In this document: piece by piece, positions 1 through 64,000 of the stretch
How the letters are laid out: each line of letters begins with the position of its first letter
Position numbering within the stretch: position 1 is the first letter of the stretch
Program-made: the position numbers and the translations under genes
Notes under the pieces: model-generated
Databases searched by the model: none
Told to the model about the DNA's origin: nothing
What the model saw: the letters and a program-made list of their open reading frames with translations, nothing else
Source of the DNA: an uncultured Lachnospiraceae bacterium
GTDB taxonomy: Bacteria > Bacillota > Clostridia > Lachnospirales > Lachnospiraceae
NCBI GenBank assembly: GCA_902778165.1
Contig: CACYWQ010000001.1
Span: 1 to 64,000, forward strand
DNA: 64,000 nucleotides
Reading direction: 5' to 3'

Positions 1-1272
1 TTTATAAGCGATGCCTATCCCGACCTTCAAAGTATCACAGACATACCTTTTAATGACATGGAAAAGGAGCTGAAAAAATACCTGATAAAGCAGGGAAAGC
101 CTCTTGTTACAAATAAGAAAAAACGTGACCGAAAACTTCAAGGCTCACAAAAGCACCCTGATCTTTTATACCTTCGCACAGTTTATGACTACTTTTTACC
201 GGATGATCCCAAAGACTTTGACAAGGATAGGGATATCTGGAGGTTAGAATCAATGCCCTTTATGCTTAGAGCTTCTCCAATCGGCTGTGACACAAGGGTT
301 AATTTTACAAAGATAAGGCAGGAAGATATTAAGCATGAAGTTAAGGAAGGGGCTCTCTACCACTTAAAGCGCCTAGCCGTAAGGACAGTGATACAGGAAG
401 TTGGAGCCATAAATAACCTATCGGAGTTTTTGGATAAAAACTACCCGGATATAAAATCGCTTAAGGACTTTAACAGAGCTCTTCTTGAAGAATACCTATC
501 CTACCTCTACCTCGAATGTAACAGAAGAAAAGACTATCGGGGCGAGCTTAGTAACCTAAAGAGTCTCCTTAACATCATTGGAAAGCTCCTTGGATACAAC
601 AATCTTCGGGGAATCTTTTTAAAGAGTGACTTTCAAAAGCATAAGCGCACCATCTATAAAAGTTACTCGGATGAAGACATAAAGGCTCTTCACCTTGGAT
701 ACAAGCTCCTTGATAAGCAGACTGCAAGGCTTCTTTTGATACATGAGCTTTTAGGGCTTCGCATCTCAGATACCATGACCATCAAGATAGATGATGTCTT
801 TCTTGGTGATGACCCCTATGTAAGGATCTCTCAGTCAAAGACCGGAAATGGCTACAACAAGAAATTAAATACTGAACTTGTCGCCCTATTTCGTGCCTGT
901 ATTGAAGAGACAATTGAAAAATATGGATCTTGCGAATACATCTTTGTATCAGATAAGGATCCTACAAGGCCTATGAAGTATACAACACTTCGCTATAGGC
1001 TCTCTTCCATGATAAATACGCTTGATCTTCGGGATTCAAACGGAAATCCCTTAACTCCAAGCACGCACCTATTCAGACACACCTACGGCAAAAAGCTCTG
1101 TGACCTCTTAAATGATGATGCCACCATAGCAGCACTTCTTGGGCATAAGTCCATAAGCAGCGTGGCATATTACAGACAGATGAGCCCGAAGGTACTTGCA
1201 GAAAATACGAAGCCGGTAATTGATGCACGTAACGAAAAGATAAAGAAATTCAAGAAAGGATGGATGGAATAA
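1..1272 (+). CDS. Tyrosine recombinase (phage-integrase family), 5' end outside window
   Basis: The reading frame is open from the first base of the window, so the gene begins upstream; the first internal ATG is at 58. Counting from that ATG, the catalytic set of the tyrosine recombinase family is visible: Arg235 in GLRISD, a Lys in the SQSKTG turn, His337-x-x-Arg340 in THLFRHTYG, His363 in LLGHKS and the nucleophile Tyr371 or Tyr372 in AYYRQ. A SAM-like core-binding domain lies before residue 200. The long N-terminus and the DUF6262/TnpC-like gene that follows with a TAATG overlap resemble the TnpB-TnpC arrangement of Tn554-type transposons. That subfamily assignment is inference; the recombinase call is firm. 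Confidence 0.9.
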   Translation, partial: FISDAYPDLQSITDIPFNDMEKELKKYLIKQGKPLVTNKKKRDRKLQGSQKHPDLLYLRTVYDYFLPDDPKDFDKDRDIWRLESMPFMLRASPIGCDTRVNFTKIRQEDIKHEVKEGALYHLKRLAVRTVIQEVGAINNLSEFLDKNYPDIKSLKDFNRALLEEYLSYLYLECNRRKDYRGELSNLKSLLNIIGKLLGYNNLRGIFLKSDFQKHKRTIYKSYSDEDIKALHLGYKLLDKQTARLLLIHELLGLRISDTMTIKIDDVFLGDDPYVRISQSKTGNGYNKKLNTELVALFRACIEETIEKYGSCEYIFVSDKDPTRPMKYTTLRYRLSSMINTLDLRDSNGNPLTPSTHLFRHTYGKKLCDLLNDDATIAALLGHKSISSVAYYRQMSPKVLAENTKPVIDARNEKIKKFKKGWME

Positions 1273-1664
1273 TGAACAACTACGACAACATGCTTCTTTC
1301 CAACAGGAAAGTCAGCGAAGAAAAAAAGATCCTTGCGATAGATACAATCCGTCGCATGGTAAAAGCAAACGAACATATCTCTATCGTGGAACTAACTAAA
1401 TTAACAGGACTCTCCCGCTCATTCTTTTATAAAAACGAGCAGGTAAACGCAGAACTTATGAAAGCTTTAAAGTCCCAGGAGGGAAAGGTCCTTACTTCCA
1501 GAAGGGATAAAACCTTAAATGAAGCCCTTAAAGAAACCGTAAGACTCCAAAAAGAAGAGATTGACCGCCTGCGCATGGAAAAAAGCCAGCTTGCCTTTGC
1601 TCTTAAAAGGCTTCAGGACGAGAAACAAAACGATGTTGATTTTGCACTTATTGAAAAACTTTAA
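1272..1664 (+). CDS. DUF6262 / TnpC-like recombinase accessory protein
   Basis: A 130-residue protein. The start at 1272 overlaps the recombinase stop as TAATG, implying translational coupling; an in-frame ATG at 1260 is less likely. Residues 20-60 hold a helix-turn-helix-like segment (SIVELTKLTGLSRSFFYKN), followed by a charged, probably coiled-coil tail (KEEIDRLRMEKSQL). This layout is typical of DUF6262 proteins that accompany Tn554-type tyrosine recombinases, where TnpC affects transposition. Family recognition comes from motif and context only. Confidence 0.7.
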   Translation: MNNYDNMLLSNRKVSEEKKILAIDTIRRMVKANEHISIVELTKLTGLSRSFFYKNEQVNAELMKALKSQEGKVLTSRRDKTLNEALKETVRLQKEEIDRLRMEKSQLAFALKRLQDEKQNDVDFALIEKL

Positions 1665-1685
1665 TTTACAAGGAGGATTTAGACT

Positions 1686-2545
1686 ATGGCAGCATATGTA
1701 ATCGGAGTAGATGTAGGATACGGAAATACCAAGACATCACACAACTGTTTTTCTTCAGGAGTAAAGAAGCTCCCCGGAAAACCACCCCTTGCTACAAGGG
1801 TAATCGAAACAACAGAGGGCTTTTATGCTATCGGGAACGGAAAAGTATCCGTCCAGAAATCAAAGACAGAGGATGAAAACATGAGAGTCCTTACAATGGC
1901 AGCTATCGCTGAGGAACTTAAAAAGACCGGCACCACTGTTGCAGATGTACATCTTGGTGTAGGCGTTCCCCTTACCCGTATGGGTGCAGAGAAAAAAGAC
2001 TTTGTGGAATACTACACCAAAAACCGCCGCCTTATCTTCAAATATGAGGATGTGCAGTACTCGGTGACACTTCTTTCCGTTGATGTATTAAATCAGCCCT
2101 TGTCATTGATATCGGCTCTTGGACAGTGGATATTCTGCCTTTGACAGAATTTATCCCTGATCAGACAAGATGTAAGTCCCTTCCACTTGGAACTATCACC
2201 TGCATGAATGACATCAACGAAGCACTTCGCCAGAACTTCGGGCAGGAAGCTGATGAAACCACCATCAAGGAAGTCATGATCTACGGGACAAGCGATATCC
2301 CTAAAGACTACCTTGATATCATAAAGACAGGTCTTACATCCTATGCTACAAACCTCATGGATCAAATCAGAGCCTTAAACTTTAACTCTGACCTTACCCA
2401 GTTTATCTTTATCGGAGGCGGCGCAACCATCATGAAGCACTTCCTCTCCGAGGCAGATAAGAAAAATGCCCTCATCCTTGATGATGTATCTATCAATGCC
2501 AAAGGATATGAGGAACTTATCCGTCATAAGATGGGAGGCAGGTAA
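1686..2545 (+). pseudogene. parM-like: ParM-like plasmid-segregation actin, broken by internal deletion and frameshift
   Basis: The frame starting at ATG 1686 (RBS AGGAGG at 1671-1676) gives an actin-fold N-terminus with phosphate-1 motif IGVDVGYGNTK and runs to a stop at 2144. The rest of the protein continues in another frame from about 2100: VIDIGSWTVDI (phosphate-2 motif), then a C-terminal FIFIGGG adenosine motif, ending at 2545. At the switch the residues SVDV are followed almost at once by LVIDIGS. In ParM relatives roughly 15-20 residues (a PQG-containing loop) lie between these elements. A deletion of some tens of bases with a net frame change therefore fits better than a single-base error. 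The gene probably gives no functional filament. Confidence 0.8.
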
Positions 2546-2853
2546 TGAACGTCAAAAGGAAGACCGTTCGTTTTCAGGACAATCTTTCAGATCTTGCTGT
2601 ATACGATGCCATTACAGACTATAAGAAATACGGCTACCGCTCCGAAAGCCACATGGTAATTGAAGCGGTACGCCGACTTATAAATGAAGACCCTGCATCC
2701 ACTGATGCTGAGAAGTTGGCAGACCTTATAGCAGAAAGGCTTTCCGGAAAGCTTACGATATCTTCCCAAAGCGCAGATACCTCTCCAAAAGAGGATACAA
2801 AAACAGAAGAGGCCGCCTTTGATGCGGCTCTCTCATTCCTTGATAGTTTCTAA
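2545..2853 (+). CDS. Small ribbon-helix-helix-like protein, probable ParR/CopG-type adaptor
   Basis: A 102-residue protein. Its ATG overlaps the stop of the ParM-like frame (TAATG). The N-terminus (KRKTVRFQD, a beta strand) followed by two helices (residues 18-48, including YGYRSESHMVIEAVRRLI) fits a ribbon-helix-helix DNA-binding domain. The acidic tail ends in FDAALSFLDSF, the sort of C-terminal peptide that ParR proteins use to touch ParM filaments. Position after a ParM-like gene supports a centromere-binding role, although its partner is broken. The family is inferred from shape and context. Confidence 0.55.
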   Translation: MNVKRKTVRFQDNLSDLAVYDAITDYKKYGYRSESHMVIEAVRRLINEDPASTDAEKLADLIAERLSGKLTISSQSADTSPKEDTKTEEAAFDAALSFLDSF

Positions 2854-2857
2854 TACT

Positions 2858-2890
2858 AGAGCCGGTAAATCCCACCGGCTCTATATTTTT
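2858..2890 (+). terminator. Intrinsic terminator after parM/parR-like genes
   Basis: Perfect stem AGAGCCGGT / ACCGGCTCT with a short loop, followed by TATATTTTT, 4 bases after the ParR-like stop codon. Confidence 0.85.
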
Positions 2891-2896
2891 CCTTCG

Positions 2897-2980
2897 ATAT
2901 ATGCTTTTCGCATATATATCTATCTGTTATGATTAACATATGCTTTTTGCATATGCAAATCTGTTATATCTTTTTTGCAT
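2897..2980. repeat. Inverted and direct repeat cluster, candidate centromere or operator
   Basis: Two hairpin-forming repeats share the core ATGC-N5-GCAT: ATATATGC/GCATATAT at 2897-2917 and CATATGC/GCATATG at 2937-2955. Each is followed by ATCTGTTAT (2922-2930 and 2959-2967), giving a repeat unit of about 37-40 bp. A degenerate third core (TTTTTTGCATA) lies at 2971-2981. The array sits between the ParR-like gene and the next gene, where ParMR centromeres or iterons are found. Function is inferred. Confidence 0.5.
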
Positions 2981-3015
2981 ACACCTACTTATGATGGTCT
3001 CAAAGGAGATAGCCT

Positions 3016-4266
3016 ATGTACAAGACAGACAACACACTTATCGGAAGACACCTTTCCGATCTTATAAAAAGGAGCCCATACGGAAATGATCGTCAGTTTG
3101 GAATCGCCTATCTCAAAGAGCGTGATGGGTCAAATTATAATCTGGATGACATTCAAAAGATGCAAAACCGCATCTGTCAGATCAAGAAGGGAAATAAAGG
3201 CATCCAAATAGAGGATCTTCCTATCTTTTCAAAGCTTCTCGGCGTATCCTGCGAGGATATAATTAGTGGCGGTAAAGCTCTTGCCCCTTCCCTAAACAGA
3301 AAAACAAACTACTCCATTTCCTTCTCCAAAGACCCCAAAGAGTGGGAAGACTATATAAATCGTGAAGATAAACCTTTCCTTAACCCTGATGAATTTGGTA
3401 AGACAGTCATTGACTATGCTTTAGAAGCAGGCAATTTCAAACTTCTTAAGTACCTGATGGATCAAGGATATATCTGGTTTGTCGGAAAGGATAAGAAAGA
3501 TTACTATCTGGGATTCGGGGCAGGAACAAGCGTAAAGAGGCGTAATATCGGCTACACAGACATCCTTGATGTGATGCTCAAAGAGCAGGATGATCTTAGA
3601 TTCCGTATGATCTCACTTGCAATAGAGAATAAAGACTTCGATATGCTTACTGAACTAAAAGCAAGAGAGCTTCCTCTGCTATATACCATAAACCCTGTTC
3701 AGCACTGGACATTACGGGATACTACTCTCCCATCTTCCCCTAATGTGACAGGCATGATTGAAAGCATTGCATCAAGTGAGAATACTGCTCTTTCTTATTT
3801 CTTCGATGAATTTGAAACTGAGGCAGAAAAAGACGCCTTAAAAAGCACCTATGTTTTCCCTTATGCAGGACAGGTTCTGGATCTGCTCATAAGGAGCCGA
3901 CGCATTTCAGAAAGCAAAAGGTTTCTCGAAAAAGCAATCAGCCACAACAAAGAAGTACAAAATCACTTACTGGAACTTGTCGATAAGAGCAGAGAAAACT
4001 GCAAAGAGCTCTACAGGGATGCTAAATCAGATTACTACGATGCAGCGTATTTTGAACGCGAAGCATGGCGTGAATATTACTTTTACCCTGATACCGGCTT
4101 TATTGCCTACTACATGCCTTTCTATTCCAAGAATACAACAGGCTTTATCACAAATGTTATAAACGTAACCGCTTCATCAAATAATCCAGAAGTCCAGTTC
4201 CTTATCGATGAGCTTAAAGAAACCTATAACACCTTTATAAAACAATTTGAAAAGAAGGAGGCGTAA
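3016..4266 (+). CDS. HTH-domain protein of unknown function on the mobile element
   Basis: A 416-residue soluble protein with a good RBS (AAAGGAGA) at 3002-3009. Residues 1-85 look like an atypical XRE-type helix-turn-helix: an IGRHLSDLIKRS start, a charged insertion, then IEDLPIFSKLLGVSCEDIISGG. The remainder is helical and includes short ankyrin-like stretches (FKLLKYLMDQGYIWFVG near 140; DFDMLTELKARELPLLYTIN near 205). No membrane segment or catalytic motif is visible. The N-terminal domain could bind the upstream repeats and act as the element's regulator. No function can be assigned. Confidence 0.6.
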   Translation: MYKTDNTLIGRHLSDLIKRSPYGNDRQFGIAYLKERDGSNYNLDDIQKMQNRICQIKKGNKGIQIEDLPIFSKLLGVSCEDIISGGKALAPSLNRKTNYSISFSKDPKEWEDYINREDKPFLNPDEFGKTVIDYALEAGNFKLLKYLMDQGYIWFVGKDKKDYYLGFGAGTSVKRRNIGYTDILDVMLKEQDDLRFRMISLAIENKDFDMLTELKARELPLLYTINPVQHWTLRDTTLPSSPNVTGMIESIASSENTALSYFFDEFETEAEKDALKSTYVFPYAGQVLDLLIRSRRISESKRFLEKAISHNKEVQNHLLELVDKSRENCKELYRDAKSDYYDAAYFEREAWREYYFYPDTGFIAYYMPFYSKNTTGFITNVINVTASSNNPEVQFLIDELKETYNTFIKQFEKKEA

Positions 4267-4270
4267 ATCT

Positions 4271-4459
4271 ATGTATAATCCTATCTTTGACTATGATGAC
4301 GGAGATTATATCTATCAGACTTCTGACAATATGGGCATCGACTCAGATGGTGATCTCCATATGCGCATGGGCGATAATATGTCTATGGACATGGAAACTG
4401 GAGAACTGCACTTTAATTCTGGCTGGAAAAACAACGATTACAATGATGATGATTTCTAA
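4271..4459 (+). CDS. Small acidic protein, unknown
   Basis: A 62-residue protein rich in Asp, Met and Tyr (FDYDDGDYIYQ, NDYNDDDF at the C-terminus). The start at 4271 is chosen because AAGGAGG ends 8 bases upstream, at 4256-4262; the longer frame from 4247 would bury this site inside the coding region. It follows the HTH gene by 4 bases and is probably cotranscribed. The acidity would suit a DNA mimic or a partner of a basic protein, but nothing shows that directly. Confidence 0.55.
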   Translation: MYNPIFDYDDGDYIYQTSDNMGIDSDGDLHMRMGDNMSMDMETGELHFNSGWKNNDYNDDDF

Positions 4460-4496
4460 AAAAATATGCGCCAGGAGAACAAAGTCTCTTGGCGCA
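4458..4496 (-). terminator. Intrinsic terminator for minus-strand transcripts
   Basis: Stem TGCGCCA-GAGA / TCTC-TGGCGCA at 4467-4496. Read on the minus strand it is followed by TATTTTTTT (4466-4458). It ends transcripts from the two small minus-strand genes and abuts the stop of the convergent plus-strand acidic gene. Confidence 0.8.
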
Positions 4497-4588
4497 TCTA
4501 CCGTCTTAATAATATGATATTCTTTCAAAAATGTATGGTTCTAACAATTCTTTAAGGTTTTCTCCTGTATTGCTTTTTAAGAAATCTT

Positions 4589-4879
4589 TCATAAGATTAT
4601 GTAAGTAAGTTTCCTTATTCCCAAATAGTTTTCTGCATCGTCTTTTGATATTCTAAATGAATAATGGGAGTCATAAGCTACCTCTTCATCAAGACTATAA
4701 TAATCAAGAACTCCATCCACTTTAAAGAACACCTGCATGTACCAACTTTCATTAGAATCTATTGGTACACGATATCTCCATCGCTCAATTGCCCAATCAT
4801 ACCAAGTAGGCACTTCATCTGCTAAAAACTTCTTTTCTCTTTCAAACTGCTTTATATATTCGAGCGTGTATTCAATCAT
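4589..4879 (-). CDS. Hypothetical protein, 96 aa
   Basis: Unrecognised soluble protein, aromatic and acidic (VPTWYDWAIERWRYRVP; SLDEEVAYDSHYSF). A GGAG precedes the start by a usual distance. It is followed by a minus-strand terminator at 4458-4496 and preceded by another small minus-strand gene. Probable cargo of the mobile element; no function assigned. Confidence 0.5.
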   Translation of the reverse strand: MIEYTLEYIKQFEREKKFLADEVPTWYDWAIERWRYRVPIDSNESWYMQVFFKVDGVLDYYSLDEEVAYDSHYSFRISKDDAENYLGIRKLTYIIL

Positions 4880-4957
4880 AATACTTCTCCATAGAATCTG
4901 GGCCTGTTTACACCACCTGCCCTTATTATACCATTGAATCTTGGTGGAACCACCTAT

Positions 4958-5260
4958 TTAAGAATATTGCTGAACGAACTGTTCAAAGATTGGATTTTTG
5001 GTGTGAAGCTTGTAGTCATCATGACAAATAATCTCTAATACTGCATCCAAAACTGATGCCGTTGTTGTCTGCTCATGGTATTCATGCTCCTTCTTGTACT
5101 TATGCATCAATCTGACATATTTAAACTTATGGTCTATAAGAGGCATTATCACCCAATAATGACCAGTGTTCTTTGACTGTACCTCATACATCACGGGATT
5201 CTCCGTTATTATATTAAAGTACGGATTCCCTAGCATCTCCTTATCCTTAGCTGTAAACAT
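4958..5260 (-). CDS. Hypothetical protein, 100 aa
   Basis: Unrecognised soluble protein beginning FTAKDKEMLGNPYFNI, with the core HYWVIMPLIDHKFKYVRLMHKYK and a helical C-terminus. GAAAGGAAGGTAAGG upstream supplies a plausible RBS. It lies between the other small gene and the truncated pilin, all in the same direction, so read-through from the Tad operon could express it. The central strand-rich block could be a small alpha/beta fold. No family recognised. Confidence 0.5.
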   Translation of the reverse strand: MFTAKDKEMLGNPYFNIITENPVMYEVQSKNTGHYWVIMPLIDHKFKYVRLMHKYKKEHEYHEQTTTASVLDAVLEIICHDDYKLHTKNPIFEQFVQQYS

Positions 5261-5335
5261 CCATCCTTACCTTCCTTTCATAAAACCAGACCTAATATTA
5301 CAAACACTTATCTTTACTCCCTCATAATGAATCCT

Positions 5336-5461
5336 TTATTTTCCACATAAAACATACCTGTGTTTTGCGTTAGGCTTTTCAACGATAATAAGTATTATCT
5401 CTACTGTTCCCATTCCACTCTCTTCACATAGAAAACTTCTTAGATTTTTGGTTTTTTTCAT
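5336..5461 (-). pseudogene. Flp1-like type IV pilin, truncated after 27 codons
   Basis: Forty-one codons from ATG 5461 (RBS AAAGGAAAGG just upstream) starting 15 bases after the tadC stop. The N-terminus (LCEESGMGTVEIILIIV) is the charged leader plus hydrophobic helix start of Flp1-like prepilins in Firmicutes Tad loci, with the cleavage region at ESGMGTVE. After Val27 the expected hydrophobic helix is replaced by an unrelated hydrophilic tail, EKPNAKHRYVLCGK, and a stop. The break at about 5381 coincides with the boundary of the mobile-element region. The rest of the pilin and any later tad genes are not in the window. Confidence 0.8.
5384..5399. other. 16-bp palindrome at the pilin/mobile-element junction, candidate att core
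   Basis: GATAATA-AG-TATTATC is a 7-bp perfect inverted repeat around a 2-bp centre. It encodes EIILII of the pilin and sits immediately beside the point where pilin homology stops (about 5381). Tyrosine recombinases act on such inverted core sites. Its role as the integration site is inference; the other junction is outside the window. Confidence 0.35.
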
Positions 5462-5476
5462 AAGCACCTTTCCTTT

Positions 5477-6856
5477 CTATAATCCTCCGAATGACAAATA
5501 TGCGGGGATCATTATTATCAGCATAACTACACTTAACATTAACATCATGGGAAATATCATCTTGGTTTGAGCTTCTTCTCCCATTCTTCTTGCTACAGCC
5601 TTTCTTTCTTCAAATGCCATTCTTACCTCATTATCCATTGCTTCAAGAATTCCTTCCGTTCCTTTCCGCAAATTCTGAATTAACAAAGAGGTCAGTTTTT
5701 TATAACAGACTATTCCGCATCTGTTTCCGAAAAACTCGTAACATCCGGCTTCGTCTACCCCGTCTCTGAGTTTTCTGATACATAACAGTAACTCTTCATA
5801 TACATATTTGTATTCCCCTCCTTTCTGTCTATTTCTTTTGTAGTCCTCAGCTATCTTTTCCATTGCCTTTCTTATGGTAGAGCCTGAACTGAGAAGTATC
5901 TGCAATTTACTTACAAATTCGGCATATTCTATAATCATTTGCCTATTTCTTTCTTCATATTTGCTTGTAAGATCTTTGTCTGTTCCAAACCATATTCCGA
6001 TTATTAGGCAAACACCAAGAATTATTACAATTGGGACAACCGGCTGCTTTGTTTCCTTCCAACTTATTGGTTTTCCATTAATAAAATCCGGTAGTTTATA
6101 CTGCGATTTCGTTTTTGATTTTTCATCTTCTGACAGTAGTGCATCTTTAAGCTCACTTATTCTTTTTTCATCTTCACTTAAAGTAACCGGATATATTATT
6201 GCTTTAATATCATATGTTTTCTCCCTTTTCCTGTAAGACATTATTACCTTAATATCTATAGGCACTCCCTCTTCATTTATATCTTCGTTATTGATATGAC
6301 CATTTGAATCAACAATTAAATAATCCGAACTTTCCCATCTCAGCGAAAACGGATAATTATCTACCTTAGCGGGAAATACCATATCTTTTTCTATATGATT
6401 AAAACCCTCATTCTCTCCCGGCACTATCTCTGTCAGATGGTTGTATAATTCATCCATCATCGAATCGCATTCCGCATCTGACAGTAATCGTTCTTCAACC
6501 TTCACTTCTATCTCACCGTACCTATAATCATCCGTACTGGCGCTTAAATTAACGGAATATTTTCCATTACCGACATCATTTCTTGGTAGTGAATTCTCTT
6601 TTGTGACTGTATTTGATGTTAACCTGCTTATGCTGACTGCAATTACAATAGCTATAATAAAAATAGTTGCCAGAATGATTTTCGATATTTTATCTTTATA
6701 GTATTCTTTAACCAGTTGTTTTACCGGCTTACCCGGATACAATGACATTAATTTCTTTCCATTGATTTCGGGAAACAGATTCATTCCGCTTTTGCTTTTA
6801 TATGAGAAATATTTATTTAAAATCATTTCTGCAAAACAGCTAATTAGTTCTTTCAT
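5477..6856 (-). CDS. tadC: TadC-like pilus platform protein with large extracellular insert
   Basis: Inner-membrane platform protein (T2SS F domain) of a Tad pilus machine, 459 aa. Residues 1-60 are cytoplasmic. A TM helix lies at about 60-78 (IILATIFIIAIVIAVSI) and a second at about 275-292 (VVPIVIILGVCLIIGIWFG). The F domain follows (FVSKLQILLSSGSTIRKAMEKIAEDY) and the protein ends in a TM helix (FPMMLMLSVVMLIIMIPAYL). The region from about 85 to 270, between the first two TM helices, is unusual: it is hydrophilic and probably outside the membrane, making the protein much longer than the usual 300 or so residues. It follows tadB by 9 bases. Confidence 0.8.
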   Translation of the reverse strand: MKELISCFAEMILNKYFSYKSKSGMNLFPEINGKKLMSLYPGKPVKQLVKEYYKDKISKIILATIFIIAIVIAVSISRLTSNTVTKENSLPRNDVGNGKYSVNLSASTDDYRYGEIEVKVEERLLSDAECDSMMDELYNHLTEIVPGENEGFNHIEKDMVFPAKVDNYPFSLRWESSDYLIVDSNGHINNEDINEEGVPIDIKVIMSYRKREKTYDIKAIIYPVTLSEDEKRISELKDALLSEDEKSKTKSQYKLPDFINGKPISWKETKQPVVPIVIILGVCLIIGIWFGTDKDLTSKYEERNRQMIIEYAEFVSKLQILLSSGSTIRKAMEKIAEDYKRNRQKGGEYKYVYEELLLCIRKLRDGVDEAGCYEFFGNRCGIVCYKKLTSLLIQNLRKGTEGILEAMDNEVRMAFEERKAVARRMGEEAQTKMIFPMMLMLSVVMLIIMIPAYLSFGGL

Positions 6857-6865
6857 GTATAATCC

Positions 6866-7621
6866 CTAAATTCTTATGTCGATTATCTTATCTGAAAAAT
6901 AAATTGAAAGAATGTATATTGACATAGTTACCGTCATTACCAGGTTCCCGAAAATATTGTGGTACAAAACCGCAAAGAAGCCTTTGTTGGTTAACTCAAC
7001 ATAGAAAATAATCAAAAACGGTATTACATTCATTATTCTCTGTTCAAATTTCCTGGCACTTACCATGGTATCTATTTCCTGCATCACTTCGGTTTTCTCC
7101 TCAATCACTCTCACATAGGATTCCATATTTGCAGACATATTACCTCCGGACTTTCTGCCTATGGCCAAAATACCGGCAAAACTCTCTATTTCTTCTATTC
7201 CGGATCTGAAAGCAAAGTCTTCGATTAAGCTTATAATGTTAAGATTATTCTCTATACCTCTTCTTATAATGCTTATTTCTTTTACAATTTCCGAATTTGA
7301 TCCGAACAGTTGTCTTAAATCTTTATCCGCTTCCAAAAAAGCATTTTCAACAGAGTATCCTGCTTGAATTGATCCGTTTACGGAATTCAGCAATTCTTTG
7401 AATTGTATAAGTAATGCGTGCTTCTTTTTTTCTTTCAATCCCTTTCCTTTATAAATCAGATAGAAATAGATTAAGGGAATCATCAGAATTGTTATAACTA
7501 TGGATCGATAGAAAAAGTACCCGAACAAAATGATAATAACTACACCTTCAACAACTCCTTGAATCAACTCACTTTTATTCATCTCTGATATGAATTCCGG
7601 CACTTTTAAGTTTTTCCTCAT
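6866..7621 (-). CDS. tadB: TadB-like pilus platform protein
   Basis: 251-residue T2SS F-domain membrane protein. TM segments are at about 25-60, and two close together near the C-terminus (NVIPFLIIFYVELTNKGFF; FGNLVMTVTMSIYILSIYF). The F-domain signature is LLNSVNGSIQAGYSVENAFLEADKDL. The start at 7621 has a strong GGGAGG RBS and overlaps the 3' end of tadA by 47 bases; an ATG at 7582 would cut the overlap to 8 bases but lacks a clear RBS. With TadC it should form the inner-membrane platform driven by TadA. Confidence 0.82.
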   Translation of the reverse strand: MRKNLKVPEFISEMNKSELIQGVVEGVVIIILFGYFFYRSIVITILMIPLIYFYLIYKGKGLKEKKKHALLIQFKELLNSVNGSIQAGYSVENAFLEADKDLRQLFGSNSEIVKEISIIRRGIENNLNIISLIEDFAFRSGIEEIESFAGILAIGRKSGGNMSANMESYVRVIEEKTEVMQEIDTMVSARKFEQRIMNVIPFLIIFYVELTNKGFFAVLYHNIFGNLVMTVTMSIYILSIYFSDKIIDIRI

Positions 7622-8807
7622 TCTTAAGCCTCCCTATTCTTACCAGATCTCCCTTTACCTTAGATTTGGTTGTTTCACCGTTCTCTCTATACTCATAAAT
7701 CGGATTGATATCAATCCCTTCGTCTGTACCGTTGTTTAATTCAACAATTTCCAATACCTTCCTGGTTTTATCCCTCATTCTTCCCAAATGAACTATAATA
7801 TCCACTCCGCTGCTTATCTGTCTCCTTATTGCATGTATTGGAAGTTCAACCGCCATAAGTATCATTGTCTCCAGACGTGATATAGTATCTGCTGCACTGT
7901 TGGCATGAACTGTTGACATACTTCCGTCATGTCCGCAATTCATTGCGGAACATACCATGTCCATCGCTTCTCCGCCCCTGACTTCTCCTACTATTATTCG
8001 GTTTGGTCTCATTCTTAAACTAGTTTTAATCAAATCTCGTATCGTTATCGGATTACATCCCTCAATGTTGCTGTTTTTTGTTTCCATGCGTACAAGGTTC
8101 TCTATTCCTTGTATTTGTAATTCCGCACTATCTTCGATTGTAATGATTCTTTCATCAGATGGAATAAAAGATGATAAAGCATTAAGAAACGTTGTTTTAC
8201 CTGACCCGGTTCCTCCGCTTACTATGATGTTGTACCCTGAAATCACAAGTTTTCTCAGAAAATCTGCCGCTTCATCATTGATGCTTCCCATTCCTATTAA
8301 ATCTTTCATAAGAAAAGGCTTTGATGGGAATCTTCTTATCGTAAGAATAGGTCCGTTAATTGCAACCGGGTTAAGAACAACATTTACTCTAGAACCATCC
8401 ATAAGTCTTGCATCAACTATAGGTATTGAATCATTTACTACTCTGTTGCACCTGGCAACGATTTGTCCTATCACATTTCTTAGGCTTTCCTCAGAATCAA
8501 AAGTTTGAGGTATTCTATAAAGATGTCCCTTTTTCTCAATAAAAATGGTATTCGGACCATTAACCATTATTTCCGTTATGCCGGGGTCCTCCAATAAATC
8601 CTGCAAAACATCAAGTTTTCTCATGGAATGATAGATTTGTCTGCCTATTTCCAAGCGTTCCTTAATCGGAATATGATTTAAAGCATTAATCTCTTTAATC
8701 TCATCCCCTATCATTTCTTTTAATTCTTCGTCTGTAACATCTTCTTTAAACTCCAGCTTTTCTATTAATTTGTTTTTTATTTGTAATGTCAGTTCTTCTT
8801 CCTGCAT
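7575..8807 (-). CDS. tadA: TadA/CpaF-type pilus assembly ATPase
   Basis: 410-residue secretion ATPase of the VirB11/CpaF family powering Flp pilus assembly. An N-terminal helical domain (to about 90) is followed by ILEDPGITEIMVNGPNTIFIE. Walker A is GGTGSGKTTFLN at about 197-208; the Asp box TIEDSAELQI, Walker B-like RIIVGEVRGGEAMD and the His box TVHAN all follow in order. The length matches the family. The start is 1 base after the tadZ-like stop. Confidence 0.92.
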   Translation of the reverse strand: MQEEELTLQIKNKLIEKLEFKEDVTDEELKEMIGDEIKEINALNHIPIKERLEIGRQIYHSMRKLDVLQDLLEDPGITEIMVNGPNTIFIEKKGHLYRIPQTFDSEESLRNVIGQIVARCNRVVNDSIPIVDARLMDGSRVNVVLNPVAINGPILTIRRFPSKPFLMKDLIGMGSINDEAADFLRKLVISGYNIIVSGGTGSGKTTFLNALSSFIPSDERIITIEDSAELQIQGIENLVRMETKNSNIEGCNPITIRDLIKTSLRMRPNRIIVGEVRGGEAMDMVCSAMNCGHDGSMSTVHANSAADTISRLETMILMAVELPIHAIRRQISSGVDIIVHLGRMRDKTRKVLEIVELNNGTDEGIDINPIYEYRENGETTKSKVKGDLVRIGRLKNEEKLKSAGIHIRDE

Positions 8808-9788
8808 TTATTTGACTATCTCTCCAGCAAGTTCTTTTGCGTATTCTCCTATTTCACTCATGAAATTGAGATACGTCATTTCGGATTTCATATAGGGGAT
8901 TCTGATATATTTAACGTTATCTGTAATATCATCCAAACCCTCCAGTTCGTTTTTAAATATTTCCAATCTGTCTTTATATACGTCGTCTTCCGTTGCTGTG
9001 ACAATCAACATATGACAAAGAATAATTAATTCCGTCAGACCCTGAATTGCCTTAGACATATCCAGGATTACATACTCATAATCCGTATTGTCTTCTATAT
9101 GTCTTAGAAAATTCCTCCATTCCGGATATGTGATACTTATCAGATCATTGTGTCTGGCCATATTCGGCATTACATCCAATCCATTTATTTCACCGGACGA
9201 TCCTCCGATAAGTGCTGCAATATCTTTGGAATCATTATTTACTGAATAAAGTAAATCGGATAAATCGCCTGAACATGGCGTATTTAACATATCTGTCGAA
9301 ATTCCGCCGTAACAATCCATATTCACGTAAAGGGTTCGATATTTTTTTGCCAAATTCTGGCCAAGTGACAATCCAAGGCTTGTCTGTCCGCATCTTCCTA
9401 TCGGACTGAACATTCCTATCAGTTTCATTTGATTTTTTCTGCTTATCAGATTTTTAAGATTGTCTATGGTTGCGGCATATAACATTATTTCCTTTATAAT
9501 TCTTTCTATACTTTGATATTTATATATAGCTCTTTCATTTCTGCTTTCTTTAAGAGTGTCTCCCGATAATAAAAGGGTATTAACATACAGGAATTTATCT
9601 GAAATGTTTTTCGCCATTTCCTCATCTATTAACAAAATATCGATATTATAATCCTTGCTTTCTTCCAGCAAGGTGACTTCTTCACATACTCTTGCTTCAA
9701 ACGGAAATCCTTCTCTGTTATTAATATATCCCGCAGCTTTGTATGCATATTCTCTGTCGGAATCACAAATTATCATCGTATGTTTCAT
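8808..9788 (-). CDS. tadZ: TadZ/CpaE-like pilus localisation ATPase with deviant P-loop
   Basis: 326 residues. The N-terminal third resembles a degenerate receiver domain (MIICDSDREYAYKAAGYIN; DILLIDEEMA). The rest is a ParA/MinD-type ATPase fold, with MDCYGG for the second nucleotide motif and EYVILDMSKAI for Walker B. The P-loop reads FSPIGRCGQTSLG: the usual Lys before Thr is Gln. TadZ proteins are known to mark the site of Tad pilus assembly and to have receiver-like N-termini. Position directly before tadA fits. Confidence 0.8.
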   Translation of the reverse strand: MKHTMIICDSDREYAYKAAGYINNREGFPFEARVCEEVTLLEESKDYNIDILLIDEEMAKNISDKFLYVNTLLLSGDTLKESRNERAIYKYQSIERIIKEIMLYAATIDNLKNLISRKNQMKLIGMFSPIGRCGQTSLGLSLGQNLAKKYRTLYVNMDCYGGISTDMLNTPCSGDLSDLLYSVNNDSKDIAALIGGSSGEINGLDVMPNMARHNDLISITYPEWRNFLRHIEDNTDYEYVILDMSKAIQGLTELIILCHMLIVTATEDDVYKDRLEIFKNELEGLDDITDNVKYIRIPYMKSEMTYLNFMSEIGEYAKELAGEIVK

Positions 9789-9803
9789 TGTTGTTTCTCC
9801 TTG

Positions 9804-10331
9804 CTAATAGAAATTTACATGTCCGAAATTATCAATCACAATACCGATCAGTATTCCAATGGCCATTGGAACAGCCATTGGAACACGATTCGGACTATAT
9901 GGCGGTACCTCAATATGAATTTGGCCTCGACTCAAATACACCAATTTCAGAAAATTACAGAATTTCTTGATTTGCTTTCTTTTTGAAGGGAGAAGAATTA
10001 ATCTTCCTAGAGTCGGTACCGCCGCAACACAGAATACCAAAAGATAGAAAAGCAGAATTTTCTCTCTGTTTATATATAGGGGAATAACTGAGTACAACTT
10101 GACATCTCCTGCGCCTAAAGAATCCGAAAGATAGAACGGAATAAAGAGAATTAATGCCAAAAAACAACAAATTAAACGACTGATAATCTCTGTCATACCA
10201 CCGTATAACAGTACTCTGCACATTCCCCACGCATATATAACAATTACAATTGCATTGGGAATCGTTCTTTTTCGGATATCGAAAAATGCCGCAGCTATAC
10301 ACAGAATTAGTAATCCTATGATAACTATCAC
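9804..10331 (-). CDS. tadV: Prepilin peptidase (A24, TadV/CpaA type)
   Basis: 175-residue polytopic aspartyl protease that cleaves Flp prepilin leaders. The two catalytic motifs are present: FDIRKRTIPN near residue 17 and GAGDVK near 73. Several hydrophobic helices surround them. It is first in the Tad operon, 15 bases before tadZ. The start is uncertain: GTG at 10331 is the first usable codon after the upstream stop, yet it lies inside AAGAGGTGAT, a near-perfect Shine-Dalgarno sequence that would suit initiation at ATC 10322 or ATA 10319. Confidence 0.85.
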   Translation of the reverse strand: MIVIIGLLILCIAAAFFDIRKRTIPNAIVIVIYAWGMCRVLLYGGMTEIISRLICCFLALILFIPFYLSDSLGAGDVKLYSVIPLYINREKILLFYLLVFCVAAVPTLGRLILLPSKRKQIKKFCNFLKLVYLSRGQIHIEVPPYSPNRVPMAVPMAIGILIGIVIDNFGHVNFY

Positions 10332-10681
10332 CTCTTACCGAACGATATTTAACTGTTTGTGGAAATAACGGGTGGATGGCCCGTCTGAACTCATTACACA
10401 TAACGAACGTTAGATATCCGTTACTACCCGCAGATCATAGTCATGGTAATCTGCGTGTGTCTTGAGTGTAAATCGAATGATAGCGTATTCAGAATTATTT
10501 GTCCAGTATTTTTTTGAAATTTATATACGCTTTGTGAATAATTACCAAAAATGACCTTTGAAATTTCGTGAAAAATCCACAAAAGAAAAATACAATATGA
10601 TATAACACGATGTTATACAATATATTTCGGATAAAACGAGACAGGGGTGCCGAGCGTCGGAATTTATGATAGAATATAGGA
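10332..10681. promoter_or_regulatory. 350-bp gene-free region between divergent Tad operon and exonuclease gene
   Basis: No coding frame is supported. On the minus strand, in the expected 5' leader of the Tad operon, are CGCAGAT/ATCTGCG (10429-10455, extendable inside by CAT/ATG) and ACGGG/CCCGT (10368-10384), with an AACGTT-rich segment between them. The rest (10460-10620) is AT-rich. The conserved core of c-di-GMP class I riboswitches was not found. Transcripts for both flanking units must start here. Confidence 0.45.
10601..10617. promoter_or_regulatory. Inverted repeat, candidate operator
   Basis: TATAACA-CGA-TGTTATA, a perfect 7-bp inverted repeat 65 bases before the exonuclease start, in the divergent promoter region. 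Symmetry and position suggest a dimeric repressor site. The binding protein is unknown. Confidence 0.4.
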
Positions 10682-11638
10682 ATGAATTACATCATTTTTG
10701 ATTTGGAATGGAATCAGGCCTCTCATGGAGAGGAAGACAGAGTTGAAGGACTGCCTTTTGAAATAGTCGAAATAGGCGCGGTTAAGCTTAATGAGAGCAG
10801 AGATATGGTCTCTGAATTCTCCAAACTTATTAAGCCGCAGGTATATAAAGAGATGCATTTTATCACCAGTCGACTTGTTCATCTTCAAATGGACGAACTC
10901 CAGAAGGGTGATACTTTTCCTGTTGTAATGAAGGAATTCCTCGATTGGTGCGGCGATGATTGCCTGTTCTGCACATGGGGCGCCTTGGATCTTCTTGAAT
11001 TGCAGCGCAATATGGCATATTACAAGATGGAGCCACTCTCTGATTCTCCCATCAAATTCTATGATATTCAGAAGTTATTCTCCCTTGCATATGAAGACGG
11101 CAAGAGTCGCAAAGCTCTTGAAGATGCCATAGATATGATGAATATTCGCAAGGATATTCCTTTCCACAGAGCTTTTTCGGATGCATATTATACAGCCAAA
11201 GTATTTGATAAGATTGAAGATCCGAATGTTTTGGAGAAATTTTCTTTCGATACTTTCAACGTTCCCACAAGCAAAGAGCAGGAAGTTCATATCATATTCA
11301 GTGATTACGATAAATATATCAGCCGGTTGTTTAATAACCGCAAGGAATTATTAAACGACAAGGGCGTTACATCAACTGTTTGCTACAAATGCGGTCGTCC
11401 CATTAAGAAGAAAATCAATTGGTTCACCCCTAACGGCAAACACTATTATGCAGTTTCTTCATGCTTCAGACATGGTCTTATGAAGAGTAAGATCCGTGTT
11501 CGCAAAGCAGAAAAAGGTGGAGTATACGCTGTTAAGACAGATAAATACATAACCAAAGAAGATATGAAGAAACTAATAGATAAGCGAGATAACATTCTGC
11601 TTCAGAAGCAGCAGAAAAAAGAAGATAGCAAGCAATAG
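10682..11638 (+). CDS. DEDDh 3'-5' exonuclease family protein
   Basis: 318 residues. The exonuclease fold spans 1-190 with FDLEWN (ExoI; D7, E9), a central ExoII region (TWGALDLLELQRN) and ExoIII HRAFSDAYYTAK (His plus Asp, the DEDDh pattern). A basic C-terminal domain has CYKCGRPIKKK and a later SSCFRHG, possibly a metal-binding ribbon. It resembles KapD/ERI-1-like or DnaQ-like exonucleases of Clostridia that act on RNA or DNA ends; substrate cannot be told. Only a weak AGG lies before the ATG. Transcribed head-on to replication. Confidence 0.8.
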   Translation: MNYIIFDLEWNQASHGEEDRVEGLPFEIVEIGAVKLNESRDMVSEFSKLIKPQVYKEMHFITSRLVHLQMDELQKGDTFPVVMKEFLDWCGDDCLFCTWGALDLLELQRNMAYYKMEPLSDSPIKFYDIQKLFSLAYEDGKSRKALEDAIDMMNIRKDIPFHRAFSDAYYTAKVFDKIEDPNVLEKFSFDTFNVPTSKEQEVHIIFSDYDKYISRLFNNRKELLNDKGVTSTVCYKCGRPIKKKINWFTPNGKHYYAVSSCFRHGLMKSKIRVRKAEKGGVYAVKTDKYITKEDMKKLIDKRDNILLQKQQKKEDSKQ

Positions 11639-11646
11639 TTCTCGGT

Positions 11647-13134
11647 ATGACCGTTCATAATACTAAATCTATAACTGTATATAATTCTATTCTAAGAATA
11701 TTAGTTCCCGTTCTTTGTGGTCTTTACATCACCACTTCATTCGGTGCATCCTATGTTTACGCTGCTCCGGAGACTCGTGATTATATGGCCGAGGCCGAGG
11801 AGCGCAAATCCCTTCCCATTCAAACAGATGATTACAAAGACTGGCCTGCCGGACCCAAGATAGGTGCAGAAGCTGCTCTTTTAATGGAAGTTCGCACCGG
11901 TGCAATCTTATATTCCAAGAATGCTGATGAGAAATTATACCCCGCGTCCATCACTAAAATGTTAACTGCTTTGGTTGCAATGGATAAATGTGATATGGAT
12001 GAACAGGTCCGTTTCTCTCAGGCTGCCATTGATTCGATTAATTGGCGCGAAGATGCCAACATGGGCATCAACCCCGGCAATTCAATCACAATGGAGCAGT
12101 GCCTTTACGGTCTTTTGGTTGGTTCTGCCAACGAAGTTGCCTATGCCATAGCAGAACACATATGTGGGGACGGAAATATCGCCGGTTTTGCAGATCTTAT
12201 GAATGAAAAAGCGGCTTCACTGGGTTGTAAGAACTCCCATTTTATCACCCCCAATGGAATCCATGATGAGAACCACTATACTTCTGCATATGATATGGCC
12301 CTTATTGCCAAGGCCTTCTATTCAAATGAACTGCTAACCAAAATGGCTTCAACAGTTTCTTACCATGTTCCTCAGACCGCTACACAACCTAAGGATGATA
12401 TGATTGTCTATGCCAAGAGCAAACTTCATCCCGGCAAGGAATATGCATATGAATATTTGGTGGGAACCAAGACCGGATACACCGAAGCCGCTAGGCAGAC
12501 TCTTGTCAGTTGTGCTGAACACAACGGTCTTAAGCTTGTGTGTGTGATTCTTAAAGAAGAGGCTCCCGCACAATATACGGATACAATAGAATTATTCGAT
12601 TACGGCTTCAATAACTTCCAAGCTGTCAATATTGCTGAAAATGATAAGAAATATGTAATTCAGAGTCTTAACTTCTTTGACAGCGGTCTTGATATTTTCG
12701 GAAGCAGTAAGGCAATCCTTCAGATGAACAAATCCGATTATATTGTTCTTCCCACCGATGCCACATTTGATGAGACCGGTTCGTCTATTGATTATGATAA
12801 TCTTAAGCCTGATGAAATAGCCAAAGTCGATTATTTTTTCAATGATGTATATGTGGGAAGCGGCAGTATCGAAGCTGCCAAGGACGAGCATCCGACATTT
12901 GATTTCAGTTCCAAAACTGAATTGGAGAAAGAAACCACAGATGATGAGAATGTAATGATCATCAACATAAGAAGAATTATAATGATTGTTCTGGCAATAG
13001 CTGCGGCAATTATTATTCTTTCCACTCTTCGTTCCCTGATATTCAATAATTCTCGCAGAAGAAGACGAAAGAGTGCCCGCAATTACAAAACTCCGGGCAC
13101 AAAGAATCTTAACTGGAAAGGTTTCTTAAAATAG
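11647..13134 (+). CDS. dacF: D-alanyl-D-alanine carboxypeptidase (DacF/PBP5 type)
   Basis: 495-residue cell-wall enzyme (S11 family) that trims pentapeptide side chains of peptidoglycan. A signal/TM segment lies at about 14-38 (ILVPVLCGLYITTSFGAS). Active-site motifs are S101-I-T-K104, S160-A-N162 and K275-T-G277, in the usual order and spacing. A beta-rich C-terminal domain follows. A second TM helix at about 438-460 with a very basic tail (NNSRRRRRKSARN) anchors it, unlike the amphipathic anchor of classical PBP5. No good RBS; it starts 8 bases after the exonuclease stop, so coupling is likely. Confidence 0.9.
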   Translation: MTVHNTKSITVYNSILRILVPVLCGLYITTSFGASYVYAAPETRDYMAEAEERKSLPIQTDDYKDWPAGPKIGAEAALLMEVRTGAILYSKNADEKLYPASITKMLTALVAMDKCDMDEQVRFSQAAIDSINWREDANMGINPGNSITMEQCLYGLLVGSANEVAYAIAEHICGDGNIAGFADLMNEKAASLGCKNSHFITPNGIHDENHYTSAYDMALIAKAFYSNELLTKMASTVSYHVPQTATQPKDDMIVYAKSKLHPGKEYAYEYLVGTKTGYTEAARQTLVSCAEHNGLKLVCVILKEEAPAQYTDTIELFDYGFNNFQAVNIAENDKKYVIQSLNFFDSGLDIFGSSKAILQMNKSDYIVLPTDATFDETGSSIDYDNLKPDEIAKVDYFFNDVYVGSGSIEAAKDEHPTFDFSSKTELEKETTDDENVMIINIRRIIMIVLAIAAAIIILSTLRSLIFNNSRRRRRKSARNYKTPGTKNLNWKGFLK

Positions 13135-13157
13135 TTTTGACACAATTCTGACGTTTT

Positions 13158-13505
13158 TTATTCACCCCAGAAGTCTTCGGTTTCCCGAGAGGTGGTCTTT
13201 ATCCCGAAAAGATCCATCATGAAATCCTCTCGCTCATTGTATATATTTACGACATATATACAATCCTGTTCTATCCGATAGAACACATAGCTCTTTGCTA
13301 CAAAAACGCATAGGCAGTCTGTATCAACACCATACATGTCACGAACAGAAATGCCTATCTGCTCATGCTCACGCAACGACCGAACACAGCTTCCGATTTC
13401 TTTGACAACTTTTTTCCTAGTTTCCTCACCGAACTGGAAGTCAAGATATTTCTTAAGCTCCCGCATTTTTTCAGTATAATCGGGAGAGTACATTAATTTC
13501 TTCAA
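13158..13505 (-). CDS. RelE/ParE-family toxin
   Basis: 115-residue protein with the RelE/ParE pattern: YSPDYTEKMRELKKYLDFQFG helices, a strand pair (SYVFYRIEQDCIYVVNIYNERED) and a C-terminal tail. Family members are mRNA interferases or gyrase poisons. The TTG at 13505 overlaps the antitoxin stop as TTGA; an ATG at 13493 is an alternative start. Paired directly with the antitoxin gene. Confidence 0.8.
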   Translation of the reverse strand: MKKLMYSPDYTEKMRELKKYLDFQFGEETRKKVVKEIGSCVRSLREHEQIGISVRDMYGVDTDCLCVFVAKSYVFYRIEQDCIYVVNIYNEREDFMMDLFGIKTTSRETEDFWGE

Positions 13506-13762
13506 TCTATAATCTCCATCTCCCGATCAAAACTATCTGCTTCTATCCAACCTTCCTGATTTGCCCGATCTTCAGCTCTCTTAAGATCTTTTGCAAGCGC
13601 ACGGGCAGCTCTGATTCTGTCCAGCTCATCAGCTTCTTCCACTGTCATGATTGTATATGCACCATGACCGTTTCTGGTAAGATAGACGCGATTTTTGTTA
13701 TCAACTTCCTTAAGAACTTCTGTATAGTTCCTCAAATCTGAAATAGGCATTATACTAGGCAT
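13502..13762 (-). CDS. Phd/YefM-type antitoxin
   Basis: 86-residue protein from ATG 13762, chosen because AGGAGG lies 6 bases before it; a longer frame reaches 13825 with no RBS. The N-terminus (IMPISDLRNYTEVLKEV...VYLTRNGHGAYTIMTVEEADEL) is the Phd/YefM DNA-binding fold, and the acidic C-terminus should wrap the toxin. A promoter lies at 13793-13821. AT-rich CGTAAA/TTTACG repeats around it would suit autoregulation. Confidence 0.85.
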   Translation of the reverse strand: MPSIMPISDLRNYTEVLKEVDNKNRVYLTRNGHGAYTIMTVEEADELDRIRAARALAKDLKRAEDRANQEGWIEADSFDREMEIID

Positions 13763-13792
13763 ACTAAACCTCCTGTTTGTAATTCTAAATCT

Positions 13793-13821
13793 ATGATACA
13801 ACGTAAAATATTTCCGTGCAA
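13793..13821 (-). promoter_or_regulatory. Promoter of the toxin-antitoxin operon
   Basis: On the minus strand TTGCAC - 17 bp - TATCAT, about 30 bases before the antitoxin start. CGTAAA at 13802-13807 and TTTACG copies downstream form partial inverted repeats over it, possible antitoxin operators. Confidence 0.6.
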
Positions 13822-13890
13822 GCATATTTACGCGTTAATTTACGTGTTCTCAATCAAATAATACTCGACTATACCTTGAAAGCTCGTTGT

Positions 13891-13922
13891 CAAAAACAAA
13901 GAGGAGCCATAAAAGGCTCCTC
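13891..13922 (-). terminator. Terminator of tRNA-Arg
   Basis: GAGGAGCC / GGCTCCTC stem with a 6-base loop, followed on the minus strand by TTTGTTTTTG. It starts 5 bases after the tRNA 3' end. Confidence 0.85.
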
Positions 13923-13926
13923 ATAA

Positions 13927-14000
13927 CGTCCCCGAGGTGATTCGAACACCCGACCTTCCGCTTAGGAGGCGGACGCTCTATCCAGCTGAGCTACGGAGAC
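13927..14000 (-). tRNA. tRNA-Arg (anticodon CCT)
   Basis: A 74-nt cloverleaf: acceptor GTCTCCG / CGGGGAC with discriminator G, D arm GCTC/GAGC, anticodon arm TCCGC-CTCCTAA-GCGGA giving anticodon CCT (reads AGG), and T arm GGGTG-TTCGAAT-CACCT. CCA is not encoded. A terminator follows directly. Confidence 0.95.
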
Positions 14001-14129
14001 ACATCACTACAAAGTGAGTGACTAAACTATATTATCAGATTTTGAACTATATTTCTACAAAAATACACAAGAAAGGAAAGGCTGATCCCATACCACGCTA
14101 CTACTATTCACTCAGATTACTCACTCATT

Positions 14130-15014
14130 TTATTCCGCCGGGAAGTTAATAAACCCCTGAAGCCAGATCGTTCCTTTGAATCTTCGTCCTACTGCAGGTT
14201 CTCCGTACAGATCCATGCTGTTGATGCACAGATCTAACATAATATCATTGCATTCAACCGTTAACTTATATAACTCTTCCTTTGTAACGGGATTAACAAT
14301 CTTATCGACGGATTTAATCTCTCCTAAGATAGAATACTGATCACATTCAACTCCGCATGGCATGAAACTTGTATCAACAATTGTGAAGATATCTTCTTTC
14401 TGAATCTTCTTAGAAATTGCCGTATATGTATCCATATCATCAAGTGTCAGATTCTCAAGTGCCTCTTCATCGCCGTGTCTTGCTGCCTCAATCAATCTTG
14501 ACCTGTTCATCACAGCCTTACTCACTCTGGCCTTGGTACTCTCACTTTTGGCAAGCGGCATCACAATAGTACCGGATACCGAGAGAGCAGATAACATCAC
14601 GGAGGTTCCCTTAACAGGAAGTAATCCTGCATTCTTGGCCCTGATATAAGGAATAATATTCTGGAGATAGAATATTATTGTTACGCCAATCTTGGAATCA
14701 TCAAATACCCCGGCATAGGATTCTCCTGCTGCATGGCGCTCTACAGTCACATCCTCATACGAAGATATCACACTTCCCTGAAGATACGGATATGCATATT
14801 CAAAGAAAAAACGATTGTTTTCATTGAATTCGCCGCACACAGCTATTCCTGTGCCCGGGGCGAACTCTTTGTTAAATACCGCCACCATATTATCTCCGTC
14901 AGTCGAAGTATAAGCGCGGTTATCTGCTTCCAATGCAATCTTCTGCACAAGTTCTTCATATTCAGTTCTGTTGTTTAATTCGGAAAAACCGACAGCGCGT
15001 AAGAATTTGTGCAT
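14130..15014 (-). CDS. DUF3881 family protein
   Basis: 294-residue soluble protein starting MHKFLRAVGFSEL, which I recognise as DUF3881, a family seen mainly in Lachnospiraceae. No catalytic motif or membrane segment is visible. The second half includes a helical EEALENLTLDDMDTYTAI stretch and a strand-rich end. Last gene of the parA-to-DUF3881 operon, 7 bases after serS. Function unknown. Confidence 0.75.
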   Translation of the reverse strand: MHKFLRAVGFSELNNRTEYEELVQKIALEADNRAYTSTDGDNMVAVFNKEFAPGTGIAVCGEFNENNRFFFEYAYPYLQGSVISSYEDVTVERHAAGESYAGVFDDSKIGVTIIFYLQNIIPYIRAKNAGLLPVKGTSVMLSALSVSGTIVMPLAKSESTKARVSKAVMNRSRLIEAARHGDEEALENLTLDDMDTYTAISKKIQKEDIFTIVDTSFMPCGVECDQYSILGEIKSVDKIVNPVTKEELYKLTVECNDIMLDLCINSMDLYGEPAVGRRFKGTIWLQGFINFPAE

Positions 15015-15021
15015 ATTATAC

Positions 15022-16311
15022 TCAATCCTTTTTGACTATCTTATCCATTCCGCCCATGTAGGGTCTTAATACTTCAGGTATCTTAACAGATCCGTCTGCC
15101 TGTAAATTGTTCTCTAAGAAAGCAATGAGCATTCTCGGAGGTGCAACAACCGTATTGTTAAGAGTGTGTGCAAGATACTTCTTGCCGTCTTCTCCGTTTA
15201 CTCTTATCTTAAGTCTTCTTGCCTGAGCATCTCCTAAGTTAGAGCAGCTTCCAACTTCGAAGTACTTCTTCTGTCTTGGACTCCATGCCTCAACATCACA
15301 ACTCTTAACTTTAAGATCTGCAAGATCTCCGGAACAGCACTCAAGCGTTCTAACGGGAATATCAAGCGATCTGAAAAGATCAACCGTATTCTGCCATAAC
15401 TTGTCATACCACTTCATTGAATCTTCCGGCTTACAGATTACTACCATCTCCTGTTTCTCAAACTGATGGATTCTGTATACACCTCTTTCCTCAAGTCCGT
15501 GTGCACCCTTCTCTTTACGGAAACAAGGTGAGTATGAAGTCAGAGTCTGAGGAAGGTCTTCTTCCTTAAGAATCGTATCTATAAATTTACCGATCATTGA
15601 GTGTTCACTGGTTCCGATAAGATAGAGATCTTCTCCTTCTATCTTATACATCATGGCTTCCATCTCTGCAAAACTCATAACTCCGGTAACTACATTAGAT
15701 CTGATCATGAAAGGAGGAACACAATATGTAAATCCTCTGTCTATCATGAAATCTCTCGCATAAGTTATTACTGCAGAATGAAGTCTTGCAATATCTCCCA
15801 TAAGATAATAGAATCCGTTTCCGGCCACTCTTCTGGCAGAATCAAGATCTATTCCGTTAAAACTCTCCATTATATCCGTATGATAAGGTATCTCAAAATC
15901 CGGAACCACGGGATCGCCGTACTTCTGAATCTCAACATTACACGAATCATCTTTACCGATAGGAACAGAAGGATCGATAATCTGAGGGATAACCATCATA
16001 ATCTTGGTTATCTTCTCCTGAAGTTCACTTTCTGACGCCTCGAGTTCAGACAGTCTTGCAGAATTGGCTGCAACTTCAGCTTTCTTGGCGTCTGCCTCGT
16101 CTTTCTTGCCCTGTCCCATTAAGGCTCCAATCTCTTTGGCTGCTTTATTCTTAGCTGCTCTAAGATTATCTGCTTCAGCTTGTGCCTCTCTTGCCTTCTT
16201 ATCCAGCTCAATTACTTCATCCACCAGGGGAAGTTTATCATCCTGGAATTTCTTTTTGATGTTTTCTTTTACCGCATCCGGGTTCTCTCGTAAGAATTTG
16301 ATGTCTAACAT
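15022..16311 (-). CDS. serS: Seryl-tRNA synthetase
   Basis: 429 residues, normal length. The N-terminal antiparallel coiled coil (about 27-110, KAREAQAEADNLRAAKNKAAKEIG) contacts the tRNA-Ser long arm. Class II motifs follow: motif 2 SPCFRKEKGAHG...GVYRIHQFEKQEM and motif 3 LNNTVVAPPRMLIAFLE. The enzyme charges tRNA-Ser in the cytoplasm. It lies between the HD-domain gene and DUF3881, 20 and 7 bases from its neighbours, with no room for a T-box leader. Confidence 0.96.
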   Translation of the reverse strand: MLDIKFLRENPDAVKENIKKKFQDDKLPLVDEVIELDKKAREAQAEADNLRAAKNKAAKEIGALMGQGKKDEADAKKAEVAANSARLSELEASESELQEKITKIMMVIPQIIDPSVPIGKDDSCNVEIQKYGDPVVPDFEIPYHTDIMESFNGIDLDSARRVAGNGFYYLMGDIARLHSAVITYARDFMIDRGFTYCVPPFMIRSNVVTGVMSFAEMEAMMYKIEGEDLYLIGTSEHSMIGKFIDTILKEEDLPQTLTSYSPCFRKEKGAHGLEERGVYRIHQFEKQEMVVICKPEDSMKWYDKLWQNTVDLFRSLDIPVRTLECCSGDLADLKVKSCDVEAWSPRQKKYFEVGSCSNLGDAQARRLKIRVNGEDGKKYLAHTLNNTVVAPPRMLIAFLENNLQADGSVKIPEVLRPYMGGMDKIVKKD

Positions 16312-16331
16312 TTTTTCATCTCCTTGTTATG

Positions 16332-17387
16332 TTAACCAATATATGGTTTTATAAACATACTGTTATGTTCCAACAGATCAATGGTAATATTATCTGTTAC
16401 CTCATTACCCTGTCGGTCGGTAATAAGTCTTAATATCGGTCTTTCCGGGAATCCTTTGTTCTGTCCGATGACTTCCGCTTTCTCACCGTTGCTCGTAACT
16501 ACTATACTTCCGGCCGGATAGACCGCCACAAATGTAAAGAGTTCATTGACTACATCTGCGCTGAAACTTAAACCCTTGTATATCTTAAGATATTCTATTA
16601 CTTCGTGTACCTTAAGTCTCTGATATCCTATTCCGCATAATACCTCATCAAAGAAATCACAGACTTCCACTATACACAATTCTGTTCTTTGATTAGTTGT
16701 ATGAAGCGGGTATCCCGAGCCGTCTATTCTTTCGTGATGTCCTAAGATTATATCTTTGCTGCATTGTGACAACCAGTCTTCATCCTTGATTGCCGAATAC
16801 CCGTATATCGGATGCTTCTTATATTCTGCAAGATTTTTCTCGCTAAATCCGTTGATATCACGATTCTCATATTCAACCGTCGTATATCTTAAGCCTAATT
16901 CATGTAACAGACAACCGATACCGATATCTCTTACAGCTTCTTTGTCTAGCTTTAATCTTAGTGCAACCAACATTGACAAAGAACATACACTTATTGAATG
17001 TTCGTATATATCGGCACTTCTTTCTTTTATCTCATAAACCTGTTCGACAACATTCTCATCTTCTAAGATATTACTTATGATATCTTCCGTTGTATGACTG
17101 AGAATTTCCATGTCTGAATTGTCGGTTTTATATGTATGCCTTGATATAACACTTTGAACCTGCTCTTTACACTTCTCTTTGACTTCTTCTTTAAGAATCA
17201 AAGCCTCGGCCTCAGTTATTCCTCCGCCCTCTATATAGACTTCGGTAATTCCAAGGTTCATCAGTTTGTCGACATATTCATTTTTTAATACGGTGCCTTT
17301 GGGCAATAATTCATTGTACTCTTCCGTTACAATTGCACGGGCCAGTACATCTTCCCCTTTGACATTGACCAATTTAATCAGCTTCAT
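16332..17387 (-). CDS. HD-GYP-like domain protein with altered HD motif
   Basis: 351 residues. Residues 1-60 form a small N-terminal domain often seen before HD-GYP (GEDVLARAIVTEEYNELLPKG). The HD-GYP core covers about 125-285. Its second half has HHERIDGSGYP, KKHPIYGYSAI and VCDFFDEVL. The first motif reads LLHELGLRY instead of HDxGK, so the metal-binding Asp is Glu and the Lys is missing. HD-GYP proteins usually hydrolyse c-di-GMP; activity here is doubtful. A short domain after 290 (GSIVVTSNGEKAEVIGQN) is common in the family. Confidence 0.82.
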   Translation of the reverse strand: MKLIKLVNVKGEDVLARAIVTEEYNELLPKGTVLKNEYVDKLMNLGITEVYIEGGGITEAEALILKEEVKEKCKEQVQSVISRHTYKTDNSDMEILSHTTEDIISNILEDENVVEQVYEIKERSADIYEHSISVCSLSMLVALRLKLDKEAVRDIGIGCLLHELGLRYTTVEYENRDINGFSEKNLAEYKKHPIYGYSAIKDEDWLSQCSKDIILGHHERIDGSGYPLHTTNQRTELCIVEVCDFFDEVLCGIGYQRLKVHEVIEYLKIYKGLSFSADVVNELFTFVAVYPAGSIVVTSNGEKAEVIGQNKGFPERPILRLITDRQGNEVTDNITIDLLEHNSMFIKPYIG

Positions 17388-17399
17388 ATTCTGTTATAC

Positions 17400-17909
17400 T
17401 CAGACACCCATTGCCTCTTCGAGTGCTTCTCTTTCTTCTTTGCCAAGCTCTATCTCACAACTTCCGGATTTGATGTCCTTAATATACATATAGCATCCTT
17501 CGGTACTGTGTACTGAATTGATAACAAAACCGTCATTGTCTTCATTTAAAAGAGCAAGAACGAAACTTAGATTTCCTCCCATCTGCTGATAAGCATCATA
17601 TCTGACAAGGCCTATTCTTTGAAGATCTTTCTGCTCTCTCTTATACAGAATTTTAATGTCTTTTCTGTTCTGAGTTATTCTTTCTTTAAGCTCTTTGTTA
17701 TCATTATACAGATCTATAATATCCTGTTCGAGGCTTGTAGCTTCCTTACCTCTCATGAAGATCTGATATTTCTTTCTAAGTTTTTCTTCTTTTACTATAA
17801 AAACTATTAATAGAATCAGTGCTATGAGCGTTAATGCTGTCAGTGCAATCAGGATAATACCTATATCTATTCCGCCCAGACCTATACTGTTTAATATATT
17901 ACTTGTCAT
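17400..17909 (-). CDS. DUF4446 family membrane protein
   Basis: 169 residues: an N-terminal TM helix (about 12-38, IGIILIALTALTLIALILLIVFIV), a charged coiled-coil region (40-90, NDNKELKERITQNRKDIKILYKREQ), then a compact domain (LVRYDAYQQMGGNLSFVLALLNEDNDGFV). This is the DUF4446 pattern regularly found next to parB in Clostridia. Its start lies inside the 3' end of parB (11-base overlap). Function unknown; a membrane partner for chromosome segregation is a guess from context. Confidence 0.82.
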   Translation of the reverse strand: MTSNILNSIGLGGIDIGIILIALTALTLIALILLIVFIVKEEKLRKKYQIFMRGKEATSLEQDIIDLYNDNKELKERITQNRKDIKILYKREQKDLQRIGLVRYDAYQQMGGNLSFVLALLNEDNDGFVINSVHSTEGCYMYIKDIKSGSCEIELGKEEREALEEAMGV

Positions 17910-18792
17910 TATTTAACTCCTTAAGCATATCGGTTATTCTCTCAAGATCATCATGGCTGTAGAATTCAATCTCCAGCTTACCTGATCCATCATCGTTTTT
18001 GGAAGTGATGCTGACCTTTGTTCCGAGTTTCTGCTTTAACTCTTCTTCAAGTTTCTCGTAAATAGCCTTAAGCGTTGCATTTACAGGTTTGACAGGCTTC
18101 TCCGGCTTGCTGAGATTTCTTATATATTTCTCAACATCTCTGACACTCATTTTTTCATTGTATATTTTGAGTGCTATTTCATACTGTTTCTCCGGATTAT
18201 CAACAGACAGTATTGCTCTTGCATGTCCCTCCGTTAACTCTTTATCGATAACCATTTGCTGTACGTTATCGGATAACTTAAGCAAACGAATTGAATTGGC
18301 GATAGTCGCTCTGTTTTTTGACACACGCTCTGCGACTTCATCCTGTTTGAGGTTGAATTCTGACATCAATCTCTTGTATGCCAAAGCTTCTTCTATAGGA
18401 TTAAGATCTTCTCTCTGAAGATTCTCGATAAGTGCAATCTCTACTATTTGCTGTTCTGTAAAGTCCCTTATTATAACAGGAACTTCCTTAAGTCCGGCAA
18501 GCTTACTTGCTCTCCATCTTCTCTCACCTGCAACTATTTCATAGAAGGTTCCTCTGTTAACTACAAGTATTGGCTGAATCAAACCATGCTGTTTAATTGA
18601 CTCGGATAATTCAATAAGTGAATCATCATCAAAATTCTTACGCGGCTGATTTCTGTTGGGTTCAATATCATTGATGTTAACAATAGTATCCGGCTTCTCT
18701 GCCTTTGCAGGATCCTGCTTAGACTCCTTAACATCAACCGAATTAGGTATAAGTGAATCCAGTCCTTTTCCCAATCCTCTCTTAACTGCCAT
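17899..18792 (-). CDS. parB: ParB/Spo0J chromosome partition protein
   Basis: 297 residues. The N-terminal ParB/CTPase domain has IEPNRNQPRKNFDD and the GERRWRASKLAG box; the central HTH (LKQDEVAERVSKNRATIANSIRLL) reads parS; the C-terminus gives dimerisation. ParB loads on parS as a CTP-dependent clamp and recruits SMC and ParA. Ten bases after parA, with parS sites at 19765 and 19824 close by. Confidence 0.95.
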   Translation of the reverse strand: MAVKRGLGKGLDSLIPNSVDVKESKQDPAKAEKPDTIVNINDIEPNRNQPRKNFDDDSLIELSESIKQHGLIQPILVVNRGTFYEIVAGERRWRASKLAGLKEVPVIIRDFTEQQIVEIALIENLQREDLNPIEEALAYKRLMSEFNLKQDEVAERVSKNRATIANSIRLLKLSDNVQQMVIDKELTEGHARAILSVDNPEKQYEIALKIYNEKMSVRDVEKYIRNLSKPEKPVKPVNATLKAIYEKLEEELKQKLGTKVSITSKNDDGSGKLEIEFYSHDDLERITDMLKELNNDK

Positions 18793-18802
18793 AGGTTACC
18801 TC

Positions 18803-19567
18803 CTATCTGTTATTATCTATTAATTCTTTTGCAAGGTTTCTGTATGCTTCCGATCCGGTTGCCTTGGGATCATATGACAATATGGGCATTCCGTAACTTG
18901 GTGCCTCTGCAAGTCTTGTATTTCTGGGTATTACTGTATCAAAGACATTGTATGCGAAATTATTCTTAACATTCTCAACTACCTGAGCAGACAGGTTAGT
19001 TCTTGAATCATACATTGTGAAGACAACACCTTCTATTGTTATCTTATTGTTCAGTCTCTCTTTAATAAGATTGATCGTATGAATCAACTGGCTGAGTCCT
19101 TCCAATGCATAATACTCACACTGAATCGGAACCAAAACCGTATCTGACGCCGTAAGTGCATTTACCGTAAGAGTACTTAATGATGGTGGACAATCTATCA
19201 GAATGAAATCATACTGATCTTTTATCCACTCAACAGCATTCTTTAATCTGAACTCCGCTTTCTCAAGACCAATGAGTTCTACTTCCGCTGCAGCAAAATT
19301 AACATTGGCAGGAATGATTGATACGTTGTCCAAAACGTTTTTCTGAATGCACTCTTGTATAGAGCATTCATCCAAGATTAATTCATATATTGTATTCTCT
19401 ACTTCGTTCTTCTCTATTCCGATTCCGCTTGATGTGTTGCCCTGGGGATCCATATCTATAACAAGAACTCTTTTTCCGCTCTCACCCAGAGCAGCGGCAA
19501 GGTTGATTGTTGTTGTCGTTTTTCCGACTCCACCCTTCTGATTTGCAACCGATATTATTTTACCCAT
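18803..19567 (-). CDS. parA: ParA/Soj chromosome partition ATPase
   Basis: 254-residue Walker ATPase. The deviant P-loop NQKGGVGKTTTTINLA is at residues 8-23, switch I is VIDMDPQGNTSSG and Walker B is FILIDCPPSL. It has the short Soj form without an N-terminal HTH. AGAAGGAGGCG before the ATG is a strong RBS. An extended -10 promoter lies at 19601-19609, overlapped downstream by a degenerate parS. In Bacillus, Soj also regulates DnaA. Confidence 0.95.
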   Translation of the reverse strand: MGKIISVANQKGGVGKTTTTINLAAALGESGKRVLVIDMDPQGNTSSGIGIEKNEVENTIYELILDECSIQECIQKNVLDNVSIIPANVNFAAAEVELIGLEKAEFRLKNAVEWIKDQYDFILIDCPPSLSTLTVNALTASDTVLVPIQCEYYALEGLSQLIHTINLIKERLNNKITIEGVVFTMYDSRTNLSAQVVENVKNNFAYNVFDTVIPRNTRLAEAPSYGMPILSYDPKATGSEAYRNLAKELIDNNR

Positions 19568-19579
19568 TACGCCTCCTTC

Positions 19580-19595
19580 TGTTTCACGTGTACGC
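19580..19595. other. Degenerate parS site in parA 5' leader
   Basis: TGTTTCACGTGTACGC: the first 11 bases match parS (TGTTTCACGTGAAACA) and the end differs. It lies over the predicted parA transcription start, so ParB binding here could regulate the operon. Confidence 0.55.
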
Positions 19596-19600
19596 CCACT

Positions 19601-19609
19601 ATTATATCA
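19601..19609 (-). promoter_or_regulatory. Extended -10 promoter of parA operon
   Basis: On the minus strand TG-A-TATAAT, with only a weak -35 (GTGTAA, 17-bp spacer). Transcription would start near 19594, inside the degenerate parS at 19580-19595, about 27 bases before the parA ATG. Confidence 0.6.
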
Positions 19610-19726
19610 CAGATTATTTCATCTTACACGAAATACTTCTTATTTATTATGTCGCAATTTGCCGTATATATCAGCATTTCTGAGTCATTCTATATATAGT
19701 ACCTTGGATGGTTTAGATCCTTAATA

Positions 19727-19742
19727 TGTTTCACGATAATAT
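19727..19742. other. parS half-site
   Basis: TGTTTCACG matches the left half of parS; the right half is not conserved. Weak on its own, but it is 38 bases from a perfect site. Confidence 0.3.
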
Positions 19743-19764
19743 ATATCAATATTTAGTCAATCTA

Positions 19765-19780
19765 TGTTTCACGTGAAACA
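19765..19780. other. parS: parS, perfect
   Basis: TGTTTCACGTGAAACA, an exact 16-bp match to the bacterial parS consensus, between the parA operon and the response-regulator gene. Confidence 0.95.
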
Positions 19781-19805
19781 ATATATGGTGGTGCAAAATT
19801 TTATG

Positions 19806-19847
19806 TAAAACAAAAGTGGCTCATGTTTCACGTGAAACACGAACCAC
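19806..19847 (-). terminator. Intrinsic terminator built on parS
   Basis: GTGG and CCAC arms (19816-19819, 19844-19847) extend the parS palindrome into a 32-base imperfect hairpin with two mismatches. On the minus strand it is followed by TTTTGTTTTA (19815-19806). It lies just after the response-regulator stop. Confidence 0.75.
19824..19839. other. parS: parS, perfect, inside a terminator stem
   Basis: Second exact TGTTTCACGTGAAACA. It forms the central 16 bases of the hairpin at 19816-19847. Confidence 0.95.
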
Positions 19848-19873
19848 AATATCTTGTATTCTGATAAATAATC

Positions 19874-20515
19874 TTATTTAATAGAGATCAAATCATTCTT
19901 AATTGCGAAAACAGCTGCTTGAGTTCTATCCGAAACACCAATCTTCTTAAAAATATTAAAAATATGGTTTTTTACTGTTCTCTCGCTAATATTTAACTTG
20001 CTGGCAATATTCTTATTAAACTCACCCATCGCAACAAGCTTAAGAACATCCATCTCTCTCTTGGTAAGAGATCTGATCTTATCAAGATCACTGTCCTTAT
20101 GAATAAGGTAATTATTTAACTCAGCAATAAGATTGGGCTGAATATAATTCTCACCTCTGTCTATTGAATAAATAGCTGTCTTAAGTTCCTCAGAACCGGC
20201 ATCTTTAAGAATATATCCTTCACAACCAATATCTGTTGCCTTAACAAGATATTCAACCTCGTTATGAACTGTAAGCATCAGAACCTTGGTGCTAAATTTG
20301 CGATTACGAATCTCACCCAAAGTTGTTATTCCGTCCATAACCGGCATATTAATATCCAACAAAACAATATCAACCGAATTATCTTTAAGATAGCTTAAAC
20401 ACTCTTTACCATTCTCACACTCATGAACCACCTTGATGTCGTCATTAAATTCAAGCAACTGCTTGATCCCCTCTCTGATCAACTTATGGTCGTCAACCAA
20501 CATTACTTCAATCAT
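19874..20515 (-). CDS. NarL/LuxR-family response regulator
   Basis: 213 residues from ATG 20515, preferred because AAAGGG lies 6 bases before it; an ATG at 20530 has no RBS. The receiver domain has MLVDDHK at the start and phospho-acceptor Asp54 in VLLDINMP, with VLMLTVHNE and a Lys in YILKDAGS. The LuxR HTH follows (LTKREMDVLKLVAMGEFNKNIASKLNISERTVKNH). The sensor kinase lies just upstream (95-base gap). Target genes cannot be read from this window. Confidence 0.92.
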   Translation of the reverse strand: MIEVMLVDDHKLIREGIKQLLEFNDDIKVVHECENGKECLSYLKDNSVDIVLLDINMPVMDGITTLGEIRNRKFSTKVLMLTVHNEVEYLVKATDIGCEGYILKDAGSEELKTAIYSIDRGENYIQPNLIAELNNYLIHKDSDLDKIRSLTKREMDVLKLVAMGEFNKNIASKLNISERTVKNHIFNIFKKIGVSDRTQAAVFAIKNDLISIK

Positions 20516-20610
20516 GCTCAACCCTTTCATAATATCTAAACAGATATCCCGATACTTTTTTGCTACTATTCATCAGTATAACATATAAAAATGTTAATAG
20601 ACAATGGGTA

Positions 20611-21261
20611 TTACGAGACCGGGATTTCAAAAGAGACAACTGTTCCTCCACCCGGAGAAGAAACAACACTCATTTGACCATCCAGAGTCTGCACTCTGTC
20701 ATTTAATATCGAATAGCCAAAATGATTGGAATCGACACCCGGAATATTATTTATATCCATTCCGACACCATCATCTTCGATAATAATGCTCAGTTTCTCT
20801 TCCTGAACAACCTTAATACTAACAGTCTTGGCTTTGGAATGCTTCTCACAATTCTTGACACATTCCTGAATTATTCTATATACAATAAGTTTATCAAATT
20901 CATCTTCTATATTGATTTCACCTATTTGCAGTTTATACTCAATATCGGACATCCTGTTAACATTAGCAATTTCTCTCTCAATAGCTTCTTTTAATCCGAT
21001 ATCATCAAATGTCATAGGTCTCAGATCAAAAATAGTAGCTCGAATTTCATCAATAACTTCTCTAAGTTCCTTATTTACTTCTGCAAGTTCAAGCTTGGCT
21101 CTCACAGTATCCTTGTCTATATATAAAGAAGCCAGTTCAATCTGATGTGTCAGATGTGCGAGAGTCTGTAAAGAAGTGTCGTGCAAATCATTGGCAATTC
21201 TTTGTCTGTCAATCTCCTGAATCTTAACAATATTCTTAAATTCTTCTTTGTTTAATTTCAC
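20611..21261 (-). CDS. Soluble HisKA_3 (DegS/NarX-type) sensor histidine kinase
   Basis: 216 residues beginning with GTG 21261 (AGAGGA upstream). It consists only of a dimerisation domain with phospho-acceptor His27 in RIANDLHDTSLQ and an HATPase_c domain (N box ECVKNCEKHSK; G boxes DDGVGMDI and SPGGGTVVSFEIP). No membrane segment or PAS/GAF sensor domain is present, and the ATG-proximal part is too short to hold one. It should phosphorylate the neighbouring NarL-type regulator; the input signal must come through a partner or a direct cytoplasmic cue. Confidence 0.88.
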   Translation of the reverse strand: MKLNKEEFKNIVKIQEIDRQRIANDLHDTSLQTLAHLTHQIELASLYIDKDTVRAKLELAEVNKELREVIDEIRATIFDLRPMTFDDIGLKEAIEREIANVNRMSDIEYKLQIGEINIEDEFDKLIVYRIIQECVKNCEKHSKAKTVSIKVVQEEKLSIIIEDDGVGMDINNIPGVDSNHFGYSILNDRVQTLDGQMSVVSSPGGGTVVSFEIPVS

Positions 21262-21282
21262 CTTGTCCTCTTTCTATGAATC

Positions 21283-21298
21283 TGTTTCACGTGACACA
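21283..21298. other. parS: Near-parS site before the kinase gene
   Basis: TGTTTCACGTGACACA differs from parS at one base. It lies 22 bases before the histidine-kinase start, between it and rsmG. Confidence 0.75.
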
Positions 21299-21314
21299 AT
21301 ATTTAAAAAATTGA

Positions 21315-21989
21315 TTACTTAATTGGTTTCTTTCCGGGAATACCGGCACGTCTAGGGTAATTCTTTGGAGTAGAATTAATCTTATTTAATTTAATAAGAA
21401 CTCTAAGGTTATCATCATCAGATAGATTAAATTCTTTGACATCCGAAAGAGACGCTCCAAGAATAGATATTGCTTTACCGGCTTCTATAATCTCCTCTTT
21501 TGCTTTCTCTGATTTATACGAAACAAAACAACCACCGACTTTAACAAAAGGAACACAGAGTTCTGTTAAAACAGGAAGAGAAGCAACTGCTCTAGAAACA
21601 CAGAGATCAAACCTCTCTCTGTAAGAATTATCCTGGGCAATATCTTCCGCACGTCCATGAATTGCATAGACATTATTAAGTTCCAATTCATCTATAACTG
21701 TATTAAGAAATTTGACTCTCTTATCCAAAGAATCAAGAAGAGTCAGATTAATATGCGGATACATAATCTTTAAAGGAATACCGGGGAAACCTGCCCCTGT
21801 TCCAACATCAATCACTGAATCAACTTTGTTCATATCAATAATGTTACTGATACTGACACTGTCTTTAAAGTGTTTAAGCCAAACAGCATCCTTGTCCGTA
21901 ATAGCTGTCAAATTGATGCGCTCATTCCAATCAATAAGCAGATCATAATATCTGTTAAATAGTTCTTTCTGTGTTTCGTTTGTATTCAT
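21315..21989 (-). CDS. rsmG: 16S rRNA (guanine527-N7)-methyltransferase
   Basis: 224 residues from ATG 21989, 4 bases after the mnmG stop; a longer frame to 22079 runs inside mnmG and is not supported. SAM-binding motif DVGTGAGFPGIPLKI is at about 75-88; VSRAVASLPVLTELC follows. The enzyme methylates G527 of 16S rRNA. The mnmE-mnmG-rsmG order is usual near Firmicutes origins. Confidence 0.94.
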   Translation of the reverse strand: MNTNETQKELFNRYYDLLIDWNERINLTAITDKDAVWLKHFKDSVSISNIIDMNKVDSVIDVGTGAGFPGIPLKIMYPHINLTLLDSLDKRVKFLNTVIDELELNNVYAIHGRAEDIAQDNSYRERFDLCVSRAVASLPVLTELCVPFVKVGGCFVSYKSEKAKEEIIEAGKAISILGASLSDVKEFNLSDDDNLRVLIKLNKINSTPKNYPRRAGIPGKKPIK

Positions 21990-21993
21990 AATC

Positions 21994-23934
21994 TTATTTA
22001 TGATGCTGCTGAAGATATACCAACAACACTGAAATATCTGCAGGAGACACACCGAGTATTCGAGAAGCCTGACCAACATTGGCCGGTTTCAAAGCCTTCA
22101 ATTTCTGTCTGGCTTCCAGCCTTAAGCTTTGTATATCATCATAATCTGTTTCACGTGGAATACTTCTACTCTCCATCTTCTTAAATTGTTCGACCTGTTT
22201 AATCTGTCTGCTGATATATCCCTCATATTTGATCTCAATTTCAACCTGCTCAGCTACATCTGCAGGTATATCAGGTCTGTCAGAATCAATTTCTGCAAGA
22301 GAAATATAATCAATCTCCGGCCTGCATAATACTTCTGCAATTGTTGCACCGGATTTAAGAGGAGTGCTACCTTTGGAGATCAAATAGTCGGTAACCTTCT
22401 TGCTTGTACCGATATATGTGTTATGCAATCTCTCAATTTCAGATGCAATCAGACTCTTCTTATCAAGAAGTTTATTATAATCTTCATCAGAAACAAGACC
22501 TATATCATGACCAATCTCTCGTAATCTTATATCAGCATTGTCCTGACGAAGTAATAATCTGTACTCTGCTCTTGCAGTCATCATTCTATATGGTTCTGTA
22601 GATTCCTTCGTAACAAGATCATCAATCAAGACACCGATATAACCCTGAGATCTGTCAAGAATAACGGGATCTTTATCCTGAACGGATCTTGCTGCATTGA
22701 TTCCGGCCATAAGTCCCTGTGCTGCTGCTTCCTCATAACCGCTGCTTCCATTGAATTGACCTGCCGCATACAGACCGGACACGTCTTTGAATTCCAATGA
22801 TGCATACAATGCATTTGCATCAATACAATCATACTCTATGGCGTATGCATTCTTAACTATTCTGCAGTTCTCCATTCCCGGAACGGTTCGATACATCGCA
22901 AGCTGAACATCTTCGGGTAGAGAAGAGGACATACCTCCCACATACATCTCATTGGTATATAATCCTTCCGGCTCAATAAATACCTGATGTCTGTCTTTAT
23001 CTGCAAACTTAACGACTTTATCCTCAATACTGGGACAATATCTTGGACCTGTTCCTTCTATTACGCCGGCATAAATCGGACTTCTGTCCAAATTGTTCCT
23101 GATAATCTCATGTGTAGCTTCATTGGTATAAGTCAGATAACATGATACCTGTTCCTTCTGAATTGAATCAGGATCTGTAGAATAAGAGAAAGGAACAATT
23201 CTCTTATCACCTTTCTGTTCAGTCATCTTGGAATAATCAAGACTCTTTCCATCCATCCTGGCAGGTGTACCTGTCTTAAATCTTCTTAACTGGATATTTA
23301 ACCTGTTGAGTGATTTTGATAAATACGTCGCTGCCTGAAGACCGTTAGGTCCAGTGTAAGTTATTGCTTCACCACACAGACATCTTGCATTCAGATATGT
23401 ACCTGTTGCAAGCACAATAGCTTTACACTCATATATAGCACCGGTATAAATCTTGACCGCACCAACTCTTAAATGATCATCAGTTATCTCATATGGTTCA
23501 ACTTCATTTTTATCATTAAGATGCTTCAGATCCTCAACCGTAAGAATATCTGTAACTTCACCCTGTTTGATAATAAGGTTCTCCTGATTCTCAAGTGTAA
23601 GCCTCATCTGCTTAGAATACTCTGATTTATCAGCCTGAGCTCTTAATGAATGAACCGCCGGACCCTTAGATACATTCAACATCTTGGACTGAATAAAGGT
23701 CTTATCAATATTCTTACCCATCTCTCCGCCAAGAGCATCAAGTTCTCTGACAAGATGACCTTTGGATGTACCACCGACATTAGGATTACAGGGCATAAGA
23801 GCAATACTGTCCACACTCACCGTAAATATTACCGTCTTAAGTCCAAGGCGAGCTGAAGCCAAAGCCGCTTCACATCCTGCGTGGCCTGCACCGATTACAC
23901 ATATATCAACTTTTTCTCTGATACGACTGTTCAT
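21994..23934 (-). CDS. mnmG: tRNA uridine-5-carboxymethylaminomethyl modification enzyme
   Basis: 646 residues. FAD-binding [17 protein letters not shown] is at about 15-31, with the family motifs [15 protein letters not shown], the catalytic-Cys segment RPEIDY-containing C-terminus and [21 protein letters not shown]. With MnmE it builds the cmnm5 group on U34 of several tRNAs. Starts 5 bases after mnmE. A degenerate parS lies within the coding sequence. Confidence 0.95.
22147..22162. other. parS: Degenerate parS inside mnmG
   Basis: TGTTTCACGTGGAATA differs from parS at two bases. Origin-proximal genes in Firmicutes often carry intragenic parS copies. Confidence 0.5.
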
Positions 23935-23939
23935 TATAA

Positions 23940-25340
23940 TTATTTACCTAAGCAGAATCTTGAAAAAACAGCGTCAACTAAATCTTCATCAACACTTTCA
24001 CCAATTACATAACCAAGCGATGTATAAGCATCCATCAAATCTATTGTAAGCATATCTTCCGGAACAGTATTCTCTATTCCGGATTTCACGTTTAACAAAC
24101 TGTCCATTGCTTTGGAAATTGCTTCTTTATGTCTGATATTAGTTAACATAACCTCATTCGATTCTCTAATCGAACCAAGGTTATACATATTCTTAATTGA
24201 ATCCGTTATAGGTTTAATATTCGGACTTTCCTTAAGAGAAACAGGAAGAATAACATAATCGCTTTCAGGTATTCCACTGTCTTTAAGTAGTTTACATAAT
24301 GTATCTATTCCCACGGCTTCTTTCAAATCCGTCTTATTATAGATAACCAATATCTTCTTACCCGAAGCGATTCCTATTATTTCTTTATCACTATCATCTA
24401 AAGGAATGGATGAATCCACAACATACAGAATCAGATCCGCATCTGTCGCAAGTTCCTTACTCTTATTTACACCAAGGCTCTCAACATAATCTTCGGTTTC
24501 TCTTATTCCGGCTGTGTCAATTAATTTAAGAGTTAGTTCCCCGAGATTTAATCCTTCCTCCAATGAATCTCTTGTTGTTCCGGCAATGTCTGTTACAATT
24601 GCACGGTCAATTCCCAACATTTTGTTCATAAGAGATGACTTACCCGCATTTGGCTTACCAAGAATTACCGTATTTAAGCCATTTCTGACGATTCTGCCTC
24701 TTTCGAAGCTCTGTATTAAGATTTCGAGCCTGTGAAACATGTCATCTACTCTTTTATCAAGTCCATATTCGAATACATCGTAGATAATATGTTCGGGGTC
24801 ATCGTTGGCAGCTTCTATGTGTGAAACATCATTTAAGATACTCTCTCTTATAGAAGTTATCTCTTTTGATACATCACCTCTTAATTGAAGAATACCGTTT
24901 TTTGCAGCCGTATCATTTTCTGCTTTGATGATATCCATAACAGCTTCTGCCTGAGACAGATCCATCTTACCATTAAGGAAAGCACGTCTTGAGAATTCTC
25001 CCGGTTCAGCCATGACCGCCCCTGCACTAAGAATTATCTCCAATACTTTCTTGGTAATAACAATTCCGCCATGAGTATTGACTTCAACTACATCTTCACC
25101 TGTGTAACTGTGAGGTGCTTTCATCACAGAGACTAATACTTCATCAATTATGTTTTCTTCATTATCAATAATAAGTCCATAATGAAGAGTGTGCGAATCT
25201 ACATCGGATAACTTCTTACCCGACTTAGATTCAAACACTCTGTCAACTATACTTATTGAATTCTCTCCACTGACCCTGATAATCGCAATTCCTGAATTTG
25301 ACAGGGCAGTAGCAATTGCCGCAATAGTTTGTTCTGCCAT
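23940..25340 (-). CDS. mnmE: tRNA modification GTPase MnmE
   Basis: 466 residues. The N-terminal folate-binding domain ([20 protein letters not shown]) is followed by a helical domain with an inserted G domain: [12 protein letters not shown] (G1), DIAGTTRDS (G2/G3 region), [10 protein letters not shown] (G3) and YNKTDL (G4). It ends with the typical FSRFCLGK, whose Cys is conserved. Partner of MnmG. A stem-loop separates it from jag. Confidence 0.95.
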
Positions 25341-25352
25341 AGAAAATAAATG

Positions 25353-25386
25353 AAGGCTACAGAGTATAGAAATACCCTGTAGCCTT
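25353..25386 (-). terminator. Stem-loop between jag and mnmE
   Basis: AAGGCTACAG / CTGTAGCCTT with further inner pairing. On the minus strand the tail is CATTTATTTTC, only partly T-rich, so it may be a leaky terminator or attenuator. Confidence 0.6.
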
Positions 25387-25398
25387 TACAGTACATAA

Positions 25399-26022
25399 TT
25401 ATTTCTTAAGTGTTACTACAACATGACGATAAGGCTCTTCACCCTCTGAATGTGTTGTGACATAACTGTCATTCTGAAGTGCAGAGTGAATGATACGTCT
25501 CTCATAAGGGTTCATAGGCTCAAGTGAAAGAGGACGTCTTGTTCTCTTAACCTTGAAAGACATGTTTCTGGCAAGATTCTCAAGTGTCTCTTTTCTACGC
25601 TGTCTGTAGTTCTCTGTATCAACCTTAACTCTTATATAATCTTCACTTCCCTTGTTAACAACAAGTGATACAAGATACTGAAGTGAATCAAGAGTCTGAC
25701 CTCTCTTACCGATAAGTACACCCATATCATCTCCGGCAAGATCAATACTTAACTCTTTTTCTTCTGCATTATAATCTGCATTGATTACAACTGTCATGTT
25801 CATTGCTGCAAACACTTCCTTAAGAAAAACAACTGCAGCATCTGTAAGAGAAGACTTAACCTTAGCTTTAATGGTAGCTTCCTTAGAACCGATTCCTAAG
25901 AATCCTGAAGATCCTTCATCTACTATTTCATATTCCAACTTATCACTTGTCACTGACAATGCCTTACAAGCTTCGGTAATTGCATCATCAACTGACTTAG
26001 CACTAAATACCTGATAATCCAT
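25399..26022 (-). CDS. jag: Jag/KhpB-type RNA-binding protein
   Basis: 207 residues in three domains: Jag N-terminal (1-50, with SSGFLGIGSKEA), KH (about 75-150, GVLIGKRGQTLDSLQYLVSLV) and R3H (MNPYERRIIHSALQ near 170). Jag/KhpB binds RNA with KhpA and affects cell-wall growth. It follows yidC by 26 bases, the usual gene order. Confidence 0.93.
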   Translation of the reverse strand: MDYQVFSAKSVDDAITEACKALSVTSDKLEYEIVDEGSSGFLGIGSKEATIKAKVKSSLTDAAVVFLKEVFAAMNMTVVINADYNAEEKELSIDLAGDDMGVLIGKRGQTLDSLQYLVSLVVNKGSEDYIRVKVDTENYRQRRKETLENLARNMSFKVKRTRRPLSLEPMNPYERRIIHSALQNDSYVTTHSEGEEPYRHVVVTLKK

Positions 26023-26048
26023 TGTATATATCCTCCATTAATGATTAA

Positions 26049-27374
26049 CTAATTCTTTCTGTCATTGTAATCTCTTACAAGATTCGCCTTGGCTGCTATG
26101 CTGCCTGCAGGTGCTCCCTTAGACTTAGTCGCAGCTTTTTTGCCGGAATCTGCAGATGTATCAACTGAAGATGAATCGGATTCCGAAGAATTATTATATG
26201 CAGCCTTTTCACTGATACTCTTCTTAGGTGCCGTATAATCAACATTACGTGTATTGATATTGGCATAAGAACTCATCTTCTCAATGTTCTTCTTCTGCTT
26301 CTCAATCTTCTTGGCAGCCTTGTCCTTATTCTTCTCTATAATCTCGTCAATATCCATCTTATCGATATGCTTATTGATAACTACCTGCTGGATACATCTG
26401 ATAACTGCACCGGCTATCCAGTAAATACCCATACCGATTGGAAGAGTATAGCAGAAGAATGCTGACATAAGAGGCATCATCAGATTCATGGTCTTCATTG
26501 TCTGAGCCATCTGATCCTGATTGCCGCCTCCGTTATTAGCCTGAGGCATAAGTTTGGTATTAACCCACTGTGTCAGAGCTGACAGAAGCGGAATCATCAA
26601 TGCTCCTATGATAAGAAGAATATGCTTATCTGCCCAAGCACTCTTAATTGTAAAAGAAGGTGAATTAGCGATATTGAGACCAAGAAAGTTATTAAACTTC
26701 TCAAACTGAGTCATCGCAGACTTAATCTCGTTAGATAAACCGCTGAATTTGTTAATAGCGTCATTCCACTCTGTGGTTGAAGCTCTGTTAAAACTGTCAA
26801 TTATAACATTCTTAACATATGTGGGATCATTATTTATAAACAGATCATTCTTAAACTGCTTACTAAAATAATTGGCATTTGATAATCCCTGGATAAAATC
26901 TTTAATACCGGATTCTTTATAAAGACCATCTGCCATCGGCATAAATATATCCTTAACCTTACTTACATAAGCAGGAATTGAATATATAACACGATACAAA
27001 GCCATAAGAATAGGCATCTGTATAGCCAACTGAACGCAGCTTCCGGTAGGTGATACACCATACTTGGCATAGACCGCCTGAGTCTCCTGATTCATGGCAG
27101 CCATAGATTCATTGTCCTTACGATCCTTATACTTAGCCTGAATAGCCTGTATCTCAGGATTCATCTTAGCAGACAACTTAGAGAACTTCTGCTGCTTGAT
27201 GGTAAGAGGCAATAATAACATATATATCACTACTGTGAATATAATAATTGCAAGACCGATATTTGGAATACCGATAGCATACAGACCGTTGAATATCCAC
27301 TCCATGAGATATCCGAGCAGTTTAGCTATGGGTCCCAATATTGAACCTTCATATTGAGTAATTAATATACCCAT
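26049..27374 (-). CDS. yidC: YidC/Oxa1/SpoIIIJ membrane protein insertase
   Basis: 441 residues. The 60KD_IMP fold has TM1 at about 38-60 (GLAIIIFTVVIYMLLLPLTIKQQ), a cytoplasmic hairpin, then TM segments around 118, 253 and 305-335 (LLIIGALMIPLLSALTQW; FFCYTLPIGMGIYWIAGAVI). The central soluble region (about 150-240) is longer than in many short Gram-positive YidC proteins, and a Lys- and Ser-rich tail of about 100 residues follows. Inserts membrane proteins with or without SecYEG. Confidence 0.93.
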   Translation of the reverse strand: MGILITQYEGSILGPIAKLLGYLMEWIFNGLYAIGIPNIGLAIIIFTVVIYMLLLPLTIKQQKFSKLSAKMNPEIQAIQAKYKDRKDNESMAAMNQETQAVYAKYGVSPTGSCVQLAIQMPILMALYRVIYSIPAYVSKVKDIFMPMADGLYKESGIKDFIQGLSNANYFSKQFKNDLFINNDPTYVKNVIIDSFNRASTTEWNDAINKFSGLSNEIKSAMTQFEKFNNFLGLNIANSPSFTIKSAWADKHILLIIGALMIPLLSALTQWVNTKLMPQANNGGGNQDQMAQTMKTMNLMMPLMSAFFCYTLPIGMGIYWIAGAVIRCIQQVVINKHIDKMDIDEIIEKNKDKAAKKIEKQKKNIEKMSSYANINTRNVDYTAPKKSISEKAAYNNSSESDSSSVDTSADSGKKAATKSKGAPAGSIAAKANLVRDYNDRKN

Positions 27375-27395
27375 GTTCTACTTATCCTCCTGTTA

Positions 27396-27626
27396 TTAAG
27401 GTACCGGGTCATACCCGCCCTTAGATAAAGGATTACACCTAAGAATTCTCCACACTGCAAGTAAACCTCCTTTTAAAGCACCATATTTACTGATGGCTTC
27501 AATTCCGTAATTGGAACAAGTTGGGTAATAGGGGCATTTTGTAGATTTAAGAGGAGATAAATATCTTTGGTATAATTTTATTATCTTAATTAGAATACTC
27601 TTCATCACAAAAACTGATTTCTTCAT
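27396..27626 (-). CDS. yidD: YidD, membrane protein insertion efficiency factor
   Basis: 76 residues with the family hallmarks [39 protein letters not shown]. It aids YidC-dependent insertion. The first ATG is at 27626; an internal ATG at 27605 ([13 protein letters not shown]) matches the usual family N-terminus, and neither has a good RBS. Confidence 0.92.
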
Positions 27627-27679
27627 AATAAATAAACGAATATATGTTAAATGTATTAAACATATATATAAGGAAGAAA

Positions 27680-28018
27680 TTAATCTTCCATAATATTATG
27701 AAGCTTTGCCAGATGTAATAATGCGCTTTCTATTTCATGATAAGTGCAATCAGAAGCGCTTGTTTTAACTACGATTGCTATGTCCAGACCACTACTGAAC
27801 ATATCTTCATGCAACCTGTAACTTTCACGAAGCAGTCTGGTTAAATGATGTCTTACCACACTGTTTCCTACTTTTTTACTTACGGATATTCCAAGACGAT
27901 TAATATCTTTATTATTCCGGATAACATACATTACAAGATACTTATTGCCTTTAGACGTTCCCTTATTATAGACGTTCTTGAAATCCTCGTTTTTTTTCAG
28001 ACTTTCAGAATACTTCAT
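27680..28018 (-). CDS. rnpA: Ribonuclease P protein component
   Basis: 112 residues. The fold is recognisable from [29 protein letters not shown]. The usual RNR core (VxRNRxKR) reads VVRHHLTR, a relaxed variant. Binds the RNase P RNA for tRNA 5' maturation. It lies 30 bases after the rpmH stop, separated by an attenuator-like hairpin. Confidence 0.93.
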
Positions 28019-28025
28019 TAGAGTG

Positions 28026-28050
28026 AAAAAAAGGCCACTTACAGCGGCCT
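28026..28050 (-). terminator. Attenuator-like terminator between rpmH and rnpA
   Basis: AGGCC / GGCCT stem with a 9-base loop, followed on the minus strand by seven T residues (28032-28026). It overlaps the rpmH stop and should reduce transcription from rpmH into rnpA. Confidence 0.7.
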
Positions 28051-28183
28051 AAGCAGATAATCTCTTTCTTCCTTTCGCCCTTCTTGCAGCTAAAACCTTA
28101 CGTCCGCCTGCTGAACTCATTCTTGCGCGAAAGCCATGAACCTTTGATCTCTGTCTTTTCTTAGGTTGAAATGTCATCTTCAT
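28049..28183 (-). CDS. rpmH: 50S ribosomal protein L34
   Basis: 44 residues, full length: [18 protein letters not shown], then [20 protein letters not shown], the highly conserved L34 sequence. AAAGGAGGTG lies before the ATG. It is the first gene of the minus-strand cluster leaving the origin, driven by the promoter at 28251-28279. Confidence 0.97.
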
Positions 28184-28250
28184 AGGTATACACCTCCTTT
28201 TCCTTAATTTCTAAAATGAAAAATATCCGGAATCGGAAACAATCTAGGTA

Positions 28251-28279
28251 ATTATATTAGAAATTCCATAGTGCGTCAA
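28251..28279 (-). promoter_or_regulatory. Promoter of rpmH operon
   Basis: On the minus strand TTGACG - 17 bp - TATAAT, near consensus, with predicted start about 60 bases before rpmH. Confidence 0.85.
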
Positions 28280-28734
28280 GTCTTATAAATACAGCAAATA
28301 CAAAGTTTTAAGATAATTTTACATAAATGAAAAATAACAAATCTATATATTGTTATAATAAATAATTATCCACCACAAAATGTTGATTTCCACATAAAAA
28401 TGTGGATAACCTATAATTTACATAAAAATACTCACTAATTGTGGATAAAAAGTGAGTATTTTCTCTTATGTAAATCACAAAAATGCCTATAAACATTGAT
28501 TTTATCACATATTTGTATGTTTATAATATACCGTAAAGTTATGAACATTATTATCAACATATTCACATAATTAAAATTTTATAAACTAGGTTTACATAAA
28601 TTATAAACAGGTTATTATTTATTTGAATTTTTCGGCTATTTAGAGTAATATAGAATAGTATGATTTTGCGATTTTAAGAGGGTTAAATAAGATTTTTTAA
28701 TATTTTTTATTAAATTTACCTAACGGAGGCTGTA
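28280..28734. other. oriC: oriC, main part (rpmH-dnaA intergenic)
   Basis: AT-rich gene-free region. DnaA boxes: perfect TTATCCACA on the minus strand at 28401-28409 and 28440-28448; one-mismatch boxes at 28366-28374 (TTATCCACC), 28551-28559 (TTATCAACA) and 28559-28567 (ATATTCACA). An A/T-only stretch from about 28568 to 28620 and the following region could be the unwinding element. Gene orientation switches here. Confidence 0.88.
28623..28651 (+). promoter_or_regulatory. Promoter of dnaA
   Basis: TTGAAT - 17 bp - TAATAT, about 85 bases before the dnaA start and just downstream of the DnaA-box cluster, so DnaA could autoregulate. Confidence 0.6.
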
Positions 28735-30099
28735 ATGAGCGAAATAGAGGCACGCTGGGACGAAATAAAGAATAATATTAAAGACGAATATGACATATCT
28801 CCGATTTCATTTGAGACGTGGATAGTTCCACTTAAGTTCTATGATGAGAAAGATAACGTCATAAGAATAATAATTCCGTCAGATCAATCCCATGCTCTTA
28901 ATTATATAAATAAGAACTATAAGGATTATTTCAGAATAATGATTACTGAGATGATGGGACAGAACTATGATGTCAAATTCATCTTAGAGAAAGATACAAA
29001 TGACTTTATTGAAGGAGAATCTTCCTATAATAATACATCTATTTCAGATAATATTAATTACCTTGCAGCAAATCTTATTCCTAAATACAAATTTGAAACA
29101 TTTGTCGTAGGAAGTAATAACAGATTTGCTCAAAACGCATCACTTGCAGTAGCTGAATCTCCGGGTAAAATGTATAATCCTTTATTTATATATGGCGGTC
29201 CCGGTCTTGGTAAGACTCACCTTATGCATTCAATAGGTCATTATATTCTGGAACATAATCCTAATATGAGAGTCTTATATGTAACATGTGAGACTTTTAC
29301 AAATGAAGTTGTTGAATCAATAAGAAGCGGTAATACATCTTCAATTAACGAAATGCGTAATAAATACAGAACTGTTGATGTATTAATGGTCGATGATGTG
29401 CAGTTCATTATAGGTAAAGAAGGAACTCAGATGGAATTCTTTAATACTTTTAATGATCTTCACAGTATGGGAAAACAGATTATATTATCATCTGATAAAC
29501 CTCCTAAAGATCTTAAAGGCTTAGACGAACGCCTTATAAGCAGATTTGAATGGGGTCTAATAGCAGATATTCAATCTCCTGATTATGAAACAAGATTAGC
29601 TATTCTTAAAAGAAATGCTGAAAATATGAATATTAATTTCAGCAATGAGATTTTCGAATATATAGCTAATAATATTAAATATAATATTAGAGAACTAGAA
29701 TCGGCTCTTAACAGAATAGTAGCTCAGTATAATATCAATAAATCAAATGATATTACTATAGAAGATGTTGATTATTATCTTAAAGATATTATTAAACCGG
29801 ATAATAATAAGAAAATTACTGTTGAATATATTATAGAAACAGTTGCAAGAGAATATAACGTAACATATGACGATATAGTATCTTCTAAAAGAAATGCTGA
29901 ATATGCTTTTCCAAGACAGATAGTAATGTATATATGCAGAAGATTACTTGATACTTCTTTAGAAGGAGTTGCTAAGATCCTTGGTAAGAAAGATCATACA
30001 ACTATAATGTACGGAGCTAATAAGATTGATTCTGAAATGAAGAAAGACGATCTTTTTAAGAATAAAGTTGAAGATATTATTAGTAAAATAAAGAACTGA
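28735..30099 (+). CDS. dnaA: Chromosomal replication initiator DnaA
   Basis: 454 residues. Domain I covers about 1-85 (FETWIVPLKFYDEKD). AAA+ domain III has FVVGSNNRFAQNASLAVAE, Walker A GGPGLGKTHLMH and Walker B VLMVDDVQFI. Domain IV has the DnaA-box reader with KDHTTIMYGANKI. ACGGAGG lies before the ATG. Codons are strongly AT-biased, more so than in gyrB and gyrA. Confidence 0.98.
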   Translation: MSEIEARWDEIKNNIKDEYDISPISFETWIVPLKFYDEKDNVIRIIIPSDQSHALNYINKNYKDYFRIMITEMMGQNYDVKFILEKDTNDFIEGESSYNNTSISDNINYLAANLIPKYKFETFVVGSNNRFAQNASLAVAESPGKMYNPLFIYGGPGLGKTHLMHSIGHYILEHNPNMRVLYVTCETFTNEVVESIRSGNTSSINEMRNKYRTVDVLMVDDVQFIIGKEGTQMEFFNTFNDLHSMGKQIILSSDKPPKDLKGLDERLISRFEWGLIADIQSPDYETRLAILKRNAENMNINFSNEIFEYIANNIKYNIRELESALNRIVAQYNINKSNDITIEDVDYYLKDIIKPDNNKKITVEYIIETVAREYNVTYDDIVSSKRNAEYAFPRQIVMYICRRLLDTSLEGVAKILGKKDHTTIMYGANKIDSEMKKDDLFKNKVEDIISKIKN

Positions 30100-30301
30100 T
30101 TATTAAAGTTATAAATCTTATAAACATCATATTATTAAGTAATACACATTATTGCTAATTATATAAATAAATATATATAGTGGATAATTATTTATTAAAC
30201 AATATATATAGTATTAAACAATAATATACACATATTCACATGCCTTAATATTATTAATATTAATAAATAATAAAAAATAATAAGAGCGAAAGGAAAAAAA
30301 T
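30100..30301. other. dnaA-dnaN intergenic region, second DnaA-box cluster
   Basis: A very AT-rich 202-bp gap. Near DnaA boxes: AGTGGATAA at 30179-30187 (minus orientation) and ATATTCACA at 30232-30240, each one mismatch from TTATNCACA. This resembles the bipartite origin layout of Bacillus. The dnaN RBS (GAAAGGA) lies at its end. Confidence 0.55.
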
Positions 30302-31414
30302 ATGAAAATCTTATGTTCTAAATCAGAATTAACTGCAGGTCTTAATATTGTATCCAAAGCTGTACCAAGCAAGACCACAATGTCTATTCTAGAATGTATA
30401 TTAATAGATTGTACAGATGGCAATATTAAGCTAATTGCTAATGACATGGATTTTGGTATTGAAACTGTTATAAAAGGAAAGATACTTGAAAAAGGTGTTG
30501 TTGCTTATGATGCTAACATACTTGTTAATCTTATAAGAAGTCTTCCTGATAATGATGTAACTATAGAAACAGATGCAGACTATAATACATCAATTACTTG
30601 TGAAAAGATTAATTTTAATAAGATATTAAGCAGAAGCGGTGAAGAATTCTCATATCTTCCTAAAGTTGATATGAACAATCCTGTTGTTTTATCAAAGCTT
30701 ACATTAAAAGATGTTGTCAGACAGACTATATTCTCTATTTCAGATAATGAAGCAAATAAAATGATGGGTGGAGAATTATTTGAAATAAACGGAGATAATT
30801 TAAGAGTTGTTTCTTTGGATGGTCACAGAATATCAATAAGAAACATTAAAATGAATAAAGCTTATAACAGCATCAAAGTTATTATTCCCGGTAAAACATT
30901 AAATGAAATAAGTAAGATAATATCAGGTAATGATGATGATAATGTAGATATTTATTTTGATAGTAATCATGTTTTATTTAAGTTTGATAATACTACTGTT
31001 GTATCAAGACTTATAGAAGGTGATTATTTTAAGATTGATCAAATGTTGTCAAATGATTACCAGACTAAGATTAATATTAATAAAAAAGAATTATTAAATT
31101 GTATAAGCAGAGCAACTCTCCTTATTAAAGAAGGAGATAAGAAACCTGTAATTCTTAATATTAATGATAATAAGATAGATCTTAATATTAATTCAGTAGT
31201 TGGAAGTATGAATGAAAGCATTGATATAGAGAAAGAAGGTAAAGACTTAATGATTGGTTTTAATCCTAAATTCTTAATAGATGCTTTAAGAGTAATAGAT
31301 GATGAGAGTATAAATATATATCTTGTAAATGCCAAAGCTCCCTGTTTTATAAGAGATGACGAGGGAAGCTATATTTATCTTGTATTACCCGTTAATTTTA
31401 CAACGGCAAATTAA
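30302..31414 (+). CDS. dnaN: DNA polymerase III beta subunit (sliding clamp)
   Basis: 370 residues with the three-domain clamp fold. N-terminal MKILCSKSELTAGLNIVSKAV, central EANKMMGGELFEINGDNLRVVSLDGHR, C-terminal FNPKFLIDALRVID and the closing YLVLPVN. Forms the processivity ring for replication. Very AT-rich codon use. It is followed by yaaA after one base. Confidence 0.97.
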   Translation: MKILCSKSELTAGLNIVSKAVPSKTTMSILECILIDCTDGNIKLIANDMDFGIETVIKGKILEKGVVAYDANILVNLIRSLPDNDVTIETDADYNTSITCEKINFNKILSRSGEEFSYLPKVDMNNPVVLSKLTLKDVVRQTIFSISDNEANKMMGGELFEINGDNLRVVSLDGHRISIRNIKMNKAYNSIKVIIPGKTLNEISKIISGNDDDNVDIYFDSNHVLFKFDNTTVVSRLIEGDYFKIDQMLSNDYQTKININKKELLNCISRATLLIKEGDKKPVILNINDNKIDLNINSVVGSMNESIDIEKEGKDLMIGFNPKFLIDALRVIDDESINIYLVNAKAPCFIRDDEGSYIYLVLPVNFTTAN

Positions 31415-31415
31415 T

Positions 31416-31628
31416 ATGAAAACATCCATTAAACTAAGAGAAGAATATATAAAACTAGGTCAGGCTGTTAAAGCTGCTGGATTTGTAGATTCCGGTGTAG
31501 AAGCGAAGATTGTTATACAGGACGGACTTGTTAAAGTAAACGGAGAAGTTGATACAAGGCGCGGAAGAAAGCTTGTTGCCGGAGATAAAGTTGAATTTGA
31601 AGGAAATATTATTGATATTGAGGAATAA
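31416..31628 (+). CDS. yaaA: S4-domain RNA-binding protein YaaA
   Basis: 70 residues from ATG 31416, one base after dnaN; a longer frame from 31356 lies inside dnaN and is rejected. The S4 signature is IKLGQAVKAAGFVDSGVEAK...VKVNGEVDTRRGRKL. Conserved between dnaN and recF in Firmicutes, linked to ribosome biogenesis. Confidence 0.93.
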   Translation: MKTSIKLREEYIKLGQAVKAAGFVDSGVEAKIVIQDGLVKVNGEVDTRRGRKLVAGDKVEFEGNIIDIEE

Positions 31629-31630
31629 TA

Positions 31631-32728
31631 ATGGTTATTAATTCACTTAAATTAACAGATTTTCGTAATTACGAAAGCCTTGATATCAATTTTGATTCCG
31701 GAACAAATATCTTATACGGCGATAATGCTCAAGGTAAGACAAATATATTAGAAGCAATATATTTATCTGCAACAACCAAGTCTCATAAGGGAAGTAAAGA
31801 CAGTGATATTATAGCCTTTGGCAAAGATGAAGCTCATATAAGAACCATACTTGAGAAAGATAATGTAGAAACAAGAGTCGACATGCATCTTAGGCGTAAT
31901 AAGACCAAAGGAATAGCTGTTGATTCGGTTAAACTTAAGAAAGCATCTGAATTACTTGGTCTTCTTAATATAGTTTTCTTTTCACCGGAAGATTTAAGTA
32001 TTATCAAAAACGGTCCGGCAGAAAGAAGAAGATTTATAGATATGGAATTATGTCAGTTAGATAATTTCTATCTCTATAATATGAATCATTATAATAAAAT
32101 AATTAATCAGCGTAATCATTTACTTAAAGATTTATACAGGAATCCTGAGCTTAAAGATACACTTAAAATATGGGATTCTCAGCTTGTCTCTTATGGAAAT
32201 AAAATCATAGAGAGAAGAATAGAATTTATAGAAAGATTAAACGAGATTATAAGTTCAATACACAGAGGAATATCCGGAGGCAGAGAGAGAATCACAATTA
32301 AGTATGAACCTAATTGTGAAGCAGATAAGTTAGAAGAAACTATAGCTGCATCATATGACAGAGATATCAGACTTAAACAGACAACAGTCGGACCTCACAG
32401 AGATGATATGTCATTTATAGTGACAGACAGTGACGGTAAGAGTATTGATATCAGAAAATACGGATCCCAGGGACAACAAAGAACTGCTGCATTATCTCTT
32501 AAATTATCCGAGATTGAGCTTGTTAAGAAAATGATAGGAGATACACCAGTACTCTTACTTGATGATGTTTTGTCGGAACTTGACAGTAACAGACAGAATT
32601 ATTTATTGGACAGTATAGGAGATATACAGACAATAATCACCTGTACAGGTCTTGATGAATTTGTTGATCACAGATTTGAAATAGATAAAGTATACAAAGT
32701 TACCAAAGGTAAAATTAGTGATAACTGA
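31631..32728 (+). CDS. recF: DNA replication and repair protein RecF
   Basis: 365-residue SMC-like ATPase. Walker A GDNAQGKTNILEAIY is near residue 30; the ABC signature YGSQGQQRTAALSLK and Walker B VLLLDDVLSELD follow. Loads RecA at gaps through RecOR. Starts 2 bases after yaaA, so clamp, yaaA, recF and gyrB probably share a transcript. Confidence 0.97.
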   Translation: MVINSLKLTDFRNYESLDINFDSGTNILYGDNAQGKTNILEAIYLSATTKSHKGSKDSDIIAFGKDEAHIRTILEKDNVETRVDMHLRRNKTKGIAVDSVKLKKASELLGLLNIVFFSPEDLSIIKNGPAERRRFIDMELCQLDNFYLYNMNHYNKIINQRNHLLKDLYRNPELKDTLKIWDSQLVSYGNKIIERRIEFIERLNEIISSIHRGISGGRERITIKYEPNCEADKLEETIAASYDRDIRLKQTTVGPHRDDMSFIVTDSDGKSIDIRKYGSQGQQRTAALSLKLSEIELVKKMIGDTPVLLLDDVLSELDSNRQNYLLDSIGDIQTIITCTGLDEFVDHRFEIDKVYKVTKGKISDN

Positions 32729-32738
32729 TCACATATAA

Positions 32739-34694
<1,956 letters not shown>

Positions 34695-34711
34695 GATAAT
34701 AGCAGAAATCG

Positions 34712-34728
34712 CCGCGGCTTCGCCGCGG
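34712..34728 (+). other. GC-rich hairpin between gyrB and gyrA
   Basis: CCGCGGC-TTC-GCCGCGG, a 7-bp perfect stem in an AT-rich gap. No T-run follows, so it is not a standard terminator. It ends 26 bases before the gyrA start and may affect mRNA stability or gyrA translation. Confidence 0.6.
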
Positions 34729-34754
34729 ACATAAATACCAATCGGAGGTTAACC

Positions 34755-37322
34755 GTGGATAACAACAACCAGTTAAACGATCAGATCTTTGACCAAATCA
34801 AAAATGTAGATCTGAAGAAAACAATGGAGAATTCATACATCGACTATGCAATGAGCGTAATTGCATCAAGAGCCCTGCCCGATGTAAGGGATGGTCTTAA
34901 ACCGGTGCAGAGACGAGTTCTCTATTCCATGATAGAACTTAATAACGGACCTGATAAACCGCATCGTAAATGTGCACGTATCGTCGGCGATACGATGGGT
35001 AAATATCATCCTCACGGTGACAGCTCAATATACGGAGCCCTGGTCAATATGGCTCAGGATTGGAGCTTCAGATATCCTTTGGTAGACGGTCACGGTAACT
35101 TCGGATCTGTTGACGGTGACGGCGCAGCGGCCATGCGATATACAGAGGCCAGATTATCCAAGATCTCAATGGAGATGTTGGCTGATATCAATAAGGATAC
35201 GGTTGACTTTGTTCCCAACTTTGATGAAACAGAGAAAGAACCGGTAGTTCTTCCCAGCAAATATCCCAATCTGTTGGTTAACGGTACAACGGGTATTGCG
35301 GTTGGTATGGCAACCAATATACCTCCTCACAATTTAAGAGAAGTAGTATCGGCTGTTGCCAAGATTATCGACAATAAGATAGAAGAAGACAGAGATACCG
35401 ATATAGAAGAGATACTGCCCCTTGTTAAGGCTCCTGATTTTCCTACCGGTGGAATAATCTTAGGTACAAGATCATCGGAAGAGGCATACAGAACAGGTCG
35501 TGCCAAGATCAAGGTTCGTGCCGTATGTAATATCGAGACTTTGGAAAACGGCAAGAATCAGATAGTTGTTACCGAACTTCCTTATATGGTCAATAAGGCC
35601 AGGCTTATAGAGAAGATCGCCGAACTTCACAAAGATAAGAGAATAGACGGAATTACAGATTTAAGAGATGAATCAGACAGAGAAGGAATGCGTATTGTCA
35701 TCGAACTTCGTAAGGATGTCAATGCCAATGTTCTTCTTAATAAATTATATAAACACACTCAGCTTCAGGATACATTCGGTGTGATCATGCTTGCGCTTGT
35801 GGGTAATCAGCCCAAGGTTATGAGCCTTCTTGATATGCTTAAGTATTATATTAAGCATCAGGAGGATGTGGTTACCAGACGTACCAAATACGATCTTAAC
35901 AAAGCAGAAGAAAGAGATCACATATTACAGGGATTGCTCATTGCTTTGGATAATATCGATGAAGTCATCAAGATTATGCGAAGCAGCAAGACAACACAGG
36001 AAGCCAAGGACAGATTAATAGAGCGCTTCGGCCTTACGGATACGCAGGCTCAGGCTATTGCTGATATGCGTCTTCGTCAGTTAACAGGTCTTGAATCTGA
36101 GAAGATAGAAGCGGAGCATCAGGAATTACTTAAGAAAATAGAAGAACTTAAGGCAATTCTTGCCGATAAGAAAGTATTATTGGGTGTTATCAAAGCCGAG
36201 ATGACTGAGACGGCAGAGAAATACGGAGATGACAGACGTACCAAGATAGGTGTGGATGATGATGATATCTCAATAGAGGATATGATTACAGATGAGAATG
36301 TTGTTATTGCCATGACTAATTTGGGTTATATCAAACGTATGACCATGGATAATTTCCATGTACAGAATCGCGGCGGTAAAGGAATCAAGGGAATGTCTAC
36401 GATACAGGACGATTATATCGAAGACTTACTTATGACCAATACTCATAATGATGTAATGTTCTTTACCAATATGGGACGTGTATACAGATTAAGAACTTAT
36501 GAGATCCCGGAGGCCGGAAGAACAGCCAGAGGTACGGCTATCATTAATCTCTTACAGCTTAATCCCGAAGAGAAGATTTCGGCAATGATACCTCTTACAA
36601 GTATAGAGAATAACAAGAATCTGTTCTTCTGTACCAAGAAAGGTATTGTTAAGAAGACTTCTATTCAGGAATTTGCCAATATTCGTAAGAACGGACTTAT
36701 CGCAATTAACATAGGCGATGATGATGAACTTATTGATGTTAAGACAACCGACAGTGAGAATACCATATTCATCGTTACCAAGAATGCTATGTGTATCCAG
36801 TTTAAGGAGAAGGAGATTCGCGGAACCGGACGTAATACCATGGGTGTTAAGGCCATTACCCTTGCTCCGGATGATGATGTAGTCGGAATGCAGATAGATA
36901 CACAGGGTGACTCACTGTTACTTGTAACAGAGAACGGTATCGGTAAGAGGACGTCTCTTGATAAGTTCAGATTGCAGAAGAGAGGCGGTAAGGGACTTCG
37001 TTGTTACAAACTTACCGACAAGACCGGTGTTATCGTAGGTGTTAAGGCAGTTAATGATGATCATGAGATAATGATGATTACCAATGAGGGAATAATCATC
37101 CAGATCAGAATGTCGGATATCAGAGAGCTTAACAGAATGACAACAGGCGTTAAGCTTATGAATCTTGAGGATGACGTTAAAATTGCCAAGATTGCCAAGG
37201 TTAGAGATAAAGTTCAGGACGATAACGGAGTAGAAGTAGATCTGCCGGAATCAGATGATGATTCAGAAGTCGAATATGATGAAGAAGCAGAGAATACAAC
37301 AGCCGAAGAGACAGAAGAATAG
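34755..37322 (+). CDS. gyrA: DNA gyrase subunit A
   Basis: 855 residues with a GTG start behind CGGAGGTTAACC. The breakage-reunion domain has [31 protein letters not shown] (quinolone-resistance region) and catalytic Tyr129 in [10 protein letters not shown]. The C-terminal beta-pinwheel includes the GyrA box [10 protein letters not shown] at about 536, which marks it as gyrase rather than Topo IV. The tail is acidic. Confidence 0.98.
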
Positions 37323-37325
37323 AAT

Positions 37326-38741
37326 ATGAACTGGAAAGAATTACTGTGTGAAGAAAGAATAAGACAATTCAGCAAGAGTACAACCTCAGGCGATCTGCGC
37401 ACGGAATTTGAGAAAGACTATCACAGAATAGTAGGAAGTGCCGCATTTCGAAGACTTCAGGATAAGACTCAGGTATTTCCGCTTGATAAGAGTGATTATA
37501 TCAGAACTAGACTCACACATTCGCTTGAAGTTAGTTCTTTTGCTAAGTCACTTGGCCAGAGTGTGGGTCAGAGAATAATTGATGCCGGAACAGATCCGGA
37601 TTTTGATCACAGACAGAAAGAAGATATATGCAATATTCTGCAGTGTGCGGGGCTTATACATGATATAGGCAATCCGCCGTTCGGTCACTACGGAGAAGGT
37701 GTTATTCAGGAATGGTTTAAGAATAATCTGTCCCGACTGACATATCACGGTATGCCTCTTAACGAAGTATTAAGTGAGTGGCAACAGGCCGATTTCTATC
37801 ATTTTGAGGGCAATACACAGGCATTAAGAGTAGTATCCAAGCTTCACTATCTTGTAGATGAGCATGGTATGAATCTTACCAAGGCTTTGCTTGGAACCAT
37901 AATCAAGTATCCGGTGGCATCTACGGAAGTAAAGAGTATTCCGGGTGATATAAGATGTAAGAAGATGGGATATTTCTACGCAGATAAGGATATCTTTGAA
38001 GATATACAGAAATCTACAGGAACTAACGGACACAGACATCCGCTTACATACTTATTGGAAGCTGCTGACGATATCGCATATAAGACTGCGGATATTGAAG
38101 ACGCGATTAAGAAGGGTAAGCTCACAGTTAAGATTCTGATAGAAGAATTGGAACAGCGAATAGGACCCGCCGGATCCGACGGCGAACCGGGCAACAGATT
38201 TGTCGAAGAACTGATCAGAAAATATGACAAGGCTGTCGGAATTAACCACATGCATCCTGATATGTATGCTATTCAGAATTGGTCTGTTTATATTCAGGGT
38301 AAGGCGTTATATGCCGTAAGCGACAGTTTCATGGAGCATTACGATAAGATAATGCAGGGTGAATACAATAACGATTTGTTTGTGGGAACCGGTGTGAATA
38401 CAATAATGGATGCACTTGGGGAGATAGCATACAAATATGTATTTTCGTCAAGACCGATATATAAACTTGAAATAGCGGCGGATACAATATTTAATTCATT
38501 GCTTGATAAATTTATAGAAGCGGCCATATATTATGACACAGATGTCGCAATGTCTCCGCTTCACGAGAGACTAATGGATTTAATATCAAGAGATTACAAG
38601 AAGATATACGAAGTATACAGCAAGGAAAGATCGGACAATACCAAGTTATATTTAAGATTATTACTTGTCACGGATTATATCTGCGGAATGACTGACAGTT
38701 ATGCCAAGAATCTCTATCAGGAATTAAGCGGAATACAATAA
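37326..38741 (+). CDS. dgt: dGTP triphosphohydrolase (Dgt family)
   Basis: 471-residue HD-superfamily enzyme that cleaves dNTPs to nucleoside and triphosphate. Motifs: FRRLQDKTQVFPL, TRLTHSLEVSSFAKSLG, GLIHDIGNPPFGHYGE (HD pair), HFEGNTQALRV and YLLEAADDIAYKTADIEDA. It starts 3 bases after gyrA, with only a weak AGAAGAA before it, so it probably depends on gyrA translation. Confidence 0.93.
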   Translation: MNWKELLCEERIRQFSKSTTSGDLRTEFEKDYHRIVGSAAFRRLQDKTQVFPLDKSDYIRTRLTHSLEVSSFAKSLGQSVGQRIIDAGTDPDFDHRQKEDICNILQCAGLIHDIGNPPFGHYGEGVIQEWFKNNLSRLTYHGMPLNEVLSEWQQADFYHFEGNTQALRVVSKLHYLVDEHGMNLTKALLGTIIKYPVASTEVKSIPGDIRCKKMGYFYADKDIFEDIQKSTGTNGHRHPLTYLLEAADDIAYKTADIEDAIKKGKLTVKILIEELEQRIGPAGSDGEPGNRFVEELIRKYDKAVGINHMHPDMYAIQNWSVYIQGKALYAVSDSFMEHYDKIMQGEYNNDLFVGTGVNTIMDALGEIAYKYVFSSRPIYKLEIAADTIFNSLLDKFIEAAIYYDTDVAMSPLHERLMDLISRDYKKIYEVYSKERSDNTKLYLRLLLVTDYICGMTDSYAKNLYQELSGIQ

Positions 38742-38766
38742 CAACAAAGAGAAGAGGATAATTAAG

Positions 38767-39993
38767 ATGGAGACGTACGGTATACTGAAGGATTTGGCTA
38801 TCATAGTGATAGCTGCCAAATTCTGCGGTCTGCTTGCGAGAAAATGTAAAGCACCACAGGTAGTAGGTGAGATAGTAGCAGGTCTTTTGATAGGACCGTG
38901 TTTGCTTGGTCTGGTTGAACAGACAGCATTTATATCTCAGATGGCGGAAGTCGGAGTTGTACTTCTGATGTTTGAGGCGGGACTGGAAACAGATCTTAAA
39001 GAATTGGTTAAGACCGGTCCGGTTGCTTTCCTAATAGCCTGTTGTGGAGTATTTATACCGCTTATCGGCGGTACGTTTCTGTATATGGGCTTCTATGGTA
39101 TGGCGCCTTGGGGATCTGAGGGATTCTACAGAGCCGTGTTCATAGGTGTCATAATGACGGCCACCAGCGTCAGCATTACTGTTCAGTCATTACGAGAATT
39201 GGGCAAATTACGTGGCAGGGTCGGTACAACAATACTCAGCGCAGCCATTATTGATGATGTTATAGGCATAGTGGTTCTGACATTTGTTATCGGATTTAAG
39301 AACCCTGACAATAAGCCTATGAAGGTTGTTCTAAGCACCATACTTTTCTTCGTATTTGCGATAATTGTCGGATTTATCTCATATAAGATATTTAAGTGGA
39401 TGGATAATAAATATCCCCACACAAGACGAATCCCGATAGCGGGATTGGCTTATTGTCTGGCATTAAGTTATATTGCGGAGAAATACTTCGGAATAGCAGA
39501 TATTACAGGTGCATATGTTGCAGGCATAATTCTATGTTCCATTAAGGATTCGGATTATATTGCCAGAAAGATGGATGTCAATTCCTATATGTTGTTCGGT
39601 CCGATATTCTTTGCAAGCATAGGACTTAAGACCAATATTACAGGACTGACCGGTGAGATAATGCTGTTTAGCCTGGGATTTGTTGCAGTGGCTCTTATTT
39701 GTAAGATAGTTGGTTGCGGATTGATGGCTAAAATCTGCAAATTCAACGTATCGGATTCACTCAAGATCGGAATCGGAATGATGACAAGAGGTGAAGTAGC
39801 CCTTATAGTATCACAGAAGGGCCTGTCTGTCGGAATGATGGATGATGTTTACTTCACGGCGGTAATATTGCTTATTATTGTATCTTCGATAGCAACACCG
39901 ATATTGCTTAAACTTATTTACGCCAGGGAAGACAGGGGAGATGCCGCAAGAGACAATAAGGCATTCCTGTATAAGAGTGAGAAGGATGAATAA
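38767..39993 (+). CDS. CPA2-family cation:proton antiporter
   Basis: 408 residues with about 12 membrane helices. KefB/NapA-like landmarks: PQVVGEIVAGLLIGPCLLG at about 30-48, the GVVLLMFEAGLETD helix and the Asp-Asp pair in AAIIDDVIGIVVLTF that binds cations, then ITGAYVAGIILC and FFASIGLKTN. There is no C-terminal TrkA-N domain. Probably Na+/H+ or K+/H+ exchange. Confidence 0.9.
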   Translation: METYGILKDLAIIVIAAKFCGLLARKCKAPQVVGEIVAGLLIGPCLLGLVEQTAFISQMAEVGVVLLMFEAGLETDLKELVKTGPVAFLIACCGVFIPLIGGTFLYMGFYGMAPWGSEGFYRAVFIGVIMTATSVSITVQSLRELGKLRGRVGTTILSAAIIDDVIGIVVLTFVIGFKNPDNKPMKVVLSTILFFVFAIIVGFISYKIFKWMDNKYPHTRRIPIAGLAYCLALSYIAEKYFGIADITGAYVAGIILCSIKDSDYIARKMDVNSYMLFGPIFFASIGLKTNITGLTGEIMLFSLGFVAVALICKIVGCGLMAKICKFNVSDSLKIGIGMMTRGEVALIVSQKGLSVGMMDDVYFTAVILLIIVSSIATPILLKLIYAREDRGDAARDNKAFLYKSEKDE

Positions 39994-41125
39994 TACGATA
40001 ACGGATGAGCAGAAGGTCGTAAGAAAGCGCAGAGCCAAGAAAGCGAGAATAAGAAGAGCAATAATAACGACTTTTCTGGTAATCAGCCTTATGTGTGCAA
40101 TAGGAATTGCAGCCTATATGTACAATATGTACAGACAGGCCGAGGCTGAAGCCGATGCGACAATGGCCGAATTAAATACACTTAAAAGTGATATGGAAGC
40201 AGGCTCTTATATCACCACGGCAGAAGCAAGAAACCTTGTAAATGCAGCGGTTGACGAAGCTGTTGATGAGGCGATCAAAGATACCAAGCAGGACTATTTA
40301 TCCAGAATTCGAAGTTATATGGAAGAGGGTGAGACCCTCACAATGCTTGAGAATATCTATCCGGATAATATAGTTGTACCGGATACCGGAAGATATTGGT
40401 TCTTTGATGTAGACAGTTCACTTAAATTAAGCGAAGTTGATTATTCCAAGATAGAATACCCTGTTCTTAATGAAGAAAGTGGTGAATACGAGGGAGAAGC
40501 CTACTATAACAACGGGGATATTAAGGCCAAGAAAGGTATAGACGTATCCAAGTTTCAGGGAGATATTGATTGGAACAGCGTTAAGAACGACGGCGTAGAA
40601 TTTGTTTTCATCAGGCTCGGATTCAGAGGATATGAATCGGGCAAGATTGTTATAGATGATAATTACGAGGATAATATTACCGGATGTAATGATGCAGGAA
40701 TAGACTGTGGAGTGTATTTCTTTACGGAAGCCAAAACAGAGGCCGAGGGAAGAGAAGAGGCGGATTTTGTTCTGGAGAACCTTGCAGATCATCATATAGA
40801 ACTTCCGATTGTTATAGATGTGGAGCAATCGGCCAATGTTGCCAAGAGCAGAACCAAAGGCTTAACCAAAGAAGACAGGACCAAGGTGGTAATAGCCTTC
40901 TGTGAGAGAATACGGCAGGCAGGATATGAGCCTATGATTTACGGTAACTTAAAGAGTCAGATGGTGATGCTTGATAATACACAGCTTGAAGATTACGAGA
41001 AATGGTTTGCATATTATCACTATCCCTTAAGATATCCTTACAAGCACAGGATATGGCAATACACTGCCAAGGGTAAGGTGGCAGGAATCAAAGGAGATGC
41101 GGACCTTAATTTGATGTTTTATTAG
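39986..41125 (+). CDS. Membrane-anchored GH25 (lysozyme-like) muramidase
   Basis: 379 residues from ATG 39986, overlapping the antiporter end by 8 bases; the longer frame from 39941 lies inside that gene. A very basic N-terminus (RKRRAKKARIRR) and one TM helix (TFLVISLMCAIGIAAYMY) give an inside-out anchor, followed by a helical stalk. The GH25 barrel starts at about 190: GIDVSKFQGDIDW, FVFIRLGFRGYESG, GVYFFTEAKTEAEG and catalytic IVIDVEQ. Cleaves peptidoglycan glycan strands. It precedes murG. Confidence 0.9.
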   Translation: MNNTITDEQKVVRKRRAKKARIRRAIITTFLVISLMCAIGIAAYMYNMYRQAEAEADATMAELNTLKSDMEAGSYITTAEARNLVNAAVDEAVDEAIKDTKQDYLSRIRSYMEEGETLTMLENIYPDNIVVPDTGRYWFFDVDSSLKLSEVDYSKIEYPVLNEESGEYEGEAYYNNGDIKAKKGIDVSKFQGDIDWNSVKNDGVEFVFIRLGFRGYESGKIVIDDNYEDNITGCNDAGIDCGVYFFTEAKTEAEGREEADFVLENLADHHIELPIVIDVEQSANVAKSRTKGLTKEDRTKVVIAFCERIRQAGYEPMIYGNLKSQMVMLDNTQLEDYEKWFAYYHYPLRYPYKHRIWQYTAKGKVAGIKGDADLNLMFY

Positions 41126-41145
41126 AAAAAGAGGCGATACTTACT

Positions 41146-42210
41146 ATGAAGAAAATTGTTCTTACAGGAGGCGGTACGGCGGGACATGTTACCCCCAATA
41201 TCGCGCTTGTACCTGCTCTTAAGGATGCGGGATATGATATAGAATACATAGGTTCTTACGGAGGAATCGAGAAACAGCTTATAGAAGATATAGGTATTCC
41301 TTATCACGGAGTGGCAACCGGTAAGTTCCGCAGATATTTTGATTTGCGTAATGTTTCCGACATATTCAATGTAATCAAAGGATACAATGAATCCAAGAAA
41401 CTGTTAAAGGAGATCAAACCCGATGTAGTATTCTCCAAGGGAGGATTTGTTGCCGTTCCTGTTGTAAGAGCAGCTGCTAAACTTAACGTTCCCTGTGTAA
41501 TACATGAATCCGATATGACACCGGGTCTTGCCAATAAATTATGTATTCCTGTAGCTTCCAAAATATGTGTTAATTTTCCGGAAACATTGGATCATATGCC
41601 TAAGGAGAAGTCATATCTTACGGGTTCTCCCATAAGAAGTGAGCTTACCAAAGGCAACAGAGACAGAGGACTTGAGTTTATCGGATTTGACGGTAAGAAG
41701 CCGATTTTAATGATAATAGGCGGTTCTCAGGGAGCACAGAGTGTTAATGAGACATTAAGAGAGTCTTTGCCTAAGCTGCAAAGTGTATTTGATGTTGTGC
41801 ATTTATGCGGCAAGGACAAAGTAGATAATATGATGCTTGATATAGAAGGCTATAAGCAGTTTGAGTATATCAAGGATGAACTCGGAGATATATTTGCGGC
41901 CGCGGATATAATAATATCCAGAGCGGGCGCCAATGCAATATGCGAGATTTTGGAACTTAAAAAGCCCAATGTGCTTATCCCGTTATCGGTAGGAAGCAGA
42001 GGGGACCAGATTCTTAATGCGGAATCATTTGCCATAAGCGGTTTCTCTGAGGTAATCAAAGAAGATGCTTTGGATCCTTCAATGTTAACTGAAACTGTTA
42101 TGAAGGTATATAATGACAGAGAGAAATACATAGAGAATATGAGTAAGAGAATGGAGCTTAAACCAATAGACAGAATAATTGAGCTCATAGGGGAAGCAGC
42201 AGGAAAGTAA
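41146..42210 (+). CDS. murG: UDP-GlcNAc:undecaprenyl-PP-MurNAc-pentapeptide transferase MurG
   Basis: 354-residue GT28 enzyme that makes lipid II. N-terminal GGGTAGHVTPNIALVPAL, then GGFVAVPVVRAA, HESDMTPGLANKL, GGSQGAQSVNETL and the donor-binding ISRAGANAICEILELKKP. Found here outside a division/wall (dcw) cluster, next to a peptidoglycan hydrolase gene. Confidence 0.95.
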   Translation: MKKIVLTGGGTAGHVTPNIALVPALKDAGYDIEYIGSYGGIEKQLIEDIGIPYHGVATGKFRRYFDLRNVSDIFNVIKGYNESKKLLKEIKPDVVFSKGGFVAVPVVRAAAKLNVPCVIHESDMTPGLANKLCIPVASKICVNFPETLDHMPKEKSYLTGSPIRSELTKGNRDRGLEFIGFDGKKPILMIIGGSQGAQSVNETLRESLPKLQSVFDVVHLCGKDKVDNMMLDIEGYKQFEYIKDELGDIFAAADIIISRAGANAICEILELKKPNVLIPLSVGSRGDQILNAESFAISGFSEVIKEDALDPSMLTETVMKVYNDREKYIENMSKRMELKPIDRIIELIGEAAGK

Positions 42211-42220
42211 GGTGATAACA

Positions 42221-44011
42221 GTGGATAATATATATGTGGCAAGACCGGGAAGCGTAAATGATAATACCTCTGCGCAGACCGGAAGCAATCAGAACAATAC
42301 GACTCAAGTGTCAGGCAGTACAGGTATACCGACATATGTGCCCAAGCCCAAGGTTGAGAGAATATCCAAATATGGTCTGTATACGCTTATCTATGCGATA
42401 GCGACAGCTTTTTTCTTATACAAGAATCCAAGAGGAGTGACATTTCCGTTCTATGCCTTGGGAACAGTAGTATACTTTGATTTCTGTCTTCGTAAGATGG
42501 AAGGTAAATGGCAGAAGAAGGATATATTATACCCGATAGCGATCCTGCTTCTTGGTATAAGCGTATTCCTGACAGAAGATAAGCAGATGACGGGTCTTGC
42601 CAAATGGACCATCGGATTCTTGGTAGGAATATACAGCCTGCATATCATCTATGATGAGACTGACTGGAAATTCATGAGATATATCCAGGCAATCTTACAG
42701 GTTATAGGAGGAAGTATTGAGCATATCGTATCCGCATTTACAGATACATTTACATTCTTTAAAGAACGAAAGAATACGAATGCGACAAATGATAACGGTT
42801 CTGCAGAGGGTGAAGAGGGCGCTGTAAAGAAAAAAGACAGCAAACTCATATATGTGGGAATAGGAATTTTGGTTTCCATTCCGCTTGTGATCATTATAGT
42901 ATCATTGCTTTGCAAGGCAGATGCGGTATTTGCCGAAGCGGTTGATAAGCTTTTGGAGCTTATAGACATTGAGAATATAGTTGGAGTATTGTTAACTGTT
43001 ATTCTGACATTTATGATTGCTTATGCAAATGTAAGATATCTTGATGAGAAGAGTATCAGAATACAGGATAAAGAACATCATGTATATGAGCCCGTACTGG
43101 CTATTACAGTTACTTCTATCATTACATTTATATATTTATTCTTCTGTGGAATACAGGTTGTATATCTGACATTCGGCAATTATCTCACCCTTCCGGACGG
43201 ATATACATATGCCGAATATGCACACGAAGGATTCTATGAACTGCTGACGGTATGTATACTTAATCTTATCATAGTATTGGTTGCCTCTTATTTCTTCGGG
43301 GAGAACAACGTACTTAAGATTATTCTTACGATTATATGTGCTTGTACGTATATTATGCTCATTTCAAGTGCATACAGAATGTATCTGTATGTGAAGGAAT
43401 ATGACCTGACCAAATTAAGAGTCTATGTGCTCTACGGATTATTGGTATTGGCCATATTGCTGGTGGGTGTGATAATATACATATACAAAGAGAGCTTCCC
43501 GTTATTCAGATACGGCATAGCGATTCTTACGGGAGCGATCATCATACTTGTTTATTCGCATCCGGCAGCAATTATCGCCAAGTATAATATCTATCAAATG
43601 ACTGACAGACACAGTACGGTGGATATTAAGCATCTGACTAAGCTTGGCACGGATGCCATACCGGTTATCTTAGAGAACTTTGATGAGTTATATGAATATG
43701 AACTGGCTCATTCCAAGGTTGATCTGGCTGAGAGGGAATACGATGATTGGTATGACGACTGGGAAGATGAGTATTATTCCAAAGATGAGATGTTTAAGTT
43801 CTATCAGAGAAATTTCGGAGAAAAATCAGATGAAGAGGATTATGACAGTCCCGCATTTGATATGAGTTTCAGATCGTTTAATCTCTCGAAGTTCTTGGCA
43901 CAGAGAGCCAATAAGGCTACACATCATGAATATGATGAGGACAGCGATTATTGGGATGAAGCATTGGATAATTATTTAAGCAACGGTAAGTACAACGGAG
44001 AGTCAATATAG
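42221..44011 (+). CDS. DUF4173-type polytopic membrane protein
   Basis: About 597 residues from GTG 42221, which AAGGTGAT precedes by a suitable gap; GTG 42212 is also possible. The first 45 residues are polar, then there are about 11-12 hydrophobic helices between residues 50 and 460. The region VPILEN...LYEYELAH and an acidic, Tyr/Trp-rich tail (YDDWYDDWEDEYYSKDE) are cytoplasmic or external. The core resembles the DUF4153/DUF4173 families, often linked to regulators but without known activity. The next gene is a 41-residue membrane peptide. Confidence 0.65.
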   Translation: MDNIYVARPGSVNDNTSAQTGSNQNNTTQVSGSTGIPTYVPKPKVERISKYGLYTLIYAIATAFFLYKNPRGVTFPFYALGTVVYFDFCLRKMEGKWQKKDILYPIAILLLGISVFLTEDKQMTGLAKWTIGFLVGIYSLHIIYDETDWKFMRYIQAILQVIGGSIEHIVSAFTDTFTFFKERKNTNATNDNGSAEGEEGAVKKKDSKLIYVGIGILVSIPLVIIIVSLLCKADAVFAEAVDKLLELIDIENIVGVLLTVILTFMIAYANVRYLDEKSIRIQDKEHHVYEPVLAITVTSIITFIYLFFCGIQVVYLTFGNYLTLPDGYTYAEYAHEGFYELLTVCILNLIIVLVASYFFGENNVLKIILTIICACTYIMLISSAYRMYLYVKEYDLTKLRVYVLYGLLVLAILLVGVIIYIYKESFPLFRYGIAILTGAIIILVYSHPAAIIAKYNIYQMTDRHSTVDIKHLTKLGTDAIPVILENFDELYEYELAHSKVDLAEREYDDWYDDWEDEYYSKDEMFKFYQRNFGEKSDEEDYDSPAFDMSFRSFNLSKFLAQRANKATHHEYDEDSDYWDEALDNYLSNGKYNGESI

Positions 44012-44023
44012 GAGGGCAGGATT

Positions 44024-44149
44024 ATGGACGGTACATTCTTAATTCTTGCAGGCGGATTGCTTGTTATAATTGCAGTAGTTGTAGTGGTATCTGCAGTTAC
44101 ATCTGTCATTTCAGCGGTTGCAGGCACTGAAGAGGACGAAGAGGACTGA
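44024..44149 (+). CDS. 41-residue membrane peptide with acidic tail
   Basis: ATG 44024 has GGAGGG 7 bases before it. The peptide is MDGTFLILAG, one long hydrophobic helix (LLVIIAVVVVVSAVTSVISAV), then GTEEDEED. It follows the DUF4173 gene by 12 bases in the same direction and probably works with it. Too short for usual gene finders. Confidence 0.65.
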   Translation: MDGTFLILAGGLLVIIAVVVVVSAVTSVISAVAGTEEDEED

Positions 44150-44157
44150 TTGATATT

Positions 44158-44185
44158 AGTGTTGATAGGACAGACGACCAACACT
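44158..44185 (+). terminator. Weak terminator-like stem-loop
   Basis: AGTGTTG / CAACACT with a 14-base loop, followed by TTTAATAAAAATT, between the 41-residue peptide gene and ahcY. Confidence 0.4.
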
Positions 44186-44241
44186 TTAATAAAAATTCGG
44201 CTGGGATAATGTTGGTATAAGTTCACAGAAAGGAAGAAACT

Positions 44242-45483
44242 ATGAGCGAAATTAAAGACATTAATTTGGCCGAATCCGGCGAGCGAAAGATTGAGTGGGT
44301 TAAGCGTAACTGCGATCTGCTCAGAACTCTTGAAGAAGAGTTTAGTAAGACTAAGCCTTTCACAGGTAAGAAGGTAGCACTTTCGGTTCATCTTGAGGCT
44401 AAGACGGCATATCTGTGTAAGGTACTTGCCGCAGGCGGAGCTGAGATGTATATTACAGGCTCCAATCCGTTATCAACACAGGATGATGTGGCAGCAGCTC
44501 TTGTTAAGGCGGGTCTTAATGTATTTGCATGGCATGGTGTGACTGATGAAGAATACAATAGGCACATCAGAAGCGTGTTAAGTATCGGTCCCAATATCAT
44601 CATTGATGACGGTGGTGATTTGGTACATATGATGCATACCGAGTATAAGGATCTTATTCCTCAGGTAATTGGCGGCTGTGAAGAAACAACAACAGGTATC
44701 ATCAGATTGGAAGCCATGAACCGTAAAGGCGAGCTCCAATTCCCCATGGTAAGAGTTAACAACGCCGATTGTAAGCATCTTTTTGATAACAGATACGGTA
44801 CCGGTCAGTCTGTATGGGACGGTATTAACCGTACCACTAACCTGATTGTTGCAGGTAAATATGTAGTTGTAGCAGGATACGGATGGTGCGGTAAGGGCGT
44901 TGCCATGAGAGCTAAGGGCTTAGGCGCAAGAGTTATCGTCACGGAGATCAATCCCGTTAAGGCAATAGAGGCTGTAATGGACGGATTTGATGTAATGCCC
45001 ATGAGAGAAGCTGCCAAACTCGGAGATTTCTTCGTAACTGTTACGGGTTGTGATAAGGTTATAAGCACAGAAGATTTCAAGGTTATGAAGGACGGAGCCA
45101 TCCTTACCAATGCAGGACATTTCGATTGTGAAGTGGATATGGCGGGACTTCGTGCCATGGCCGTTGAATCCAAGGAGATGCGTAACAACATAATGGGTTA
45201 TAAGCTTCCTACAGGTCAGTGGATCTGTGTTATAGCAGAGGGAAGACTTGTTAACCTTGCGGCGGGAGACGGACATCCTGCAGAGATAATGGACATGAGT
45301 TTTGCTATTCAGGCTCTTTCAGCCAAGTATCTTGTTGAGCATGGTTCTGAGCTTAAGGACAAGCTTATAGATGTTCCCGTTGATGTAGATATGGATGTTG
45401 CGAGACGTAAGCTTGCATTCCTCGGTAAGGAGATAGATACTCTTACACCCGAGCAGGAAGCATATCTTAATGCTTCACTTTAA
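44242..45483 (+). CDS. ahcY: Adenosylhomocysteinase
   Basis: 413 residues. Hydrolyses S-adenosylhomocysteine to adenosine and homocysteine in the methyl cycle. Substrate region SVHLEAKTAYLCKVL, IIDDGGDLVHMMH, EETTTGIIRLEAM; NAD-binding GYGWCGKGVAMRAKGLGARV; C-terminal HPAEIMDMSFAIQALSAKYL. Strong RBS (AAAGGAAG). Followed by its own terminator. Confidence 0.95.
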   Translation: MSEIKDINLAESGERKIEWVKRNCDLLRTLEEEFSKTKPFTGKKVALSVHLEAKTAYLCKVLAAGGAEMYITGSNPLSTQDDVAAALVKAGLNVFAWHGVTDEEYNRHIRSVLSIGPNIIIDDGGDLVHMMHTEYKDLIPQVIGGCEETTTGIIRLEAMNRKGELQFPMVRVNNADCKHLFDNRYGTGQSVWDGINRTTNLIVAGKYVVVAGYGWCGKGVAMRAKGLGARVIVTEINPVKAIEAVMDGFDVMPMREAAKLGDFFVTVTGCDKVISTEDFKVMKDGAILTNAGHFDCEVDMAGLRAMAVESKEMRNNIMGYKLPTGQWICVIAEGRLVNLAAGDGHPAEIMDMSFAIQALSAKYLVEHGSELKDKLIDVPVDVDMDVARRKLAFLGKEIDTLTPEQEAYLNASL

Positions 45484-45514
45484 TACCCGATTTGGGCGAT
45501 ATTAAGTAACCGAT

Positions 45515-45552
45515 ATGCCCTTTGGACTGACAGGTTCAAAGGGCATTATTAG
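45515..45552 (+). terminator. Terminator after ahcY
   Basis: ATGCCCTTTG / CAAAGGGCAT stem, then TATTAGG. A strong stem with a short T tail. Confidence 0.65.
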
Positions 45553-45588
45553 GATAAAACCAAGAAGATTATAAGATGGAGGAATGAG

Positions 45589-46113
45589 ATGGATAATAAG
45601 AATCCCGTAGTAACCATTACAATGCAAAACGGTGACGTGATTAAGGCAGAGCTCTATCCGGAGATAGCGCCTCAGTCCGTATATAACTATATAAGTTTGA
45701 TTAATAAGAAATTCTATGACGGACTTATATTCCACAGAGTTATCAGAGGATTTATGATTCAGGGCGGATGTCCCGAAGGAACCGGAATGGGCGGTCCGGG
45801 ATACTCAATCAAGGGGGAATTTAACAGCAACGGATTTAAGAATGACCTTAAGCATACCGAAGGAGTTCTGTCGATGGCAAGATCCATGTTCCCGGATTCT
45901 GCGGGATCTCAGTTCTTTATCATGCATAAGAACAGTCCTCACCTTGACGGTGATTATGCTGCATTCGGTAAGGTCATAGAGGGCATGGAGAACGTTAATA
46001 AGATTGCCGAATGTGAAACAGGCTTCGGCGACAGACCGGTCGAAGATCAGGTAATAGCATCCATCACCGTTGATACATTCGGTGTTGAATATCCGGAACC
46101 TGATAAGCTCTAA
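45589..46113 (+). CDS. Cyclophilin-type peptidyl-prolyl isomerase
   Basis: 174 residues, cytoplasmic (no signal peptide). Cyclophilin core: FHRVIRGFMIQGGCPEGTGMGGPGY, LSMARSMFPDSAGSQFFIMHKNSPHLDGDYAAFGKVIEGM. The catalytic Arg (FHRV) and Gln/Phe residues are present. RBS TGGAGGAATG. Confidence 0.94.
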   Translation: MDNKNPVVTITMQNGDVIKAELYPEIAPQSVYNYISLINKKFYDGLIFHRVIRGFMIQGGCPEGTGMGGPGYSIKGEFNSNGFKNDLKHTEGVLSMARSMFPDSAGSQFFIMHKNSPHLDGDYAAFGKVIEGMENVNKIAECETGFGDRPVEDQVIASITVDTFGVEYPEPDKL

Positions 46114-46137
46114 GTTTGATAATAGGAGAATGCATAT

Positions 46138-47100
46138 ATGAAGATTGTGGAACTTGATCGTAATACACTGGGATATGATATCGATACAAGCGTATTCGCA
46201 GACTTCGGAGATTATACACAACATGATTCGGATACGGTAGAGAATAACCGGGAATATATCAAAGACGCAGACGTTGTCATTTTTAACAAGGCAGTTATGA
46301 ATGAACAGATGCTTAAGGATGCACCTAATGTTAAGCTTCTGTGTATAACAGCAACGGGATTTGACAATATAGATTTGGATTATGCCAGAAGCCGGGGTAT
46401 TGCCGTAGCTAACGTTAAGGCATATTCAACGCCTGCCGTAGCACAGCATACATTTGCTTTGGCACTGTATGTACTTGAGAAAATCAGCTATTATGATGAC
46501 TATGTTAAGTCAGGTAAATACAGTTCCCAGACGGGATTTTGTAACTTTGATGAGAAATATACGGAGCTTGAAGGCAAGACTTGGGGCATAGTCGGAATGG
46601 GCAATATCGGACGAAAGGTGGCTCAGATTGCATCGGCTTTCGGCTGTCACGTCATATATTATTCGACAACAGGCAAGAACACGGATACCGGCTATGAACA
46701 GGTAAGTTTTGATGAGTTGCTTAAGCGTTCGGATTTCTTATCTTTACACTGTCCGCTTAACGATGCGACAAGAGGACTTATTGATATGGCGGCACTTAAG
46801 AAGATGAAATCATCAGCTATACTTATCAATGTCGCAAGAGGTCCTGTAATCGTGGATGAAGACTTAACACAGGCTCTTGAACAGGGTATAATAGCCGGTG
46901 CGGGACTTGATGTTCTTACCAAAGAGCCAATGCCGGCAGACAGTCCGCTTCACAGGATCAAAGACAGTCGCAAACTCCTGATCACACCGCATATGGCTTG
47001 GGCAAGCGTGGAGGCAAGACAGAGGTGTGCCGATGAGATATATCTTAACATCAAGGCATTTCTTGACGGACAGAAGCGTAACAGGGTTGATTGTCAGTAA
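46138..47100 (+). CDS. D-isomer 2-hydroxyacid dehydrogenase
   Basis: 320 residues. NAD-binding GIVGMGNIGRKVAQIASAFG at about 145-165, with active-site Arg in INVARGPVIVDEDL, Glu in LDVLTKEPMP and His in ITPHMAWAS. The family includes hydroxypyruvate/glyoxylate reductase and D-3-phosphoglycerate dehydrogenase. Next to thrH; a joint role in serine or glycerate metabolism is plausible, but the substrate is not readable. Confidence 0.88.
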   Translation: MKIVELDRNTLGYDIDTSVFADFGDYTQHDSDTVENNREYIKDADVVIFNKAVMNEQMLKDAPNVKLLCITATGFDNIDLDYARSRGIAVANVKAYSTPAVAQHTFALALYVLEKISYYDDYVKSGKYSSQTGFCNFDEKYTELEGKTWGIVGMGNIGRKVAQIASAFGCHVIYYSTTGKNTDTGYEQVSFDELLKRSDFLSLHCPLNDATRGLIDMAALKKMKSSAILINVARGPVIVDEDLTQALEQGIIAGAGLDVLTKEPMPADSPLHRIKDSRKLLITPHMAWASVEARQRCADEIYLNIKAFLDGQKRNRVDCQ

Positions 47101-47133
47101 TAAACGAATTAAGAAAGAGGGATTAACAAAGAA

Positions 47134-47733
47134 ATGAACATAGTATGTTTGGATTTAGAGGGAGTATTGGTACCGGAGATATGGATTGCGTTCTCTGAGG
47201 CAACGGGGATTCCCGAGCTTAAGAGAACAACAAGAGATGAGCCCGATTATGACAAGCTCATGAAGTTTCGTATAGGAATACTTAAGGAGCACGGACTTGG
47301 TCTTAAAGAGATCCAGGAAACCATAGCAACGATAGATCCTCTTCCCGGAGCAAGAGAATTCCTTGATAAGTTAAGAGAGCTTACACAGGTAGTCATCATA
47401 AGCGATACCTTCGAGCAATTTGCCAAGCCTCTTATGAAGAAGTTAGGCTGGCCGTCATTGTTCTGCAATACTTTGGAAGTAGCGGATAACGGAGAGATTA
47501 CCGGATTTAAGATGAGATGCGACAAGTCCAAGTTAACGACTGTCAAAGCACTTCAGTCTTGCGGATTTGAGACAATAGCCGCAGGTGACAGTTTCAATGA
47601 TCTTGGAATGATACAGGCAAGTAAGGCAGGATTCTTATTCCGTACAACGGAAGCCATTAAGGCAGAATACCCGCAGTTCCCGGCATACGAGACATATGAT
47701 GAGTTCCTGGCCGGAATCAAGGCAGCACTGTAG
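47134..47733 (+). CDS. thrH: ThrH-type phosphoserine phosphatase / homoserine phosphotransferase
   Basis: 199-residue HAD enzyme. Motif I CLDLEGVLVPEIW (the usual DxDGT/V variant DxEG typical of ThrH), motif II VIISDTFEQF, motif III Lys and motif IV AAGDSFNDLGMI. ThrH of Pseudomonas dephosphorylates phosphoserine and can pass the phosphate to homoserine. A terminator follows. Confidence 0.88.
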   Translation: MNIVCLDLEGVLVPEIWIAFSEATGIPELKRTTRDEPDYDKLMKFRIGILKEHGLGLKEIQETIATIDPLPGAREFLDKLRELTQVVIISDTFEQFAKPLMKKLGWPSLFCNTLEVADNGEITGFKMRCDKSKLTTVKALQSCGFETIAAGDSFNDLGMIQASKAGFLFRTTEAIKAEYPQFPAYETYDEFLAGIKAAL

Positions 47734-47746
47734 CATATCGTATATT

Positions 47747-47780
47747 AAAGGAATGGATTTTAGTCCGTTCCTTTATTATT
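47747..47780 (+). terminator. Terminator after thrH
   Basis: AAAGGAA-GGA / TCC-TTCCTTT stem with a 6-base loop, then ATTATT. Confidence 0.7.
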
Positions 47781-47799
47781 CAATATGGAGAATCATTAA

Positions 47800-48645
47800 A
47801 TGAGTATTTCAAAGCACACACTTAATATTATACAGAAGCAGTTTGATTTGGATTGCAATTTGGGTGAAGCGCATAAGATTAAGGATGATATGTGGATCGC
47901 GCCGACTGTCGTATTGCCCGGAAGCAGAGTCATTAATAAGCTTGACCCCTTCTTCCGCGTGATCATATTCATGGGCAAAGCCTATGTGATGGCGGAAGAA
48001 TCCACGATTCCCGGTTGGGAGGAGATCCTTAAGGATTATCCTGCGGAGTGGTTTTTTAATTACAGCCGCCTTCGCAAGATTGACAGGATTCTTAATGAAT
48101 ACGACAGAGAGATAGTCGATACGCATATCTACTATCTGCCTGATGCGGATGCTCCTGTTATCATAGAGCCTGAAGGTTTGCGCTGGTTTAACGAAGCAGA
48201 GATCGCGGATAGTAAGGAGATCAATCCCTTCCACAATGCCTGGCCTTATTCTCCGACTCAGCCTGATGTGATAGGTGTAGGAATGCCTAAAGGGAAAACA
48301 GGCGAGACTGTCGTTTCCACTGTTCAAAGTAAAACCCAAGCCCGGGGCGAACTGTCCGTGACAGAAATGGCGGCATTAGCCGGAGCAAGTCTTGACGGTA
48401 AGTATGTTAAGCAGATAGGTATAGACGTATTGCCCGAATACAGAGGACAAGGCTATGCGCCGATGCTTGTATCCGTGCTTAAACAGAAGATAATGACTGA
48501 AGAATATATACCTTTCTATGGAACGGCAGAATCTCATGCAATTTCAAGAATGACGGGAGTAAGATCCGGATTCTTACCTGCATTTGCGGAGCTTTTTGTA
48601 GGAAAGAAAGATGCTTACGATCCCGACAGGAATAAAGAAGAATAA
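47800..48645 (+). CDS. GNAT-family N-acetyltransferase with long N-terminal extension
   Basis: 281 residues. The acetyl-CoA binding signature is in the C-terminal third: VKQIGIDVLPEYRGQGYAPMLVSVLKQKI, with YGTAESHAISRMTGVRSGF after it. The first 190 residues (including WIAPTVVLPGSRVINKLDPFFRVIIF and FNYSRLRKIDRIL) are not a standard GNAT part and could be a second degenerate copy. Stop overlaps the next ATG by one base (TAATG). Substrate unknown. Confidence 0.8.
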   Translation: MSISKHTLNIIQKQFDLDCNLGEAHKIKDDMWIAPTVVLPGSRVINKLDPFFRVIIFMGKAYVMAEESTIPGWEEILKDYPAEWFFNYSRLRKIDRILNEYDREIVDTHIYYLPDADAPVIIEPEGLRWFNEAEIADSKEINPFHNAWPYSPTQPDVIGVGMPKGKTGETVVSTVQSKTQARGELSVTEMAALAGASLDGKYVKQIGIDVLPEYRGQGYAPMLVSVLKQKIMTEEYIPFYGTAESHAISRMTGVRSGFLPAFAELFVGKKDAYDPDRNKEE

Positions 48646-49442
48646 TGGGAAAGACTAAGTCTGCAAAATGTATTATTAATCCATATGATACCGGTACGCT
48701 AAATTTAAAGCAGTGGGAAACTGCTAAAGATAAAGTTATCGGTATAGACAGACAGAGATTTCAGATAGGTACGTTATCAGAGAAGACTGTCCATGCCGTG
48801 GTCAAGAATTATTACGAGCCGGACGAAGATCATCAGGAGATACCCATAGAAGGAAAATGTGCGGATATATATTCTGCTGATGAGAAGATAATCGAGATCC
48901 AGACACGTTCTTTTTCAAGACTTAAGGAGAAACTTAACGTATTTCTGCCTCTTTATGATGTAACGGTAATACTTCCTCTTCCGGACAGGAAAAGGATTAT
49001 ATGGATAGACCCCGAGACAGGAGAAGAATCCGAGTGCGGCACCTACAGAAGTGCTTTGGCACCTTGGCCTGCATTTAAAGAGATATACAGTATCAGAAAC
49101 TACCTGACCGACCCCAATCTTCATATACGGATTCTGCTTATGAATATGACGGAATATCGTCTTTTAAGCGGACGGAGTAAAGACAGGAAAAGATTCGGCG
49201 CAGAGAGATATGACAGGATTCCCGAAGAGTTAACCGGCGAGATTATACTTAACGAACCGAAAGATTATATGTTATTCTTACCTGAATTGCCCGATACGTT
49301 CACTTCGGCAGAATTAGCCGTAGAAGCACGTATACCCAAACAATATTTAAGCTATGTAACGGGGCTTTTAAGACTTCTGGGAATAATAAAGCGTTTATCG
49401 GATAAACAAGGCAGAGCCTGGTTGTATAAAACAGTGGAATAA
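48645..49442 (+). CDS. Unrecognised protein with PD-(D/E)XK-like motif and C-terminal winged helix
   Basis: 265 residues. I cannot name a family. Residues 68-95 read GKCADIYSADEKIIEIQTRSF, which has the D-(about 10)-E-x-Q spacing of CoiA-like PD-(D/E)XK nucleases (their core is ADV...IEFQ). The segment LNVFLPLYDVTVILPLPDRKRIIWID continues as strands. Residues 215-262 (FTSAELAVEARIPKQYLSYVTGLLRLLGIIKRL) form a plausible winged helix. Coupled to the GNAT gene through TAATG. Nuclease activity is inference from a short motif. Confidence 0.6.
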   Translation: MGKTKSAKCIINPYDTGTLNLKQWETAKDKVIGIDRQRFQIGTLSEKTVHAVVKNYYEPDEDHQEIPIEGKCADIYSADEKIIEIQTRSFSRLKEKLNVFLPLYDVTVILPLPDRKRIIWIDPETGEESECGTYRSALAPWPAFKEIYSIRNYLTDPNLHIRILLMNMTEYRLLSGRSKDRKRFGAERYDRIPEELTGEIILNEPKDYMLFLPELPDTFTSAELAVEARIPKQYLSYVTGLLRLLGIIKRLSDKQGRAWLYKTVE

Positions 49443-49551
49443 GACGGAATGTAAAGCCGGATATAACAGAAATTCAGGGATTGCAACTGCCGGTTGACAG
49501 ATTGAAAAGCCGGATTTATAGAATGCAACCGCCCCAAATAGTATTCTTTGA

Positions 49552-49563
49552 TTGTTCGAACAA
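49552..49563. promoter_or_regulatory. 12-bp palindrome, candidate operator of the XRE gene
   Basis: TTGTTCGAACAA, perfect palindrome 79 bases before the XRE regulator start, in a 199-bp gap that otherwise holds only a repeated AAAGCCGGAT (49451 and 49505). Confidence 0.35.
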
Positions 49564-49641
49564 GGCAACAGACAAAGATTACAGAAGTGCATGACAATTA
49601 AAGATGATAACAGACAGGTCGCACTTTGGAATGGAGGAAAT

Positions 49642-50640
49642 ATGATTTTAGCAGATAAGATTATTAATGAAAGAAAGAAAAACGGTTGGTCACAGGAAGA
49701 ACTTGCGGATATGCTTGATGTATCAAGACAGTCCGTATCCAAGTGGGAAGGCGCTCAGAGCGTACCGGATCTTTCCAAGATTCTTAAGATGGCAGAGATT
49801 TTCGGTGTTACTACAGATTATTTATTAAAGGATGAGATGGAACCTGAAGATAACAGTATAGTTCCTTATTATGAACAGCACGAAGTAACAACCCCTCTTA
49901 AGAAAGTATCTATGGAAGATGCAGCAGAATATATAAGATTAAGAAAAGAAACATTGCCTAAGATCGGCCTTGGTGTGTTCTTATGTATTACCTGCCCCGT
50001 GGTATTAATTCTTTTAGCAGGATTGCAGAATGCAGGTATCATCGGTATTACAGAGAATGTTGCGGCAGCGATTGGTTTACTTTTCTTATTTGCACAGGTC
50101 GGTACGGCTGTATGGCTGTTCATAACAAACGGAAGTAAGCTTGGCAAATACGAATTCTTAGAGAAAGAAGCATTTGATACCGAATACGGTGTGGACGGAA
50201 TGGCCAAAGAGAAAATGTCAGCATCGGATCCTTATAACAGAAGAGCTCTTACAACCGGTGTTTTGCTCTGTGTGCTTGGTTGTGTACCCCTTGTGATTAC
50301 TTCCGTGCTGGGTCTTTCTGAAGTAATAATAGTAGGAATGGTAGATTTACTTCTGCTTGCGGTAGCATGTGCGGTATATTTGTTCGTATCAGTATGCGGC
50401 GTGCATAGTTCATATAAAATCCTTCTTCAAACAGAAGAATACACCTATGATAAGAAGATGCAGAACCAGAAACTTGAGGGTCTTACAAGGATATATTGGC
50501 TTTCAATCGTAGTTATCTTCCTTGCTGTAAGTTTTATAACAGGTCGTTGGGATATGACATGGATTATTTGGGCCGTATCGGGAGTTTTATTTGCTTTAAT
50601 AAGAGTAATAGGCGAATCTCTTATCAATACGAGAGAGTAA
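49642..50640 (+). CDS. XRE-family regulator with C-terminal membrane domain
   Basis: 332 residues from ATG 49642, with GGAGG just before it; a longer frame from 49552 lacks an RBS. HTH at residues 7-62 (NGWSQEELADMLDVSRQSVSKWEGAQSVPDLSKI). A linker of about 60 residues is followed by six hydrophobic helices (for example FLCITCPVVLILLAGLQ, LLLLAVACAVYLFVSVCG). This one-component layout lets a membrane signal change DNA binding. Terminator follows. Confidence 0.87.
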   Translation: MILADKIINERKKNGWSQEELADMLDVSRQSVSKWEGAQSVPDLSKILKMAEIFGVTTDYLLKDEMEPEDNSIVPYYEQHEVTTPLKKVSMEDAAEYIRLRKETLPKIGLGVFLCITCPVVLILLAGLQNAGIIGITENVAAAIGLLFLFAQVGTAVWLFITNGSKLGKYEFLEKEAFDTEYGVDGMAKEKMSASDPYNRRALTTGVLLCVLGCVPLVITSVLGLSEVIIVGMVDLLLLAVACAVYLFVSVCGVHSSYKILLQTEEYTYDKKMQNQKLEGLTRIYWLSIVVIFLAVSFITGRWDMTWIIWAVSGVLFALIRVIGESLINTRE

Positions 50641-50673
50641 TCAATAAAAACTATAGATGATTAAGACATTATA

Positions 50674-50708
50674 GATAAGCTGCATTTGATATGCAGCTTA
50701 TCTTATTT
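50674..50708 (+). terminator. Terminator after XRE gene
   Basis: Perfect 12-bp stem GATAAGCTGCAT / ATGCAGCTTATC, 5-base loop, then TTATTTG. Confidence 0.8.
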
Positions 50709-50729
50709 GTGTTAAAAGAGCGGAAAATG

Positions 50730-50758
50730 TTGAAAACAGAACACTTAAGAGTTATAAT
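50730..50758 (+). promoter_or_regulatory. Promoter of the chemoreceptor gene
   Basis: TTGAAA - 17 bp - TATAAT, about 65 bases before the start codon. This is a vegetative-type promoter, not a flagellar sigma-D one. Confidence 0.8.
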
Positions 50759-50824
50759 AATTATTATCTCACATTTGTGAAATATGACGGAAATTGTCAA
50801 AAAATACAGGTTAAGGAGAGAGAT

Positions 50825-52897
50825 ATGGGTAATAAGAAAACTAAAAGTAAATCAGAACAGGCCAATCAGTCAAAGCTTACGATGCGTCTGACCCTCATTA
50901 TGTTTGCTCTGATACCGCTTATTCTGGTTTCAATCGTTATCGGAAGCGTATCAATAAGCAAGAGCAAATCCGAGATGACGTCGTATACTCATGATTCCTT
51001 TATTCAGGTCATCGACGGTGTCGGCAATTCATTTGACACGGTTGTGAGCCAGAATGGAAATGTACTTAAAGGATTTTCATCTGCACCGATAATTCAGGAA
51101 GCTTTGCGTCATCCTGATAATACAATGGTAGTTGCACAGGCTCAGCAGTATACAATGGATTATTTTGGCAAGTTGGATGGTTGGGAAGGACTGTATCTTG
51201 CGGATTGGAATTCTACGGTATTGACTCATCCCACTGGTGCGGTTATAGGTAAAACACTTCGAGAAGGTGATAGCTTGTCTACATTACAGAATGCTATACT
51301 GTCAGCTTCTAATGAGGTGTTTAATGCAGGTATCATGACAAGTCCCGCATCAGGCGAATTGATCATGTCGATCTATACTCCGGTATATATAGACGGTGAG
51401 CCGGCAGGTTTCTGTGGTGGTGCATTCTACGTAAATAATATAGCATCAAGTATAAGTGATGTGACACGTCTCGGTTTGAGCAGTGCATATATATATATTG
51501 TTGATTCGCAGGGAACTATGCTCTATCATCCGGATGAGAGCAAGATAGGTAATCCTGTTGAGAACGAGGCGGTTAAGAGTCTTGTAGCCAGACTTGAAGC
51601 AGGAGAGCATCCCGATCCGGATCTTATCGTATATAACTACAAGGGTAAGGTTAAATATGCCGGATACTATATCGGTAACAGCGGACATTACATAGCAGTT
51701 CTTACGGCAGATGAAGCAGATGTATTATCTGGCGTAACTCAGATCAGGACCGCAACCATACTCATATGTGTGATCTGTATCGTAATATTTACGATTCTTG
51801 CAATGTTGGTAGAGAGACTTATCTCTGTTCCTCTTGTTGAGATAGCTAAATCACTTAATCAGTTAAGTACAGGTGATGTTACGGTAGATTGTAAGGCTAA
51901 GTCGCATATCCGTGAGTCGGCAAGTATAATTACTTCTTTTGCAGCGTTAAAGAATGCTCTCGGTAAGTCTATGAAAACCGTTCAGGATGCTGCGGGAGTG
52001 CTTAATAACTCAATTGTAAATGTGGATGGAATGACAGGTAATAATGTTGATTCAATCTCACAGATCAATACGGCTATCAATGAAGTCGCACAGACATCTC
52101 AGAGTGTTGCGGACAACGCACAGATACTGGCAGAGAAGGCATCTAACCTTGGTGAGAATATTGAAGTTCTTAACAGCAATGTAGCAACTCTTCATGAAGC
52201 ATCACAGACTATTAAGACAGCCAATTCAGAGGCAACTGAGTGCATGAGATCCGTATATGCAAGTGCCAATGAATCTGTTGAGGCTATGGAAGAGATTAAG
52301 GGCAAGATTAATGAGACCAATGCCGCTATCGGTGATATCAGTACAGCGTTACAGGCAATTGAGTCTATCGCAGCTCAGACCAACCTCTTATCACTTAATG
52401 CTTCTATTGAGGCTGCGAGAGCAGGTGAGGCAGGTAAGGGATTCGCAGTCGTTGCGGATGAGATTAGAAGCCTTGCGGATTCTTCAGCTGAATCAGCTAA
52501 GGAGATCAAGCAGATTATAGAGAACGTTGTAGTTCTCTCAGGCGGTACGGTTGATATCTCTAACAGAGTATATGAAGTTATCAACAATGAGAAGACAGAG
52601 ATAGAAGAGGCACAGGATAAGTTCAATGTCCTCTCAGATTCGGTTGAGGCTTCAATCTCAGAGATTGATACAATCAGACAGATGGCAGGTACACTTGATA
52701 AGATCAAAGAAGAGATGGCCAATGCGACCACAGATCTCGGAGCCATATCAGAAGAGCTCGGAGCATCTGCAGAAGAAGTTGCGGCTTCTTGTCAGACCGT
52801 TACGGATGCATGTACGGATACACAGACATCTACAGCGGAGATGCGCAGTATCAATGATGATATGAGTGAGGCTATTTCATTCTTCAAGTTATCATAA
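50825..52897 (+). CDS. Methyl-accepting chemotaxis protein (dCache-HAMP-MCP)
   Basis: 690 residues from ATG 50825 (TAAGGAGAGAG before it). TM1 at about 22-48 ([21 protein letters not shown]), a double-Cache-like extracellular domain to about 300, with [17 protein letters not shown] and [19 protein letters not shown] repeats, then TM2 ([20 protein letters not shown]), HAMP and a coiled-coil signalling domain with hairpin tip [21 protein letters not shown]. No chemotaxis or flagellar genes are nearby. Confidence 0.94.
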
Positions 52898-52920
52898 AGC
52901 GAATTTAAAGAGAAATAATA

Positions 52921-52957
52921 AAGGGTGGTTGATGTTATGTCAACCGCCCTTGTTTTT
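52921..52957 (+). terminator. Terminator after chemoreceptor
   Basis: AAGGGTGGTTGA / TCAACCGCCCTT stem, 7-base loop, then GTTTTTC. Shares its stem with terminators at 54435 and 57975. Confidence 0.9.
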
Positions 52958-52965
52958 CATAATTC

Positions 52966-52994
52966 TTGCGCTTGGTTCTGATTTTTGCTATGCT
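52966..52994 (+). promoter_or_regulatory. Promoter of pgi
   Basis: TTGCGC - 17 bp - TATGCT, just after the chemoreceptor terminator and about 45 bases before pgi translation. Confidence 0.6.
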
Positions 52995-53046
52995 AGGAAT
53001 GTTCCGAAATGAACTGAATATATTCATATATAGAAAGGACAGTAAC

Positions 53047-54399
53047 ATGAGTACAAAAATAACATTTGATTATTCCAAGGCAGCTCCCTTCGTTGCAGAT
53101 CATGAAGTGGAGAATATCAAGAAGCAGGTAATGGATGCCAAAGAGCTTCTTACATCAAAGAAGGGTCCCGGCAACGATTTCTTAGGTTGGATCGATCAGC
53201 CGATCGCATACGATAAGGAAGAGTTTGCACGCATCAAGGCTGCAGCAGAGAAGATTAAGAGTGACTCCGATGTATTGCTCGTAATCGGTATCGGTGGATC
53301 TTACTTAGGAGCAAGAGCAGCTATTGAGTTCTTACGTCACGGTTTCTATAACATGATAAGTAAGGACAAGCGTAAGACCCCGGAGATTTATTTTGTAGGT
53401 AACTCTATCAGTTCAACATATCTTAAGAACCTTATCGATGTTATCGGTGACAGAGATTTCTCTATCAACATGATCTCTAAGTCAGGTACTACAACAGAGC
53501 CTGCAATCGCATTCCGAGTTCTTAAGTCTATGATGGAGAAGAAGTACGGTAAGGCTGAAGCAGCCAAGAGAATATATGCAACAACCGACAGAGCCAAGGG
53601 ATCACTTAAGGGTCTTGCAACAGAAGAAGGTTATGAGACATTCGTGGTACCGGATGATATAGGCGGAAGATTCTCGGTTCTTACTGCAGTAGGTCTTCTT
53701 CCCATCGCTGTCAGCGGTGCAGATATAGATAAGCTTATGGAAGGCGCAGCCAAGGGTAGAGAGTATGCTCTTAACAATGCATATGAAGAAAACGATGCGC
53801 TTCTTTATGCAGCACTTCGTAACATTATGCTCCGTAAGGGTAAGGCAATCGAGATCTTAGCTAACTACGAGCCTGCAGTTCACTTTGTATCAGAGTGGTG
53901 GAAGCAGCTTTATGGTGAGTCAGAAGGTAAGGATCAGAGAGGCATCTTCCCTGCAAGTGTTGATCTTACAACAGACCTTCATTCAATGGGTCAGTTCATC
54001 CAGGACGGCAGCAGAAATATCTTCGAGACTGTTATAAATGTTGAGACATCACGTGAAGAGATCACAATAGAAGAAGAGCCTGTTGATCTTGACGGACTTA
54101 ACTACCTTACAGGTAAAACAGTTGATTTTGTTAATAAGTCGGCAATGAATGGTACTATTCTTGCTCACACGGACGGTCAGGTGCCTAACTTTATGATCAA
54201 GGTTCCTGAGATGAATGAGTTCTATCTTGGACAGTTATTCTACTTCTTTGAATTTGCCTGCGGTGTAAGCGGATATCTCCTTGGAGTTAATCCCTTCAAC
54301 CAGCCCGGTGTTGAGAGTTATAAGAAGAACATGTTCGCTCTCCTTGGTAAGCCGGGATATGAGGCCCAGAGAGAAGAGCTTCTTAAGAGATTACAGTAA
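53047..54399 (+). CDS. pgi: Glucose-6-phosphate isomerase
   Basis: 450 residues from ATG 53047, behind AGAAAGGACAG; the longer frame from 52966 overlaps the promoter. Interconverts glucose-6-P and fructose-6-P in glycolysis. Signatures: [66 protein letters not shown] and [20 protein letters not shown]. This is the short Firmicutes form. Confidence 0.96.
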
Positions 54400-54434
54400 T
54401 TTAAGAGCTGATCAGTAATATGATAAGTTTAAAC

Positions 54435-54462
54435 AGGGCGGTTATATAATAACCGCCCTTAA
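54435..54462. terminator. Bidirectional terminator between pgi and LD-carboxypeptidase gene
   Basis: AGGGCGGTTAT / ATAACCGCCCT, perfect 11-bp stem with a 3-base loop, between convergent genes. Downstream TTAATATATC on plus and TGTTTAAAC on minus. Confidence 0.75.
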
Positions 54463-54469
54463 TATATCT

Positions 54470-55549
54470 CTATTTAAACTGCATTTCTATCGTATAATCT
54501 CTTCCCTTAGTGGTAACCGTTGCATAAGATCCGCATATGACAGGTATCATCGGCGGATGATGTCCGATATCAGCATCCATAAGGATCGGAAGGTTCATGT
54601 CTGATATTATGTCAGCTACCGCTCCGTACATATCAACCCCCATCGCTACATCACCATATTTAAGCGGTCTGCCGATTATAAAGCCCTTGGCATTATCAAA
54701 CCAGCCGGCCTGTCTTAAATGCCACATGGCTCTTCTTAAATCAATTGGTCCCAAATCACAGCTCTCTAAGAACCATATGACTCCGTCTTCTGAGTATCTG
54801 TTGTTAAAATCGGCAACCTTATCGTACTTGGTTCCGATAAGATTAATAAGACAGTCCATACAACCGCCAAGCAGTCTTCCGCTCATGCTAAGATCGCCTG
54901 TTGTTTCCGGTCTTCCTTCAATATATGAACCTATATGTCCGTCAGGAAGAGATATGATTCCCAATTCCATATTTGTATTGTAAGGAACATACGGATTCTC
55001 TTCATCCTTAAGCGAGAACATCTCCCACTTGTCATATCCGGATAACCTGACACTTCCGTCTTTGACCTTATCGCCCGTAAGAACGTACAGTGCATCATTA
55101 AGTGACTTATGCCATATCTTCATTCCGTATGCTGGAGCACAGGGGCCGTATATCGATGCCGTATCGGCTAATACAGCGGATAAGAACGTGAAGTTGGTAT
55201 TATCAGAATAGCCCATATACCACTTGGGCTTGGATTTACTTATTGCATCGAAGTCAATATAAGGAACGACTTCGCACATAAGCTCGCCGCCACCGCATGA
55301 CATAAGAATATCAACCGTATCATCCCTATAGAATTCATTAAGCTCGGCTCCGCATTTAGCCGGTGTACTGCTTATTCCGATACCGTCGCTTGCGTAGCAG
55401 TTGGGACCAAGCTTAATCTTATACCCCATATCGACAAACTTACTCTGCGCTGCTGCAAAAGCACTCTTATAAGGCTGTATTGCACAACCGAATGCCGGTG
55501 CTATGAACCCTATGGTTCCGTTATTACCAAGAAATTCAGGATATCTCAT
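54470..55549 (-). CDS. S66 LD-carboxypeptidase / MccF-like peptidase
   Basis: 359 residues, no signal peptide. N-terminal GFIAPAFGCAIQPYKSAFAAA, LMSCGGGELMCEVVPYIDFD, then the nucleophile elbow WYMGYSDNTNF (Ser in YSD), catalytic Glu region FLESCD and ADIGHHPPMIPV with His. The family recycles murein tetrapeptides or cleaves peptide-adenylate antibiotics. The length and the late insertion fit the MccF branch better than LdcA. Transcribed head-on to replication. Confidence 0.85.
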   Translation of the reverse strand: MRYPEFLGNNGTIGFIAPAFGCAIQPYKSAFAAAQSKFVDMGYKIKLGPNCYASDGIGISSTPAKCGAELNEFYRDDTVDILMSCGGGELMCEVVPYIDFDAISKSKPKWYMGYSDNTNFTFLSAVLADTASIYGPCAPAYGMKIWHKSLNDALYVLTGDKVKDGSVRLSGYDKWEMFSLKDEENPYVPYNTNMELGIISLPDGHIGSYIEGRPETTGDLSMSGRLLGGCMDCLINLIGTKYDKVADFNNRYSEDGVIWFLESCDLGPIDLRRAMWHLRQAGWFDNAKGFIIGRPLKYGDVAMGVDMYGAVADIISDMNLPILMDADIGHHPPMIPVICGSYATVTTKGRDYTIEMQFK

Positions 55550-55640
55550 TAAGTAACCCCTCTTATGTGATATACTGTATATGTATCGCAGGGCTTATGA
55601 TTACAGCCCTTATTCACAGTATACCACAGTATATAGGACT

Positions 55641-56138
55641 ATGAACATTGTATTACATCAACCCGAGATTCCGGCCAATACGGGCAATATAGGAAGAACC
55701 TGCGTCGCTACGGGTACGGCGCTGCATTTAATAGAACCTTTGGGCTTTCATCTCGATGAGAAGTCCGTTAAGCGTGCCGGTATGGATTACTGGGAGCATC
55801 TTGATGTCACCAGATATATCAATTATGAGGATTTTATCCAAAGAAATAATTCTCCTCGTGTCTGGTATGCCACAACCAAGGCCAGACAGACTTATACGGA
55901 TGTGGCCTTCGGACCGAATGATTATATAATGTTTGGCAAGGAAAGCGCCGGCATTCCCGAGGAGATACTTGTTGAGAATGAGCAGTACTGTATTCGTATT
56001 CCCATGCTTGATGAGATTAGGTCCCTTAACCTAAGCAACAGCGTAGCAATTGTATTATACGAAGCATTAAGACAACAGGGGTTTGCAGGTTTAGAAGAGA
56101 CCGGTCATCTTCACAGACTCAGTTGGAAAAACGATTAA
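55641..56138 (+). CDS. trmL: tRNA (cytidine/uridine-34-2'-O)-methyltransferase TrmL
   Basis: 165 residues from ATG 55641; the extra 20 residues of the longer frame lack family similarity. SPOUT knot motifs: LHQPEIPANTGNIGRTCVATG, MFGKESAGIPEEIL and IPMLDEIRSLNLSNSVAIVLYEALRQ. Methylates the wobble ribose in tRNA-Leu. Confidence 0.93.
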   Translation: MNIVLHQPEIPANTGNIGRTCVATGTALHLIEPLGFHLDEKSVKRAGMDYWEHLDVTRYINYEDFIQRNNSPRVWYATTKARQTYTDVAFGPNDYIMFGKESAGIPEEILVENEQYCIRIPMLDEIRSLNLSNSVAIVLYEALRQQGFAGLEETGHLHRLSWKND

Positions 56139-56173
56139 CATACGGATTTAAGAAATCGAAAGAAGACGGAAAA

Positions 56174-57952
56174 ATGGCAGACAAGAGGAAGAATCTACAG
56201 AAGCTTAAGATGAATATTGAGACGGGCAGTATTCCCTTTGCAGAGTATCCAAGACCTCAGCTTATCAGACAATCTAAGTGGATCAATCTAAACGGCAAGT
56301 GGGATTGCGGAGTGGTGGTTCCTTTTCCTCTTCAGTCGGAATTATCCGAGTTTAATAAGTTGCCTGAATTTAAAGGGCAGGTTCCGGATGAATACGACTA
56401 CTATACTTCTTTTGAATACTATAAGTCAGGTGATTATCCCAAGGGATGCAGAGTGCTGCTACATTTCGGAGCAGTGGATCAGATATGTGACGTATCGATA
56501 GACGGAGTATATGTGGGACATCATGAAGGCGGATATCTTCCCTTTACTTTCGATATAACCGATAAGGTGGCTGCAGAAGGAGCGCATGTTCTGCAAGTAC
56601 ATGTCATTGATAAGCTTGATCTTAAGTACCCATACGGTAAGCAGAGCAAGACTCCGGGGGGAATGTGGTACACTCCTGTCACCGGTATATGGCAGACAGT
56701 ATGGATTGAAGAAGTTCCCAGAGAATACATAAGAGGCATTAAGATCACTCCCGACCTTGACGGAATAAGAGTCATCGTAGACGGAGATGCGAAGAGCTAT
56801 TCCGTGGAGGTATATGAACCCGATACCGGACATAACCCTGCCAAGAGAATCGTGGCTCCCGGTGATTCTACACCTCACAGAATAATATACAGAGAGACTT
56901 ATAACGGCAATAAGACATATATAGAGATAGAGGATCCCAAGCACTGGACTCCCGATTGTCCGTATTTATACGGAATAAGGATAAGTACTGATACAGATGC
57001 AGTTGCCTCATATTTTGCCTTAAGAGATATCAAGATACGTAAGGTTGGAGAGCATAAGAGATTCTTACTTAACGGCAAGCCCATCTTCTTCCACGGTGTA
57101 CTCGATCAGGGCTATTATCCTGAAGGAATATTCTTACCCAATACGGAAGAAGGATATGACAATGATGTCATGAATATGAAGGAATTGGGATTTAACACGC
57201 TACGTAAGCATATCAAGATTGAACCGCCTGCTTTCTATGTGGCATGCGATGTTCGGGGAATGCTAGTGTGGCAGGATATGGTTAATAATTCCGACTATCA
57301 GTTCATGCGTGATACAATATTCCCGACTTTCGGAATCAAAGCTAAGACCGATCATCTGACGCACAGAGACCCCGAGACAAGGCAGATATTCGAAGAACAT
57401 ATGAGGGATACAGTTGCTTATCTGTATAACTTCCCATGCATATGCTACTATACGATATTCAACGAAGGCTGGGGACAATTCGACAGCGACAGGTTATATG
57501 AGGATCTTAAGGACCTTGATCCTACAAGAATAGTTGATTCAACATCGGGGTGGTTCAGACAGTTTAAGAGTGATGTTGTCAGTCGACATGTTTATTTCCA
57601 CGCTGTAGCGAAGATACTGCATCACCATCATCCGGTTGTCATCTCAGAGTTCGGCGGATATAACTATGCAGAGAAAGGGCATACTTTCAATCCACTTAAT
57701 AATTACGGATATAAGAATTTCAAGGATAAGCGGGTACTAAGCGAGGCTCTTCGCAAACTATACAGAGATGACATTATATCCTATATAGAGCTTGGATGTT
57801 CTGGAAGCATATATACGCAATTAAGCGATGTGGAAGATGAGACCAACGGTTTCTATACATATGACAGGCATATCTGCAAGGTTGATAAGGAGATCATGCA
57901 GAATATTGCCGAAGAATTGTATTCAGAATTCACCAGATGCATGCAGGAATAG
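56174..57952 (+). CDS. Glycoside hydrolase family 2 enzyme
   Basis: 592 residues from ATG 56174; a TTG start at 56123 would overlap trmL. Domains: sugar-binding jelly roll (YPRPQLIRQSKWINLNGKWDCG, about 25-185), immunoglobulin-like middle, then the TIM barrel. Acid/base Glu is in YTIFNEGWGQFD and the nucleophile Glu in VVISEFGGYN. No signal peptide, so it acts on imported sugars (beta-galactoside, glucuronide or mannoside type; not resolved). No transporter nearby. Confidence 0.88.
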   Translation: MADKRKNLQKLKMNIETGSIPFAEYPRPQLIRQSKWINLNGKWDCGVVVPFPLQSELSEFNKLPEFKGQVPDEYDYYTSFEYYKSGDYPKGCRVLLHFGAVDQICDVSIDGVYVGHHEGGYLPFTFDITDKVAAEGAHVLQVHVIDKLDLKYPYGKQSKTPGGMWYTPVTGIWQTVWIEEVPREYIRGIKITPDLDGIRVIVDGDAKSYSVEVYEPDTGHNPAKRIVAPGDSTPHRIIYRETYNGNKTYIEIEDPKHWTPDCPYLYGIRISTDTDAVASYFALRDIKIRKVGEHKRFLLNGKPIFFHGVLDQGYYPEGIFLPNTEEGYDNDVMNMKELGFNTLRKHIKIEPPAFYVACDVRGMLVWQDMVNNSDYQFMRDTIFPTFGIKAKTDHLTHRDPETRQIFEEHMRDTVAYLYNFPCICYYTIFNEGWGQFDSDRLYEDLKDLDPTRIVDSTSGWFRQFKSDVVSRHVYFHAVAKILHHHHPVVISEFGGYNYAEKGHTFNPLNNYGYKNFKDKRVLSEALRKLYRDDIISYIELGCSGSIYTQLSDVEDETNGFYTYDRHICKVDKEIMQNIAEELYSEFTRCMQE

Positions 57953-57971
57953 TATATATTAGCTGTAAAGC

Positions 57972-58003
57972 AGGGGCGGTTGAACTGGTCAACCGCCTTT
58001 AAT
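57972..58003 (+). terminator. Terminator after GH2 gene
   Basis: GGCGGTTGA / TCAACCGCC (57975-57997) with a 5-base loop, then TTTAATT. Same stem family as at 52921 and 54435. A candidate -35 for rlmH overlaps it. Confidence 0.75.
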
Positions 58004-58014
58004 TATTATATAAT
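57980..58014 (+). promoter_or_regulatory. Promoter of rlmH, start nearly at the ATG
   Basis: TTGAAC at 57980-57985 inside the terminator stem; TATTAT at 58004-58009 (18-bp spacer) or TATAAT at 58009-58014. Transcription would begin about 2-7 bases before ATG 58023, and no RBS is present. Confidence 0.45.
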
Positions 58015-58022
58015 ACCTCTTG

Positions 58023-58502
58023 ATGAACATTAATATTATCTGTGTCGGTAAGGTTAAAGAAAGTTATTACAGAGAGGCGCTGGCGGAATACCTAAAGCGA
58101 CTCTCTAAGTATTGCAAAACAGAAATAATCGAGGTTGCCGATGAACAGACTCCTGACGGATGCAGCGACAGGGAGGCAGCCATAATATTACAGAAAGAAG
58201 GCGACAGAATCTTAAGCAAGATTGCACAGGATTCTTATGTCATAGCGACTGCTATAGAAGGTAAGAGCTTAAGTTCTGAACAGTTCGCCTCACTTATAGA
58301 AGATAAGGGCATAAGAGGAGTCAGTCGCATTGCATTTATCATAGGCGGCAGTCTGGGGCTTTCAGATGAAGTCAAGGCAAGAGCGGATATGCTACTTAGC
58401 TTCTCGAAAGTGACATTTCCGCATCAGCTTATGAGGGTGATATTAACTGAGCAGATATACAGAGCATACCGGATCATCAAGGGTGAGCCGTATCATAAAT
58501 AA
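58023..58502 (+). CDS. rlmH: 23S rRNA (pseudouridine1915-N3)-methyltransferase RlmH
   Basis: 159 residues from ATG 58023. SPOUT enzyme signatures: INIICVGKVKESYYREALAEYLKRLSKYC, FIIGGSLGLSDEVKARAD and FSKVTFPHQLMRVILTEQIYRAYRI...YHK at the end. No Shine-Dalgarno sequence is visible before the start. Confidence 0.96.
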   Translation: MNINIICVGKVKESYYREALAEYLKRLSKYCKTEIIEVADEQTPDGCSDREAAIILQKEGDRILSKIAQDSYVIATAIEGKSLSSEQFASLIEDKGIRGVSRIAFIIGGSLGLSDEVKARADMLLSFSKVTFPHQLMRVILTEQIYRAYRIIKGEPYHK

Positions 58503-58514
58503 TAAGGAGTGAGT

Positions 58515-59354
58515 ATGAGAGAGATAGATGCATCCAAGATAACGGACGCAGTAAAGGAAATGTGTATAGAGGCCAATCATTATCTGACCGAAGATATGAA
58601 GAAGGCGCTTAATAATGCAGCAGAAGAGGAGAGGTCGCCTCTCGGCAAGCAGGTGTTATGTCATCTACAAGACAATCTTAAGATCGCTGCAGAGGATATG
58701 ATCCCCATATGTCAGGATACAGGTATGGCAGTGATGTTTGTGGAGATTGGACAGGATGTGCATGTAAACGGATCTCTTAAGGATGCGATCAATGAAGGCG
58801 TAAGACTTGGCTACACGGAAGGATATCTTCGCAAATCCGTTGTTCGTGACCCGCTTGACAGAGTCAATACGGGTGATAATACTCCGGCGGTTATTCATTA
58901 TGATATTGTACAGGGAGACGGACTTAAGCTTACCCTTGCACCTAAGGGCTTCGGCTCCGAGAATATGAGCAGAGTCTTCATGCTTAAACCTGCTGATGGA
59001 GAAGAAGGGGTTAAAGAAGCAATCCTTACTGCTGTTAAAGATGCAGGTCCCAACGCCTGTCCTCCTATGGTGGTAGGTGTCGGAATCGGAGGTACATTTG
59101 AGAAATGTGCACTCCTTGCCAAGAAAGCCCTTACAAGATCGGCGGATTCCCACTCCGATATTAAGTGGGTAGCGGATATGGAGAGTGAACTTCTTGATAA
59201 GATCAATAAGACGGGAATAGGTCCCGGAGGACTTGGCGGCAGCACAACGGCTCTTGCCGTTAATATAGAGACTTATCCCACGCATATTGCAGGACTTCCG
59301 GTTGCGGTCAATATATGTTGTCATGTGAACAGACACAGTGTTAGAGAATTATAG
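58515..59354 (+). CDS. fumA: Class I fumarate hydratase, alpha subunit
   Basis: 279 residues from ATG 58515, 6 bases after AAGGAG. Iron-sulfur dehydratase N-terminal part: PICQDTGMAVMFVEIG (Cys ligand), NTGDNTPAVIHYDIV, GFGSENMSRVFML, ACPPMVVGVGIGGTFEKC and TGIGPGGLGGSTTALAVN, with a late Cys in INICCHVNRHS. Works with the beta subunit encoded at 59874 on fumarate/malate (tartrate is possible). Confidence 0.92.
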   Translation: MREIDASKITDAVKEMCIEANHYLTEDMKKALNNAAEEERSPLGKQVLCHLQDNLKIAAEDMIPICQDTGMAVMFVEIGQDVHVNGSLKDAINEGVRLGYTEGYLRKSVVRDPLDRVNTGDNTPAVIHYDIVQGDGLKLTLAPKGFGSENMSRVFMLKPADGEEGVKEAILTAVKDAGPNACPPMVVGVGIGGTFEKCALLAKKALTRSADSHSDIKWVADMESELLDKINKTGIGPGGLGGSTTALAVNIETYPTHIAGLPVAVNICCHVNRHSVREL

Positions 59355-59374
59355 ACTATAAGGATGGACGATTT

Positions 59375-59860
59375 ATGAATGGAGAGATAGCAAATTTCTG
59401 TAATGCAGAAGAATATATTCATCTGATAAGAATATTTATAGCGGCCTTGTGCGGTTATGTCATAGGATATAACAGAGAGAAGCATATCAAGGCTGCCGGT
59501 ATCAAAGCGCATATGATGATCTGTATCGCATCGGCGCTTATGATGATCATATCTAAATACGGATTTAAGGATGTAATGAATATTGCGGGATTCTCATGTG
59601 ACGTATCTCGTGTGGCGGCAGGTATAATCACCGGTGTCGGAATCTTAGGCGGCTTAGTCATAGTTCGCGGACGAGGTGTTGCATCAGGTATCAATACCGC
59701 AGCGGGACTGTGGGTGACAATAGGCGTAGGTATGGCGCTTGGTGCAGGAATGTATATTTCAGCCTTAGGCGTTGTGATAATCACCATGATCGTTCAGAGA
59801 CTTCCGCATATGTTGGAAGCGGATGATCCCACTGAGAACAAGCATGATGGTGATAATTAG
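59375..59860 (+). CDS. MgtC/SapB family membrane protein
   Basis: 161 residues with about four TM helices. Family signature: LIRIFIAALCGYVIGYNREKHIKAAGIKAHMMICIASALMMIIS, then AAGIITGVGILGGLVIVRGRGVASGINTAAGLWVTIGVGMALGAGMY. Lacks the C-terminal ACT-like domain of MgtC. It is unusual in sitting between the two fumarase subunit genes, 20 bases after one and 13 before the other. Confidence 0.88.
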   Translation: MNGEIANFCNAEEYIHLIRIFIAALCGYVIGYNREKHIKAAGIKAHMMICIASALMMIISKYGFKDVMNIAGFSCDVSRVAAGIITGVGILGGLVIVRGRGVASGINTAAGLWVTIGVGMALGAGMYISALGVVIITMIVQRLPHMLEADDPTENKHDGDN

Positions 59861-59873
59861 TATGGAGAATAAG

Positions 59874-60425
59874 ATGGACAGACATATACAGGCACCTCTT
59901 AAAAAAGAAGACATTGACTCACTTAAAAGCGGCGATTACGTGTATATCACCGGAACAATCTATGTAGCCAGAGATGCGGCTCATAAGAGAATGGATGATT
60001 TGCTTAATAAAGGGCAGAAGCTTCCCATAGAATTACAGGATAATATCATATATTATATGGGACCGTCCCCTGCAAGAGAAGGCAGACCGATAGGAAGTGC
60101 GGGACCGACAACGGCCAGCAGAATGGATAAATATGCCCCGAAGTTGCTAGACTTAGGACTTAGGGGAATGATAGGCAAGGGTAAGAGATCTGCTGCTGTT
60201 AAAGAAGCCATAGTTCGTAACGGATGTGTATATTTCGCGGCAGTCGGCGGAGCAGGAGCAATAATTTCTAAGGCCATCACTTCATCGGAGGTGGTCGCTT
60301 ATGACGATCTGGGAACTGAGGCAATAAGGAAACTTAATGTAGTTGATTTTCCATGTATAGTCATAATAGATAAAGAAGGCAATGACCTGTATGAGACTGC
60401 CATTGAAGAGTACAGACAGGAGTAG
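59874..60425 (+). CDS. fumB: Class I fumarate hydratase, beta subunit
   Basis: 183 residues from ATG 59874, 7 bases after GGAG; longer frames lie within the MgtC gene. C-terminal dehydratase part: LKSGDYVYITGTIYVARDAAHKRM, GPSPAREGRPIGSAGPTTASRMDKY, MIGKGKRS and YFAAVGGAGAIIS. Forms the active enzyme with the alpha subunit. Confidence 0.92.
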   Translation: MDRHIQAPLKKEDIDSLKSGDYVYITGTIYVARDAAHKRMDDLLNKGQKLPIELQDNIIYYMGPSPAREGRPIGSAGPTTASRMDKYAPKLLDLGLRGMIGKGKRSAAVKEAIVRNGCVYFAAVGGAGAIISKAITSSEVVAYDDLGTEAIRKLNVVDFPCIVIIDKEGNDLYETAIEEYRQE

Positions 60426-60448
60426 ATTAACAGGTATAGGATGGATTG

Positions 60449-60475
60449 AGCACGGTTTACTGGACCGTGCTTTTT
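60449..60475 (+). terminator. Terminator after fumarase operon
   Basis: AGCACGGT / ACCGTGCT stem, 7-base loop, then TTTTC; a second CGTGCTTTTTG follows directly. Confidence 0.85.
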
Positions 60476-60488
60476 CGTGCTTTTTGTA

Positions 60489-60517
60489 TTGCGACATGGC
60501 TCGGCTTGGAATATACT
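60489..60517 (+). promoter_or_regulatory. Promoter of the DUF1905-protease gene
   Basis: TTGCGA - 17 bp - TATACT, about 25 bases before the start codon, directly after the fumarase terminator. Confidence 0.65.
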
Positions 60518-60547
60518 ATAAGGAAGTAACGTATACGGAGGAAGGAT

Positions 60548-61225
60548 ATGAGATATTTTTTTGAATCCAAAGTTGAGAAAGAAGATGACGGATACTCGAT
60601 CAACATACCCTTTAATATCTGGGAAGTTTGTAAGCAGAGAGATGTGATCGAAGCCAATATCGTCATCGACAATACTATTATAGATTGTGAGTTATGGCCC
60701 AAGGAAAAGGGTCTGTATGTGATAAAGGTCCCCGGAGAGAATTCAACTCTTGCGGGTGTTAAGCAGGGTGTCCCGCATAAGATTCTTATGCAGATACATA
60801 AGTCTTTAATCAAGATGGATCAGAACAGCCCATACAGTTTTGATAATCCTATAAGGAAGATTGATTCGATGGAAGTCATCATGCAGGAAGATGACGGATT
60901 GTGCGGACAGTGTTGTGTGGCTATGCTTGCGGGAGTTACGCTTGCCGAAGTCATTACCGTTATGGACTGCAGAGAGTGGCAGGCTACGATGGGTCGTATG
61001 ATATCGGCACTTAACTATTACGGTATAGACCATTCGGATATCATAGTTTATACGGAAGGCAGAGATGTGGTACTGCCCAAGTGCGCTATCCTTATGGAGA
61101 AGATGGGACGTTTCTGTCATTATCTTGTTTATTATGACGGCAAGTATTATGACCCCAACTTGGATATTATGACAAGTTATGACACAAGCAAGCTATTAGG
61201 ATATTTAGAGATTAAGTGTGATTAG
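60548..61225 (+). CDS. DUF1905 domain fused to a papain-like (C39-like) cysteine peptidase domain
   Basis: 225 residues. Residues 1-82 match the DUF1905 barrel: RYFFESKVEKEDDGYSINIPF, VIEANIVIDN, and the LYVIKVPGENSTLAGVKQG close. Residues 105-225 look like a small papain/C39-type domain: candidate nucleophile Cys in DGLCGQCCVAMLAGVTLAEV and candidate His in FCHYLVYYDGKYYDPN, followed by Asp/Asn. No signal peptide or TM helix. Strong RBS (CGGAGGA). The substrate and the point of the fusion are unknown. Confidence 0.65.
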   Translation: MRYFFESKVEKEDDGYSINIPFNIWEVCKQRDVIEANIVIDNTIIDCELWPKEKGLYVIKVPGENSTLAGVKQGVPHKILMQIHKSLIKMDQNSPYSFDNPIRKIDSMEVIMQEDDGLCGQCCVAMLAGVTLAEVITVMDCREWQATMGRMISALNYYGIDHSDIIVYTEGRDVVLPKCAILMEKMGRFCHYLVYYDGKYYDPNLDIMTSYDTSKLLGYLEIKCD

Positions 61226-61289
61226 AATATTATAAGGCGGTGCAATTAACTGTGCTGTCCCGTAATACAACAAGGAAGGAAGCAATAAG

Positions 61290-62726
61290 ATGGCTGATAA
61301 GAAATTAGTGGAAGCTATTACATCGATGGAGGAGGATTTCGCCCAGTGGTATACGGACGTAGTCAAGAAGGCTGAACTTATGGACTATACATCCGTTAAG
61401 GGTTGTATGGTATTTAAGCCTGCAGGCTATGCCATATGGGAGCTCATCCAGTCACAGATGGATGCAAGATTTAAGGAGACGGGAGTTGAGAATGTATATC
61501 TTCCCATGTTTATCCCGGAGAGTCTTCTTAATAAAGAGAAGGATCACGTAGAAGGATTTGCGCCCGAGGTTGCCTGGGTGACACACGGAGGTACACAGCC
61601 TCTTCAGGAGAGAATGTGCGTGCGTCCTACATCGGAGACTCTGTTCTGTGATTTCTATAAGAATGACATACAGTCATACCGTGACCTGCCGAAGTTATAC
61701 AATCAGTGGTGTTCGGTGGTTCGTTGGGAGAAGGAGACTCGTCCTTTCTTAAGAAGCCGCGAGTTTTTATGGCAGGAAGGTCATACGGCTCATGCAACTG
61801 CAGAAGAGGCTGAGGAGCGTACGATACAGATGCTTAATGTCTATGCCGACTTCTGCGAGGAAGTGCTTGCGATTCCCGTAATCAAGGGTCGTAAGACGGA
61901 TAAGGAGAAATTTGCAGGTGCGGAAGCTACTTACACAATAGAGGCACTCATGCATGACGGTAAGGCATTACAGTCAGGTACAAGCCATAACTTCGGTGAC
62001 GGATTTGCCAAGGCTTTCGGAATACAGTTTACGGATAAGGACAATACTCTTAAGTATGTTCATCAGACTTCATGGGGTACGACTACAAGACTCATCGGCG
62101 CAATGATCATGGTGCACGGTGACAATTCAGGACTTGTATTGCCTCCTAAGGTTGCACCTACTCAGGTCATGATCATTCCGATACAGCAGAAAAAGGAAGG
62201 CGTCTTAGAGACTGCAGCTTCCTTACTTGATCGTCTTAAGAAGGCGGGTGTAAGAGTCAAGGTTGATGATTCGGATAAATCACCCGGATGGAAGTTCTCT
62301 GAACAAGAGATGAGAGGAATTCCACTTCGAGTCGAGATTGGTCCTAAGGATATCGAAGCCGGTAAGTGCGTGCTTGGAAGACGTGATAACGGTGAGAAGA
62401 TTGAGTGTAACTTAAATGAGCTTGAGAGTAAAGTGACAGAATTGCTTGCTGCTATCCAGAAGGATATGCTTGAAAGGGCAAGAGCTCACAGAGATGCACA
62501 TACCTATACAGCTAAGACCATGGATGAGATGCAGAAGATCTTAGATACAACACCCGGATTTGTTAAGGCTATGTGGTGCGAAGATCAGGCATGTGAGGAT
62601 AAGATTAAGGAAGTAATGTCTGCAACAAGCAGATGTATGCCTTTTGAACAGGAGAAGATTGCCGATACATGTGTCTGCTGCGGTCGCCCCGCAACCAAGA
62701 TGGTCTACTGGGGAAGAGCGTACTAA
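61290..62726 (+). CDS. proS: Prolyl-tRNA synthetase, short (type 3) form
   Basis: 478 residues without the editing insertion. Class II motifs: [19 protein letters not shown], motif 2 [26 protein letters not shown], motif 3 [19 protein letters not shown]. An anticodon-binding domain follows ([13 protein letters not shown]), and the C-terminal zinc-like domain has CEDQAC...CVCCGRPA. This archaeal/eukaryal-like version occurs in many Clostridia. RBS AAGGAAGGAAG. Confidence 0.95.
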
Positions 62727-62787
62727 GAAGCGGCCGATTTTCATATAGGCAGCATTGGAATGGTTAACATAACACGGAGAACAATGT

Positions 62788-63807
62788 ATGACCACCATTA
62801 AGGAGATAGCCAGACTCTCGGGAGTATCGAGAGGAACGGTTGACAGGGTACTTAATAACAGAGACGGTGTCAGTGAAGAGACGGCTGAGAGAGTAAGGAC
62901 TATAGCCAAGCAACTTGGATATAAGCCCAATAAAGCCGGTGTGGCTTTGGCTGCTCAGAAGAACAAGTACTTGATCGGTATCATTGTCTTCAGTCGTAAG
63001 AATCCTTTCTTTGATAAGGTTATAGAAGGGTTTTTGGAGCGTGCTGAGGAGCTGGCATTCTTTGGATGTGAAGTAACGGTCAAGCGAGTGGCATATCATC
63101 CGGAAGCACAGATGTCTGCAATAGAGGCGTGTCTTGATGAGGGTGTGCATGGTATCATCATTACTCCTTATAACGATACGAAGGTCTGTGATAAGCTTAA
63201 TGAGATTATTGATAAGGGAATACCGGTCATTACCGTTAATTCCGATGCTGAGAATGTGCGTCGCATAGCATATGTAGGAAGTGACTATTACAATTCAGGT
63301 GCAGCGGCAGGTGCTCTGATGCAGCTTATGACACATGATAAGGTCAATATCGGAGTTATACTGGGTGATCGAAATATTCTGTGCCATTCCAAAAGAGAAG
63401 CGGGATTTATCGACAGGCTGTGTGAGGATGCAAGATTTGATATTGTAAGCGTTAAAGAGAATTATGATGACGATCTTAAGAGTTACGATATCGTAAGTGA
63501 AATGCTTAAGACACATCCTGAGATTAACGGACTGTATTTCACGGCAGCAGGAGTATACGGTGGTTGTAAGGCGATACAGGAATCGGGAATCGGACGTGAC
63601 ATTCGTGTCATAACGCACGATGATGTGCCGACCACTATAGATATGCTTGATAAAGGAATAATCACCGCGACCATCTGTCAGGATCCCATGTGGCAGGGCG
63701 CAAGATCGCTTGAGCTTATGTTTAATTATTTAAGCAGCCCTGAGGAGATGCAGATCAGAGGATATTATTACGCGGAGCTAAATATTAAGATAAGGGAGAC
63801 TAAATAA
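62788..63807 (+). CDS. LacI-family transcriptional regulator
   Basis: 339 residues. N-terminal LacI HTH (TIKEIARLSGVSRGTVDRVLNNRDGVSEETAERVRTIAKQLGYKPN), hinge, then a periplasmic-binding-protein-like sensor (LIGIIVFSRKNPFFDKVIEGF; GIIITPYNDTKVCDKLNEI; ITHDDVPTTIDML). It probably binds a sugar. Its TAA stop is directly followed by the ackA ATG. Confidence 0.92.
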   Translation: MTTIKEIARLSGVSRGTVDRVLNNRDGVSEETAERVRTIAKQLGYKPNKAGVALAAQKNKYLIGIIVFSRKNPFFDKVIEGFLERAEELAFFGCEVTVKRVAYHPEAQMSAIEACLDEGVHGIIITPYNDTKVCDKLNEIIDKGIPVITVNSDAENVRRIAYVGSDYYNSGAAAGALMQLMTHDKVNIGVILGDRNILCHSKREAGFIDRLCEDARFDIVSVKENYDDDLKSYDIVSEMLKTHPEINGLYFTAAGVYGGCKAIQESGIGRDIRVITHDDVPTTIDMLDKGIITATICQDPMWQGARSLELMFNYLSSPEEMQIRGYYYAELNIKIRETK

Positions 63808-64000
63808 ATGAATGTATTAGTGATTAATTGCGGAAGCTCATCTCTTAAATACCAGCTTATAGAGACGGATTCAGAGAAAGTACTGGCCAAGGGCTTATGT
63901 GAGAGAATCGGAATAGACGGAAGCGCGATCACCCATACTCCTGACGGAGGAGATAAGGTAACCGAAGAGATTCCCATGAAGGATCATACGGATGCGGTTA
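63808..64000 (+). CDS. ackA: Acetate kinase, 3' end outside window
   Basis: The first 64 codons show [20 protein letters not shown], the conserved acetate kinase N-terminus (phosphate-1 region NxGSSSxK). Makes ATP and acetate from acetyl phosphate. Begins with no gap after the LacI-type gene; AAGGGAG inside that gene serves as RBS, so the two are probably translated in a coupled way. Confidence 0.93.

Follow-up and report, generated by a model that had tools for sequence, protein, structure and literature searches.

Tn554 inserts in radC, and ICEs with genic attachment sites usually leave the target gene functional. Among the described systems closest to the locus analysed here, GInts carry three tyrosine recombinases and a small TnpC-like protein, GinD, in one operon that marks the 5' end of the element, with the cargo lying after ginD (Bardaji et al. 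2017, PMC5385486). As that paper presents them, GinC is without the first catalytic arginine, insertion is site-specific, with imperfect direct repeats of 10-11 nt and a 6-nt exchange, and the targets are ssb or a Pseudomonas ABC-transporter gene. GInts form circles, and empty sites are reported there for some strains, with none in three of seven (PMC5385486). The strand-biased circularizing elements (SEs) belong to Gammaproteobacteria and are described in PMC10214605 as having no mobilization system; in the same account, SE and Tn554 movement carries a 6-bp footprint, and the donor copy can stay in place. The open-access literature that we searched held no report of a Flp1 pilin as an integration site. 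We find it very probable that the pilin gene is a chromosomal attachment site for Lachnospiraceae integrative elements, inserted by their recombination module, and that the pilus is off meanwhile.

The window, 64,000 nucleotides long, lies at the start of a contig of 397 kb in the assembly (G000, 48 contigs) of an uncultured Lachnospiraceae bacterium. Positions 1..5379 are mobile element, which runs off the contig start and is truncated there at position 1; the chromosome begins at 5381. An earlier note on this DNA had recognised a Flp1-like prepilin start with an unrelated tail in one minus-strand frame, and this reading was borne out. The frame at 5336-5467 (43 codons from GTG, 41 from the ATG at 5461) consists, from that ATG, of the 5' half of a Flp1-type prepilin gene (5381..5461, minus strand; 27 codons, ending in the conserved IILIIV) and an element-derived tail (5336..5380, minus strand; 14 codons and a stop) with the sequence EKPNAKHRYVLCGK. 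Codons 1-27 match only positions 2-19 of the 49 in Pfam Flp1_like (PF16982), scoring 28.6 bits, below the cut-off of 33.5, with an E-value of 1e-6. The last pilin codon is 5381-5383, and the break is sharp to the base.

The tail is element DNA and is found at the identical junction in the sister elements L181, L163 and L166. Comparison with sisters also confirmed the earlier placing of the start of mobile-element sequence at about 5381, where identity drops. Window positions 1-5380 show zero substitutions against L181 (uncultured Lachnospiraceae RUG13935), with 5380 of 5427 aligned columns matching and the differences consisting of gaps at two places. Going right, the bin that straddles the junction has 92% identity to L181, its neighbour 64% and those beyond it 35-70% (last partial bin left out). 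Across three sisters it falls from about 100% to 30-76% per 50-base bin right of the break, gapped or partial bins being lower. L163 has the same edge as L181, and L166 nearly so (96% in the compared piece). On these alignments, one element evidently occupies one codon in different chromosomes and, since the element is without substitutions while the tad flanks diverge, we infer its recent horizontal transfer.

The tad genes that the note had described as kept all lie in open frames on the minus strand: TadC (a T2SSF protein, 5477..6856; PF00482), TadB (6866..7621; 71% identity to G005), TadA (a CpaF-type ATPase, 7575..8807; PF00437, E 6.3e-60), TadZ (8808..9788) and the prepilin peptidase (9804..10331; PF01478, E 1.1e-12). 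Pfam confirms TadA, TadC and the peptidase; TadB and TadZ have no Pfam match and are named by position, TadZ within an order conserved in relatives. Among the relatives listed, with names given by eye, the pilin gene has tadC before it and, after it, a PilV-like gene, further secretion genes and an FHA-type protein, often also a flavodoxin-like protein. As the note had claimed, the remainder of the pilin and the later tad genes are missing from the window. Nor were they found in the 48 contigs of G000, a negative of low weight. The rest of the element was likewise not found in this assembly, so the loss may be permanent. In the same 48 contigs the TadE family gave no match (empty answers of such searches prove little), and neither the PilV-like and flavodoxin proteins of a relative's downstream region nor 12 kb of sister element continuing past the end of the window's piece had a match, both being negatives of low weight; with the DNA of the relative's downstream tad region, the pilin start was the only match in G000. 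The possibility of another intact pilin nearby had also been raised. A profile search restricted to the Flp1 family gave one match only in the whole G000 assembly and so no sign of a second Flp1 pilin there.

Because the contig ends, only the final two genes of the recombination module are visible here. They are a third tyrosine recombinase, RecC (1..1272, plus strand; C-terminal 423 aa; PF00589, E 5.8e-18), with the catalytic R, HxxR and Y all present, and a DUF6262 protein in the TnpC/GinD position (1260..1664, plus strand; PF19776, E 5.8e-29). An actin-like, ParM-type protein follows (1686..2545, plus strand; PF17989, E 3.5e-12); a short internal deletion relative to the sisters (gap at 2089) leaves it in two frames here, against a single 301-aa frame there. 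The adjoining small protein (2545..2853, plus strand) has no Pfam match and 96-100% identity in sisters L185 and L200; that it is a ribbon-helix-helix protein is a guess. A further element protein (3016..4266, plus strand; no Pfam match) is 98-100% identical in the same two sisters. Co-directional with tad is a small element protein at 4589..4879 (minus strand; 91-93% in sisters), which also holds a one-base gap against them; this gap and that of the ParM-like gene may be real or assembly errors. The element gene nearest to the cut pilin, at 4958..5260 (minus strand, the tad direction), encodes 100 aa with no Pfam match. Its homologues lie near the N half in G246, G485, G469, G463, G471, G488 and G023, and its product is a candidate for controlling integration or excision.

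In sisters, the module reads as recombinases of about 364, 629 and 495 aa, then a 134-aa DUF6262 protein, the ParM-like gene and small genes (L199/L200); the order of three tyrosine recombinases and DUF6262 was met in L185, L199/L200, L191 and L098. R and HxxR are kept in all proteins tested (four RecA, four RecB, five RecC), and R326 (numbered by the first sequence), HxxR and Y465 are invariant in all eight sequences of a RecC alignment, the tyrosine having been checked for RecC only. Compared by description rather than by gin sequence, the module shares several features with GInts: consecutive genes for three tyrosine recombinases and a small TnpC-like protein, highly specific insertion, core repeats that are imperfect, an exchange of 6 nt, and a large, variable cargo that includes restriction-modification. 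It differs in which of its genes lies at the element end, in several clades the last instead of the first: in G016, G023, G181, G195 and G456, DUF6262 is next to the C-half end, whereas the window and its sisters have ParM and other genes between DUF6262 and the N-half end. Moreover, RecC keeps the catalytic arginine that GinC is without, some sister elements bear conjugation genes, and the target is a Tad pilin. The longer GInt-type repeats of 10-11 nt were not evident at the element ends. Because the operon position and the arginine loss of GinC, both tested, do not hold here, we do not class these elements as GInts. By its gene content the module is GInt-like and Tn554-related, not strictly a GInt, and would work like one.

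On the plasmid pWBG14, recombinase genes are followed by a DUF6262 gene, with ant(9)-Ia and erm(A) next to them, an arrangement that we take to be Tn554. As there, recombinases of similar size are followed by DUF6262, a TnpA, TnpB, TnpC pattern judged by gene order and Pfam rather than by TnpA alignment. Unlike Tn554, the module has an extra recombinase, RecC (21.8% identical to the matching stretch of pWBG14), a far larger cargo and a different target, the Flp1 pilin and not radC. The 6-bp core is a further likeness (Tn554 core: PMC10214605). With SEs, as PMC10214605 describes them, these elements share two catalytic recombinases, a further recombinase-like protein, a small protein and a 6-bp footprint; they differ in lying outside the Gammaproteobacteria and in the conjugation genes of some sisters, SEs being described there as without a mobilization system.

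The likeness to ICEs with genic attachment sites lies in the relaxase, type IV secretion coupling protein and VirB4-like ATPase of sister elements, genes not visible in the window's 5.4 kb; the difference is that the target gene is here split near its start. A 66-kb sister in G471 (38 frames scanned) has a coupling protein and TraG/VirB4-like, NlpC/P60, ArdC and restriction-modification families, and a 74-kb relative in G463 has a 618-aa relaxase. G016 carries type I restriction genes. By this gene content, the elements, or at least a part of them, resemble ICEs. Both the G471 and G463 elements also encode two T2SSE-type ATPases, and in G471 two T2SSF-like proteins, one just above and one below the Pfam cut-off, lie near one of these. 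A Tad-like cluster is seen on the element itself (L182 8045-15323 in G471; L194 3568-10852 in G463); it comprises a T2SSE-type ATPase, T2SSF-like proteins and a number of small proteins with a single helix.

A Flp1 match is present in 382 of 397 family genomes. In a genus sample of 20, the match was full-length in 12 (one, G001, with five Ns at the site), halves only in two (G000 and G016) and absent in six. In this genus sample, no relative without the element was seen to have the 41-codon frame; the 12 genus genomes with a pilin hold the full-length gene and no half. Within the family, 35 of the 397 genomes, with weak best matches and hand-picked among the matches listed, were re-examined together with G016, and the cut counts are accordingly lower bounds: at least 19 genomes, all from different genera, have the cut at model position 17-19. 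At least 16 of the 397 genomes, from 16 genera (about 1 in 25 genomes), have element sequence at the cut, which turns an apparent lone pseudogene into a recurrent rule and affects the scoring of pilus presence from genomes. Counted apart from these are G098, G177 and G316, where the contig ends at the cut without element sequence. Both halves lie on one contig, 20-64 kb apart, in G023, G181, G195 and G246.

A profile scan of named genomes gave 51 RecC loci, with a half pilin in the fetched flank at 37 (local pilin model). Fifty of these loci, all save L174, entered the pilin-cut count, and the pilin is cut at the same codon in 46 of the 50 genomes (both halves in 35, one half in 11); as the profile was built solely from pilin-cut genomes including the window, this figure describes the present group and not the wider recombinase family. 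Among the 46, G447, G451 and G474 have a further, fuller Flp1-like match above the cut-off. The remaining genomes, G454, G462, G477 and G478, have uncut pilin matches only, and G478 pairs a close RecC relative (L170) with an intact pilin; these count against pilin attachment. Inserts with both halves on one contig number 14, the shortest 18 kb (Agathobacter ruminis, V9D3004) and the longest 89 kb (GAM79, a complete genome), one such pair sitting in a 2.9-Mb contig. Cultured strains among the carriers include Hespellia stercorisuis DSM 15480, Acetitomaculum ruminis DSM 5522, Pseudobutyrivibrio ruminis CF1b and Coprococcus comes MSK.16.63. RecC was present in 11 of 20 cut genomes versus none of the other 18 in the genus, of which 12 have a full pilin and six no match. 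It was not found in the assemblies of the other nine cut genomes, which also speaks against the attachment reading, as do the failure to find the window's other element end and pilin C half in G000 and the lack of a circular form in the junction patterns searched.

The putative 6-bp core lies, at the single end visible in the window, at 5380..5385 (TCGTTG on the minus strand), over parts of codons 26-28, or six bases over codons 18-20 in Pfam numbering. Both halves together with element sequence are available for 37 genomes, and in 19 of them the core is identical on the two sides; shuffling the sides between genomes gave 3.3 identical on average, and none of 20000 shuffles reached 19. The other 18 differ by one to four letters, most differences falling at wobble bases (in the subset of 35 without G447 and G466), and these mismatches weigh against pilin attachment. 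The cores stand in the same codon phase on both sides, in the register set by the pilin model, and would allow in-frame restoration of the pilin.

In a tree of 52 RecC sequences, the window falls in a clade of 16 (support 100/99). In 12 of these the N half lies next to a module that reads in its direction; outside the clade, the C half is seen in 25 rows. The tree joins long branches for the tadA pair and for L203/L212, which makes these two groupings weak. The variation of module position and reading direction between clades is a further point against the attachment reading. RecC matched 42 plasmid records, at 22-24% identity among the 15 matches listed, and four phage records, of which two are unannotated fecal contigs (33-35%) and two are Listeria phages (21%); no relative was found in viral_contigs. 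The two fecal contigs were considered as circular forms, and having no terminal overlap they are not shown to be circles. For a circular form, three junction patterns were absent from viral_contigs and one from the fetched loci, collections unlikely to hold circles.

In G316 (L125/L117), G098 (L127/L126) and G177 (L116), the assemblies break at or a few bases from the core without element sequence, and G001 (L040) has NNNNN in that place, again without element sequence. A mixed population would explain these breaks and Ns, or they may have other causes; a search for RecC in these four assemblies gave none. The two ends seen in G016 (L043 1-200; L066 9821-10350) belong to different clades, the N end to the one seen in G463 and the C end to the one seen in G023; a tandem pair of elements may occupy the site.

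Related recombinases may also use other targets. In G181 a second, related module is placed 1.1 kb away from a tadA tail. The front of that tadA is 18 kb distant, and the gene is cut at codon 287/288, with AGGCTT shared (L202 2309-8265, L219 571-1431). The tadA of G023 is also in two parts, 14 kb apart (L044 10188-10550, L218 13533-14423). No recombinase module of this kind was found in that gap, and the shared stretch differs from that of G181. Pilin and tadA are both cut in these two genomes. In L174, G478, G462 and G454, tadA tails were seen and fronts were not located. From a separate RecC clade of five, L154 (near 12100) and L169 (near 4160) were read by eye from translations, and their elements appear to end inside ABC-transporter ATPase genes, at Walker B / D-loop codons.

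At the level of sequence, these comparisons document a precise break, a recurrent site, matching cores, recombinase linkage and the same element in different chromosomes. We infer that the three-recombinase and DUF6262 module catalyses pilin integration. The three tyrosine recombinases and the TnpC-like DUF6262 protein would join the element ends to the 6-bp core, in hydrophobic codons just past the prepilin cleavage site, and insertion would leave the pilin as two halves, one per element end. With the element in place, the gene would give no complete pilin; pili would probably be absent and the Tad pilus off, with the motor genes kept. Excision rejoining the halves in frame is plausible and would be expected. 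The near-universal Flp1 pilin gives a broad host range, which is likely the reason for the site choice; tRNA genes serve other elements as broad-host-range attachment sites.

It is quite possible, if somewhat doubtful, that insertion is instead one-way, as in Tn554 and SEs: the donor copy stays, the pilin is permanently lost, and only selection on the cargo keeps the state. The cores speak on both sides of this question, as some of the 18 mismatched pairs may be footprints of previous hosts, whereas the 19 identical pairs speak against it. The 6-bp footprint of SE and Tn554 movement (PMC10214605) and the three of seven GInt strains reported without an empty site (PMC5385486) would fit one-way insertion, as would the few junction searches made, which found no circle. 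It is opposed by the four assemblies with breaks or Ns at or near the site, as a mixed population would explain, and by C halves still recognisable as pilin, although they were also found by that likeness. A fusion of the tad operon with an unrelated plasmid through assembly or binning is highly improbable: the window begins at a contig end and 12 kb of further sister element was not found in the bin, but similar pilin-cut junctions are seen in the complete genome of GAM79, in named-strain drafts and in MAGs, which contradicts an artefact at the level of the group.

We consider it unlikely that integration and excision are a selected switch, turning the pilus on and off so that pilus-negative cells escape pilus-binding phages or host recognition. 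The tad operon is indeed struck at two genes, the pilin gene and also tadA, the latter in G181 with a related module, and the shared codon phase of the cores would suit a switch. The other RecC clade, by contrast, appears to end in ABC-transporter genes (two of five members, by eye), so conserved codons, not pili, may be the target. A broader proposal, which we hold to be rather improbable, is that a recombinase family specialised on the Tad operon, with pilin and tadA modules, forms a family-wide heritable switch (in, pilus off; out, pilus restored), the Tad-like motor that some of these conjugative elements carry replacing the host pilus machine as a transfer machine.

On the preferred reading of the pilin gene as an attachment site, a protein-coding gene near-universal in the family would serve as the landing site for large, partly conjugative elements, and it appears to be common to related islands in dozens of related bacteria. 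At the C-half junctions of G181, G195, G246 and G471, an in-frame ATG immediately precedes the C half or coincides with its first codon, in some of them with a G-rich stretch upstream; with such an ATG, the leaderless C half might be translated.
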